From Geosiphon pyriformis (Eukaryota > Glomeromycota > Glomeromycetes > Archaeosporales > Geosiphonaceae): a DNA stretch of 64,000 nucleotides. The notes under the pieces were generated by a model. The model did not search any database. It saw nothing but the letters and a program-made list of their open reading frames with translations, and was not told the origin of the DNA. A program made the translations under genes and the position numbers. The DNA is taken from NCBI GenBank assembly GCA_016748015.1, contig JAAOMT010000515.1:227730-291729 (forward strand), written 5' to 3'. This document shows, piece after piece, positions 1-64,000 of the stretch. How positions within the stretch are numbered: the stretch's first letter is position 1; each line of letters begins with the position of its first letter.

Positions 1-409
1 AGCATACATGACTCGTTTTAAACAATAAACCTAATCTTAACAAATTCGAAAATTAACAATAGCGTTCAGAAAAGTTGAAATTTCAAAATTAGATGGACAA
101 CCAAGACATTGTACAAATAAATTTTTTAAAAACAACCATACTTCGAAAGATGAAGGCATCGACTTATATATTTTTTTCCATAGAGAAAAAAAAATGGTTT
201 AAAAATGTGGGAATCTTATTTTTTAAATTAAATTAATGAATTAATATTATTTATACAGTTCAAAATATTTTTAAATAAGGTATTCTCAACTTGCAACTAT
301 ATTATTTTACAATAATTTTTCTCTCTATTACACCTTAGCAAGGCTTTATATTTAAAAGAGATGGTTAAATTTGTAACATTAAATTAAATTAAATTAAAAA
401 TTAATTTTT
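1..409. other. AT-rich flank, no gene seen
   Basis: No open frame, RNA gene or clear repeat is visible. It contains the presumed 3' flank of the F-box gene on the minus strand, including a short aaatt-type run near 381-400. Confidence 0.6.
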
Positions 410-2277
410 TTAATCTGTATATTTTTCTGAAGCTTTAATTTCAGAACTTTTGTATGCTTTTCTTTTTATCATTGGCATTTTCAATTTTTTATCCCGCGAA
501 AATCTTTTTTGGTTTATAATCGCCTTGAAAAATTTGATGAACTTGGGAGTTATTGATTGTCTCAATAGGAGTTTTGCTTTCGCAGCTGATATAAGAAATC
601 AAAAGGTTAGTAACTGCCTCATAAAAATAAATATGGGACGTAAAAAAATGTTTACATACCTTTATAGCTATTCTGGAAATCGATTACCACCCTGGTCACT
701 TGGAGGTGCCCAATCGCAAATTTCCATGGTTTTGGATGGTTCATCTTCCGAATATTGCCTCTTCCAGCATTATAAGTTCTCAGAATAGACTCATATGGTT
801 TCCAATTTATATCAATAGTAGTGTCGATGGTGATATAATGCAACATTGGCCTGCAGTTATCTAGAAAATCTCGAAAAGCTTCTGTTGACAATTCCCATTT
901 ATCGGAATTAAATTTAAAGTGTAGTCTTTTCAAGGATGTCGGTTTGACTTCGGCAAGCGTTGGCAAAAGGGTACGTAGGTCAAATGAATAGGAGACAATC
1001 ACTAACTCTTCTAAACGCCAAAAGTTTTTCAAATATCGGAGTGGTATAAAGACTTCAGAAGAAGAATGAACGAATAATGTCAGTTTTGAGATGTTGATAC
1101 AATGAAGTAAAACGTTTGGATAAAAATAACGGTGTTCATCCGCACGAAGCACATCGACACCCAGGGAAACCTTGCGTAACGTTGATTGTGCTTTTTTGAT
1201 TATTTTGGCTATTTCTCTAAATGGCAGCTCTTGAGTGTCTAGATGGGAGTTGAAATTTATGAATTCCAATTTTTCAAGAAAAGGAAATTGTGCTTTTGCT
1301 AATGGCCTGAGATGGGCACTGGTGATAGTAGAGCAATTTTGGAATTTTAAGGCAACTAAATTTTGACAAGCTGCCAATCCAAATAATGGGGGGCTATGAC
1401 GCATTAAACAATTGTCTTTTATCTTGACGTATTTTAAAGAATTTGATTGTGTCGCAAGAAGTTCAAAAAGGGGTCCCGGATTTTGATGACCAATCATTAT
1501 GAATTTTTCAAGAGCAATCTGACCAGTGAATAGTGTCCTGAAATTTTCGAAATTATCTACATTCTTCCCATGGCATTTTATTGCCCGAAGGTTTCGGCTG
1601 AGGGCTGCAAAAGTTTGGAGTAAATCTGCTTTGAAATCTTGATTGTTAAATTCTAATCTTGGCAGAAATTTAAGGGATTGTTGACCTAGGTTTAATATCG
1701 AGGTCAGTGGTGGTAACATCTCTTCTAAATATGAAAACTCTTTGTCCAGATTGAGAAACTCAAGACCTTTTGATCGAGTCATGAAAAGTGACAAGAGAGC
1801 TTGAAAAAGATGCGCGTTTTGCAATTCAAATTGGCGTTTAGCTATATAGTCCCCTTCAATTTCAGTTAGATTGCGCCACGCTTTAATGGATTCTCTTAAT
1901 TCAATCATATCCAGTTCTTTCAAAAAACTCGGATAATCGAACGATGCTGGCTCATCAAAATAACCAGAGTTGCCTGCGATTCCACATAGATCTTTTTGCT
2001 CATAAGTTAGAAAGGAAAAATATATTGGCACCAATTTTGGAGATGGTTGTACAAACCGATGGAACGGTCGTTTCCATAAAAATTCGATTGCATTCTGACA
2101 CCATACTCTATTGAGTAACACGCAAGAGTGAAGAGTTCTAATATCTTGGGAATCAATGTATCCCATAACAATTTTGATTGCTACATCAGGAAAGAAAATT
2201 TTACTTTTTTTCTTAGCATTAGATAATTTCTTGAAATTTTTATATTCTTTCCGCCATTTCTTAATTTTTGAAAACAT
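410..2277 (-). CDS. F-box/leucine-rich repeat-like protein, two exons
   Basis: Probable substrate adaptor of an SCF ubiquitin ligase. Exon 1 is 2277-660 and begins MFSKIKKWRKEYKNF. An F-box-like stretch at about residues 28-70 starts FFPDVAIKIVMGYI and ends in the WCQNAIEFLWKRPF motif common in expanded fungal F-box families. The rest is Leu-rich with irregular LRR-like pieces such as LKRLHFKFN. The open frame seems to stop at 652, but the last codons spell AAAG/GTATGT, a strong donor. On the minus strand a CTAAC branch site and a TATATCAG acceptor follow, giving an intron at 659-586 and a second exon at 585-410. That adds a Lys/Arg-rich tail of about 58 residues, 597 aa in total. No upstream partner is obvious. 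The F-box family assignment is good; the second exon is an inference from splice signals. Confidence 0.75.
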
Positions 2278-3632
2278 TTTGGGTGGTGGGAATTTACAAG
2301 GACATCGAACAGTGTCAATTCAGTCTGGCATAACTTTGTCGTGATAGTTATTCTATTTTTCGGTCCCACCTTGTAGATAACGAGAGAATAAACAATAAAT
2401 GTTTTACAAATTAATCATAAATATGCTCAAATTTGGCTGTTTCGGAAAATATTCGGTCATCAATGCGGCATCTACCGTTTATTTTTCAAAGTTTTAGTTG
2501 TAATCATTGTTTAAGTCGATCAGTAAATAATTGAAATGCTTGGCAGTTATTCAAACAATTTATCAAAAATGAGATCAAAACTTTCTAAAAATTTTTTCGC
2601 AACACATTCAAAATTTTCTTGGAGACCAATGTTCTTGGAGTGCATTTGGAAATCCTAACTATTAAAATAACATACAACTCTGACATAATATTTTCTTGGA
2701 CACATTTAGGCTGGATTAATCCGACCAATCGCTGAATATTTATTCCACAGCAATCAATAGTTGCATTAAAAGAATTTTTCGATAATTTTTAATCTGCAGG
2801 CAACCTACTAATTAACATTACGGAAAATCTCCCTTCAATGAGTAGTGCCAAATATTTGTGATGATTGGTAACAAAAGAATTTTTTTTCAAAAGCTGAATT
2901 TCACCGTAATATTTTAATTCTTTATGAGAAATCAAATTACATGTGTAAACTGGAGCGGAAATTGCGCAATGAAGATTTTGCGATGTCGAGTTATTATTGA
3001 TCGAATGAAACCTAAAACTTGCGACAAGGCAATTTCAGAATAAGTGTAGCAAAGCAATAACGTTTCCTTTGTTTTATGCCTAAAAACCTCTCGCATTTCG
3101 AATGATGTTTTTTAATATATTGCACATAATTTTTAAACATTGCCGAAATAAATAATTTTATAGCAACGGCTGGTGGAAGAAAATTTTTCTACGCAAAGCA
3201 AATCTCCGAAATCGTTCTCAATTTTTAATGGTCATCAAGAATTTCCTGATTGGAACCTACAAATATTTTTAAAATTACACGATAATCACTTTAATTAGAC
3301 CCTTTTTGACACAAAATGACTTATAAATGTAGTTTTCATCCTGGTTTTCTCTTCACCAATTATGATGAAGTTAAGTTGGTCTTTATAATAAAATCCAAGT
3401 AAAGAGAGTTTTGGCAAACTTTATACATTTTCTTGATATAGAATCTTTTTAGGGAAAAAATGTTTTTTTAACTTGCTATAAAACCAAAAATCCGATCTGA
3501 AGAAAATAATTCAATATTTTGATTCCTAAATTGTTGCACTTCTTGAAAAATCTTTACCTAAGGATGCTCTTTATAATCGGAGAAGCTAATGAGATCTTCA
3601 GATTCCTAGTTTTCGCCGCACTGTTTGAATGC
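2278..3632. other. Intergenic, no gene seen
   Basis: About 1.35 kb of AT-rich DNA between two minus-strand genes. It should hold the promoter of the F-box gene (right edge of that gene) and the 3' flank of the NTPase gene. No coding exon, repeat or RNA gene was recognised. Confidence 0.5.
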
Positions 3633-4448
3633 TCATATTTTAATATCTAAAGCTCTTTCAATGTTTCTAACAACGAATTCAGCCAAATTTTCCCGATTTT
3701 CTTTTTTCACTTCAATTATACTAATCCTTTTACCCCCTCTATCATCATCTTTTAAATCACCAAAGTTTCGAATTTTTTCAGCCAAATTTCCTCCACCATG
3801 CTTCGTGACTGTGCCGAGGACAAAGCAAGCTTGTTGCTTCATTTTTTTATCCTGAGCAATCTCTAATGTTTGTCCAAAGAGAAGTTCCCAAGCAGCTTGT
3901 ACGAAAGCGTTGGAAAAATTCTCCATTTTTCCGATTTCGTCAATAATGATTATAGACTTTGGAACATCTTGACTGTTAATTGATTCCATCGAAGATTCAG
4001 ATTTTGTTGGCTTTAAGAGCGGAATCACAATTTCTGGCCAGTTTTTAGTATCAATAAAGTAATCTTTGACATTTGGAAAGTTTCGATATGGTGGGAAATT
4101 TGTAGGCCAGTATCCAGGTTTGCGAGCTAAGATGGTGCGCGTCGATTGTATATTGTTATCTGAAATTGTTATTATATCAAACCCGATTCGTATATTTGTT
4201 GAAGTGATTGAAGACGAAGGGAACCTTTTCACTGAATTGGATTCAGTTACTTCTTCAGTGTAGAAACCACGAATTGTAAGTTTTGAGGATGGATATTTTG
4301 ATTGAAATATTTTGATAACTTTTTTAATAAGTGTTGTTTTCCCAACTCCTGGCATTCCGGTTAGGAATATTGCATGTTGAGAGGAATTCATAGCTTTGTT
4401 TTGATATAAGGTGGTTAGTACATGCATATAAAAATTAAACAGAGCCAT
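3633..4448 (-). CDS. THEP1/NTPCR-like nucleoside triphosphatase
   Basis: P-loop NTPase of the THEP1 (cancer-related NTPase, NTPCR) family, which hydrolyses nucleoside triphosphates; the physiological role in fungi is unclear. The Walker A motif is GMPGVGKTT at about residues 32-40. Walker B is IIIIDEIGKME at about residue 168, followed by the family-typical downstream LGTVTKHGGG, matching the LATIP/TVP-like segment. The single-exon frame gives 271 aa, longer than the usual 180-200 aa, because of an inserted stretch around residues 70-150 and because of the N-terminus. Met20 (MNSSQHAIF, codon at 4391) lies at the usual family start and gives 252 aa. A TACTAAC-like branch site just upstream, at 4413-4419, makes an intron ahead of Met20 possible. 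The family call is firm; the start is uncertain. Confidence 0.8.
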   Translation of the reverse strand: MALFNFYMHVLTTLYQNKAMNSSQHAIFLTGMPGVGKTTLIKKVIKIFQSKYPSSKLTIRGFYTEEVTESNSVKRFPSSSITSTNIRIGFDIITISDNNIQSTRTILARKPGYWPTNFPPYRNFPNVKDYFIDTKNWPEIVIPLLKPTKSESSMESINSQDVPKSIIIIDEIGKMENFSNAFVQAAWELLFGQTLEIAQDKKMKQQACFVLGTVTKHGGGNLAEKIRNFGDLKDDDRGGKRISIIEVKKENRENLAEFVVRNIERALDIKI

Positions 4449-5234
4449 TTTTTCTTTATATGCAATGTTTCCGGCGATATAACTCTCAGTTGTGTTTGGT
4501 AATTATCAGTCAATCTACATATGACATTATGTAATATGTAAAGCTTGGCATTAATAGAGATGATTTTGAGGTTTCCTGTCTTTGTAGAGAACCTGGAGAG
4601 ATAAGAAACCTTGATTAAATTTTTTCCAAAAATCATTAATTCTTAGTTCTAGTTTCCAATTATAAAATCTTTCTCATGAGCAAAAATATAAATAAATAAT
4701 TCCATTTAAGAAAATTTTTACAATTCAGGAAATTAAGCTGTCTTTTGAACAAATTAAATTTTAAATTTTGGTTTCAAAAATAATTATACTTTTTGGCTCG
4801 AATATACAGAAAATAGGCAAAAAACTAGAATTCAAATTCATCTATTTGAATCTTTTTATCTTAGGCATAGTTTTATGTTGACTTTTATTCCCTATGTGGT
4901 ACCTGGTCATTTTTACAGCTTAAACACTTGGCAAAAATTATAAAAAAATGCATATCACAGATATTCTCTAGGAATATGACATAATTAAATGAAAATACTA
5001 AGCATAAAAATTATGAAAAATCAACTATCATTTATATTTTTGGCAAAAACACTTTCTAGAAGGATTTCTTTTTAAAAATCTCAAGTTACCGTCTAATCTT
5101 GAATATATCATTTGCATTTACAAATCTGGAAGCTTTACTAATATATAATAAAAATGTAGTTACAATCATTAAGCAAATCATAATAAAGGATAAAAACCGA
5201 TTTTCAAACTGACATAAGATAAAAATTACGATTA
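4449..5234. promoter_or_regulatory. Divergent intergenic region between NTPase and MSH5
   Basis: This 786-base spacer separates a minus-strand and a plus-strand gene, so it must carry both promoters. It is AT-rich throughout. No TATA box or binding site stands out enough to name. Confidence 0.3.
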
Positions 5235-8200
5235 ATGATATCAAATTGTTATCTGAATAATTTGCGTCGGCAATTATGCCAAATTCAGATTTCCATTCAA
5301 CTTTTTATCCTTAACCAATCAATAATTGACTATAAGGACCAAAAACCTCTATTATCTCCAATGGAATCTCAAACAGAGGATTTATTTTCTTCCCGAGCCT
5401 CGAGCGAATCCCATCCATCAGTTGCGTCCGCGCTCGAAACCTCATTATCATCGCAAGTATCAGTAAAATCCCGTCCCTCAAGAGCACTTCAGCACAAAAA
5501 TTCATCTGATGTATCAACATCAATAGATTTAAATTCTTCAACTGCATCATGGGAGGGGGTATCAGATCGTACTACCTCAATAAGCCAAAACGGAAATCGA
5601 CACCCGACACCCAGAGCAAATCTTTCACACCAAAGAAGAAGAGCTCAGCAAAAAGAAAGAAGATCAAAACGAGTACCCTTTGAAATTGAGGATGAGGAAC
5701 CTGTAATTTCGACTCCAACGACAGAAATGAAAACTGATCAAGAACAAACTACTGAGGAGGGTGAGAGCTCCTTGGAGGATGAAGATATATTGACAGGAAA
5801 AGTTAGTGAAAGTCACGCGAGATTTATGAATATTATTTTAAAGAGTATCATATTCTAATTGATTAAAAATTTTCGTATACAGATTGTTATGGCGGTTAGC
5901 TATAGACATCGCAAATTAGGATGTGCTTACTACAATGTTACCAATTCAACTTTATATTTGATGGAGGATGCGTACGAAGCTCCTCCTTACGATATTCTAC
6001 ATCTTTGTAAGTATTTAAATTATGTTTGGAGTATGTGCAAGGCTTTTATTAATGCTGAAATTGCATATATTCAAAGTGCGCTTTCAAATTATGCCCTCGG
6101 CGATTTTGACAAGTTCAAGGGCAGATGAAGAATTTATACAGGCATTGAAAGTTGCAGGTTAACAAGATTTTCACGAAATTTATCCTGAAGGTAATGGCAA
6201 ATACTCAAGATAATGCAAATTCTCACGATTTTATAATATTAGATGAGCCCGGGACAGTTGAGACAATGGTTGAAATACGTCCTAGCGCTGAATTTGTTTG
6301 GGGATCAGCAAAAACGAAATTGTTGTCGATCAAATGTGCTCAAGCTTATGAAAATTCACCATCGCAGATTGAGGCCACTCGAAAAGAAATGTATTTAAAG
6401 TTGTCCAGTATTGTTGACATGGAGAGCGTTGAGACGGTAAAATCTTTGATATAATTTCTAGGTCTTTTTCAATTTTTCAATTGTTTATTTTCTCAGGTGG
6501 GATGTGCTGGCTCTCTTATTACCTACCTCTCCAAGGCAAGAACTACGGGTGATTTACCAGAAGGCCAAGGTCTAGAAGTACTTTCTGTTGAGCAATTTTC
6601 GGTGTAAGTTAAATACAGAATTTCGAATTGCAGATTTTTTTACAGCTCTCCAATCAGTATTTTTCCCACAGAAAATCTTTTCTTCACGTAAACGCAGATG
6701 CACTTTGGTCAGTTTATATATTCCCTTTTTTTGAAAAAAATCTTTACCATAAGTCTTATTTTTCAGCCTTGTTTAATTTTTCTTTAGCTCTTTACAAATA
6801 TTTGAAGATGAGACACATCCAAACATGCATATGCGCTCAAGAGCGAAAGAAGGATTATCTGTGTTTGGTAAATATTCTCTCAATTATTTCTTTAAACTAA
6901 TTTAAAAAGTTGATATTTTACTTGAGATATTTTGAGCAAGATTAAATTGTTCAAGTAAAAAATTATAGGGATTCTTGATAACACGCGTACTACATTTGGA
7001 AAAATTCTCTACAAGCAATGGTTCCTCCGGCCAACTCTTGATCTGGAGACTTTAAACGAGAGATATTTAACTATTGAATGTTTAATTCAGCCGGAAAATC
7101 TACAAGTTTCTGACCAATTGGCGGCGTGTCTAAAGCATTTAAAAAACGTTCCTAAAATCCTGGCCAATATGAAGATGACATTGAATATGACCGAGTGGCA
7201 ATCCCTCTTAAAGGTCGGTTTTTTTTAAATACCTAAAGATATTTTTGTCAAGAGACTCGATTTAAAATTGTAAAAAATAGTTTGCCTTCTTTGGCTTAAA
7301 AATTCGGAATCTCGCGCGAGAATTGAATCAATCAGAGGAAATACGAATTTTCAGAAAGGTAAGTAGCCTAAAAAGGGGAATACTTAAAGAACATGTCTCT
7401 AACATTGTTTTTTTTGGTCAACAAAAGATTAGGGAAATATTGGTTGTCAGTGACCTTAAAGATATTGGATCTTGCATCAACGACGTGGTCGGTGATACTT
7501 TTAAATTTTGACAATTTATTCTTCTATGCTTAAAGACGTAAAAATTTAGATTGATTTTGATGAGAGTGCTACCGAAAGTCGTTGTGTTGTGAAGCCACAC
7601 GTAGATGAGGCAAGTAGGTTTTAATCAGTTTGATTTAGAGAATAAAATAATAAAATATAAATTGAATTACAGGAGCTTGATGAAATGAAGAGAACTTACA
7701 ATGGATTGGACAGCTTTTTGGTAAAGGTGTTCTTTTTCAAAGCAAAAGATCAAATTCTATATCTCAATTCATTAATCATCCAGTCTGAAGTGGCACGTGA
7801 GATCGCCACTATGATCCCAACTGAATTTGCTTCCACGTTAAACGTCATTTACTTTCCTCAACTGGGATATCTCATTACTGTACCGTTAAAGCTTGAGTGG
7901 AAAGAAGAGGATGACTTCAAAATTGAGGGATTCTATTATCAAGTGAGTTTAACCTTGGAATGATTTATGCAAAAATTTGTTACTAATATTAATTTAAAAT
8001 ATATTTAGTTTAGTACAGAAACAACAGTTTATTACAAAAATGATCGAATGCGAGGTACGCTATAGATAGCTACTGGTTTTCTTTTAACAATTATATTAAA
8101 TTTTTTTCTTAAAGAACTTGATGAATATCTCGGTGACATTCATGGGCTTATTGTTGGTATGTTAAACAACCCTTTAAATCGCAGTTCAAATTCAAAAATT

Positions 8201-10062
8201 TAAGGATTTTGTAATGTCTTTTGGATAGATCGAGAAATAGAAATTATGCAAAGGCTTCAAGAACGAATTCTAGAATACTCAACATTACTTTGCAATTGTA
8301 CTGGAGTTTGCGCAGAACTTGATTGGTTAAAAATTGCTTTGTTTTTGATCTGTGAAGCATCTTCAATTTAGTGTATCGTCCTCACTTTATTTAATTGTCA
8401 GCCTTCTCTCTTTGGCTGAATCTGCACGAAGATATAACTACTGCCGACCACAAATGACTGAAGAGAATATTTTAAAAATTACTAAGGGAAGGTAAACTTA
8501 CGAAAATATAATTTAACTACCACGGGAAGACAGGCCTCCGGCCTGCCCGAAGCAATCGAGGATTTTTTCTCGAATCAGAATTTTAAGAAATTTCATATAA
8601 ACCAGGCATCCGCTGCAAGAGCTTTGCGTTGATGTTTTTGTCACTAATGATACCTACATTGTTGGGGGTAAGGGGGTTAATAAAGATGAAGATCTAGAAG
8701 ATGCCCCAACTTCTGAGATGGATGAAGAAACTGATAATTCAACATCGGGAGGTCGAGATATAAATTACAGTGATGAGAAAAGTGTAATGTTGCTCAGTGG
8801 AGCAAATTATTCTGGGAAGAGTGTCTATCTGAAGCAGATTGCAGTTATTGTATTTATGGCTCATATTGGAAGGTCAGTTAACATTCAAAGCTCAAAGACT
8901 TGAAAGGCGTTAGTTTAATTTAAGGATAATATTCCATTTTTCAGCTTTGTTCCAGCGGAAACTGCGATCATTGGCTTGACAGACAAAATATTGACGCGAG
9001 TACAGACGCGAGAAACAATTTCAAGAGTCAGTTTTTTCGATAGCGATATTTATTTTGCTTTAAAGTTCTAACTTTAACCATTTTCCAATAGATTCAAAGT
9101 GCCTTCATGATTGACTTACAGCAAATATCTATGGCACTACGTAGCTGCACATCCCGTTCGTTACTTATATTCGATGAGTTTGGAAAGGGAACGGGGTCGA
9201 CAGGTGAGTTTAATTTTCGGAAATAAATGTCCAGCTTTAGAACTTTGATATTTTATTTATTTTCGTATACCGTTCAATCTAATACTCCCAGACGGGGCAG
9301 GTTTATTCTGCGGAGTGATCGAACACTTGTTAAAACGTGGTCGAGAATGCCCAAAGGTGATCGCAGCCACACATTTCCATGGTATTATTTATAAGTTTCA
9401 CTTTGCTCCTTAATCTGAAGACTGGAATGTGGAAAATAAATCAAATAGTCCCGATTCAGATTCAACTTTACTGTTGGCTATTTGACTAGAAATTTTCGAA
9501 AACGATCTTCTTTCTCCTAGCCTTCCAATTACGCTTGGAACAATGGAAATTATTAGGGATGACAATGATGGCGAATTAACATTTCTGTATAGGTCAGCGA
9601 TAAAGTTTGATTTTGTATATATATTTTAACTTAATTTATTTTTCCTACAAGAACTAATCCAGAGCACTCATGATAAATTATTTGATATACCAGACTGGTG
9701 CCTGGTAGGAGTACTTCCTCATGGGGAAGCTTTTGTGCTACCATGGCTGGTGTCCCTGCACATGTAGTTCAAAGAGGTATAAGAAAATCATAATTACTTT
9801 GTTTTTTTAGAACTTTATTCATACCACAAAATCGCATTTTTTAGCGAACTATCTTTCCTCTCTTTTTGCAAAGTACGAATCGATTCCACCACCTTTCGCA
9901 GACGAACGTGAACGAAGAACTTATGCGATATGTGAACAGGTTTCTCGAAGATTTGTTGAATTGAATTTTGGCAATGAAAATGAAATGATGGAAGAGGATA
10001 GCGATATAGACACAGAAATCGAGTCATTCTTTGATTGGGTTGGACGAGAGGCAAATCTTTGA
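5235..10062 (+). CDS. MSH5: MutS homologue 5 (meiotic crossover protein), 24 exons
   Basis: MSH5 pairs with MSH4 on Holliday junctions in meiosis and promotes crossovers; it does not repair mismatches. Exon ends: 5801, 5883-6006, 6077-6157, 6210-6436, 6497-6603, 6672-6707, 6788-6867, 6969-7213, 7281-7358, 7428-7487, 7550-7609, 7673-7720, 7784-7942, 8009-8054, 8115-8156, 8229-8325, 8402-8491, 8606-8872, 8945-9026, 9092-9203, 9292-9381, 9490-9592, 9694-9776, 9845-10062. The exons sum to 1,033 codons in frame. Family matches run from KLGCAYYNVTNST through SLQIFEDETHPN, KNVPKILANMK and YNYCRP to the ATPase. Walker A is SGANYSGKS (about residue 780); Walker B is LLIFDEFGKGTGSTDG (about 859). The N-terminal extension of about 190 residues is Ser/Thr/Glu-rich and longer than usual; Met43 (5361) is an alternative start. 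An acidic insert of about 40 residues precedes Walker A. Intron 11 is GC-AG. The intron at 6158-6209 is the weakest junction. Confidence 0.93.
7610..7672 (+). other. GC-AG intron within MSH5
   Basis: The exon reads GATGAG, then GCAAGTAGG, and the intron ends AATTACAG before GAGCTTGAT. Splicing here gives CVVKPHVDEELDEMK, which keeps the length expected for the family. The only GT alternative (GTAGATGAG at 7601) would remove three residues from an otherwise gap-free alignment. Confidence 0.75.
8529..8573. repeat. GC-rich double hairpin inside MSH5 intron 17
   Basis: CAGGCC (8531-8536) and GGCCTG (8540-8545) form a 6-bp stem with a 3-base loop. TCGAG (8556-8560) and CTCGA (8569-8573) form a second stem. 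The patch is far richer in G+C than the surrounding intron, which at 114 bases is the longest in the gene. Confidence 0.6.
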
Positions 10063-10360
10063 TTCATTGATAGTCTAATTGCCATGTAAAAATCATGTTA
10101 TCGTAATGTTAATCTGAGAAAGTCCAAATCTCATTTCATGGTAATAATATTTGCAAATTTCAAAGCATGAATATATACTTGAAATAATTTATACCGCTGC
10201 ATAAATGTTGTGATATATCTTGTGAATTTTGCGATTTTAAATGTCACACAAAATTAGGAGGATTTTTCTCGAGATAAATAATGAGAATGAATATTTTTAC
10301 GCGATATCTGTAATAAAGGTAACTTTTTTCATTAAAACTTTTAATATCGAGAAATAAATG
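10063..10360. other. 3' flank of MSH5
   Basis: AT-rich sequence with no coding signal. It presumably holds the MSH5 polyadenylation region. Confidence 0.4.
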
Positions 10361-11060
10361 TCTACCAATGGGTGCCATAACCCTTTATATTTATGACTTT
10401 TTGGCATCGAGTCAATAAAATGAAGAATTATCCATAATAGAATAGCGTTCCATGTAGTAATGACTGCCGCCTTCAAGTCACCTTCTGTTCGTGGCTTTCG
10501 GTTCTGTGAATCGAATTTTTAACTTCCCTGCACATATTTTCTATTGGACCAAGATCTTGGGATTGTGAACGCCATTCCAAAGTCACAATTTCAAAATTAT
10601 CTTGGAGTACTTTCACAAACTTGCACTTGTGAATTGGAGAGTTATCTTCATAGAATATTGGTTATTTGGTGGTCATAATCATTGGATAAAACTATATCCA
10701 ATATATACCTCATCAGTCATGCGTGAGGGGGGTGGGAATCAAATGATTCAACCCTTGTCTACTAATACACATGATAAGTTTACGCCAACTTTTAACAGTT
10801 GCACGCGTTTTATCAGCTCACTTTTATGACACCATACATGAAATTTCCCACAAGAATCGGTGCTTATAGAAGATTCGTCTGTGCAAAGAACACGTTCCCA
10901 ATCATCTTTGTAGGTTTCAGTCCAATTTAACCATTTAATTGGGTTTAGTTTAGTAATCATTGGTTTGTTACACATTATAAAGGTTTTCTAATGGACCAAA
11001 GAGTTTTATCAACAATAAGTTTTCGACCACTATAATTTCTTTTTAAATAATCAGTATTTT
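10361..11060 (-). mobile_element. Dead Tc1/mariner (DD34E) transposase remnant
   Basis: Pieces of a DDE transposase lie in order on the minus strand in different frames. WERVLCTDES (about 10880-10910) carries the first catalytic Asp. DNSPIHKCKFVK (about 10610-10650) carries the second. DLGPIENM (about 10545-10565) carries the Glu. A C-terminal piece, AVITTWNAILL followed by FIDSMPKSHKYKG, runs to about 10365. A further piece, KRNYSGRKLIV, lies near 11030. Stops and frame changes separate the pieces, so it is inactive. No intact terminal inverted repeats were found; a CCCC/GGGG inverted pair near 11115-11130 could belong to one end. The family call rests on the spacing and order of the DDE motifs. 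Confidence 0.85.
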
Positions 11061-14000
11061 TTATTAATTAATTATAATTGCTTAAGACAATCTTTTAGCA
11101 CAATTAACGAACCACCCCATAATGCGGGGAATTTTTTGGCGCGGACATACCCTCTTTTTTGAATATTTTTACCGTGTAACATTTTGTGTTTATATAAGAT
11201 CTTTTTGGCGACCATTTGTGTATACAATTGAAATTTTCAAGTAACTTTTTAATTACGAATGCAATTTTAAGGTTATTAGTATTACTGCAATCTTTAATAT
11301 TCTTTCCGATCCTCTTAATTCTGTGTGTGAAATTAATTCACCATCTCGTTTGTTCAGTGCTGATTTTTCGGTTTTCCAGGTTAAAAAGTTTTTTTAGGAA
11401 TTAAAACAAAATTTTTTTAATATAAATTTCATAACGGAATTTTTTTTAACTAATTATTCAAATTCAGAAGTTTACTAATTTTTCATAAGCATTGGGGAAA
11501 TTAACAAGATTTGATAGCATCAAAGAGTTGCAGTCATTTAAATCATTTTGTACCATTCTTCTCATTTTCCAATAATAATTTGCTGTTTCAAAATTATATT
11601 TAAAAAGTAAATTTTTTTTCATGTTTGACACATTTTTTCATCTGATTTACAAAAGGTTTGTAACATTATCGTTTTGGAAATTTTATAAAGATAAAAACTA
11701 ATTTACGTTTCTTTTCATTTATTATTTGTGGTCTCATTATAATTTTAATTACCTTTAATCAGAAGTTATTTTTATTTGTTTCACAATTCTATTTATGCAT
11801 GAAAATATAGTTAGTTGTATTATTTATCGGTTCGGTTTTTTGTACAGTAACTATCAAAAGGAATATTTTTGTTTTATAGCCATCCCAGCTATATGAAAAT
11901 TTTTTTCGGCTTGTACTAAATTGATAAGGTAGTAAGCTGTGTTAAATTTATAATCAAATCTGTAATATATTTGCAGCAAATTCGAAGATTGTAAATTTAT
12001 GAAATTATTTAAATGGAATGGCATAAAAGGTTATTCGTTTTTAGAAAGGCAAAAGATTATCTTCTAATAAATTTTTAAGGGATTTTCTAATTTTAAGGGA
12101 TTTTCAAATGAAATGTAACTCTTTTTTAATTTGCCGAGAAATGAATTTGTAGATTCCTTAAAAATTTAGAAAACCTTAATCAAAGTATGAAATCTTGGAA
12201 TTTTCCATCATCGATACGCCAAACTTTTTAAGATTAATAATTTGCATAGTCCTTTTGATTCTTTTTTTTTTCTTTTTTTTTTGAAATTAAAAGTGTAAGA
12301 ATTAATTATTTAATTTATTAATATCAACAAAAAGTCAGTTGTGTTTTATGTTTAACTTAATTTTTTTTTAATTTCTTGAAACATTTGAACCATTATTTGA
12401 ATTTTTTTTAATATTTTTAATAAAGTTATTAATTTTTTTTAACGATTTTTAAAATGACACAAATCTTGAATACATCTTTCGATGCTCTGAAAAAAGGGTA
12501 GAAAGCAGTGTGTTGCAAAACATATTGAGATTTATATTATACAAGGATACGTTATGATTTGGGGGTAAATAAAATGGAGTAAATAATAATTTTGTCGATT
12601 AAATTTAATGAAAATTAATTATAATTTTACCAGATATGAAAGCAACCGATATGAGAGCAACCGATATGAGCAACCAATAAGTAAAAGATTTATTATTATC
12701 AGATTTATTAGTGTGAAAAGTTATCAGATGCTGTTCAAGGCAATTGCTAACCATCAATGGTTAACCAACGGAATTCATTTTTAGATTTCATTAAATGATT
12801 AAATGAATCAATTAAGGGAAAATCCAATTAGGGAAATCAAAAATAGCCCATTCTAGATTAATTTAATAATAGTCAACAAAAATGAATCAGCAATTCTCTA
12901 GCAGTCGAAGATCATTATTACTTTGCCCCTTAGTCTTTAATTATAGCAAGGATTTGTAATTTCTGAGAATTCAAAAAAAAAAATTGATGTTTGAATGTTT
13001 CATATTTTTTAAAACAATAATATGAATTATTCAATAAAATGAGCAGAAATTACAATATATATATATTAAAAAGTTAAAAATGAGATGCATTGATGCATTA
13101 ATATGTTTGTATTAATATTTAAGGGTTTTGTAATACCAAAAAATTTTTGTGATATTGTCCTAGAGTTTGTAGCAGTAGTTATTATCAGGAATGTATGAAT
13201 CTCAAAAAACTTGCATTTTGATTTAGCCAGATAAGGTAGTAGTATGCATAAGGGCTTCGAAGTCTAAAAGTCTAAATTAAATTTGGCTACAGGTGCCATA
13301 TTACCTTTTGAATTTTTGATGACTGATTGTATTAAATGGGGGTTTACAAAATAAAATAATAAGGAATTTTTGAATTTGTATTTTAAATAAGGATAATAAA
13401 ATCAAAAAACGGGGGAAGGGGGGGTAATGTAAATTCATTGAAAAAATATTTGACCTTTTTCAAATGCGCCTGATTTATTGAAACTAGAATTTCTAAGAAA
13501 GAAAAACCTAAAAAATAACAGAGAGCTATCATTTTTGAGTGACAGGACGTCATTATCTAGCTTTAAAACGCCAGGTTTGATAAAAATAGATATCTTGTGA
13601 TAAATATTTCACAAAAAAACTTAAAAAAATGATGACACAATAAAGACAAAAAGAAATATTGTTTAACTTAATTTATGATTTTTATTTTCAACGCTTAATT
13701 CAAATCAGATAATCTTAATTTGCAGATCGGCTTCTCCATTTTTTTTTTTTAAAAAAAAACTTATTTTATTGATGAAAAATATGTTTACCCTTTTTAATTC
13801 AATAGCTGATTTCTCAACTTATTTAATTGATTAACCTCTTTTCTTAAATACGAGTTTTGTACATGATTAACGCTCTATTAAAATTATTTAGGAACATCCA
13901 AAACTTCAGAATCATTAACATCGATCGAAATTTTGATGATAAATCAATTGTTATCATAATATTATTTTATATCATGAAAAGAAAAACTTTACAATCATTG

Positions 14001-14341
14001 AAAGCAAGATAATATGGAACTTCACAATATTTCGGAAATCATCTCGGAAATTCTTTCCGTCAACCGAATTGAGCCCGCCATTTTCTGTCCCCTCAAAATA
14101 TGAATCGAGAATTTCTCATCTGGTGTGGTGAAAATTTTTTCTCTTGAATTTTTGTAATCACGCTATAAAGTGGAATTTTAATTGCGTAACATAATCAATT
14201 TTGAGTTATACTTTAAGGAATAACTTGTGAAACCATGTCAAATACGCGCATTATCAATCTTTCTAGAATTTTTGACAATAAAAGGAGTTCTCATTGTTGT
14301 TTGAAAAGTAAATTGCATTTATCCTTTTAACCATAGAGAAC
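11061..14341. other. Long AT-rich intergenic region
   Basis: About 3.3 kb without a recognisable gene. It contains a short direct repeat (gcaaccgatatgag, twice, about 12640-12665), a G-run near 13410-13425, homopolymer tracts, and the promoter of the multicopper oxidase at its right end. Undetected short exons cannot be excluded. Confidence 0.4.
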
Positions 14342-16525
14342 ATGATTTTTTTTTACAAAAATATACGCGTAAAAATCAGTTTTCTATGCTTCCTACTGAC
14401 GCTTGTATCAGCTAATAACATTATATTGCCAATCTCCAAACCTCAATCAACACTTTCCCCAAAGACACACAAATTTATTTTTAATGTTTCTAAAAAACTA
14501 CTTTCTCCAGATGGTTTCGAACGAAAAGTTTGGACAGTCAATGGTCAATATCCTGGGCCTCCAATTCATGTAATGAAACATGATCGTATCAAAGTAACAG
14601 TTGTCAATAACCTTGAAAACGAGGAAACTGCCATTCATTGGCATGGTTTTCTTCAAAAAGGTACACCTTGGTACGATGGTGCTCCTGGGACAACACAGTG
14701 TCCAATTGCTATCGGAAAAAATTTCACATATAACATCAAAGCTAGAGATTCCGGAACATTTTGGTGGTAGGTATTCGACTATATAATTAGGATTTCAATC
14801 TTATTAAATTATTCAATTTTACTCTTGTTCATGTAATTTTTTGAAATTAGGCATTCACATTTCATTGGTCAATATGTTGATGGCCTGGCCGGCGCATTAA
14901 TTGTTCATGATCCAAAAGATCCTTACCTTCCTTTATATGACGAAGAATTTATTGTATATCTTGCTGACTGGTATCACCAAGAGTCATCTGAATTATTACA
15001 TGCATTAAAAACACCAGTCTCAGAAGGAGGGGAAGAAGTAGGCAACAACATTTTGTTATTCAAATGTTAAATTTTTTGTCAAAGAGAATTCAGCTTCTAA
15101 ATTTGGACATTATACATTCTTAAGCCTGTAGCCCAAAGCCTTCTTATAAATGGTAAAAACCGATTTAATTGCACGTATGCTCCCAAAGAATCGAAATGTA
15201 ACTCAAATGTCAGCCTAGCCAAGTTTCGATTTGAGAAAGATAAACGATACCGTATACGAATAATTAATTCAAGGTAATAATTTCATCTGTTTACTTTTAA
15301 TATTTTTTCTGATTTCACGAAGAATAAAACCAATTTGAAAAATTTGATCTATCAGTGCGGATCATACGTTTTACTACTCAATCGATAACCACCATCTATT
15401 AGTAATTGAAGCCGATTCACAACTTGTAAAACTCCAAAAAGTACACAGCCTTAGGATTGAGCCTGGACAACGTTATTCCGCGATAGTTAATGCCGATCAA
15501 GCAGTTGACAGCTTTTGGATGCGTGCTACAGTTGATGCTGATGAAGACGCTTCGAAGATTGGGCTCAAGCCCGAGGTCAAGGCTGTTGTACAATACGCTG
15601 AGGCACCGAACAAAAATCCACAATCCAAGTCATGGAAAAAAGCTGTCAAAAAGGTCAAAACCCTTCAACAAAAACATCTGAGACCGTATCGACATCATTC
15701 TGTCCCCGGACCTGTCGGTCGAGAACTCATTTTCAAAATTGATTTCAGAGAAGATGAAGAGACCAATGTTTTAAATGGATTCATTAACAATTCGACAGGA
15801 CACATCGATATAAAAAATCCAATCTTGAACAAAGTCTTACATGGTTATTCAGTTGATGCAATAACCCAGACAACCACAAATGTTTTCGTTTTTGATAAAT
15901 TTGGAGAGGTCATTCAGATCGTGATTCAAAGTAAGGGAAATCCCCGAATTTGTTTTAAAATCGAACCGATGACTTTCTTCACAATATTTTAACCTATATT
16001 TTTTACATGAAAACAGATCAAATGGATGAAGACCACCCATTTCATTTAGTAAGTTGCGATACCAGAATATTCGGGGAAATCGTTTTTTTTATTAATATAA
16101 TATTTTTTCGACCTTTCACTCTATTTAGCACGGGCATAACTTCTACTGGCTGGGCTCAGGTCCAAACCCTTATAATCCCGCAAATTCTACCTTGAACTTA
16201 AAAAATCCTCCCTTACGTGACACTTCGAATGTGCCAGCATCTGGCTGGACTGTAATTCGATTCGTAGCGAATAATCCTGGCGCTTGGTTTCTTCATTGCC
16301 GTAAGTATGAATGTTTGATTTAAGTAAATTCACATTGTGGTATTAGGATTTATTGAATATTTTTTTCTCTTAGATATTGAATGGCATGTTCAACAGGGTA
16401 TGTTAGTTCAGTTCCTGGAGCTACCATTGCAATTGAAAGAATATCGACAGCCGGAAGCCGTGACAAATTTGTGTGACCCATCGTTTGACGATCTTGCATC
16501 GAAACAATTGAATGCTACATCTTAA
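14342..16525 (+). CDS. Secreted multicopper oxidase, seven exons
   Basis: Laccase/ferroxidase/ascorbate-oxidase superfamily enzyme that couples one-electron oxidation of a substrate to reduction of O2 to water. Exons: 14342-14766, 14851-15037, 15125-15273, 15356-15930, 16017-16048, 16129-16300, 16374-16525 (563 aa). A hydrophobic signal peptide spans about residues 8-24. All four copper signatures are visible: HWHG (about residue 99), WWHSH (about 142, across the first intron), HPFHLHGH (across the fifth intron) and [12 protein letters not shown] at the C-terminal end. The residue ten after the type 1 Cys is Met, as in ascorbate oxidase and low-potential enzymes. Between domains 2 and 3 there is a Lys-rich insertion (about residues 340-365, near [10 protein letters not shown]). 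The substrate (phenols, Fe(II) or ascorbate) cannot be fixed from the sequence. Confidence 0.93.
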
Positions 16526-17165
16526 TACATGTAATAGTAATACTGAATAGCCTTGTATAATAATACATTATTTAATTATGTAATTCTCCTACTTTCCCAA
16601 TTTAATGTGGCAAAATTTTGTATTTAAGAGCGGATTAATAGCTCAAACCGATGAAATTTTTTAATGGAGAGGTGATGTTCAGTATTACCCATCTAATTGT
16701 GGATATTTCTCCTCCATTAAAGTTTTCATCCATTTCGAATCTTAAAATCATTAATTTTTGATCAAAGAACCAACAATAAAAAGTTTTTAGAATTTGAGAG
16801 ATCAAAATAAGGTGATTTTATAGAAATGGTAATGTTTTAAAGAAGATGCTGGTTCCTAATATTTTACAAAGAATTTTGTCTGGAAAGGCATTAGAGAAAT
16901 TTAATAGCACATAAAAGAAATTTAATAACTCATAAAAGAACAGGGGGGCTAGGCTAAGTATCAAAATTAAGCTTTATGAATAATATTTCCAAATCAACTA
17001 ATTATTTGCCCGAAGGCAAAATGAATGCTAAACATTCGAGAGATCATTCAGATATTCTGATTAATGTTTATTATAAAAGAAACATGTACATACCTATCTA
17101 AAACAAATTAAAGTTTTGCGCAGAAATAATTTGACATCAATCATCAGAGTGGTTAATAGTTGAAC
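16526..17165. other. Intergenic with an imperfect foldback
   Basis: An imperfect inverted repeat lies at 16650-16671 and 16709-16730: gatgaaa, a T-rich core and aatggag on the left, with the matching reverse complement on the right, arms of about 22 bases and a loop of about 37. It could be a small foldback element or a 3' RNA structure of the oxidase transcript. No gene is seen. Confidence 0.45.
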
Positions 17166-18727
17166 ATGTATTTTTCTAGTAAGGTTATAACTATTTTGCC
17201 GGCACCTATAAAGTTTTCCTGCAGTGTTAGCGTATTAATTATAATCCTGATAATCGTCAACTTGAACCAAAGTAATCTAAAATTAGAGGAAAGCTTTGAA
17301 GAATTCTTAGGGTTTGATCTCAAAAATGCATTGTTATCTGAAGAAAATTTCGAAAATTCAACATTTCACCACGAAATAAATATTCCAAAAATGATGAAAA
17401 GAGCAATTCCCACAAGAAAGCCAAGGTATCCCCCAAAGGAACAAGTATTTGAAACGAGCACTTTTGAATATTTTAACAGAATGGCTCGCTATGCTAACTT
17501 GGCATATTGCTCTCAAAAAAATAATGCGGGAAAAGGCGTCAAAAATGCTATAGGTAAAGTTTTTTGCAAAAGAATAAAAAAATCTCTCGAATAAAATCCA
17601 CTTGTTTTCACGTAACTTTTTTTTTTTACTTGGTCTTTTATAGCGCATGTTTTTGTTGATATGCCAACAAGAGATGTGATAATATATTTTGGAGGTCCTC
17701 GCCTCTCGATAAAACAATTGGAAGCAAGAAAACCCACCATGGTCTCATTTAAGTCTATTTATTCGGAGATTCCTATTCCAATGGTGGACGCGAAATGGCT
17801 GAAAGACGTAGAACAAATTTATACAATCTTAGTTGCGAAACTACGGGCAATTCTGGAACTTCTTGAGACAAATCGAAGAAATTATAGGCTTCCAACAGAC
17901 AATTTTAAAATTAGATTCACAGGCCATGGAGTTGGAGGAGGTAGGAAGTTATGAAATTAATTTATTTTTCGATTTAGAATTTGATGGAATGAATTGAAAC
18001 AAAAATTTTTGACCATCTTTTTGTTAAAATGCATAACGGTATTGACATTAAACATGATAATTCTATTAACCTATATTTTGGTTTATTAATTTCAAGTATA
18101 CGCAATGCTTGCAGCTTTACTTCTGAGACTGGAAGTAATTTCAGAGAGACCTATAAATCAGATTTGGCCTTATGTAATTATCGATGTCACTACATTCGGT
18201 CAACCCCGTTTCGGAGATTTTGGATTTGCAACACTCTTAAATCGAGTTTTCTCTGATAGTGTTAATCGTATCACTCACACAAATGATTTTGCTCCTCAGC
18301 TTCCTGTAAAGGGTATTGGTGAAATTTTTCTTCAGCAGCAGGATACAGAATATTGGATTTCTCGGCCCTTGTGTGATTGCCCAGATGAAAGAATGGCCCC
18401 ACCAATTGATGACCAAGGCTATTCTGCTCTTTTCCGATGCTATGGGTTTCATCGGAAAAAGGATTGGACTAAACAATATGTTTGGGCTGGTGAGAATAAT
18501 GTAAGTTTTTTGACATTATCTTTTTATATGATTTGATTGGATGATATTTTTTGTTTTAATTTTTTGTTTTGATAATAATAAATTTGAAGGAATGCAATTT
18601 GGGGCAACATTATGCAAAACCAGAAAGCGAAAATTCTCACAACGGTCCTTATTTTGGTATTACAATGGGGGTTTGTACTACAGGTATGGATGGAGCTTCT
18701 CAAGGTAACTTTGACAGTGGATTTTAA
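17166..18727 (+). CDS. Class 3 lipase paralogue A, nucleophile Ser replaced by Gly
   Basis: Alpha/beta-hydrolase of the fungal triacylglycerol lipase (class 3) family. Exons: 17166-17553, 17644-17940, 18097-18500, 18590-18727 (408 aa). The start is the ATG at 17166; the frame is open six bases upstream, but only from a TTG. An N-terminal hydrophobic segment (about residues 16-34) suggests secretion or a signal anchor. The nucleophile elbow reads TGHGVGG, where active members have GHSxGG. The second fold signature TFGQPRFGD is present, the acid is in HTNDFAPQLP, and the His is in SHNGPYFG. A Cys pair CDCPD follows. Ser loss predicts a non-catalytic or binding role. Intron phases match paralogues B and C exactly. 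Confidence 0.85.
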
Positions 18728-20458
18728 AATCAGTCTTTGAAACAATAAGATGGAAAAGATATAGGAATATTAGATTTTTTGAGCTATCATTGTTATGAAA
18801 GTATATATGTTTTTTCAAATAGTTGTGGTTATTGAAATATTTGATATTTATCGAATCACCAATGAGGCTTTTGTTAGCTCTATAGTATACGAATGGCTTG
18901 AGTCGAACTCTGATAGATAGATAATGTTATCTATTAATAGCCATCGCCTGAATCATCATATGTTCAAGTGGTGCCTCCCCAAACAGTTAATTTGATTTTT
19001 GAAGAAAAAAACATATGATATACTTTCAAATTGTAAACAATCATTTCAAGAAATATTTCACATGCACCATTAATATTTTTATCTATAAAAAGACCATATT
19101 GCTTACATTTAAGATATTAGTTTAGTTGTCAATCCATTCACATCAATTGCATGTTTAGCATTAAACTTCAATTTTTGTTATAACTACAAGTAAGTAAATA
19201 TCTATAAAGCAACAAATTTTGTATACAAATTTATATTCAATATATATTAATAATAAAGTTATGAATATTTGAATTTAAAGGGGAAATTCTAATTTTTGCA
19301 TCTGACAAATAAAGATGGTATTAATTGCCAAAATATCTTCAGTCAACTCTTGGGCTGCAGTAATAGATGTTAATGCATCATCATCATCATCATCATCTAA
19401 GTCAACTGTGATGATTTTTGTACCATTGAAAAAAAAAATGTGTTCTAAAAGGTTGTATGCAAATGAAAGAATTATCATGGTAAACAACCACAACTTATTT
19501 AAAAGATATTAATGTGATATATAGAATGAATAAGGTTCAAAAATCAAAAATAATTCTGTGACCATTCTTCAATGTGAGAATTCCAATAGGGTTTTAAGGC
19601 TGAATCTCTTGAAATTGATTCCACTGGCAGCATCAGTGATGATTTGGTAAGAAGAATAGAGCTTTTAGAGATGTTTTTTCGGCCATTTGAGATCCTATCG
19701 TTGTTTTGAGCTCAAAGCTCGAATTTAAATATAGCCACAGGATCTAAAGGTTTGAGTGGGAGTTTTAGCAGTTGTGAAGACATTTTTTAGATTATAAAGA
19801 CGAACTCCACCCAAATTTCACATAGCACTTAATTTTCCTTGGACGAAGGGTTCTGGAAGAGACTCCAATCTGTTTGGATGCTTGATGAGCAGAAAAGAGG
19901 ATTACTTTTTAAAATGTTTTAACATATTTTTTTAAACATTATTTGTATCTTTTTCAAGTTTGCTAGAAAGCTTTGAGTTTCGTTTATAAGTAGAGACAAT
20001 TGATATTCATGAGCAGAAAGATGTAAGCAAGGACAAGAAAATTATAGGATCGCAAATAATATTTATAAGTTGGAAAAAGCAATAAAATAAACGAAACAGG
20101 AAAAAAAAATCATTGATCGATGCTTGCATAACTATTATTTAATAGGCAATGGTCTTTGATATTTTATTAATAAAAGGTTTAACCAGAAGCATTAAGCTTG
20201 TGAATGAAATCTACATTCCTCATTAAACATAATAAAGAATGAAATCGACTAAAACTTTGATAACCAAATTTCCAATGAAAGAAAATTCTTTTCATTTTTG
20301 TGAATACACATTTTTCACCAATTAATTGGTCACCAAAATCTCGGGTCACGAGTAAATTTTTCCTCATAAATGTAAAGTTAATCCCAACCATTTGGATCCT
20401 TTATTATCTCATCTTTTGAATCAAAGTTTAATATTTCAAAAAGTCCTACACTATCAAT
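18728..20458. other. Intergenic between lipase paralogues A and B
   Basis: AT-rich spacer with a (CAT)n run at about 19376-19396 and no supported gene. The promoter of paralogue B lies at its right end. Confidence 0.4.
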
Positions 20459-21704
20459 ATGATATTTTATTTAAAAATTCTTATCATTTTAAGCTTTTTC
20501 ATATATTCATTAAAAACATCATTAGTGAAAAACCACATTTCAGAATCTTCGAATAGTACTAAAATGATAAATGATCCTTTACTAGTCAAATATAATTTCG
20601 AGGTTGAACCATTGCTATTCTTAAATAATAACTCACAGAATTTTGAATCTCAAAAAAAATCTAATTTGAAACGTAACTACGAACCAAAACAAAAATTTAG
20701 AGTTCCAGCAAATGAATTAGACCAACTAAAAACTTTTGCTTGGTTTGGCATGCGAGCTTATTGTCTAAACGAAGAGTATCGTATTACAGAGGGAATTTTC
20801 GGTACCAAATATTTTCAACGTAATATTTTGTGTAATGACATTTTATTCACCTTTACTTTTATTGGGTCTCTTTTTAAAAGCTGGTGTTGCAGTTCAAGGA
20901 AATGAAATTATTTTAATTATTAGAGGAGAACCATTAAACTCCCCTCAATTTTGGATAGAAAACCCCAAGAAACTTATTGCCTATCCCAGAAGTAATTATG
21001 GGGCCAAAGTTGACGAATACTTTTGGAATAGGTATTTAGAGACTGAACAAAAATTGGGAACAATAATTTTAGACAGATTGAGAGGCAGAAGCAATATTCA
21101 GAAAATTGTTGCAATTGGACATGGCTCTGGTGGTGGTAATTCATCGACCTACCTTTTTACTTTTTCCATCCTTCGAAAAGAATATTCTCATTAAATTTTT
21201 CTTTTCAAGTTTACGCGACATTTCAACTACTTGACTTGATTTATATGCAAGAATTGAAAAGAATGAAATTCAAAGTTGTTACCTTCGGATCACCTCGTAT
21301 CGGAAACAAGGAATTTGTGCAACAAGTGAATGATCTACTGGATAAAATTCCTGTACTTCGGTTCACCAATATTGACGATTACGTTCCAAGGTTGCCTGGA
21401 GCTACTTATCCTAATTATTATGTTCACCATATGAGTGAGTATTGGATTAAAGGTGCTTGTGATTGTAATTCACTGGATGTTTACTTGTGTATCGGAAGAG
21501 TATCCATGACAACATTTGTTCAAGAGAGTGAGGTAAATTTTTCAAATTAGATCTGTTTTTATTTAGAATAAAGTTCAATTTAAAAGAAATTTTTTCTAGG
21601 TATGTGTCAACCAGTTTGAAACCCATAGTTTTAATGCACATAACGGACCGTATTTAGGTGTGATGATGGGTTCTTGTTCAAATGAACCGGCACCGACATC
21701 GTAA
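20459..21704 (+). CDS. Class 3 lipase paralogue B, nucleophile Ser replaced by Gly
   Basis: Same family and gene structure as the preceding lipase-like gene. Exons: 20459-20801, 20881-21135, 21210-21532, 21600-21704 (341 aa). A signal peptide spans about residues 4-20 (LKILIILSFFIYSL). The elbow reads AIGHGSGG, with Gly at the nucleophile position and a Ser one residue later. TFGSPRIGN, the acid in TNIDDYVPRLPG and the His in NAHNGPYLG are all kept, as is the CDC motif. The mature protein is shorter than paralogue A because the linker between the signal peptide and the domain is reduced. Whether the shifted Ser could act is doubtful: the elbow geometry normally needs it at the third position of GxSxG. 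Function is inferred as secreted, probably non-hydrolytic. Confidence 0.83.
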
Positions 21705-22364
21705 AATCGTAGGAATTTGATAAAGGGTGATTGGTTATTTTTTGAAAAATAAAACTGACAAAAAATTTGGGAGATTTCCTATTTTCCAATCATATAGACT
21801 TTTAACTCCTTTTGAGTGAAAACTTGAAAGAAATAAGTATATAGTTTTTCCTTAAAAAAATTTCATTTCAACACCTCAACTTTCAAAATACTTGATTTTC
21901 TTTTTAAAATATGAAATTCCTCCAAGCGATATATTTATAAAATATTTAATCTTTCAGGTATGACTTCAGAAATTTAATATTTAAGTACATTTAAATGAAA
22001 ACCAGATTTAAATTAATTTTTTATATATTTGAATAGATTTTTTTTTTACAAAATAAATAAATTAACCAAAATTTTATCTCAAACGTCTTTTAACGTATAC
22101 TTTTTAAAAACTAATAAGTATTTTGGGTTATATTACTTTTCTTTTTTCCCAATTTAGGGCTAATATTTAGCTTTTTTGATATATTGCCTTCCCTCATTTA
22201 TAATTGCACACAAGAGATTTAAAATTTTTATCGAAAACATTGAAATATGTTTATCATAGATAAGGAGAAAGTTATTTATAGATCAACATCAAATCATGAG
22301 TCAAAGGAGATAACGTTCTTGCGAAGGGAATTCTTGGTCATTACTTTGATTAAGATCTCAGGTT

Positions 22365-22936
22365 TCAAAAGAAATTGACGCATGCATTAATATTATTAAT
22401 TATACTATTTTTGAGCTGGGATCTCTGATTTTGAATGCTTTTTTACAAAATTAAATTATGCAGTATCTGGATTGAGAAAAAGTTCTTGAATCGTTATCAA
22501 ACAAAATTTTGTTATTGAAAATCTAAATTTTGAAAGTTCGTTTTGAAAATTCAAAAAAGACGACTGGCACACTAAACATTTGAGATTGAAAACTTTGATA
22601 TCATGATCGCTTAGTGATAAATAAATGAACGTTGAAACATNNNNNNNNNNNNNNNNNNNNTCAAAAGAAATTGACGCATGCATTAATATTATTAATTATA
22701 CTATTTTTGAGCTGGGATCTCTGATTTTGAATGCTTTTTTACAAAATTAAATTATGGAGTATCTGGATTGAGAAAAAGTTCTTGAATCGTTATCAAACAA
22801 AATTTTGTTATTGAAAATCTAAATTTTGAAAGTTCGTTTTGAAAATTCAAAAAAGACGACTGGCACACTAAACATTTGAGATTGAAAACTTTGATATCAT
22901 GATCGCTTAGTGATAAATAAATGAACGTTGAAACAT
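22365..22936. repeat. 276-base direct repeat flanking a 20-N gap
   Basis: Bases 22365-22640 recur at 22661-22936 at a constant offset of 296. The one difference noticed is C at 22461 and G at 22757. The 20 Ns at 22641-22660 sit exactly between the copies. The simplest reading is a scaffold join in which two contig ends overlap and were not merged, or an unresolved haplotype or tandem repeat. Confidence 0.95.
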
Positions 22937-23456
22937 CTTAATAAAACAAAGATTACAGATTTTCTAGCTAATTCAAAATTCAAATCCATGGACATTTGTA
23001 ACGATTGATAATAACCCTAGTTAAAAGCATAAATAACAACAACAACAACAACAACAACAAAAAATGAAGATCTTTTTGTATAGAATTTCTTAATTTTTTA
23101 ATTTTGATGGTATTGCGATTCCAACAATCAATCACAGATTTTGAAAGTCAAAACTGATATTAGGCTGATTGTAATCAACGAAAAATATTCCGGCATAATA
23201 GATGTATAATATTGATTACAATTTCCCAAGACTTCATAAGTGGATTGCAATTTTGACATTAGGAAGTTTGAATTATATCACCTGAAAGATGAATATCATA
23301 GTTGTTCATCAGAGCGTTCTTCTATACCGCTTTACTTGCTTATTGATGAAATAGATAAGAATTTATCAATTATTCTTTTTATTATAGTTATTATTATTGA
23401 GATCTTGATACCCACCCCCGAATTTTAATTAATAAAAATCATTATCGTATTTTTTA

Positions 23457-23553
23457 AGCACGTGCTGTTTTAGCAGCACTGGGTCTAGAATTGAAACTCT
23501 AATCTTCAGGATGATGAAGATTAGAGTAAAATCACTTCAACCGTGATTTTACT
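23457..23553. repeat. Cluster of three adjacent stem-loops
   Basis: A 10-base palindrome, AGCACGTGCT (23457-23466), overlaps a GTGCTG/CAGCAC stem (23462-23467 with 23474-23479). Next is a perfect 13-bp stem, 23496-23508 with 23515-23527, loop 6. Last is a perfect 11-bp stem, 23525-23535 with 23543-23553, loop 7. The last two share three bases (AGT, 23525-23527), so they would compete. No coding sequence overlaps. It may be a small foldback element, a structured RNA or a 3'-end structure between the convergent lipase genes. Confidence 0.75.
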
Positions 23554-24016
23554 AGAATATCGGCATCATAATATTGTCAGTGATTTTTAAGGTTTAATAT
23601 AACAATCAAACTCCAATAAAAAATAAATTTATTTCTAAACAGGTTCTATTATAAAGAAGTTTTGAATAAAATTTTGTTATTTAAAAATTCAGTCTCAGTA
23701 GGTTTGATCCAAGGGTTGACGTTCTTTATTTAACAATTCAAAATTGTGGAAACTTGTCTCAAAAAATCTGAACATGATTATTCACCAACAAATGTAGCTG
23801 CTTTTTCCTTGCACTGAAGGAGTTTATATTTAGTTCGGTAGGTTATGATTTACAAATAGTCCAAATGAGGAATCCAAATTTTGTAATATAATTATTCGAT
23901 TCAAAAGCTATTCCATTTACATTTTGCCCTTGACTTTAATAAACTAAACCTTGAAGCTATCCAACCATCTAATTTAGAATCGAAAGCATTAAAGGGTATT
24001 AATTTGAGTAAAAGAG

Positions 24017-25590
24017 TCATATGGGCCTGGAGGACTTTAATTTCAAGGAAAATGGTTTGGGATGGGATGGACAGACACCCATGGTTATTCCAAAATAAGG
24101 TACATTGCTCGTGTAATTATAATTTGGATAACTATTCATCCCAACATTACAATACTGTTTTGATATCATCATTACAGGAAAAAGGATTAGAACTTCAAAA
24201 ATGTTTTAGTAGCAAAAAAATATCAAAATTTAATTCAAAATTTACCCAGTTTTCTCCTACAGTTGAGCCGCTTCTAATTCCGGAGCATTCATACACTTGG
24301 GTAAGATTCGTAAAATCTTCTCGATTTCTATCAGTAGCTGAATCGATACAATCACAGTTCTCTATATGATTTATCCATATTTCCCGCTCGTGGTGTATAA
24401 AATAGTCCGATGTAAGAAATAGTCGAGGAAGCCAATCATTTGAAATAGTTACTCGATACAGAAAATCATTGGCAAAAGCCATATTTGTTAAAGCCGCAAA
24501 ATTTTCATCGCCAATTCTAGGCGCACCAAATGTTATCACATTGATGGGGGATATTGTTATATAAACATTTGGAGATATTTGTTTAAGAGGGCTTGATTTT
24601 TGAAATAAAAGTGCAGCAAGAACTGCGTAAGCTAAAACAATTTAGAAAAACTTTTAGTTAATAAGAAGCTCTCTCTTTTTTAACTCCTATTTAAACAAGT
24701 AAATTATGTAACACATACCACCACCAATTCTATGACCAGTGAAAAAATATTGTGGGATTTCAAATGGGTTCCTCGTGAAAAACTTGGTAATTCTTTGGAT
24801 TCTTGAAAAAATAGCTGGCATCATTTTCTCAACATTTTCCAACCAAACAGAGTCTACTTTTGCTTTCATTGGTATTGGGGATTGATGTTCAAATGGAGAA
24901 AATTTTACTTTTCTGGTTTCCCATTGACTAAATGAATATTTCCTATCACGAAAATAGATAATAATCTGTAACTTAAGATCGGTTGAACGGGTGACCATAA
25001 AATCAGCTAAATCAAAATACGGATTCGTAATAAATTTTTGTGACAGAAACCAATTAAATGGATTGTTTAAACAAAGAATAGTAAGACATACCCTTCATGG
25101 ATTTGGTATTAAGAACTGAACCAAATCGATTCTCTCTGCGACAATAACCAAAATTTGCGTATGCAGCCATCTGTTGAAGAAAATGTAAAAGTTCGATATT
25201 CTTTACAAGCTTTGGCTTTAGAGAGCTATAAGCATTTTTCGAAGGTTGCTTCTGATGATTTATAGGTTTAAGTTGTGTATTTGAAAAAAATAATTGTTTT
25301 CGCTGAATTTCACTTGGTCGCTTATGATAAATATTTTTTCGGATATGTTTAGAATTTTTAAGTTGATGTATTTGTGATAATATATCATCTGGGGCAAAGG
25401 ATTTGCTCCCATTTTTTTTAAAGCCGAGAACGGTAGTTAGATTTTCAGCTTGTCTGATAATTTCTTTCTGAGAGAGATATTTTAACCCAAAATTCGGCGT
25501 TAACAGAATTTGAGATAATTCCCAGCATAATATAAGATATATAGAGCAATAAAATATACTCTTTGATATTGATAGGTATTTGTGTTGCAT
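24017..25590 (-). CDS. Class 3 lipase paralogue C, Ser and His of the triad replaced
   Basis: Third member of the local lipase-like group, on the opposite strand. Exons: 25590-25092, 25006-24719, 24631-24246, 24154-24017 (436 aa). Intron positions and phases equal those of the two plus-strand paralogues. The N-terminus has a hydrophobic segment (about residues 10-28) and a long basic linker. The nucleophile elbow reads FTGHRIGG (Arg for Ser), TFGAPRIGD is kept, and the acid is in SNDWLPRL. The C-terminal exon has YTSNVPYFG where the paralogues have SHNGPYFG and NAHNGPYLG, so the catalytic His is also gone. CDC is kept. The fold seems intact while catalysis is not possible by the usual triad. 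It could be a lipid- or ligand-binding secreted pseudoenzyme, or a decaying gene that still keeps its frame. Confidence 0.82.
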
Positions 25591-28500
25591 TTCTATAGTC
25601 TATAACTTTGGAAAGTCTAAAAAAAAAAAAAACGAGATTTAAGATTTTCAAGATTTTTGTTGTCAAAGATCTGGGCACAATCCGATCAGTTTATCTTGAT
25701 TATCTTTATCATTAAAAAAATGAGAATAGTTTTAAAACTGTTTATGCGTTTCTGCCTGTTTCTATCACAAAAGAGGTATTTAAAGAATATTTTCTAATTT
25801 TCATATATTTATAAAGCCTTTTAAATATTTAATAACTATAAGTAAAAATTAGAATATGTGTTTCTTATTGTTATTTTAATATTGGAATCAATAAAATTTG
25901 TATCTGGTTTTATCTGATAATAAAAATTTAATTTTTTTATTTGAATAAAAAATACTTGATTATGAAAATGTTTTCTTTAAAGTATTTTCATAATTAATTT
26001 AACTGATAAAAAAAATTTTATTCATTTATTTTTTTAATAAATGGTCTTGGCAAATTTTTGAATTCTTTTTATAGATTGAAAGCAAACCATTTTTTTATCT
26101 ATTTCAAATTATTTCTTTAAAAAAAAAAAAGCTTTATATTTTGCTAATAAATTTATTATCAATAAAATGAATTTTAATAATTATTTATAAAAAAAAATAT
26201 ATGTTTTAATAATCTAATAAAACATTTTATACGATAAATTTTTTTTTTTTAAATCAATTGACAATAATTTTAAAATATAATATTTTTTAATTTAATTAAT
26301 TTATTGTTAAATTATAAGTAAACTCTATTTTTCCAAAATTTTTCACGAAAAATTTATAAAAAACCAATATATATATATATATATTAATTTCAAATTAAAT
26401 AATATTAATTTTTTTAATATTAATGCGAAATTAATACAAGCATATATTTAAAACTTATTTATATGTAAAAATAATATTCATAAACGATAATAAATTAAAT
26501 AATTAACAATTTAAAAAAAAATTATATATATTAGATATATATGTTTTAATTATATATTTTAATATTAAACAATTATTTATATATTAAATTCAAACTATTA
26601 ATTAATTTTATTTTTTAAATTTAAAAAATAGCTTATTTATTTTATTTAATATTTATTAATTTCTAATTTTTTGTATAAATATTTATTATTGATTAATGTC
26701 AAAATTTTTTATATTTTATTTTAAATTTATTTGTGATTGCTCAAATTAAAAATTAGGTATCATAAAGTTTAAATTTAATATCAAATGAAATTAAAATTTT
26801 GAATCTTTTGCCAGGAATTTGAAGATTACCACGCAAGAATCATTTCAGGTGTGAGAAGCTGACTTACCTCTGAACAAATGATTTTTTAAAGTTTCATTTC
26901 ATAAATAGCTATATCTATTTAAAAATGCAAATCAAATCTTATTCAAACCTCGATTTCTAGTTTTCTCAAAATCCGAGCATTTAATTTTTTGATCAAAATT
27001 AACTCTATAATTTCTATAAAATTCTCAAATTTGATATTTGTCTACAGTAAGAAACAAAAATAATTGACTTAATTTTTTATTCCTATAAACTCGAAATTCA
27101 AGTAACTCTTAAGAAATGAAGCAAGAATTATATATTGAATGCTAATCGATCACAATCTCACATTTTGATATCAAAATATGGTCCTGAATTTATGAAATCA
27201 ATTTCATTTGAAAAAATGGGTTGCCCAGCATTGCATTACATTCCTAAACAGAATTTAAAGATTATGAATTTAGAATTTGGAATTCCTAAAGATTTCACAA
27301 ATTGTTGTGCTCAAACCTTATTCTCGCTATAGTTGACTTCATCCCCACACAAAAGCGAATGAGGTAAATAATAATTTGTGTGGTGATTCACAGTACGTTC
27401 AAAAGTTCATTGCAAAATGCATGTTTTCTATCCGAGGTGAACCAAATGTAAAAACTGCATCATCCAAATGATTCAAAAATGAAATCTTCAGGGGCATTTC
27501 GCAATAAAATGCTAAGGTGAATGTGCCAAAATAGCCTTGCTATTATTGGATAAACTAAGGACAAAAAAATTTCGTTTCACTCAACCTAAATTTTGTTCAT
27601 TTGAAACAGAATTATTTCTTTTGAAACTTTTATCACCCTCAATCCTGTAACCGACCGACCGACCGACCAACCGAACATTAATGTTTCCTCGAAAATTAGG
27701 TGACGCTTCGACAAAGTGAATTGCATCCGTGATTTTTTGTATCGACATTGGTCGCCTCACTATGCCAGATACTTTCAACTAAAGTATTTTAGTTGGTCAG
27801 CATTACAGGGGCCCTAAGAGGAGCTGAGGTTGTCAGCCTTTGGCTCCACTCTTTTCTATTCAATATTTCACCTCCAAAGTAAGCAAGAATGTATGTATTC
27901 ACGGGATCCAATACTACATCAGCTAATATTACGTAAAAATGAATTAATACAGAATTTCCATTTAGAATGCCATTTTTCAATGTAATTATATACATGTACC
28001 ATTAATATGCTAATTAATGGCACCCTCCCCTACTTTGTTCGTCTTGAAACATGATTCAAAATTTGCAAAAATTGTTATTCGTTGAAAGGTTCTTAAATTC
28101 TTGGTGTTTTTGAATAAAATTTTTTTTGGATACCTCCCGGAATTCGATCGCTTCGAATAGAGTAAATTTTGTAAGATTTTTTGATCTATGACTTAATTGT
28201 TTCTTTGATACTTATTAGTTTTTGTTTATTGAATTGAGCGAGAAAAAGTGAGGAAATGCAAGGAAATGCTAGAATTAAAGAGAAGGCTCAAGATTATCAA
28301 CCGAATATCTAAGTATTTTGAAATCCCATGCTAGCCAAATTTTAATAAATATTCTACAACTGTGAATTATGATAACATTAGGATTTAAAAGTTTTATCTT
28401 TAAAGGGTTTAGCACAGCTCTTTAATATTGAAAAACAATGTGTAGACAAATACATTGTACTCTCAAAAAAAGTTTTTCAAAGTTTTTAATTAGATTTGTT

Positions 28501-30102
28501 CCCCGAAGATCCTTAGACGTGAGCAAAACAAATAAAATTGATAAAATATTATGATAGTGGGTGTCTTGACTGAAAAAAAAAATTTTCATCACTGTTTATT
28601 GCAAGGTTCGGCAAGAGGAATATCTAGCATCTCAATTGTTGCTCTATTATTTTGCTATTTCCTCCAAATCATTCTTTTAATAACAAGATTTTTTAAAATA
28701 AGAAACTGTTTGTTTGCTTAAGATTGTGTTTTCCCGACAAAGTCCCAAAAAAGGGATATCAAAAAAAAACTTTTGGTGCCTTTTTCAACACTATCCAACA
28801 ATGTCACTCTAAGAATTTTATTCAAGCCTATAAAAAATGCCTTTTTTTGGCCAGAGCTTGATTCTACCGTATACAAGGGTCTAATATTCCGACCTTTTAA
28901 TTAACCACTAAAAGAACTAATTAAAGAAAATGCCCGTTTCTTATCGAAAAAGATACCAATTTTGTAAAAAAAATAAAAATAAAAAATAAAAAAACTTTGG
29001 AGCTTATCTCTTTGAGATTTTATGGCAATGATCACTAGATTTGTTGACTGATACATAGTTAGACTAATAAATTTCGCAGTATGAGTCCCAGAAAATAAAA
29101 AAATTAAAGAAATTTGCCTTTTAAAAAACATTAAAAAAATTGATGAGACTACGTTTTAATGTTCAAAATCATGCAATATATATGATTCTGCTTTTAAAAA
29201 TATATCCATAAAAAATTTTTTTTAAATTTTTTCAAGAGCAATGGTTTTTCCAAGAATATGATCAAAAGGAGTTGAATCAATAAAGTTTGTCAGATCAGAT
29301 GATCATGTGTAAAGTTTCCCACCAATATATACTCTCTCAAAAAGGCAGAGTTTTTTTTTAAAATTTATACAAAATCCGCCGATTTTAGAATTTTATTTTG
29401 TTACCGTAAACACTTCCTCTCCAAGAGCTTATTATAGCTGCTCATTTATCGTTTAACTCAAGTGGCAAAAAGTTGCTCATCGCCTTTTTCATTCTTTGCT
29501 GGCTCTTTTGACAACAGCATTGATGTTTGTCATAAAGGTATCACACCTTATTAAATAATAACATTTACAAAACATGCTCTCACCACCTAAAAACACAACT
29601 CTCAATTGGAAACCTCAGCCCAGTGAAAAATTATATGGAACAAAACATTTCGCTTTGTTAATCACATTAACAAATCCAATCACGTTTTCCCATGAGTTTG
29701 TCTCACCCTGACTACATTCGAGACATGAATGCATCATTGATCTTCAAATATGATGACTCTTTTTGATAGATTATATTATTTTATTGGTCATTTAAAAAAG
29801 CATCTTTCGAATCAAGTTTAAAATATAATTATACGGAAAGAACTTTTTGATGCTAAATATGAAATTTTATCTATATGAAATATTTACAAGTTAAAAACTC
29901 TAATCAGTTTTTTGATTGGCAAACTAAATATGGAATTCAAGAAGAGGAAACCACAGAAATATATAATTAAGTAACTAAAAGCGAATATGCACATTTTTAG
30001 GTGTTTGTAAAATCATAAAAATTTTTTTAGTTCTGCAAAATAAGGGTGTTCAATGTAGGAAGGAAGTGTGTAAAGCTCAAAGATTTTTTGATCGCTGACT
30101 TA
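25591..30102. other. Long AT-rich intergenic region
   Basis: About 4.5 kb without a supported gene. 25900-26750 is almost pure A+T with (TA)n runs such as near 26372-26386. A (CCGA)n microsatellite lies at 27651-27674. CAACTAAA and TTTAGTTG form a perfect 8-bp hairpin with a 4-base loop at 27776-27795. 27600-28020 is richer in G+C than its surroundings and may be the remnant of a gene, but nothing recognisable was read from it. Confidence 0.4.
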
Positions 30103-30858
30103 CTAAAATAAAACGTTCAAATCGTCAATAGCTAACGTAATATTGTCGTCAAGTCGTCGTCTTGGTGTTGTCTCCTCGAATAAGATATTGACAAATAACG
30201 CGACGAATATGAAAAAACCGATTACAAATGCGATAAAAAAGTTCCAAGCGTTATTTTCAACTTTACCCACACCCGTTGCGAATTGCTTTTGAAAACTAAA
30301 GTATTGTGTCAACGCCCATAATAGTGTTAATATACCACAGGTGACGAAAATGAGACCAATTGGCTTGGCGTATTCATTTTCTATGGTTGATATTTTTGTT
30401 GGCTCTGGTGCTACAAGGTTAAAGCGAAAGTAGATTGCAAGACCGATTAAATTAAACGAAGTACTAATGCGTAACCAAGCGAGAAAATTTCTTTCGAGAG
30501 CTATTTTTCAATTAATGAAAAAGAAAGAGTCACTTGGGTCAATAAGAGTTATATATTAGTAATTTTTCAAATATTTGGGTGTGAATACTTTAAAAAACTC
30601 ACAGAATTGATCGCGAGCTGTACTAGCACTGTTTTCAATGTAGAGCGTAGTTGGAAATTTAACTATGCCAAGTGAGGAAGTACAACTAGTGAAAGGATTC
30701 AGACAGCCAAGTTGTGACTCAAGTTCATAATCGTCATCGCATTGTTCTAACGTTTTAATTGTCCCGTCAAATGTACCATATGTCGCAGTATTTTGAAGGG
30801 TTGGTGTGGTTTCAATTTGTTCATTGTCAAATTCCTCATATTGAGAGATTGACCTCAT
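30103..30858 (-). CDS. DUF202 membrane protein, two exons
   Basis: Small multi-pass protein of the DUF202 family (YidH-like; the same domain forms the membrane part of fungal VTC proteins). Exons: 30858-30603 and 30500-30103, intron 102 bases, 217 aa. The signature ARDQFSLERNFLAWLRIS spans the intron; family members have a closely similar ARDHLANERTxLAWLR. Three hydrophobic segments follow, beginning FNLIGLAIYF, IGLIFVTCGILTLLW and FFIAFVIGFFIFVAL. The N-terminal 85 residues are acidic and hydrophilic, with no SPX or polyphosphate polymerase domain, so this is a stand-alone DUF202 protein. The start at 30858 (MRSISQYEEF) was preferred to one 29 codons upstream, which would add a hydrophobic leader not typical of the family. 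The function of the family is not known. Confidence 0.82.
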
Positions 30859-33015
30859 TGTCAAATGAATTCTATGAGGATATATATATATGTTTATTAA
30901 TATGAAAATTCTTTTAATATATAAGTTAAAAAGAAATTTAAACAAGGTGTTTTAAGTTTTTAATGACAGTTAAAAAATGTGGAAACTTTATAAGAGAACG
31001 AGAAACACCTCTTTTTATAAATGAATTATAAAACATTGTACATCAAGTACATCGATTAGGGCTGAGAAGATCATTAGGATTATACCGATTGGGCGTCGTA
31101 AAATAGGCACTTTGTCAATTGAAGATCATTTTTTCACTAGGAAATTAATTCATGTCAATCAACGTATCAATTCAAAAAGTTGCCAAAATGCTCACATGGG
31201 TAAGCTTCTATGAACCACTTTTCTTGTCGTCTGGTCAAGTTGCAGCATTGGTATCACCCTCTTAACCACCTATTCATTGAGGTTTTTATGCAGTCTTACA
31301 TTGCGTGATCTCTGTTAAAGAATGCGAAATTACACAATCGATTGAATATGGTTAAACTTATGGACTGTTTTCCGTGAATCTTTGTTTCATGAAATCAAAA
31401 ATGATTACTTTCTTTAGAGAAATCTTTGTTTGTTCACATCAAACAGCTACCCGTATGGATTAGTTTTGGCGATTTGATGATTATTATAGGCACGCTCAGA
31501 CCACACAAAGAAGATGCAAGTAAATGAATGATGAGTTGGTATGATCTTTTTGCGTATTCTTTAAATCCAGAACAATTGATAATTGATTTGATTTGCTATA
31601 ATTGTTGTAATAATAAACAGGAAAAATTTTAAAGTTTTCAAAAATGACTTAAGATTCGAGGTTAATTGTATATTATTTTGGTTTATTATAAAAATGACCG
31701 AGATTTTATTATTTTTATTATTATTACAAGTTTCCAAGTTAGAAGTCAAGCCTTTAAAAGCATTTTTTAATTAATATGAATTAAAACCACAAAATATAAA
31801 CAGCGCTATAATTTCAAACTCTAAAAATGACACATATGTGAATAACACATGATTGATTCGTTAATTTTTATTTTTATTTTTATTTTTTTTATGGTTTAAT
31901 TTTTGAATTGTAAATAGTTGATCATCTTAAGGTAAAAGTTATTGATTATCCTTTATAAAAAGCCTTTTTGAACTGGGGATAAAATTATACTGTTTATTAG
32001 AAATCGTATATAAATTATCTATCTTAGTAATAATAAATATAACGAATAATAAAGCTTTGCTGAAATTGAGACTAAAATCCCAAAAGCTAATTTTTGAGGA
32101 TCAATGTTTAAAGCCTAAAGATAGATGATAAATTCCATCATCCAACATGGGTACATGCCATTGGTTCACTGAAAATATTTTTACAATTTTAAAAATAATG
32201 ACTTTTTTGATTCTACACCCCAAAATGACCTTCTCACCGTTTTGCCTAATTTAGAAAGCACATGATATTCGGAATCTTGCGTGAACTACATTTGTTTATG
32301 AATTTTTGAAATTTTTTTTGGGTGGCGTGGAAAAATTAATAAAATTAATAAATTTAGTAATTTTTTTTTCTCAGTTTAAACTTTTCAAAGAATTTAAGTT
32401 TTTGGAGCATTGTTGTTTCGTTTCGAAATTAAACAAAGTAAAATAGAACAAAAAGGGAAAACCACGTTACTCGCTTTATTTGGTCGTCAACAAAAAATAA
32501 ATAATGTGATCTACTATGTATCAAATGGTTTAGTAAATAACTAATATGGTAGTTAAAATGATATCTTTGTACCACAAGTTAAATTTTATCATCCCTTTTC
32601 ACAAAATTGTTTTAAATTTAGTCCATTTCGTTTTTTGTATAAACCAAGGAATTTGAAATTTTAAAAAATACAAACCATCTAATTTCCAGAACCAGAGTAA
32701 TTTTATCTCACATGTTGACAATTCCTTTTTAAAAAGCCATTTACAATAGCTCCCTCAAAGAACCTAAAGAAGCAGCCTGTCGTTTATTATTTTTGAGTAT
32801 TAAAAGATAACAAAAAAGTCTTTGAAACCTTAGATTATCATTGGATCTCTCTATAAGCCATTTAAAAATAAAACCCCAAATTTTGTCTTTTTCCAAGAGG
32901 ATTTTACCAAGCCAATTTTTTAATCCTCAAATTAGAAAAATTTCTATTATTTACATGTTAGGAAAATTTTAGTCTAAAAATATTTTTTAAAACATTATAA
33001 TAATATAATTCTAAA
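30859..33015. other. Intergenic, no gene seen
   Basis: AT-rich spacer. 31020-31460 is less AT-biased than the rest, yet no coding exon could be read in either strand. The right end is the 3' flank of the methyltransferase gene. Confidence 0.4.
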
Positions 33016-34206
33016 CTATAAAACTGTTTTGAATAAAATTACGCTTTCTGAAAACGGATAAAAATACATGTTTAATGATTCCGTCTCTGAAAACCGTTTT
33101 TGTCCCCAGATCCGAGAGCAGGGAATAGATGTATGATATTTTCTAATATTAAGTTCCTCTTTAACATGATCCAACAAATCATTGAACGCGTCCATTGTAA
33201 TATTCATGAACTCGGATACTAAAGACTGGATGCTTTTTATCTCACCAAAGAAATCATCAAAACCAGCTTTACTATAAGCCTGAGCCCATGCACCAATAGG
33301 TATTAGATTTTCAGATTGATGAATTTCTGAAATTTGACCTGTCTCACTCAAGTAGGTCACAAGGCGTGGAGTGATAATTCCGTTGATTTTTTTTGATTTG
33401 AGGTATGATCGATCTGAGAAAGATTAACGAATGAAATTGGTGATGTTAATTTCAATTTTGAAAATTTCATAAACCTTTTTGAAATTTATGAAACTTACAT
33501 GAATTCATGAGTAAATTGGTAAATGGTCCAGCATTCTCGCATAAGGAATTAAATTCCATGAATTCTACCCAACCATGTGGTGTTAAGACGCGTACAACTT
33601 CTTTCATGATTTCATTCCATTGTTTCTCGGTGAGGGTAGCTCCCCAAAAACGCATATGAATGAAGTCAAAGCTATGATCTTTGAAAGGAAGTCCCAGTAA
33701 GATATTGTGCTGTATACAGGTCACATTCCCTGGTTTAATTTGAGATGAATTTATTGAACTCATATCGAGTGCGGTGAATTTGCAAAAGGGATATTCATTT
33801 GCCATATCCAAGATCCAAGTTCCTGGACCACATCTTTAGAAAAATAATTATAATTAGAAAAGTTTTTTGAAATTATTGAGAAAGCCTAGAATTTTTATTT
33901 TTTTTAAAACAACGCATTAGCTTATACCTACCCAATATCAAGAATTTTTAAGTCTCCCCCTTCTAAGTTCTCTTTGATTGGTGAAGAATAGTTATGACCC
34001 CATGCGTATTTCATGAGATGATGTCTGAATTGCATTCGATTCATTTCTGTATCCTTTAATCTCATCTCATGTGAATTCATCTGATCTTTGAAGCTTTGCT
34101 TTTGATTTATGAATGAATCAGGTTTAGATTGCTTCACTGATAACTTTTTGGGATAAATCAGATTAAAAGTTTTATAAAGATATTTATTTGAGATTTTATT
34201 GCCCAT
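33016..34206 (-). CDS. SAM-dependent methyltransferase, three exons
   Basis: Class I methyltransferase of unknown substrate. Exons: 34206-33932, 33833-33499, 33413-33016 (335 aa). Motif I, ILDIGCGPGTWILDMA, is created by joining exons 1 and 2. The acidic end of strand beta-2 is FTALDMS, and the beta-4 region is LPFKDHSFDFIHMRFW. A methyltransferase-typical VVRVLTPHGWVEFME follows. The first 70 residues are polar and variable. The C-terminal part (about 215-335) contains AWAQAYSKAGFDDFFGE and a helical segment, and ends in an unusual tail after RIWGQKRFSE. A nine-base repeat lies just upstream at 34321-34365. The last exon could contain a further small intron. The enzyme class is clear; a small-molecule or lipid substrate would be a guess. 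Confidence 0.85.
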
Positions 34207-34320
34207 TTTTTTTTTGGATTCTTGAATACAAATCTACTAAGAAAGGGAATCGTTGAGATTTTTTAAAAATGTGTGCTAACGAACCATTAATGCTTTTTAT
34301 ATATCCTGCATTTTTTTTTG

Positions 34321-34365
34321 ATACCTTTGATACTTTTGATACCTTTGATACCTTTGATACCTTTG
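34321..34365. repeat. Five-copy 9-bp minisatellite upstream of the methyltransferase
   Basis: The unit ATACCTTTG is repeated five times in tandem, the second copy reading ATACTTTTG. It lies about 115 bases upstream of the methyltransferase start codon, so it falls in its promoter or 5' leader. Read on the minus strand it would encode VSK repeats, but that frame has no other support. Confidence 0.9.
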
Positions 34366-35797
34366 TAAAAAAAACATAATCTGAAATTTTAAAAGTGGTG
34401 AGTCCTAGCACAAAAATAGCGATAAGACACAAGGTATGTAATATTTGAGCAGATATTCTTTGTATCTTTGATCGATATTCTCGTTTAGTTAATTAGATGT
34501 TGTGAAAGGCAACAAGGTCTGACTGCCAAATGATATGAACATGGAATTTTGAATTTTTCACGAAAAACGATTCTCAACCCTTGGTAATTTTTGCGATAAA
34601 GACATACAGGTTAAAACCTTATTTTCTTCCAATCATTTTAGTGAAACTGTGTCACTGCAATTTTACAATAATAAACGTTGTTCGTTGATAAAATTATTGT
34701 AACAACGTGGCTTTTGTTATCCAATCATCTAAAAGTCAAAAAGCCTTAGATTTGTGTTCAGCAAAAATAAGGTTTTTAAGCCTTATAAAGAAGTATTTTT
34801 TTCTTAATTATAATTTTTAAAATGAGTATTCCTTATTCTAAGATCGTAACTTTCAAAAAATTCAAACGTTAAAATTAATATTTTTTGTTCAAACCATAAA
34901 TTCTTAAATAAGAAAACGAAAACTTAAAAATTTTTAATGGTATCAGCAAATTTTAAAGAAAATTTTCTACCGTAGTTCGCTGCATAAACTACTCTGGAGG
35001 GGGAAGGACTTCAATTACTGATTATTTTCTAAAGGAATATTTTTAAAAAATATTTACTGAAAAGTAATGATTTAATAAATTGCCACAAGTGTAATTTGGC
35101 TTAATCACCATTTTTAGATTTATGACATATTTTCAAAAAAGAATGCGTGAAAAATATTATTTTTGGTCTAAAAACTTATTTTTAGAATTTCAAAAATTTA
35201 CAGTTTTTAATATGAAAAAATAGTTGTAATTCAGTTACAATCATTTTCTTAATATTTGCCGCTAATTTTATTTATTTTTTTTATCTGCTATTATATATTT
35301 TAAAAAAAATATTCCTAAGTGATTTGATAAAAATTTTTGACAAAACATATAAATGAATTTATTTATTTTTGATCTTTATTTTTTCTGGGCTTTGCCAAAT
35401 CGATTATCCTTCTAAAACAAAGGTTGGATGCGTGATAAAAATGACAGTTAACTAGCAATGTCAAGCAATTTCCGAGTCTGACTGAAATCATCCACAGATG
35501 GGTGTTTAAAAAACTTCATGATTCATTAGCAAATTACAAGTTTAATCAAAAGCAAATTACCTACTTTAGTGATTTAAAAAAATAAATTTTAATGCTTCAA
35601 ATTACTTTTACAAAGATAATCAAGCTAAAGAATATTTATTCGGCTCCAAATCATTTTAAAACTGGTTCACTATTTATTGCAGAAATGAGAATACAGCAAT
35701 ACATTTTTCCTAGACATTAAGGCATGTAAAAACTTGAATATTTAAAATAATTACCATAAATAGGGAGCAAAACTGATCAATAAAAAATCAAGCCTGG
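34366..35797. other. Intergenic, no gene seen
   Basis: AT-rich spacer between two minus-strand genes. It should hold the methyltransferase promoter on the left and the ferritin 3' flank on the right. No exon or repeat was recognised. Confidence 0.4.
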
Positions 35798-36769
35798 TCA
35801 AATTTTTAAATTCCTCATAGTATCCAAAACTTCGGTAGCCTTGTTAGATATTTTTGGCATACCACCATACTTGCGAAATTCTTTGTCCAGCTCATACAAG
35901 CCAATACCTTCGTCTTGAACACGTTTGACTTGACGAACTATGTCTGCCGTATCTTTGATGTGGCGAGTTTCTTTTTGAAGGAAATTATCTTGGACAAAAG
36001 ATTGTAATGCGTAATCATGGCATTTGTCGGCACACTCAACAACATTGTACAAGTCCTATTGTAAAGGAAGATTAGTTTAAATATCGAAAATTTCAAAGTT
36101 TTCACAGATTATACCTCAGCAATACTTTTTTCCAGTTCGAGGGCATGAGTCCAGGTTTCACTTGGGTTGGTCCAAGTTTCCTGCAGTTTCAAATAATCGT
36201 TTAAAATTGAGTAAAGTAAATATATTTCACAATCTGCTAAGCACTTACTTCGGGAGGATTGAGGACGGGAAGCTTAACAGTACCGCCCCGTTGAATTTGA
36301 TACTTCATGAAAGCGGCAGCGTCAGCGTAAGCCTAAAATTGAGGGAGGAAACTTAGAATTTAAGAGGATGCAAGCGTAAAAAAGGATTTTTCTTACCTCG
36401 ACTGCGGCATATTTAAAATATCTAATAAATAAATGAAGATAAAAGGTCGCTCGAGAAAATCAAAAACGTAATATTTAAAAAATTAAAATGAGCCTTCCAT
36501 TATCTTACTTCTTAAAGCCATGTAAAGCTATGCTATCCTTTGCGCAAGCGTTTGCCATGTTAATAAATGCATACCAGGCCTATGGTAAACGGCAAGTAAT
36601 AAGTTAACCGAGCTCAATGAGTGAAATTACCTTCATAATAAAAAATTATTCTCATCAATTTCGCTACAGATAACGAATTGCTTACATGCAGTTCGCGTTG
36701 GATATGATTATTAACAGCGTTCTCGCAATCCTCAGTATAGGGGCGGAGTTTAGCACAGGGCTCACCCAT
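35798..36769 (-). CDS. Ferritin-family protein with altered ferroxidase centre, six exons
   Basis: Four-helix-bundle protein of the classical ferritin family, which stores iron in a 24-subunit shell. Exons: 36769-36686, 36579-36509, 36421-36397 (25 bases), 36332-36249, 36180-36115, 36055-35798 (195 aa). Helix A reads HIQRELHAWYAFINMA; helix B reads YFKYAAVEAYADAAAFMKYQ and is followed by the family's QRGG turn. Helix C holds ALELEKSIAEDLYNV and helix D FLQKETRHIKDTADIVRQVK. Against animal H-chain numbering, E27, E61 and E107 are kept, while Y34 is Phe, E62 is Ala, H65 is Asp and Q141 is Glu. Metal oxidation may therefore be weakened or differently built. An acceptor-like CTTCCTAG just before the ATG suggests an upstream exon, probably 5' UTR. 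The family call is strong; loss of ferroxidase activity is inference. Confidence 0.88.
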
Positions 36770-37903
36770 GACGAATCCTAGGAAGTATAAAGAATATAAA
36801 TTAAGGGTAGAGAGGTTATTAATTTAGCTTTGAAGTTAATTAATAACGCTTGAAGTATAGTTAAATGTTAAAAGAATATAATTTGCTTAAATAACTTTTG
36901 TGAATTGCGGTAATGTCAACGATAAACTAGTGCTTTATCAGTTTTCAATACATCAGAGAACCATAAATCCCACGTATTCAATGTGTCATGACAGCTTGAA
37001 GGTATTGGCAATTACTTCATATCGAATATTTCGAAGTCTCATATACGAGATTCTTTAATATTTTATTCTTGAATCAAATGTGGGAAATATTCCGATATCA
37101 GGAAATAAATTACTCGATTATTGTAAAATATTATATTTTATTACGAGCTGATTTGCTGATAAATGAAGTAATTCTGTAGTCAGAAATTAGAAAGAGAAAA
37201 AAAGTTCTCTTCCAATTAACCAAGCAACCTAACATATCAACTAAAGGAAATTTTCATTCTAAAAATATTTTCAAATTCAGTATAAATACAATCAAGCCAT
37301 AAAATCCTTTGAAAAAGGCATCTAGAAAAAACCCTACTATTCCTCAATGATAAACCTTGGTGAAACCTCGTACGATTTTCCAAATATTTGGGGAGAGGGG
37401 GGCTAATTATCCTCTTTTAACTACCACAATACGTACGCCCAACTCAGACTATCAATTACTTCTTTTAAAACAACTTCTGGGGGCTGAGTAAGATTTTTAA
37501 AGATCCGGATTCCAGCATTTGGAGAATGTTGATCTACCTTAAAATCAAGCAAAGTTAACTACTCATGATTTTTCGTTGAAGGAAAAAAAAAACGTTCCGA
37601 AAATAACTCTTCTATATTTTTAAATGATTTATTTTGTTTAAATTTAAATATTCTGTATATGTAACATTTAGGAGCTAAAATATTTCTCTTTTTCATTGTA
37701 AAAATAATAAGGTAGCACAGTAATTTGCATGTTCCCATATTTTTGCTTTCGAATTTAAATTATTTTGAAAAAATTTTAAATCTCAAAAAAAAAGATATAG
37801 CACAGAATTTGAGAGTTGAAACAGGGAAAGGAAGCAAGAAATAAATATCAAGTTTGTATTTATTGTAACTTGACATTTACCTAATAACAAAAGTAAATTC
37901 TCC
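36770..37903. other. Intergenic, ferritin 5' side
   Basis: No coding sequence was recognised. The ferritin promoter and possibly a 5' UTR exon should lie at the left end. A canonical iron-responsive element hairpin was not apparent by eye. Confidence 0.35.
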
Positions 37904-38680
37904 CTAACGACTTGACATTATCTTCCGAAGAGCTCTAACAGCAACTCCTTTGGTTTCTCGATCATTCAATGCCTTTCTACACCATTTTATGGCCTCATGG
38001 TTATCAATATCAGTACCAACACCTTTTTGATATGATTCGGCTACTTTGAGACAAGCATGGGCTACATTTTTATGAGCCGCTTTGAGAAAAAAATCGAGGG
38101 CCCTTTTGAAATTTTTATCCTTTCTCTCTCCTGTTTGATAGATCATACCAAGATATCCATACGCTCTGTGATGTCCTTCAGCAGCCAATCTCTTATACCA
38201 GTAGATTAAATGATTTCTATTGAAGTTATCCTCAGTTAAGCCTTCTTTTCTTATCCAATTTTGAGCATTTGGATGTCCGGCGGTAGCAGCCATCTGCATG
38301 TATCGAACGAATTTTCGAGAACCTTCATAAACGGATTGATGAGAAGCGTAAAAGTTTGCAATTCGATAGAGAGCAAAGCTGTCCCGAAGATTAAAATCTG
38401 CAGCAGTCTCAAAATAGTTCAACGCTCGAAATTGATCAGGGTCTGTACCAATTCCATGTAAAAACATGAATCCGAAAATTCCAGCAAAACGGGTTTGACA
38501 TAAAGGATTTCGATTGGCCACCAGTATGAAAGCTTCCTTGAATGTGAGATTGTTTTCTGAAATAAGTTTCTTTAAATGACGGGAAAATTCATCGTCATTC
38601 AGAAATTTTTTATTCGCATCTTTATATAAATCTTCTAGCTGCTCTAATAGTGGTTTCTTTATTTGATCAAAAGAAAACAT
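37904..38680 (-). CDS. Sel1-like repeat protein
   Basis: Intronless gene for a 258-aa alpha/alpha-solenoid protein, probably a scaffold. The Sel1-type repeats run from about residue 60 to the end. Visible consensus pieces are AGIFGFMFLHGIGTDPDQFRALNYFETAA, split by YRIANFYASH and YMQMAATAGHPNAQ, then YWYKRLAAEGHHRAYGYLGM and GERKDKNFKRALDFFLKAA. The final repeat has the classic YQKGVGTDIDNHEAIKWCRKA. The first 55 residues are a charged helical lead (FDQIKKPLLEQLEDLY). No kinase domain is attached, although such fusions are common in glomeromycotan Sel1 proteins, and no signal peptide is present. Partners are unknown. Confidence 0.88.
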   Translation of the reverse strand: MFSFDQIKKPLLEQLEDLYKDANKKFLNDDEFSRHLKKLISENNLTFKEAFILVANRNPLCQTRFAGIFGFMFLHGIGTDPDQFRALNYFETAADFNLRDSFALYRIANFYASHQSVYEGSRKFVRYMQMAATAGHPNAQNWIRKEGLTEDNFNRNHLIYWYKRLAAEGHHRAYGYLGMIYQTGERKDKNFKRALDFFLKAAHKNVAHACLKVAESYQKGVGTDIDNHEAIKWCRKALNDRETKGVAVRALRKIMSSR

Positions 38681-39930
38681 TTAATTCAGAAAGAGTTTCT
38701 GTGTTGGTTTAAGTTGTTTAACGTCTAATTTAGAATTTATATTGGCGAGCATCATCGTTAAGAATGCCCTCACGTGTCTAAGATCTTCGTATCACCATTA
38801 TCATTTTAATGATTTTTTAATCTAACTCAGTTGGTATTATTTTATAATGTTTGATTGTTTTTTAAATAAATAAATTTAGGCATATCGATACCTTTGTTTT
38901 TTATAGTTTAGAAATTAACCAATCAAACAAAGTGTTAATAAATATCAGTTATTATGAAAATTAAATTAATGGAACAATTTATTTATTTTATTTTATTTTT
39001 TTTTTGTTTTATAACTATCTTCAAAACAATGTTAGAATATGTTGTATGTTGTTTGAATTAACCGCGTTAGAAATATTTGTAAAAAAAATATATATATATA
39101 TCTATAAAAGTAGTTAAAAAATTAATAAAATCCTTGGAATAAACAATTTGAAATAATTTAAAAAATAAAATTAATATATTGATAGTTTGTTTTTTGGAAA
39201 AGTTATAATAAAATCTTGAAAAAAATTAAATTACTTATTCTCAAAAAAAAAAAATAATAATAATAATAATAATAATAAGAAAAAAACATAAATTAATTTT
39301 TATTTAACTAGATATTTTTTAAATAGTTAAAATGAATTTAATTATATACCAGATAACAAAACAAGTTAATGTGATTAAATAAAAAGAATTAAGATTAAAA
39401 TATTTAAATTTTGATTTTAATTAAGTATTTTTTTTTTATCCTAGTATTAAATTATTTTTCAACAAAAATTCCAAGATTTTAATATAAATAATTAGTCATA
39501 TGTAAAAAGTATGTTTCATGCTTAATCAAAAGTTTAAAACTCTTTTTATATGTAATAATAATAATTGAATTACATTAAATAAAGCATTTTTAAGCTGAAA
39601 TCATATATCCTTGACAAAAAATATATAAGATTTTTTTTTAATAAGAAATAAAATAAGACAATATTTATTACTATTCATTTCAATTTTTTTAAATAATATA
39701 AATGTAAAGAATTATTTTGTTCAACAAATTTGAGATAAAGTTTGGTGCTCGAAAGAGTATTATTCTCGTTCGGGATGTACAAATTTTATTGAAAGACTAT
39801 AGGTAGAGCTGTGCTGCTCGTCACATTCGTAACATATGTCTTCTTTACGAACGTGGTACATTATATTCCGATCAGACTGTGAGCAAGGTTGCAGCAAAGC
39901 GCAAATAAGTTGCGGCGTAGTTGTTGTCAG
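38681..39930. other. AT-rich spacer with microsatellite
   Basis: 38990-39730 is extremely A+T-rich and holds an (AAT)n run at 39253-39278. From about 39740 base composition becomes more balanced, leading into the GC-rich repeat that follows. A minus-strand open stretch at 39760-39945 contains CYECDEQHS but has no convincing start and was not called. Confidence 0.45.
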
Positions 39931-40070
39931 GCGCAGTCCCAACAATGAATCCTGTCACACTGGGGGCGTACGCGAACAGCACTCAGGCCAACCAATCAAG
40001 CGCAGCCCCTAGTAATGAATACTAAAACAGTGAGGGCTTACGCAAACAGCCACACAGACACTCCTAGAAT
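39931..40070. repeat. GC-rich imperfect tandem repeat with CCAAT motifs
   Basis: Two copies of a unit with a 69-base period, the first beginning gcgcagtccc at 39931 and the second gcgcagcccc at 40000. Each continues with an aatgaat block, a CAGTG/CACTG-like block, ggg(c)(g)tacgc and aacagc. CCAAT occurs in the spacer (39992), and a second CCAAT, in reverse orientation, lies near 40130. The G+C content contrasts sharply with the neighbouring DNA. It could be a promoter-like island or a fragment of a mobile element. Confidence 0.65.
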
Positions 40071-42538
40071 ACAAAAAAAAAGGGGAAGGGTTGGGAGGGC
40101 AACAGCCGAAAAACGCGTAGTCTTCGCCATTGGTCGCTTTTCATACTTCAACCTTGAAATACTAGTAATGATGTTTAAAACTTGTCAATAGAATAATCTT
40201 TGATCTAGTCACCGCTTAAATTCCAACTAAGGAACACAATCCGTGCTGTTCCACATTACCAAGAAATTCCTTTTGAATTGCATTGAAATCTTCAATCATC
40301 ATGCTTGTATTCGATGTATTGGTCCTTTTTTTGGATTAATGTACTAATTCCTCCCCAATAAATTTATTAAAATTTCACATCCTAAATTTGACCATTTAAT
40401 TTTCAGATTGAATATTGAGCTTGCACACTATTTAATTCATGGCAGAAAAAAAATAATTTTTTTTTGCTTTGCCTTTAATTACAGTCGAATTTAACAATTT
40501 TTTGGGCACGACAGGAGATTCATGACTAATGGGTAATATCTTAGTTTTTATAGAGATCAATGTAAGAATTATTAAAGATGGAATTTTGTGGTTTGTCTGG
40601 AAACGGAACTTTAGGGAGAATATTCGTAATGAATTCCTTGAAATTTTTTTTTTGAGACGAAGCCTACTCATCCTGCTGCTAAGTTTTCATTTGAAAAATT
40701 TCTATTCGAATTATTTCACATATTATCGAATAAATAGAGCTAAAGATAATATCTGTTTAAATTCTGTAGCACTGCCGAAAAATTGTGAAAGTTTTGTTGG
40801 CAGTTGCTTATATGCTGGAAATCTATGGTATTTTGTATAGTCACATCATTAAAATTATATAGGTTAAACCTATTTTCAAAAGTAATTAGTAAAAAAGACT
40901 CCTAAATTATAAAGAAAATTGATTGTTCTGTCTTATTAGCCATATTTGACTTTTTTTCTTTAATTTCGGTATTTTGGATTACAGAGATTGGTAACTCGAA
41001 TTTGTATATTTCTGAAAATCATGACAATATAAAATACACCAAATTTATTATCTCCACTTGCAAGAAATTCCAAAGTTGGAGATAAATAACCTAACCTATT
41101 CCCATTCCTCAAACTATTCACTTAATTTTGGATGTATCATTTCTTGCAACTTTTTTATATCTTATGCTTAATTTGAATCATTTAAAATTTTTTATAACCC
41201 AAAAAACTTGCTTTGATAAAGGTCTTTGAAGCTTTAGAAAATTTCAAAGACTAATAAAAGTCGATGCAATTTGTACTGGAAGTATTTAATATGATACTAA
41301 AATAAATTGTCATCTCATAATTTTGTCTCAAGGTTTAAATCAAGTAAAAAACTAAATAATAGTTTAACGGTTGGACTCAATCAACAAAAATGAGATACTT
41401 GGTGCGATAGTCAAATTTATATTTTGATTTTGTAAAATTTTATTGACAGGGTTTCTTCATAAGCTGGATAGTTTCCCAGAAATATTTTAGAAAAATTATC
41501 TTCAAAATGAGGAAACTTTAAAAAAAAATTTACAAATGGTAAAGGACGGGTTCGGAAATTTCTATCTAGCTAAAAACTTAAGGGTCCCAATTTTTGTCAT
41601 TATTCAAAATTTTTACGTTTGCTAAAACTTGGATACGTAATTTTCTATGCCATAATTTATAATTAATTAAGATATAGAAACAACTTCGAAGAAGCTAATA
41701 CCTTTTGAGTTGGTCTTGGATAATTTTAAATAATCATAACTCTGTTGGCATTCAATTTTTATTTGTTAAGATTAATATCCTTTTTTTAAAATTGCAAGAT
41801 CGGACTAATACTTTATTCAAAAATTGTGTGCACATAATCTTTGCGCCCCTAATTATGGGATTTTAATCTCATTACATTTTTGGGTTTAACCCATCTTTCT
41901 ATATATGCCAAAATATATAGATTGAGATCTTTCTCACTACCTTGGAGCAAATTTTTTCTTGAAACCAAAATGTTACTGCCAAATAAATTTATCTTATTCT
42001 ATCATAAATACGAAAGGCGGAGGGGATAATGAGTGTCTTTTCAAATGCCTCAAAAAAAAACCTCTGTTAATTTAGATGACTCTTCATGACATTCCTCGCG
42101 AGGGGAAAACAGTTAGATCCTTAAATATAGAATCACTTTTTAAGAAATGCGTGAGAAATTTCTTTTTAACAATGATCCTTATTAAGAAGATGATTGGCCC
42201 GAAAGCAACCAGGTCTAGGTCCTGCATATTGCTCAAAGTTCTGCGGGTGTGCAGTCTTATGATTCACAAACAATGATAACTGTCATAAATATGAGCCGGT
42301 AAATTCTCAAATTTGTCCTTTTAACTTTTTACCATCCTCTTTTTACCGTCGTCTTTTTTCCGGCCTTTTACTACAAGAAGGTAAGTTGGGTATTTCTTGG
42401 GTAAGCTAACTAAAAAGTCTCATTAACAGTTCACTAAGAAAACCGTAAATTTTCAAAAGCGTAGTGTATTCATTTTCTTGACATCCTTCAATTTTTTTTA
42501 CTATTTTTCAAAACTTTTAGTATCTTTTCATAACTAGC
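40071..42538. other. Intergenic, promoter side of F-box gene
   Basis: About 2.5 kb with no supported gene. A strong donor-like GAAG/GTAAGT at 42381 with a CTAAC at about 42408 suggests that the F-box gene to the right may have a 5' UTR intron. The rest is plain AT-rich DNA. Confidence 0.4.
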
Positions 42539-43736
42539 ATGACACCTCCCTTGGTCGCTGACGTCATTCTGCGGATTTTACATTATCTTCAACCCGACCC
42601 CGATTCTCCTCTTCTTGACACTACACAATTTCGTGCGACATACAAATGTATATTTATCAATAAGCGATGGTGTGAAGTGGCTTCAGCTTTCCTATGGTCA
42701 AGACCTTTTGCTTTCTCACCGAAACAAAATAAGAAGCTCCTTTGTCAATATTTCTCTATGTTTACCATTAAAGAGCGCATAATTCTTCTTCAAAATGGGG
42801 TGCCACTTCCATCAGTTTTTAACAAACCTCCATTGTTCGACTATCCATCATTTGTGAGACATCTATTTTATCCTGCTATGGTTTCAACTGTCAAGGAATG
42901 GTTAGCTGAAAAAGTTGCACCCAATATGTATAATTTAAAAAGTGAAATCGGGCAACCAAAAAACCCAATGAAAGTTCCTCTTATTGTAAGGGCACTTCTG
43001 AAGCTTTTTATCAAACATGGAAGTCATATTGAAAGTGTTCATATTTACTCAACAAGATATTTTGTGAGTCCAGAAGAATATTTATTATTAAAAGAGCCAT
43101 ATTTCGTTAATTGGATCTTTCCTATAAAAAAGCTGCTTGTCGATGCCGACTTGCCTAATTTTGAAGTTTTCCTTGCTATGGCATCTCTGTTCCGTAATTT
43201 GGTAAGCTCTGACGTTCTCAACTAAATTTATGCCTTCACATTTATTTATTAATAAGTATTCGCTAACCCATTTATCTCAAAAATAACCTGTTTTTGACCA
43301 AAAGACGTTCTTACGAGTTCAAAACATCAATCGAGACCCAATAAGAATTGGAGATTTTATTCGTAGTCAAAATGGTCTAGTTACACTCGAGATTTATAGC
43401 TTTTCTGACGATTTTGACGATATTAATATATCACCTATCATGTGGGCACTTGAAAGTCAAAGAGATACACTTCGACGGCTCTGCTTTAAGGATGTCAGCT
43501 TCGATTTTTGTGAGCCTTGGATAGGTCTTCCATCTTGCCAAAGTCTTCAAGAGTTATTGATTATAAACTGCGAATACATTACAAAGGGAATGTCTGAGCC
43601 TTTGTTTGATTCAATTTTCCCAGAACTTAAGAACCTTCGAGTTGAGTGCACTAAGAGATCAAATCATTGTACAGAATTTCTTCAATGGGCAAAAAGGTTT
43701 TCCCCTGAGAATCATAAATACATCAATTGGATATGA
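42539..43736 (+). CDS. F-box/leucine-rich protein, two exons, short
   Basis: Probable SCF adaptor from the same broad family as the gene at 410-2277. Exons: 42539-43201 and 43305-43736 (364 aa), joined in phase 0 across GTAAGC...CCAAAAG. The N-terminal F-box-like stretch is PPLVADVILRILHYLQPD followed by KRWCEVASAFLWSRPF. Both genes then share a block: LCQYFSMFTIKERIIL here and IYFSFLTYEQKDLCG there, each followed by FDYPSF. The second exon has Leu-rich repeat-like pieces (LRRLCFKDV, CQSLQELLIINCEYI). It ends abruptly after a repeat, about 230 residues shorter than the other gene. It may be truncated, with its lost tail represented by the open stretch downstream. Confidence 0.78.
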
Positions 43737-43899
43737 TTGAAATTATTTGACTAAAAAAGTGTTTACGAGTCTGATCTGGATTTATCATTGTGAAATATCT
43801 TACACTTAGAGGCGAGGAAATACATGTCAACTAATTTTTCTATGGCAAAATATCTAGTTCAAAGGGAATCAGTTGATTATTAAATGATATTATGAGAAC

Positions 43900-44166
43900 A
43901 TGATGATATTCATGCATTGGGAAAGTCTCAGCAACAAACTATACTATCCACAAATTACAGCGAAATACAAGTTTTTGTTATCAAATGGCAGCTTGGAACT
44001 AATTTTATTTACAACTTTGCATTCATATGATATTTTGGTGCCGTATGACTCCAAGTGGAAAATAAATTTCCAAGAGACAAAAACGTTGAGAATGGAGTCT
44101 CATTCAGAGGTTTTCAAATTTATGTTTGCATGCATTTTAGAAACAATTAAAATTTGCCAATTCTGA
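43900..44166 (+). pseudogene. Possible detached LRR tail of the preceding F-box gene
   Basis: An 88-codon open stretch on the same strand, 163 bases after the stop of the F-box gene. It has Leu/Ile spacing and contains YYPQITAKYKFLL and ETKTLRMESHSEVF, resembling the later LRR section of the F-box protein at 410-2277 in style rather than by clear identity. A frameshift or stop in the intervening stretch would explain the short upstream gene. Weak evidence. Confidence 0.3.
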
Positions 44167-44523
44167 ACACATGACAAATGAATTAGATTTTATTTTTAAA
44201 AATTTTGGCTTCAACAATATCTAATTCATGTCACGGAATATACCCGAGATTTTTAAAATTATTCATGCATTAGATCATATTTTGGTTTTTTTAATGATCC
44301 TTACAAACCATTTGAGTTTATGATATGTGTAATATCAAAAGCTTGATTAATTAATATGCAAAGGTTTATCAAATCACGCGATACCTTTAAAACATTTTTT
44401 GGGCTTTTGCCCACTGTTTTGGGACCTTTGTTTTGTACCTGCCTGGAAGTTGATAAAATTCCTATAGTAAAAAAAACCTAACTAAAAATGAGGTTCAACA
44501 AACTATAATCAAAACAGTTGAAA

Positions 44524-45225
44524 ATGCAGCATAAAGAGAACCCATCACCACTTCATAAATCTTTTTTAGGGAATTCGTCTCAAGCCAATCAACGTCAAAA
44601 TCCTGATCCGCAAGAAATGCGTCCCTTCTCCTTTTACCTAACAGACCAGCAAATAAATCGGCAAAGCAGTAAACACCATTACAATCCAATACAAGAACAT
44701 CATTTAAACCACCATGGACATCACCATCATTGGATCTCACCGGCCTTACATACCAATGCGCCTTACCCAGTTTCTTCTAGTGACTCCTTACAGACACTCT
44801 ACCCTGACTTTTTTCATGCAACTCATGAAGTTGAAACTACAAATAATTCTTCTCGAGCTTCCGTACTCACACTTCCTATTATCAACCAAAATCCGCCTGC
44901 AACACCTCCTGCTGCCATGAACCAAATTCAATATTCAAGTTCCCGGCAAGTAATATCCAGATCTGTCAGTGACGAAGAACGCGCTCATCGTCGCCTTGAA
45001 CGAAATCGACTCGCTGCGAAAGCGTGTCGTGAGCGCAAGAGAGCTTATATTTCTGCGTTGGAATGTCGAGTATCAAATCTTGATGAAGAAAATGAGGCGC
45101 TTCGTGAGGCGATACAACTTGCAAAAGAAAGGCATCTCGGGATAGCCTCAGTATTTGAGGAGAATACTAAATTGAGATGGATTGTGCAACGATTACGTGA
45201 GATGGATTTATATACGACAGCCTAA
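44524..45225 (+). CDS. bZIP transcription factor 1
   Basis: Intronless gene for a 233-aa nuclear DNA-binding protein. The basic region is in ERAHRRLERNRLAAKACRER (about residues 152-171) with the diagnostic N-x7-R (NRLAAKACR). The zipper follows from SALECRVSNLDEENEAL, with Leu at successive heptads. The first 150 residues are polar and rich in Gln, Asn, His and Pro, including the run HHLNHHGHHHHW, as in activation regions. The frame is open two codons further up, but only from TTG, so ATG at 44524 is the start. The basic region fits the CREB/ATF and Atf1/Hac1-like side of the fungal bZIP set; the exact subfamily is not certain. A paralogue lies 1.1 kb downstream on the same strand. Confidence 0.9.
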   Translation: MQHKENPSPLHKSFLGNSSQANQRQNPDPQEMRPFSFYLTDQQINRQSSKHHYNPIQEHHLNHHGHHHHWISPALHTNAPYPVSSSDSLQTLYPDFFHATHEVETTNNSSRASVLTLPIINQNPPATPPAAMNQIQYSSSRQVISRSVSDEERAHRRLERNRLAAKACRERKRAYISALECRVSNLDEENEALREAIQLAKERHLGIASVFEENTKLRWIVQRLREMDLYTTA

Positions 45226-46347
45226 GATCACGATCAACAGCGGAAAATATGAACCGCAAAAAAAACTATACTTCTCACAAATTGTAGGTCATAGTTAAGA
45301 GTACCATTAGGTTATATGTATTTAAAAAATTCATGATAGCATTGTATAGATTTATAAATGATTTGCTGAGCTAATTGTTGCAAAATTTTAACACAAAATT
45401 TTTAAATATTTGATTGTGGTCAAAAATCTCGGTATATTTAGATCAATATTTAGCATTTTATTTAATAGATTCTAATATTTACGTGCCACTAAAGCTGAAA
45501 CTTGAAAGTCACCTCCGACTTGACCCTGAGAGAAACCGTAAAATGTATATGATTTCAATTTAAAATTTTTATTTTGAAAATTTCATGTATTCCAGGTTAC
45601 TGTCTCATTAATGAATAAAAATAAAAACTCTTTAAGAATTTAGTTATTTCAAAAAGACACGAACCCATAGTTTTATTGAATTGTAGACTAAGATATTGAG
45701 TTGAGCTTTCGATTGGATTTCTCTTTGCCCTAAAAAACATGCTTACCCGGAGTTTGTAAAAAACTTTGAACAAAAAATCAATTTCAAATTTCTTCTTTGT
45801 ACTGTGCATAAAATAGAATTCTGAAATTAGTGCCTTTATTAATAAAAAAACATTTTATACTTCTTCAGATTCCTAGATAATATACTTTTCTCAATATGAT
45901 GAAAGAAAGTTTTCTAAATCGGATAATAAATCTACGCGTTTAAGATTAAAGAAATAAAACAACCTTCTTTCAGTTACCTATAGAGATAAAGCACAGAAAA
46001 TTCAATAATACCCAGTGCCAATGCTCAGGGTTCCATATTAAGATCATAATATTTCGATCAAAGGGAAATTTCCATCAATGATGCAAAAGCCTAAGAAGGG
46101 TGATTGTTAGTTGAAGGGATAAAATCAATGATCCCGTTAAAAATTTGAAGGGACTAAATTAATGCTCTCCTGAATTGCAAAGTGGAAGATAACCTTGATG
46201 CATTTCCCTTTTTTTTGGCTAATAAATACTTAAATCCAGCTTACTTAAAATGTGAAATTCTACTTTGATTTTTTTTTTAAACTTTTATAGGAAAAAATAT
46301 TTTCTAAAAAGTTAAGTTTTGATACGAAATATCGAATGAGGTGAAAC
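45226..46347. other. Intergenic between the two bZIP genes
   Basis: No gene was seen. It must contain the 3' end of the first bZIP gene and the promoter of the second. Confidence 0.4.
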
Positions 46348-46899
46348 ATGAACAATCATAATAAACTCCCAAGTTGTCACGTCAACCACCAACCTAGCTC
46401 ATATGACAAGAATGACATACAATGTTTGAAATTTTACTTGGAAAGAACACCAGATTTTGCAAATGAAATTAACGTAACGCGTTCCCCGGCTGTTCTAGGC
46501 TTCAATTTAACCACATTTCAAGATAATATGCCTTATCATGGTAACTTTAGGCACATCCATGAACTACCACCAAAGCTTCCCCCAATCGCTTATTATCACG
46601 ATGAACTTGTGCAAAAACACCCTAATTTTGCTATTTCCCATCCATTGACCTACTACGAGGATCATCGCTATCGAGACACAACAGCTCAATATAATGAACA
46701 AGAGCGAAGACGTATTCGCCTTGAGCGAAATCGACAAGCTGCTAAACAATGTCGTGACCGAAAAAAAGCGTACCTTTCAAATTTGGAATTACGTGGGATG
46801 AGATTGGAAGATGAAAATCAGGCTTTGAAAAAAGCTGTTCACAATGCTCGGGAGAAATTAAATGCAATGAGTGAAGGAACTATAGGAAATCAAATTTAA
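46348..46899 (+). CDS. bZIP transcription factor 2
   Basis: Intronless gene for a 183-aa protein. The basic region is ERRRIRLERNRQAAKQCRDR (about residues 115-134) with N-x7-R (NRQAAKQCR), then KKAYLSNLELRGMRLEDENQAL as a short zipper. It shares with the upstream bZIP the RLERNR.AAK.CR.RK.AY core and the spacing of the heptads, which supports tandem duplication. Outside the bZIP there is little similarity; the N-terminal part is Pro/His/Asn-rich (HELPPKLPPIAYYHDEL) and much shorter. The zipper is only about three to four heptads long and the protein ends 25 residues later, so it may dimerise weakly or mainly with a partner such as its neighbour (inference). Confidence 0.9.
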   Translation: MNNHNKLPSCHVNHQPSSYDKNDIQCLKFYLERTPDFANEINVTRSPAVLGFNLTTFQDNMPYHGNFRHIHELPPKLPPIAYYHDELVQKHPNFAISHPLTYYEDHRYRDTTAQYNEQERRRIRLERNRQAAKQCRDRKKAYLSNLELRGMRLEDENQALKKAVHNAREKLNAMSEGTIGNQI

Positions 46900-47203
46900 A
46901 GCTCATGAGCTCGATTTGAACGAGAGCATTTAAATAGAAAATTTGAGGGATTTATGACAAATACAATTATTATAATGAGAGTCAAGGCAGGGGTTTTTTG
47001 CTAATAATAAATTCACAATCTTATTGTATCAATTTTTGACTAAATAATTATGTGGTATTCACAAAGCACTGCCTTTTTAAATAATTTCAGGAAAGGTTTA
47101 GTAAAAATAAATGTATTTTAAGTACTATTAACAATAAATTTGGCAGAAAAATTTTTAATTCTATTTTGGTTATCTCTAAGCTAAAAGTCTTATTTGATGA
47201 AGT
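46900..47203. other. Short spacer between convergent genes
   Basis: AT-rich; both neighbours end here. Nothing else was seen. Confidence 0.5.
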
Positions 47204-48280
47204 TTAAGGGAAAGAATTTAAAATAGATATATTCGAACTAGGGGCAAGAGTAAAAATTTCCAGGCTTCTAATACCAGTATCAAGCCATGAAACTTCATTG
47301 ACCCCATCCGGCTTGGCATATCGTCCAAATGAAGTGAAGGTGATAGGTTGCCGCATAATGTATCTTTGCACCAAACCAGCCATAGTTTTTCCGTTGAAAA
47401 GAGTAAAATTCGAGGGCAAAAGTCCACGAAATATCGCTGTATTATTGCCCATAATAAGAGTCACGTTTTCACTTTGAGCAGGAGATAGGTATGTAGATTC
47501 GTAGTAAACATCAACTCCAAAAATACCGAGTTGAATTTCAAATATACTAGGATTATTGAATGTTGCAGAAAAAGTGATTTCTTTATTGTCAATCTTGAAG
47601 GTACTTGCGGTCGAATTTTTAAAGCCCCTGCCCCCTTTATACAAAAAGTAAGATAGAATATATTAATTTTTTTGATTATAAAACTTTTCTTTACGGGAAT
47701 TATGAAAAAAAAAAAAATTTCAAAAAAGGTTTTTACCATTCGAAATGACTTTCTTTCGATAATCCAATCCTTTTTTGGTTATTCCAAAAGCTCTTACATT
47801 TACCTTTCCATAAATGGTCCACTCAAAATTCTCGCTGTTAAGCATGATTTTCGTAAATTCGCCAAACTTTGTACTATCACTTATATTAAATGTTTGGTCT
47901 ATAATAAAATAACCAATACCATTTGAGCCTCTGAATTGAGGTATTTGAAAATTTCCAAGCACATTTGAATTCCATTCCATATTCAAAGGACCATCTGACC
48001 AAATAGTTGTACTCACTGATCCAATATTAGTGATTACACCTTTTGCCTTGAAGTAGAATGAAGTTTCTGTGTGTGAAGAAATTTTGATTGAAAAGAATTC
48101 TAGGTTTGATTTTTTGATTCGATCTCTCATCACAGCTGGGAATATGGCCAAGAAAAGAACAGAGAGGAAGATAACGGTAAAGATAAGAAATATTCCGACA
48201 CATTTTATCCAAAAACCCTTTGAACTTGGACAAGTTTTAATTACAGGAATTTTCTTTGTTAATTTGGTAAAACCGACCAT
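47204..48280 (-). CDS. DUF3712-like single-pass membrane protein, two exons
   Basis: Exons: 48280-47737 and 47634-47204 (324 aa), donor GTAAAA and acceptor TATAAAG. One transmembrane helix lies at about residues 27-47 (VGIFLIFTVIFLSVLFLAIF) after a short basic, cytosolic N-terminus. The large outer part looks like two beta-rich LEA14/DUF3712-type repeats. One is around FYFKAKGVITNIGS to WTIYGKVNVRAFGITKKGL. The other is around FKIDNKEITFSATFNNPSIFEIQLG to LDTGIRSLEIFTL. Several N-x-S/T sites occur in the second half (for example SENVTL, PSNFTL). In fungi such proteins are membrane- or vacuole-associated with no assigned activity. The topology is clear; the domain name is a pattern-based inference. 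Confidence 0.65.
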
Positions 48281-49092
48281 TATTATAGTTTCTAAATTAT
48301 CTGAAGAAATTTTTTAAATTTTTTTTTAACAATTATCGTTAAATGTGAAAAATATCAGCCCAATACATTGAAAATATCTTTAGATGGAAAGTTATTTAAC
48401 CACTTTCTGCAAATTATTTTAAATAAAAGAGAATAAATAGATTTTGTCAATTTTGAACGCTTTTTTAATAATTATAAATTCTCCTTTAAAATCATAGAGC
48501 GTATTTTAGGAAAATTATGAGTGTATCAACAAAATCATTTTAAAAGGAGCTTGTTATTAGTCACACCACATTTAGCAGAACACTGTTCAAATTTCCTCAT
48601 ATGGGTAATAGGTTACGTTTTTGAAATTTGAAGTAGAATTTATATTAACTCTAATTTGATAATTTATTTCCTTGACTCCAATTAAAAGGATAAAAATTTA
48701 AAATGTAATATTAATGCATAATTCCGAGAATATATAAAAATAATGGACAATAAAATTTTTTTATAAATAGTCAATTTAATTACCATTTTCCTACCAATTA
48801 AAATTTAAGATGAATAATTTTTTTAAACGACGATACTGCCCTATCAAAAAAATTTTCAGCCTGGAAAAACTTAATCTCGCCCAAGTAAAAGAAGTACAAG
48901 AGATCATTAACTTTTGGGTTAACTTTAAATTTGAATTTTTTAAAATGGTAATAAGACAATGATAAATACAGAGTTATGGGGATAACAAACGATCACAGCC
49001 GTATTAACACTATTTATTTAACAATATTTTTTTAAGGTGAATTAAACACAATATAATTTTTAACTTACTTATTAATCTCCTTTAATTTATTA
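48281..49092. other. Divergent intergenic region
   Basis: This spacer separates a minus-strand and a plus-strand gene and so should carry both promoters. AT-rich, with no nameable site. Confidence 0.4.
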
Positions 49093-50310
49093 ATGGAAAA
49101 GAAAATGAGTTTAACAGAATCTTTAGAGGGAGTTACAAGCATTGGTAGTATTGCAGGATTTTTGAAATCATTATTGAAATTATTGGGAAGGGGCGTCATT
49201 ATTGAAATCAAAAACTCGCATGACTATATTAATTTACGAAATGGTCAAAAATATTCAAAGGATAAATGCAAAAGAATACCAACTCATAATATTTTATCAA
49301 AAGAATATGGTTATGCGTGTGTAGATTATGAAATTTTTTATTTTTATTTTTATATACTTATGATATCTTAATAATAAAAAATTAATTTTTTCAGTTCCTT
49401 TAAATCCAGAATCAAAGGTGAAACGACTGGCGTTGTTTTATATGAACTCGTTACATCACACTCGTACTGGAGCAAAAGGTTATTTCTTTTAATTGGCTGG
49501 AAGGTTTGTACTTTTTTTAATTGTGAACTGTTGATTATATTTTTATGAAAACTCCATTTTTTTAAGCTATATTCTATAATAAAAAATTTTTAGGTCGAAT
49601 TTGTTGGAAAAAATTTATATTTTGTTGAAGTTATTCAAAAAAATTCCCCTATATTTCAAGCCGCTGATGAGAAAAGCCTTCATTTATATTTGGAACTTTC
49701 ATTAAAAAAATATGAGTGGTTAAGTGGGAATATTTCGACAACTTTTTATTTCGCCCCAGAGACAAGAATTATTCAAATTTCAAATAAGGACAAAAAGCAG
49801 GGTTGGTTTAATATTAGTGCCGGAATTTCTGATGGGTGATTTAAAGCAAATTTTAATTTTAAAAAACCATATTCAGTATCAAATACCAAAAACTTAAAAT
49901 TTGATAATTTCTTTAGGAGAGTTCCTACACTCGAAGTTCAAATAACTCTATTCGAAAAACCACCTGGCGTGCAGCTCAATCAGATTCGCGATGACGAACC
50001 AATTACAAAATTGTTCATAGATTCGATGAAAGATTTTGTGAGTATCAGAACAACAACGTCAACTAGATCAAAATTGCAAACTAAAGCAGAAACTGAGAGA
50101 AGAGTAAGAGGGATATCAAATGAAATATCAAGTGAAGAGCAACCAAGAGTAAACAAAAAAGTCCTTCGGGAGAGAAATATCAATAAAAAATCGAAACTCA
50201 AGTCATTCAAAATTTTTAACCCATTAAAGATAAATGATTCATTTCTAGGTAGCTTTAAAGCAAATTTTTTTAGAAAGACATTTCGAATATTTTCAGATAT
50301 TACTATGTAA
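49093..50310 (+). CDS. Possible actinoporin-like fold protein with basic C-terminal tail, four exons
   Basis: Exons: 49093-49316, 49395-49503, 49594-49835, 49917-50310 (322 aa). An amphipathic helix near residues 16-32 is followed by a beta-rich region of about 170 residues and then a charged Lys/Arg/Ser tail from about residue 215. The order (amphipathic N-terminal helix, VIIEIKN strand, a TTGVVLYEL strand, RLFLLIGWK, a final EVQITLF strand) recalls the actinoporin-like/fungal lectin fold, whose members bind membranes or glycans. This is a pattern-level impression, not a confirmed homology. There is no signal peptide, and the basic tail is unusual for that fold, so a cytosolic or structural role is just as possible. 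The first donor (GTGTGT, 49317) was chosen because it alone keeps the longest open second exon; it is the weakest junction. ATG at 49105 is an alternative start. Confidence 0.45.
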
Positions 50311-50872
50311 ATACATGTTTTTGAATACATTCCTTTTTAAAATTTATCAATAAACTCTTCTAATTCAACAAATCAATATATTTTTGAATATCCTGTCTCA
50401 TGAATAATATTTGTAACGTGTTAACAGATCAAATTTGTAATAATCTGCTCGTATCACTACTATTGGTAAATGAGTTTTTGATGCAGGAGTTGCTAGCGTC
50501 GTTTTTGATTTATATTGTGTGCAGTTTTCAAACTGGATAAAAAGCGCTATGACACAATTGTTGCCTTAAAAAAATTTAATATTTTTTTGATTTTGATTTT
50601 CTAAAGAATTTATAAATTTGTAATTTTATAAACAAAGGTTTTTCCGTTTTAGCATGTTTCTTTTATCTTTGGAAGTTCTATTGAGAATTGTCATATAAAA
50701 AGGTTAATAATAAAATTTTTATTTAAATTTGGTAGTTTCTTTTTTTAAAAAAAAAAAATTGTTTCGATAAGAAATACACCAGCTGGTGAACCTGGACTTA
50801 AAAGCAATTCAATTGCAAGTAAACCCATTGAAATCGGAAGCCCAAAATTTTTTGGGATAATTAATTCTGAAT

Positions 50873-50903
<31 letters not shown>

Positions 50904-50915
50904 TTCGAATTTCAA
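50311..50915. other. Spacer with an open stretch and a 28-T tract
   Basis: From about 50758 to 50877 an open stretch encodes IVSIRNTPAGEPGLKSNSIA and more. It then runs into 28 consecutive T residues (50878-50905). Just beyond, the frame differs by one base from that of the next gene. The stretch may be an upstream exon of that gene whose connection is hidden by the homopolymer or by an intron. Its 5' limit was not found. Confidence 0.4.
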
Positions 50916-51662
50916 ATGGTAAAAAAAAAATCAACAGGTATGATTTATTTTTCTATTCAGATTGAAAATATTGAAAATTTAACCGAATCGAACTTTTGTT
51001 TAACAGAAATATCTAATCAAAAGTCTAAGACCAGACTTTTGACGGAAAGTAAAAAAATCTCAATAATATCAGGGAAGCCGAAGAAAAAAAATAATGCTCG
51101 CAGTAAATATATTTTTTTTTAAAAAAAAAAAAAAATTTAATGTTTTATTTTAAAACTCTCAAAAAATTTATAATTTCTTAAAAAAACAGTATCAAAAACC
51201 AAAACCAAAACCAAAACCAAGACAAAGACCAAAACTAAAACCAAAACCAAAACTTCAGCTAGTCGATTATTAAGACCTGCACAAAAATTTCCAGAGCCTT
51301 GGAAGCCTTCCCTAAAATCAAAATCAAAAAACGTTGATAATTCATCAAAAACGACTTCTACCAAAGAATCTTCACATTTAAATCAATTTTCAAAAAAAGC
51401 AAAGAAATTAGAATCTGATAATAATGTAAAAAAAATAGCTGTCTCTTCTAATTCAAATGGATCTTCTCTGAGGAAGTATAAAGAAGCAAATATTGAAACA
51501 AAAGATGAATTTTTTGAAAGTTTTGACAGTTTTGATATATTATCTTTAGTGCCACCAAATGTAGTTGCAATCGTAAAAAAAAACCAATTGGGGTTTCGAG
51601 ATGGGACTATTGATCCAAAGACTGGAATAATCAGAAGGAGCCATATTTTTCCGCTGGCATAG
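50916..51662 (+). CDS. Lys/Thr/Ser-rich protein, two or more exons, N-terminus uncertain
   Basis: No family recognised. Exon A, 50916-51102, encodes MVKKKSTGMIYFSIQIENIE and a Ser/Lys-rich stretch. It is joined by a phase 1 intron (51103-51189) to exon B, 51190-51662. Exon B opens with about nine Lys-Thr pairs encoded by an AAAACC repeat and goes on through SLVPPNVVAIVKK to DGTIDPKTGIIRRSHIF, 219 aa in all. The strongly basic composition and short acidic patches suggest a disordered, perhaps nucleic-acid-associated protein. The segment TGMIYFSIQIENI resembles the last strand plus tail of the preceding gene, so the two may be diverged tandem copies (inference). The true start may lie upstream of the 28-T tract. 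Confidence 0.5.
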
Positions 51663-53517
51663 TTTTTTCAAAGTTTTTTTTTTTTACCGCATACAAGGGA
51701 CAATGAGAAGCCGTACAAATATTCAGGAGAAAACTAAATGAATAGAATTATTTAATCAGAGTAAATTGTAAATGATCATTTTGTAAAGATGAAAAACAAA
51801 TTTTAATTGGCTATAAAATGTCTATAATAAACAATGTAATAGGAAATAATCTATGATTTTAAAGAGTTAAGTTTTAATGAAAACAATTTTATCTCTTTAT
51901 TCTAAATTAATGTCACAAATCTAAACTATCCCATATAATCTGGCTTAAATCTAAATAAATAGGAAAATGTTTGGTGTTTCTTTTTTTTTTATTTTATTTT
52001 ATTTTAATCTCTTCAAAGAATATTATTTATATTAAAAGGCATGAATTTTGTGGTCTTGATGCAAAAAAGTCTCAAAAGAAGAAAATAATTAACAAAAAGA
52101 TCAGATAGAAACAAGTTATTTGTTTTATATATGAACTGCTTTTCGTTTCGTTTATTAAAAGGTGTTATTTTCTTGTTTGTTAATACAAACTATTATTAGC
52201 TTTAAGAGTTAGGGGGGTTTTAAATTTTACTAAAATATTTTTTGATAATATCAAAGAAAGCCTTAAAGTTTAATATATATATATATTTTTTTAAAAATCT
52301 CTAATGGTATGAGAAACAGTGAAAGTGAAAGTGAAAGTGAAATCCATGTTATTTTTTTTATTTATACAATAATTATCCGTTTTATTGTTTTTTGCTATAA
52401 TATTATAAATTCGAAATTTAAAAAGATTCTTAAAATTATATTTAAATTTAAACAAAAATGGCATTCAACTGTTTTCAAATTCATCACAAAACACTATGAC
52501 ATCATTTTACCATATATTCTGGAAAAAGGTATTGCAATACGTCGATATATCTTTCGTTTAAAATATTTTGTAAAGTTAATTTGATTCAAAAAAATCACAT
52601 TAAAAAAAAAACAATGTAACAATACAAACCCAAAATCAACGAGTTCAATTATTTTAAATCTGGTTCAAAATAAATTAATTCCAATCTGAACAACGACCAC
52701 AAATTAAAAGGATTAAAAAATATTTTTCATTAATTTTTGATCCTACTAATGAATGATTGATCAGGCCATAAAAAATATTCCTTAATTTTTTATTTATTTT
52801 TATTTTCAAATTTTCAAATTTTCTCAATTACTCAATGTAACAAAAAGTGACTCGAAAACTTTAAACAGAATTAAATAATTTGATATTTTAAAGCTAAAAA
52901 ATTTAATAAAATATTTTGGAATAGGAGATTTTTCATTTAAAAAAAAAATGGAAAAAACGAAAATTTTAAAATTGAAAAGAATATTAAAAATGATCTATTA
53001 AAAGATTTATTCAATGAAAAAAAAAATATATTTTAAATAAACAGTTTATCAAAATATAAACATTATAATTTAATTTGAAATTAAAAAGACCTTAATCAAT
53101 TAGATTAACTCTGAAAAATAAATAAATTAATAAATTAAACTATAAAATACTTGAAGTAAATCATCATATTTGTTACTTACATATATATATATATGTATAT
53201 ATGTCACATTTCTTTTCAAACTTAAAAATGCATATGTTTATCTTAAAACTAAATCTATTAGAAATTTTTTCATTTTAAATAGTAGATTATAAACTATTAA
53301 TGTTTATCACTGAAAAGAAAAAATAAATTAATTTCTACAAACAAAAAATTAATTACTTTTGTATATTTAGATAATTATTAATATTTTTTAAAATTTTTAT
53401 TTTTACAAAACAAATATTAATATATATATTTATAAATTTATCAATTTAACTCGTTTTGTTTTTTTGATATATTTAAAAAAATAAAAAATTATCATAAAAT
53501 AAGATTTTTATTAAAAT

Positions 53518-53568
53518 AAAATAAAGCTATACATAAAATAAAGCTATACATAAAATAAAGCTATACGT
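53518..53568. repeat. Three-copy 17-bp tandem repeat
   Basis: Unit aaaataaagctatacat at 53518-53534, 53535-53551 and 53552-53568. The third copy differs by one base (acgt for acat). Confidence 0.92.
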
Positions 53569-53838
53569 AAAAGATAAAATCTTTAATTAATTAAAAAGAT
53601 AATTTAACTGGAAAATAATAATAATTAATTGAAATTATAATTAGCTAAAAATAATTAATCCCCTTTTTCTAAAAACTTTTTTTAATTAGTGCTAATTTCA
53701 CTAGTAAACGATGAATGATTTTTACTTTTCTAATTTTAGTAGAAAATTTATTACATTGCATGTGATAAAAAATCTTTCTTTCCTTTTTTCGCCTAACAAT
53801 AAGAACTCATTCTTATGCAATCAATATATCCAAGAATG

Positions 53839-54034
53839 AAAAATTTTGTTGCAGACATCATTATTAATAAACTATGCTTCTACCTTAATGAATAGCATAC
53901 ACTTATTAGTTCCATTGCTTGCTTTACTTGTCAGCCAAAAATTTTGTTGCAGACATCATTATTAATAAACTATGCTTCTACCTTAATGAATAGGATACTC
54001 TTATTAGTTGCATTGCTTGCTTTACTTGTCAGCC
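53839..54034. repeat. Two-copy 98-bp tandem duplication
   Basis: The segment starting aaaaattttgttgcagac at 53839 recurs at 53937 and runs through gcttgctttacttgtcagcc in both copies. Only three substitutions are visible (for example aatagcatacac versus aataggatactc), so the duplication is recent or conserved. Confidence 0.92.
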
Positions 54035-54588
54035 AAAAATTTTTGTTAAAATAATTTCATGAGCTAATTTGACTCATTTGAATAAGTAGTGAGAGAGTAA
54101 GGAAAAAGCAAGAATTCAATTAAGATTGCTAAAAATGAATATGAATCTGTTTTTATTTTTATTCTGGAGAATTATAAAAGACAACTTAATTACTTTTTGG
54201 GCCGTTATGAGTATTTTAGTGGTAAACTCATATATTTATTTTGTTATTCATTACATATAGTCTTATAAATACCTGCCCTCAAGTGGACTGGTAGAATCGA
54301 ATAGTTTCTTAATGAATATTTAGGGAAACAGAATCTTTTCATAATTTTTGAATAGGTTGGTTTTGAATTTAAAATCATTAACAGAGAAATAACAATTTAA
54401 TAGATTTACACATCAGTTTCCTAATCCGAATTATATATTTATATTTGATTGAGAAGAAATTTTAAACTTTTCTTATTGAGAGGTTATTTATGAATTTGAA
54501 GCTTAATTCTATTTAATGAATTGAATTTGAAGAATACTTAAAAAGTCATAATGATTATCAAAAAAAAGATCCCCATAAATCTATTAAA

Positions 54589-55155
54589 TTATCCAAAAAT
54601 GGAAGGCGTTTGAGGTCTCCTAAATTCTTTTGAAGAAATTTGGAGTTCAAATTCAAATTCAAACTCAGGCTCAGGCTCAGGCTCAGGCTCAGCTTCAACC
54701 TCTAGTGATGAGCCTATATTATTTGTTTCAGATAGAGATGTTTGTGATTCACTTGACTGAGATTGAACACCCATCATCAATAAAGTACCACCGATTTCTG
54801 GACGGTTGTATTCAATAAATTTATTCTCTGAAGGTGGTACATAATTTATATATTTTAGATCTTGAGATCTACGAGCCTTATTAATCGAAATTTGTATTTG
54901 TCGAGCAATTTCAGCATACTTTGATTTGATATAATCTGGCTGCCTTTGCCAATTATATGAGGCTAACTGTGATATCTTAGTTTGTTGGAGATTGGGATAA
55001 TTTTCTTTGACGTGGTTCATAAAACATTTTCTAAAAATCAAGAATTTGTTTGCTCCTCGATTTTTAACTTTTCCATTTGAATTGTACAAAGTAAAGTCTT
55101 CTGCTTTAATTTTTGGAGGAAATGGTAATTGGATATCAATTTTTGAGGGATTCAT
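54589..55155 (-). CDS. HMG-box protein of the MATA_HMG type
   Basis: Intronless gene for a 188-aa DNA-bending protein. The HMG box spans about residues 32-98: GANKFLIFRKCFMNHVKENY, then QQTKISQLASYNWQRQPDYI and KSKYAEIARQIQISINKARR. It has the MATA_HMG pattern (N.F..FR, a conserved Trp in helix 2, Y..A). The C-terminus carries an acidic EPEPEPE tract encoded by a GGCTCA hexanucleotide run (54664-54692), then EFEFEFE. The frame is open 65 codons further up through a poly-Lys stretch that is just a T-tract read in reverse. The start chosen is Met at 55155 (MNPSKIDIQL), where the folded part begins. MATA_HMG genes are strongly expanded in arbuscular mycorrhizal fungi; this box is divergent and its target is unknown. 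Confidence 0.85.
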   Translation of the reverse strand: MNPSKIDIQLPFPPKIKAEDFTLYNSNGKVKNRGANKFLIFRKCFMNHVKENYPNLQQTKISQLASYNWQRQPDYIKSKYAEIARQIQISINKARRSQDLKYINYVPPSENKFIEYNRPEIGGTLLMMGVQSQSSESQTSLSETNNIGSSLEVEAEPEPEPEPEFEFEFELQISSKEFRRPQTPSIFG

Positions 55156-57200
55156 AGCTTTAAGTGTTTCTTGTTTTTTTTTTTTTTTTTTTTTTTTTAC
55201 TAAAAAAGCTAAAGTTCTATTTGAAACCTCAAGATTTTTTGAACTTTCAATTGCTGGTCTTTTTATAAATTTCGCGATTTTCAACCAGCGGTATAAAATA
55301 TTAAGATTAACAAAATCAATTTTAGAAATTTCAAAAACTATAATTAGCAAAGGAGAAAAATTTTTATTATTATTATCTATGTATTTAATTCTAATTTTTT
55401 TTGTTAATAATTGAATATAATAATTCCAAGTACGTCATTTCAAAAAAATTTGTAAGAACGGAAAACCGGGTTATCCGTAGGGGAAAGATTTATCCATATT
55501 TTTTCAGAATTTAAACTTTGAATTTCTGTATAAAATTTATAAACAAAAAAAAATTTCATTCTATCTTTTCTTAAAAATAGAAATTTTCTTTTTCTTAAAA
55601 TTACCAAACTGTTTAAAAGTAAATTCGAATAAAGCTTGATAATTTCAAATACCTGCATTATATAATTTTGACAAAAAATTTTGGATAAAATTAATGTCTT
55701 TATATCCTGATAAAGTTATAAATATTAATCTCCAATTAAAATTATCTTTTACAAATAACTAAGAATAACATAGTTCAAGCAAAAATATTCTCGCACAAAA
55801 TTTCGATTAAATAAATACGCCCAGATAACAACAAAACAAAAATTTCCTTTTCAAGAATTAAATTTCAATATTTTTAATAAAGAAAACTTTATTTTACAGA
55901 AAAATCTTGTAGTTCTTTGATCACAAGCATACAATGAAAATTTTTTTCGGAATCTTTTTACATGCATGGTCAATATTAGGAAAGAGATTCGGAAAAAATT
56001 GGATCCCCATTGTATTATATGGTCATAATTAAAAAATTTTCATTCCTCCTAGACTTTTATTTTTGATAATGTTAATAATCATAATTTATATGGAAAGAAT
56101 TTATTAAATTGATTATTTATTTTTTTAATAGCTTTAAATAAAAAGTTTGAGACCAATATTTGAATTTTTCAATAATAGTTATCAATAGAATTGCGATTTT
56201 TTGAAATAATAATTATCAAAAATTCTTAAATAAAAACTTAATTTTCTATATTAAAAAATACTATTTCTTTTCCGAGATTCATAATATTTTTACACGTTAT
56301 TTTCATTAAAAATAATTTTTAACATATAAAAATAACGTTATCAATCAATAATATAATTTAAAAAATCTTACTCCATATTTATCCTCAAATAAAGATTTTA
56401 CACTAAAGTTTTATGTTAATATAAAAATATGGATAATGAGATGAAATTCCATAAAAAGCTTGTTATACTTAAGCAACCAAAACTAATACCAACGACCATA
56501 GACTTTAAATCTTGCTCTTTCTCATCTTTCAAGAATGACTGCATAGAAAAATTATTTAATATTTGAATTTCATTCGCTTAACTCTATATCGATTGTGCAT
56601 GCGTAAAAATCTTAATAATTATTCTTTAATCTCAAAGTTTTTTATTTCAAACTTTGTAAAAATTTTCTAAAAATGATAAACAGAAAAAATATTGATCAAC
56701 TATTTTGCTTTCCAAATAAAGAAATTGAAAATATTCGGGCCGTATCTTTATAGTTACTCAAAATCCGTATATCTTTCAAATCTCCATATCTTTTGTCTGG
56801 GCTATAAAATTGATCTGATCTGATATCTTGGCACAAATTTTTTTTATCAAAAGGGTTTACCACACAATTGACTTTTATTCTTTTAAAAATATCAAAATTA
56901 AAATGGTTTTTTGAAACAATTTTTTCCATTGTTACTCCAAAATCAAGATCTTTTGTTGGTAGCTAAATATAACAAAAAGCTCTCGGACTAGATATGGTTT
57001 TGATCCCAAAATATATTAAATTGTTTTACATTTCTAAGTTGGTAATATTGTTCATCCCCATACTTTATTGCTACTGTTCGATAGATTTTAAGAGTCAAGA
57101 TAAATTGTTCTTCTCCTCCTTATATACTGAAATTTATTGTTCAAGTCTATCAGATCGAACGCAGAGTAGTTGCTCCACGCGAACAAAGCAATTATCAGCA
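55156..57200. other. AT-rich intergenic region
   Basis: No supported gene. A 20-plus T tract lies at about 55175-55198, upstream of the HMG gene. A minus-strand open stretch at 56696-56929 has a plausible ATG but no recognised domain and was not called. 55900-56450 is extremely A+T-rich. Confidence 0.4.
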
Positions 57201-57551
57201 CTACGATTTGAAAACCTTATCCCACGGAATATGAGATAAATTTTGAACAAACCCAATGACCAAACACTCATCATTGTCGATTTTCCATGGGTCCTTGTTT
57301 AAAACTTCATTTGTGACCGTATTATTAAACATTAGTTTACCTGACAAGATTGGCAGTTGATTCAATATCTTTTAGTATTTTTTCTGATTGACTACAATGA
57401 ACTTTTGATGGCCTTCTCCGACTTGTATTGCTTTAAGTTTGTTTATAAATATTAGATGGAGTGGTTTGCGATCAAGACAACTTGCCTGCAAACGATCCAG
57501 GATTGCTAATGGTACGTTTTCCAGGTCGATCACGTTTTCTTGAAGCTCCAT
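57201..57551 (-). other. Unassigned coding-like pair of open stretches
   Basis: On the minus strand, 57551-57372 encodes a 59-residue frame with protein-like composition (MELQENVIDLENVPLAILDR onwards). A second open stretch, to the stop at 57201, contains NEVLNKDPWKIDNDECLVIG and HIPWDKVFKS. TACTAA and CTTGTCAG between them look like a branch point and acceptor, so they may be two exons. The second has a faint SANT/Myb flavour (W..D..... IPWDKV). No donor in the right phase was fixed. It may be a real small gene or a remnant. Confidence 0.3.
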
Positions 57552-60500
57552 CTAAAGTTGTAGAGTTTTTTTTTATGGTCTAAGGTGATCAGACTAGTTC
57601 CTATCTCGTTGCTTTGAAAAATATTGTCAAGAGACTGGATCCCGAAAGATAATTTTTCAGCCTCGAACAAATCAAATGATTTCAAAGTATCTTTGCGCAA
57701 CGATCCAGGCTCTGTAGCAACTTTTCAAGCAATTTGTTTGCGACTTTATTATACTCATTCCAATTATGTGATTATTGCTCAGATCACGAGGAGGCTTAGT
57801 AGAAACTGGTATTGAGGCCAAAAGAGATGAAAAGTAGAATCAGTTGTGAGTTAAAAAATTCGTCAAATAAACATGAATCAAAGAAAAAAAATTATATTAG
57901 AACTGTTGTCGGAAGTGACTCCCTCAGATTCTATTGATTCTTTATTGTTCTATGTTTCAGGAGATTTTTTATTCTCATTGAGCAGTTTAAAAAGTTTTCA
58001 TATCAATTATCGGTTGACATTTCCAAAAAAGAAAACTGAGCGGACGACTTTTGAAAATTTTGTATGCTTTATGAATTGATCAAATCGATGAAAGCCTAAA
58101 TTGAAAAGTTTTCTGATTAAATTCACAGGAAATTTGAAACGGTGAGGTAAATATATTAAATATAATTACTCACATTCTCTTGTGATTTGAGAAATTCAGT
58201 GTTTCTTTACAAATTGTATAAGTTTGGGGATACTTTTAGGGTTTTTTTTCAATTTCATGATACTTAATAGCCTAAAGGTTTACGTGGATCCAATATTTAA
58301 ATTTTCAAAAGCAAAAAGTAAAAGTAGCCAACGTATTTGTAAGAACAAAAACTTTTATATTTGCATCATCGATGACTTAACCCCCTCTGTTGCCAAGGGG
58401 GATTATAAATTTTCTCAAATTTTTTAAATTAACAATGCTCGGGGCTAAGAAATTTTTGAAACTTAATATTTAACTCCAAATACCTTTAATAGTTCTGCCG
58501 ATTCAAAAGGATTATTTTCAAAAATGATTTACGAATACACCATTTAAAATGTTATCATCTAATCCATTTTTAACCTAAGCCACAATCAATCTGATTTGAG
58601 GTCCAATAAAAAAACCACCATTCAAAATTTTACTTTCTATAGAAAATTTATTATTAGCATAATAGGTCAATTTTTTTTACGGAATCACCAATTACTAATC
58701 ACAGGTCTTTTTAAAATTTATCCTCAAAATCTACACCAAAAGAACTAGTTATTATCGCTTAATTAAAAATAAATATGTATTATATTTCTGAATCTAAAAT
58801 TGATTTGAAAAAATAACAGCGACAACTAAAGTTTCATGAATAGCCAACATTAATATTTGAAATTTATTTATTAACTTTGTATTAATTTCAAGATTTATTC
58901 TATTGTAAAAAAATATTGAATTATAAAAAATTAATCCTCATGTTGAGATGCCAAGATTAATTCCAAATAGTCTCGTTGACCAAAAGGATATTAGAAGAAA
59001 ATAATTTGCAAAGTTTGTTCAAAAAACCAAAGGTTGGAGTAAGAAAAAATATTTAATAAATCGATCCTTGTTTTCTAATGGAACGACATTTTTTATCTTG
59101 TTCAGACTTTTATCAAAAAGAATTTTAGTCTTTCCAAATATTTTATTTGGAACTCTCTTGATATTTGATAATAAAAGATATATTTTTTAAGCAGAAATTA
59201 TTTCCTCGTCCGATAGCATATTACAATAAAAATTAATATGAAATTATTTTATTTATAATAATCAATACATTCTTTTTTTTTTTAAAATTTCAATATTTGT
59301 GATGAAGCTAAGAAACAAGCGTTTAAAAAAGAAAAGAATTTTTTTTTTTTTTTTTTTTTGAACTAATTCTCATAGAATATCCTGATTATTAATTATAAAG
59401 ACGTTTATATTTTTTTTATAAAAAAACTTTTTAAGAATTATTAATTAAAGTATAAACAATTGTTTTTTCTATATCGTTGAACAAGTAACCTTTTAAATTC
59501 CTGGTTTGGAAATTTTCCATTCTTATTTTTTATTTCCAAAAAAAAAAATTCATTTTTTTTTTAGTTCTATTATCCCACTCCCTTTGATATTTGACTACAT
59601 TTCAAGTGGTTAAATCCTTATATATATATTGCGGATGGAATTTGTAATCTGTTGCTCATAAAGTAGAATGAAGTATTGTATTTGTAAACAAATAATTTTT
59701 GTCTGATTCGGTTTTTTAAAAAACAGAAAAAATTACATCATTATTTGATTTACAAGGCACATGTAATGCCATTCGGAGTCCAAATTGAAATTCAACGAAT
59801 AACTTCCTTTTCTTCCTCGCTGCTAATTGGTTTATCCTATAATTATACTGAAAATGGCAATGAAATCAATTTTTACTTAGTGCCTAGCTTTAGCTTTCAA
59901 TTGTTTGATGTTCACAAACGCCACTCTTCCCATATACAGTTTTCTAGGTATACTAAAAATTTAAAACTCACCACCCACTACCCACCCATCACCCATCACC
60001 CATCAAACTACCTCTTCCTCTATCATGGATTCAAAACAAATATGCATATTGAAATCCCATTAAAATGGGAAAAAATTTAATATTGTTTCGGATTAAGTTA
60101 AAGAAGGAAACTAAAAGAAATATATACTATTGAGTAAGGAAAAAGGGTTTGAAAGAATTAAACAAAAACTAAATGTGTGCCTATGTCTTTATTAAAAGTT
60201 TTTGGCGGCTATCTAGAAAAACCTGTTTTGATAAAGTGTTTTTGTTTGAATATGAAGTTTTTTTTTAATATTTGAACATCAATAATACCATTTATATACT
60301 TCTAATTATCTTTTCCCTTGTTATTTTAGGCATGAGATAATTTTTTGAGAATCTAAATTTTCCAAATACAAAACGTTCAAGGATCTAAAACGGAAAAAAA
60401 ATATTTCTTGGGACCAAAAGCTTACATTAAATAGTTACTTCATGTCAGATTTTTTAAATAAGATAGTAAAATTATCGAGTTTCATAATTTAGAACTTTGT

Positions 60501-60723
60501 CAATAAAAAACTTTTTCTGGAAGCTTAAAAAAATAATCTTTCAAAAGAATCTAGTTGTACCTTAAAACTTTTTTTTGCTTTTAGATCGTGTGGGAATTTT
60601 CCGGATGTGCATCATTATAAAGTTCATTTTCGGATTCTAATTGTAAAAAAAATATTAATAAAGCTTTAATTCTTCTCTTAGGTGCTGTAATCTCTTTTTT
60701 GAATTTAAATTTTTGTTATTGTT
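57552..60723. other. AT-rich intergenic region
   Basis: No supported gene. Several short open stretches (for example 57624-57815 and 57873-58079, plus) have no recognised domain. A cccatcac-type microsatellite lies at about 59970-60006. Long T tracts lie at about 59340-59360. Confidence 0.35.
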
Positions 60724-60818
60724 ACAACGGCCATTTCAATTGTGCAATGTGTCCAGGATATTCACCATTGAAAATCGGTTGCTCGAAACTAAGTAATACC
60801 CCTGATCCTGAATGATCC
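60724..60818 (+). pseudogene. Possible 5S rRNA-derived fragment
   Basis: The stretch begins ACAACGGCCAT, the usual eukaryotic 5S opening. It continues with blocks in 5S order: TCC.GGAT, CACCATTGAAAATCGG and CGAAACTAAGTAAT, the last resembling the CGAAGTTAAGCAA of the internal promoter. The final third of 5S (GATGGGTGACC and the closing stem) is missing and is replaced by the palindrome that follows. It is best read as a truncated 5S pseudogene or 5S-derived repeat. Only by-eye similarity supports this. Confidence 0.35.
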
Positions 60819-60819
60819 T

Positions 60820-60854
60820 AATTCATTGTGTGACTACTAGTCACACAATGAATT
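60820..60854. repeat. Perfect 16-bp inverted repeat with 3-base loop
   Basis: Left arm AATTCATTGTGTGACT (60820-60835), loop ACT, right arm AGTCACACAATGAATT (60839-60854). The pairing is perfect and starts immediately after the 5S-like fragment. Confidence 0.97.
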
Positions 60855-61026
60855 TTCAATGGAATTATCATTTTAATGAAATGATGTGCGTGACTTGTTA
60901 TTTGAAATACTCAAAGTATAAATATATAAGATCAACTAGTATTGTAATAAAACTTATAAAGGCTCGTTTAAAAATTTTGACCCCTCACAATAAAAACTTT
61001 CAAAGAAACTTTTTATCCTTTTCATT

Positions 61027-61089
61027 TTTTTTCTTTTCTTTTCTTTTCTTTTCTTTTCTTTTCTTTTCTTTTCTTTTCTTTTCTTTTCT
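61027..61089. repeat. (TTTTC)n microsatellite in F-box gene 5' leader
   Basis: About twelve copies of a CTTTT pentamer end 14 bases before the start codon of the F-box gene. As a pyrimidine tract on the coding strand it lies in the core promoter or 5' UTR, so its length could affect expression. Confidence 0.93.
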
Positions 61090-61102
61090 CACCACTCATA
61101 AA

Positions 61103-62119
61103 ATGCCAAATTTTACATTTGAAAATCAAAACAACTTTACTTTTATACCAACGAAAAGAGTTAATACTTGCTCTTTTAAAGAACCAATTTTTAATTTTTC
61201 TTCAACACTGAAAAAACGAGAATTATTAATTTTCCCTGCAATTGCCACCACAATCCCACCAGAAATCTTTACCAATATATGCGAACATCTTTCATCAGAA
61301 GATCTTTTGTCCTTGACAAAAGTTTGTCGTCGATTTAAAGAATTTTTATGTTCAAGTTCCTCATCAACACAACAAATTTGGCGACAGGCTCGTCTACGTT
61401 CCTTGCCTTTTCTAAAATTACCACCACCATTAACTCTTGACGAAAAGCAATATTACGTCTTGAGCAAATCAGAAATGGGTTGCCAATTTTGTAAAACGAG
61501 TGGAGGTAAAATTTATTGGGCTTTTCGCGCTCGAACTTGTGATAGTTGTCTGGATATTCGAACTTTAAGGTAAAGTTTTTTCATAATTTTTTTACATATC
61601 AAAAATGAATAAATTACTATCTAAATAAAATATGATCAATTTAACTTTTTTTCTTTAGCCATGATAGATTATTTATTGAATGCAATGTCCCTGAGGATGT
61701 TTTATCATCAATACCATTCGTTCATCGAGGACCATCGCGAATTTTTTGGACAAGAGATGTCACTGATTCATTAAAAGACTACAGCTCCCTTCATGATGAT
61801 AAAAAAGAAAATTGGATTAATAAAAAACGATTGCTACTCAATAGTATAATTGAAGATATTCAACGACGAGAACAGCAAGCGTTAGTAGATACTTTGGGAG
61901 CTCGTTTAGATCGATTGCAAGGTTTGCTACAAGAAATTCATGGTCATATGTTAAGGGATAATCCAGCAGTGGGACATTCATTCGGTGAGTTTTTTGGTCA
62001 GGGTTTCATTTTTTCTATTGAATTTTTTTTTGATTATTTTCTAAAAAAAAAAACATTTCATTTTGTTAATTTTAGGCATTTCAATGCCCTATACATCAAG
62101 GAGCTTATCTCCAAATTAA
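61103..62119 (+). CDS. F-box protein with Cys-rich motif and coiled coil, three exons
   Basis: Exons: 61103-61569, 61659-61984, 62076-62119 (278 aa). The F-box is at about residues 48-90: TTIPPEIFTNICEHLSSEDL and LSLTKVCRRFKEFL, then QQIWRQARL. This is a clear canonical F-box, better than in the other two F-box genes here. A CQFC...CDSC pair (about residues 131-151) could bind zinc. After a WTRDV region, the middle exon ends in a charged helix (IEDIQRREQQALVDTLGARL and LDRLQGLLQEIHGHML), likely a coiled coil. The last exon is very short and closes GISMPYTSRSLSPN. The ATG at 61103 was chosen because the frame upstream is only a translated microsatellite and palindrome. Substrate unknown. Confidence 0.87.
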
Positions 62120-62682
62120 TGAATACGCATATAAATAAATATTTTGATACTTGCATATGTATAAAAAAAGAGAAAAAGAAAAGAAAGGAAATTGAACCAA
62201 CAAAAGGCTAGAACCTTTTATGGATCGAGTATTAAAAGACCATTAACTCCCTACATTGATTAAGGTAATTTTTACCCAGAATTAACCTACGTATGGGAAA
62301 AAAGCTTTTTGATCCTGAAAAAAATAATAAGCCATTTTCTTCATTGTGGTTAATGTATAAATCCTGATAAAATAAAGCAAAAAGGCTAAAGCTTAAATAT
62401 AAAGATCGACCTCGTTAAGTTAGACTAGTTCGGATATTTTTAAGCATTTTACACAACAGAGATCAGTTTTTTTGGCTGACAGACCCCGGCTGTACATGAA
62501 TGCAAGATATTTGATTTATTCTAAGGAAGTCTAATTTCCATTCATTTAAATAAATAGATTTTTAAAGCTCTAAACATTAAAATAACCGAAAAGTTAAGGG
62601 TTAGCAACACTATTGAATAACTGAAATAAGGCGAAAATTCAGACCGCGTAATAAATTAAAGTTTACCCAAAAAATTCAAGTA

Positions 62683-62720
<38 letters not shown>

Positions 62721-64000
62721 TTGTTGTTGTTTTGATGAAACGGGAACCACTATAAATATATTATAAACCTTAATAATTTTTTGATTAAAGATGTTTCTTG
62801 TAGAATGAGGCATAATAGCTAGTCAGGCTTTTTCAAAATTCTAAAAGTCAAATCTTTTCTAATTATAAATTTTTGAATAAACCACACCTCGAGTTTCCAA
62901 TCGAACAAAAATTATGATAGAATCCCCCAACACTGGTAAATATACAATGAGAGGTTTTTCCTATTTCTAATGTGAAAAAAGTTAGATTACCATAGCCATG
63001 GTTAAACCCTTTTGCTCTTTTAATTAATTTATTTATTTTTCTTAAATGTTTTTGGAAATTCTATGAAAAAAAGATCTTTGGATTACGTTTTTTTTTCGTT
63101 GAATCTTTGTTTATCTCAACGAAATTCATCAAAAAACGTAACTTAAAATGCTCTAATTTTAATGTAGATTATTTTAACTATGATTTCATTTATTAGGACT
63201 CGTTAGGCAATTGGGCGAAAAAATAATAAAAGATAAAAAAAAGTTTAATCTATATAAAGTTTAGAGCTTGAATCGATCAAATGAAAGAAGGAAAATTGTT
63301 TGATTCATTTAGAAAAGAATTTTTAAAATTATATGGTATAACGAGTAAAAACTTTCTATACTGTCTCTATAGACTATATCATAAAAATTATGGAATTTTT
63401 TGAAATTTATACAATTTTTCTTCTTCTTCTTCTTCTTTAATGATTAAAAAAGGAAAATTAACTGAACAAGCCATTTTTTTTCGACCTAAAATGCAAAATT
63501 CTGTGGCTAAAAATATTTTGAAACTCCATTTTTATCCACAAAAAACTTTCATGGGTAAATCCTAATTGAAAATCTATCTAGTATAAGCCTTGATCATATA
63601 TTACCGTTAATAGAAATGAGTTATTGTTGCAGAAACAGGTTTTGGTAATTTAACTTTTTGATCATATATTAAATGGTCATTTAATTGGATTATTTTTACA
63701 ATGTGATCAGGCTCGGTTTAAAAAATTGGGAATTTTTTTTTTTCGGTCTTTGGTTGTGAAAATTTGGCGCTTGGAAATGCTTCCTGCATTGTCAAGTAAT
63801 TTTCACATGAAAAATACAACAAATAATTTGAAACAATTTATATTCGTCAAGATTTAGTTACACAAATATCACCATTTTTATAGGATTCCAAGAAAAATCC
63901 AGGCAGGCAAATTTTCATACCGTGAAAACCGATACAAGTCCTAGGCTAAAGATTTTCATTATCTGAATAGAATTCTTCAATCAAGATATAATCCGCAAAA
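62120..64000. other. Right flank, no gene supported
   Basis: AT-rich. It holds a (CTG)n/(TTG)n run at 62691-62731, a short minus-strand exon-like stretch near 62900-62950 that reads GDSIIIFVRLETR between an acceptor-like and a donor-like site, and a (TTC)5 run at 63420-63436. None adds up to a gene model. Confidence 0.4.
62691..62731 (-). repeat. (CAG)n/(CAA)n trinucleotide run, potentially poly-Gln
   Basis: On the minus strand it reads CAA x4, GAG, CAG x8, CAA, then CCA GAT ACT TGA, so one frame gives poly-Gln followed by a stop. A TATAG acceptor-like site lies 20-odd bases ahead. It could be the terminal exon of a minus-strand gene, but no earlier exon was proven. Confidence 0.6.

What the first reader, a model, noticed from the sequence alone, without database searches (positions are those of the whole stretch)
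17166..25590. Cluster of three class 3 lipase paralogues, all without the nucleophilic serine
The GHSxGG elbow reads GHGVGG, GHGSGG and GHRIGG in the three genes. The rest of the fold signature (TFGxPRxG, the acidic residue, CDC) and the leader sequences persist. All three share the same three intron positions and phases (phase 1, 1 and 0) and keep intact frames of 408, 341 and 436 codons. Independent retention of open frames with three different substitutions argues for selection on a non-hydrolytic role, such as secreted lipid binding or an inhibitor or decoy of host lipases. The residues are seen directly; the role is inference.
Basis: partly seen in the sequence, partly recalled or inferred. 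Interest (0 to 1): 0.8.

Follow-up and report, generated by a model that had tools for sequence, protein, structure and literature searches.

The report
Giant family of dead secreted lipases
Three neighbouring fungal genes that look like fat-digesting enzymes but lack the key catalytic residue turn out to belong to a family of several hundred such genes in one genome, almost certainly that of Geosiphon, the fungus that houses cyanobacteria inside its cells, so the fungus appears to have turned a digestive enzyme into a large set of secreted proteins that probably bind rather than cut.

Summary
Three Lipase_3 genes with three shared introns (phases 1, 1, 0) read GHGVGG, GHGSGG and GHRIGG where fungal lipases read GHSxGG; the third has also lost the triad His. 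But the trio is not special and the losses are not independent. The genome, matched to Geosiphon pyriformis by its largest scaffold, has 252 exact hits to the elbow-plus-intron motif (none for the reversed control): Gly in 68%, Ser 13%, Ala 9%, others 10%. On a tree of 82 genes all Ser-less genes fall in one supported clade beside canonical GHSLGG lipases. The window genes come from three deep subclades; Gly is probably ancestral and Arg derived from it. The clade has also lost the oxyanion Ser/Thr, keeps Asp in 98% and His in about 70%, gained a Cys set, and carries hydrophobic leaders. Codon models reject neutrality (omega 0.22-0.33, against 0.10 in active lipases), so these are maintained genes. 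Best reading: a huge radiation of secreted pseudolipases, probably ligand-binding. The role is inferred; expression and presence in other fungi could not be tested.

The parts
17166..17553 (+). gene A exon 1: hydrophobic leader, pro-region with KR site, ARYANLAYC
   Evidence: leader max hydropathy 3.81
17644..17940 (+). gene A exon 2, ends in the elbow
17928..17930 (+). gene A nucleophile position: GGA (Gly) in GHGVGG (17922-17939)
   Evidence: aligned to Thermomyces lipase GHSLGG
18097..18500 (+). gene A exon 3: TFGQPRFG, Asp of HTND (18285-18287), CDC
18590..18727 (+). gene A exon 4: ECN, triad His of SHNGPYFG (18638-18640)
20459..20819 (+). gene B exon 1: hydrophobic leader, KR site, MRAYC
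20881..21135 (+). gene B exon 2; acceptor may instead be 12 nt downstream
21123..21125 (+). gene B nucleophile position: GGC (Gly) in GHGSGG (21117-21134)
   Evidence: aligned to Rhizomucor lipase
21210..21532 (+). gene B exon 3: TFGSPRIG, DDYVPRLP, CDC
21600..21704 (+). gene B exon 4: triad His of AHNGPYLG (21639-21641)
25092..25590 (-). gene C exon 1: hydrophobic leader, KR site, ANFGYC
24719..25006 (-). gene C exon 2, ends in the elbow
24729..24731 (-). gene C nucleophile position: AGA (Arg) in GHRIGG (24720-24737)
24246..24631 (-). gene C exon 3: TFGAPRIG, SNDWLPRL, CDC
24017..24154 (-). gene C exon 4: triad His replaced by Ser (24107-24109) in TSNVPYFG

Best explanation
The three genes belong to a very large clade of secreted class 3 (Rhizomucor/Thermomyces-type) lipase-fold proteins in Geosiphon pyriformis that stopped being hydrolases when their ancestors lost both the nucleophile (Ser to Gly) and the oxyanion Ser/Thr. 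The fold, disulphides, pocket floor and processing signals were kept, and the family then radiated to several hundred copies. Shown: the residues, one supported clade holding all sampled Ser-less genes, counts, purifying selection, hydrophobic leaders, gained cysteines. Inferred: no esterase activity (a Gly cannot act as nucleophile; a Gly at the strained elbow position should if anything stabilise the fold), and a function in binding a lipid, acyl or surface ligand outside the cell, plausibly at the interface with Nostoc or other microbes.
For: 252 elbow motifs: 172 Gly, 32 Ser, 23 Ala. Clade support 99/94 with 67 Ser-less and 7 Ser-bearing rows; 7 state changes against 13.2 in shuffled labels, 0 of 500 as low. 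Oxyanion Ser/Thr in 6 of 6 canonical but 4 of 67 big-clade genes, p about 1e-6. Asp kept in 98%, His in 69%; GH..GG, TFG.PR.G and the listed Cys columns at or above 88%. The elbow region is among the least variable parts. Omega 0.22 and 0.33 in two Ser-less subclades, 2dlnL 198 and 218 against omega = 1. Hydrophobic leaders in 41 of 51 readable first exons, KR/RR in 39.
Against: Ligand binding is not shown. One close pair has omega 1.05 (CI 0.59-1.98) and another 0.64 (CI 0.39-1.18). Seven nested genes have Ser, so either some regained it or losses were multiple. No structure, expression or assay. No other fungal genome could be searched.
Confidence: 0.6

Rival explanations
1. Diversifying recognition or effector proteins: the Ser-less lipase fold is a scaffold whose variable loops recognise many partners (microbes, Nostoc surface, other hyphae), and copy number itself is the point; lipid need not be bound.
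For: Several hundred divergent copies, often clustered; loops outside the core vary most (exon 2 columns 51-135 about 0.42 differences per site in close pairs against 0.17-0.18 in elbow and TFG regions); higher omega than active lipases.
Against: No omega clearly above 1; strong conservation of the pocket floor and triad Asp is not needed by a pure scaffold, although it could be structural.
Confidence: 0.2
2. Inhibitors or decoys: the dead proteins pair with, or shield, the few active GHSLGG lipases of the same genome, or titrate lipase inhibitors.
For: A small set of canonical GHSLGG/FRGT genes coexists in the genome (L004, L005, L007-L009, L021, L022). Decoy and regulator roles are known for other pseudoenzymes (PMC6549527).
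Against: Hundreds of dead copies for a handful of active ones; fungal class 3 lipases are not known to need a partner (general knowledge).
Confidence: 0.1
3. Hydrolysis by another route: Asp-His with a water or a neighbouring Ser (as in GHGSGG) still gives some esterase or transferase activity.
For: Asp kept in 98% and His in about 70% of Ser-less genes.
Against: His is lost in about 30% and the oxyanion Ser/Thr in nearly all; apart from the Thr of TFG and of R.T, shared with active lipases or structural, no Ser/Thr column near the site is conserved, and the conserved Cys look like disulphide partners.
Confidence: 0.06
4. Decaying gene family: relics of a lipase expansion under relaxed selection.
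For: Omega is two to three times that of active lipases; one pair near 1.
Against: Open exons in all three window genes; omega clearly below 1 on pooled pairs (0.56, CI 0.41-0.69) and in subclades; near-invariant columns across divergent copies.
Confidence: 0.04

Closest known systems
Fungal class 3 lipases, Thermomyces lanuginosus and Rhizomucor miehei type (PDB 1dt3/1tib, 4tgl; Pfam PF01764)
   Same: Sequence similarity across elbow, TFGxPR, ND and EYW; leader and pro-region; N- and C-terminal cysteines (AYC and the final Cys); Asp and often His
   Different: No nucleophile Ser, oxyanion Ser/Thr changed, KVH to VD, extra CDC / YxC / ECN cysteines, WxxR in the lid region
EDS1, PAD4 and SAG101 of plants
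   Same: Class 3 lipase-like fold used without needed hydrolysis (general knowledge); EDS1 is gene C's best PDB match by sequence (4e-7)
   Different: EDS1 keeps Ser in its elbow (GHSSGG), is intracellular with an EP domain and acts in immunity signalling (general knowledge); here leaders suggest secretion and no further domain was found
Expanded pseudoenzyme families such as inactive GH28 pectinases of beetles (PMC6549527)
   Same: Duplicated digestive enzymes whose inactive copies stay under purifying selection and matter for fitness
   Different: Different fold and host; here the inactive copies far outnumber the active ones
Ser-less GHNYGG class 3 lipase-like genes of Bacillus and Paenibacillus (L108, L110, L112 and others)
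   Same: Class 3 lipase fold with the nucleophile replaced
   Different: Asn, not Gly; bacterial, no introns; not part of this radiation as far as tested

Membership tests
Pfam Lipase_3 (fold family) | Score above curated cut-off | tested here: met
   58.8, 65.9, 62.0 bits against 22
Active class 3 lipase (EC 3.1.1.3) | Nucleophile Ser in GxSxG | tested here: not met
   Gly, Gly, Arg in A, B, C
Active class 3 lipase (EC 3.1.1.3) | Oxyanion Ser/Thr after RG | tested here: not met
   A FGGP, B IRGE, C FRDR; 4 of 67 in the clade against 6 of 6 canonical
Active class 3 lipase (EC 3.1.1.3) | Triad Asp | tested here: met
   D in A, B and C; 98% of Ser-less genes
Active class 3 lipase (EC 3.1.1.3) | Triad His | tested here: inconclusive
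   Kept in A and B, Ser in C
Active class 3 lipase (EC 3.1.1.3) | Ester hydrolysis | not testable with these tools
   Needs an assay
Pseudoenzyme | Essential catalytic residue lost while the gene is under purifying selection | tested here: met
   for subclades (B's subclade included); not measured for A or C singly
EDS1/PAD4/SAG101 family | C-terminal EP domain | tested here: not met
   Lipase_3 only in the Pfam scan of whole proteins of 347-436 aa
Secreted proteins | N-terminal signal peptide | tested here: inconclusive
   Hydrophobicity only; signal peptide and signal anchor cannot be told apart; start Met was chosen to favour leaders

The most novel reading that the evidence does not exclude
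An early glomeromycotan that hosts intracellular cyanobacteria has turned a secreted lipase into one of its largest gene families of non-catalytic, individually diverged binding proteins, possibly a receptor or lipid-capture repertoire for the endosymbiosis.
Probability: 0.3. Interest if true: 0.85.

Novelty: new variant of a known kind. Interest (0 to 1): 0.62.

Why it matters
Pseudoenzymes usually appear as one or a few copies beside active relatives. Here the inactive form dominates by about seven to one in the motif sample and runs to hundreds of genes, in the only fungus known to keep cyanobacteria inside its cells and in a lineage (Glomeromycotina) described as lacking its own cytosolic fatty acid synthesis (general knowledge). 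If the proteins bind lipids or symbiont surfaces they are direct, testable candidates for how this endosymbiosis is run. It also warns that lipase counts from Pfam domains in such genomes can be mostly counts of inactive proteins.

Tried and rejected
No structure was predicted: spliced proteins are not read letter for letter from the window DNA, so I did not submit them. Chance as an explanation was rejected by the reversed-pattern control (0 hits). RNA editing to restore Ser was rejected by reasoning: GGN to a Ser codon needs G to A or more, which A-to-I or C-to-U editing cannot give. Alternative splicing to restore Ser looks unlikely since the codon lies 10-12 nt inside exon 2; transcripts were not available. 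Horizontal transfer from bacteria or viruses: relatives found by exon 3 motifs are distant, 26-48% identity, and have Ser or Asn, never Gly, at the elbow. Literature searches for a described Ser-less class 3 lipase family in fungi found none in the open library, but the Geosiphon genome paper itself is not held.

Full report
What is there. The three genes were modelled by hand and all exons join in frame: A (+) 17166-18727, B (+) 20459-21704, C (-) 25590-24017. Intron phases are 1, 1, 0 in each. All are Lipase_3 by Pfam. PDB alignments place the Gly of A on the catalytic Ser column of Thermomyces lipase, the Gly of B on that of Rhizomucor lipase, and the Arg of C on the Ser column of EDS1's GHSSGG elbow, EDS1 being C's best PDB match by sequence. 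C has lost the triad His as well.

Where it is. The window lies in a 124.7 Mb assembly of 406 contigs. Its contig C370 is 2,733,912 bases long; the published Geosiphon pyriformis assembly has a largest scaffold of 2733.91 kb, 129 Mb and 29.25% G+C (PMC9453076). The window's base composition (0.19-0.36 G+C per 2 kb) and its neighbours (Sel1 repeats and an HMG box) fit a glomeromycotan. I take this as an identification from one exact length match; it was not confirmed with rRNA.

How large the family is. A DNA pattern for the elbow followed by the phase 1 intron donor, GGNCAYNNNNTNGGNGGNGGTR, has 252 exact hits and none when read backwards. Comparing the two lists on the contigs up to C279 gives a rough estimate of about 470 loci. 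At the nucleophile position Gly stands in 172, Ser in 32 (36 WSN hits less two Cys and two Arg), Ala in 23, others in 25. This sample is biased towards otherwise intact elbows. In contrast, of 49 bacterial and viral relatives fetched by a motif outside the elbow, 47 could be read: 35 have Ser, 12 Asn and none Gly (the script's single 'I' is a misread of L105, which has GHSLGG).

History. 82 genes could be read, one without a readable elbow. With the elbow residue masked, a maximum-likelihood tree rooted on Rhizomucor lipase places 75 genes in one clade (99/94), of which 67 lack Ser; seven canonical GHSLGG genes lie outside. Seven Ser-bearing genes are nested inside. The tree cannot tell regain from repeated loss, but the Ser state changes only 7 times against 13.2 for shuffled labels. 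The earliest branches inside the clade are Ser-less. A, B and C fall in three distant subclades; C is sister to a GHGIGG gene (100/90).

What was kept and lost. Canonical genes have FRGT or FRGS at the oxyanion position (6 of 6 readable); in the clade only 4 of 67 readable have Ser or Thr. Asp is kept in 98%, His in 69% with Asn in 25%. The difference in His between Ser and Ser-less genes is not significant with these numbers (p 0.16). GH..GG, TFG.PR.G, R.T..ND, E.W and the cysteines are close to invariant, and the clade has its own cysteines, a WxxR in the lid stretch and a KVH-to-VD change. The elbow region is among the least variable parts. Small residues (Gly, Ser, Ala) fill nine in ten elbow positions, which fits a constraint on backbone geometry; that the nucleophile position is strained and suits Gly is general knowledge about this fold.

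Selection. Six close pairs have omega of 0.40-1.05 by the Nei-Gojobori method, pooled 0.56 (CI 0.41-0.69); four pairs exclude 1 and two do not. Codon models give 0.22 for the GHGSGG subclade that includes B, 0.33 for a GHGI/V subclade, and 0.10 for canonical genes, with 2dlnL of 198 and 218 for the first two against omega = 1 at fixed kappa and topology. Deep branches are saturated in synonymous change, so values are rough. The genes are maintained, but less strictly than the active lipases.

Export. In 51 genes with a recognisable first exon 41 have a strongly hydrophobic stretch near the start and 39 a KR or RR further on. The start codon was picked to maximise hydrophobicity, so the share is optimistic. 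A, B and C all have both.

Function. A Gly at the nucleophile position with no oxyanion Ser/Thr makes ester hydrolysis very unlikely. What remains is an apparently secreted, disulphide-bonded fold with a conserved pocket floor in hundreds of versions. I judge ligand binding most likely (overall statement 0.6, of which the lipid part is the weakest), then recognition scaffold, then decoy or inhibitor. None is shown. Nothing here links the genes to Nostoc beyond the organism.

Known or not. No open paper found describes this. One counts all lipases in Glomeromycotina at a mean of 189 per genome (PMC12574304) without noting catalytic residues in the passages read. The Geosiphon genome paper is not in the library and may mention the expansion.

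Noticed in passing
L108, L110, L112, L113, L116, L117, L121, L127, L130, L132, L137, L139: Bacillus, Paenibacillus and relatives carry a class 3 lipase-like family with GHNYGG (Asn for the nucleophile Ser), beside relatives with GHSLGG: a separate Ser-less lineage in bacteria.
   Followed up: no
window 22366-22936: A 20-base run of N at 22641-22660 is flanked on both sides by a near-identical stretch of about 270 bases: probably unmerged contig ends, an assembly artefact rather than a real tandem repeat.
   Followed up: no
window 14312-16520, + strand: Multicopper oxidase (laccase-type) gene with Cu-oxidase_3 and Cu-oxidase domains directly upstream of gene A.
   Followed up: partly
window 54592-55434, - strand: HMG-box protein resembling the MATA_HMG genes expanded in Glomeromycotina (HMG_box hit; the MATA comparison is from memory).
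   Followed up: no
window 655-2319, - strand: 555-codon open frame with the F-box/LRR-like look of glomeromycotan expansions (from memory), yet no Pfam family at 0.001.
   Followed up: no
L018, L025, L028: Family subclade in which the elbow His is replaced too (GDGLGG, GVGLGG, GEGIGG), branching near the base of the Ser-less clade.
   Followed up: partly
L006, L020: Different class 3 lipases with GHSLGAALG and no intron at the elbow, a separate pair of paralogues with an intact Ser.
   Followed up: no
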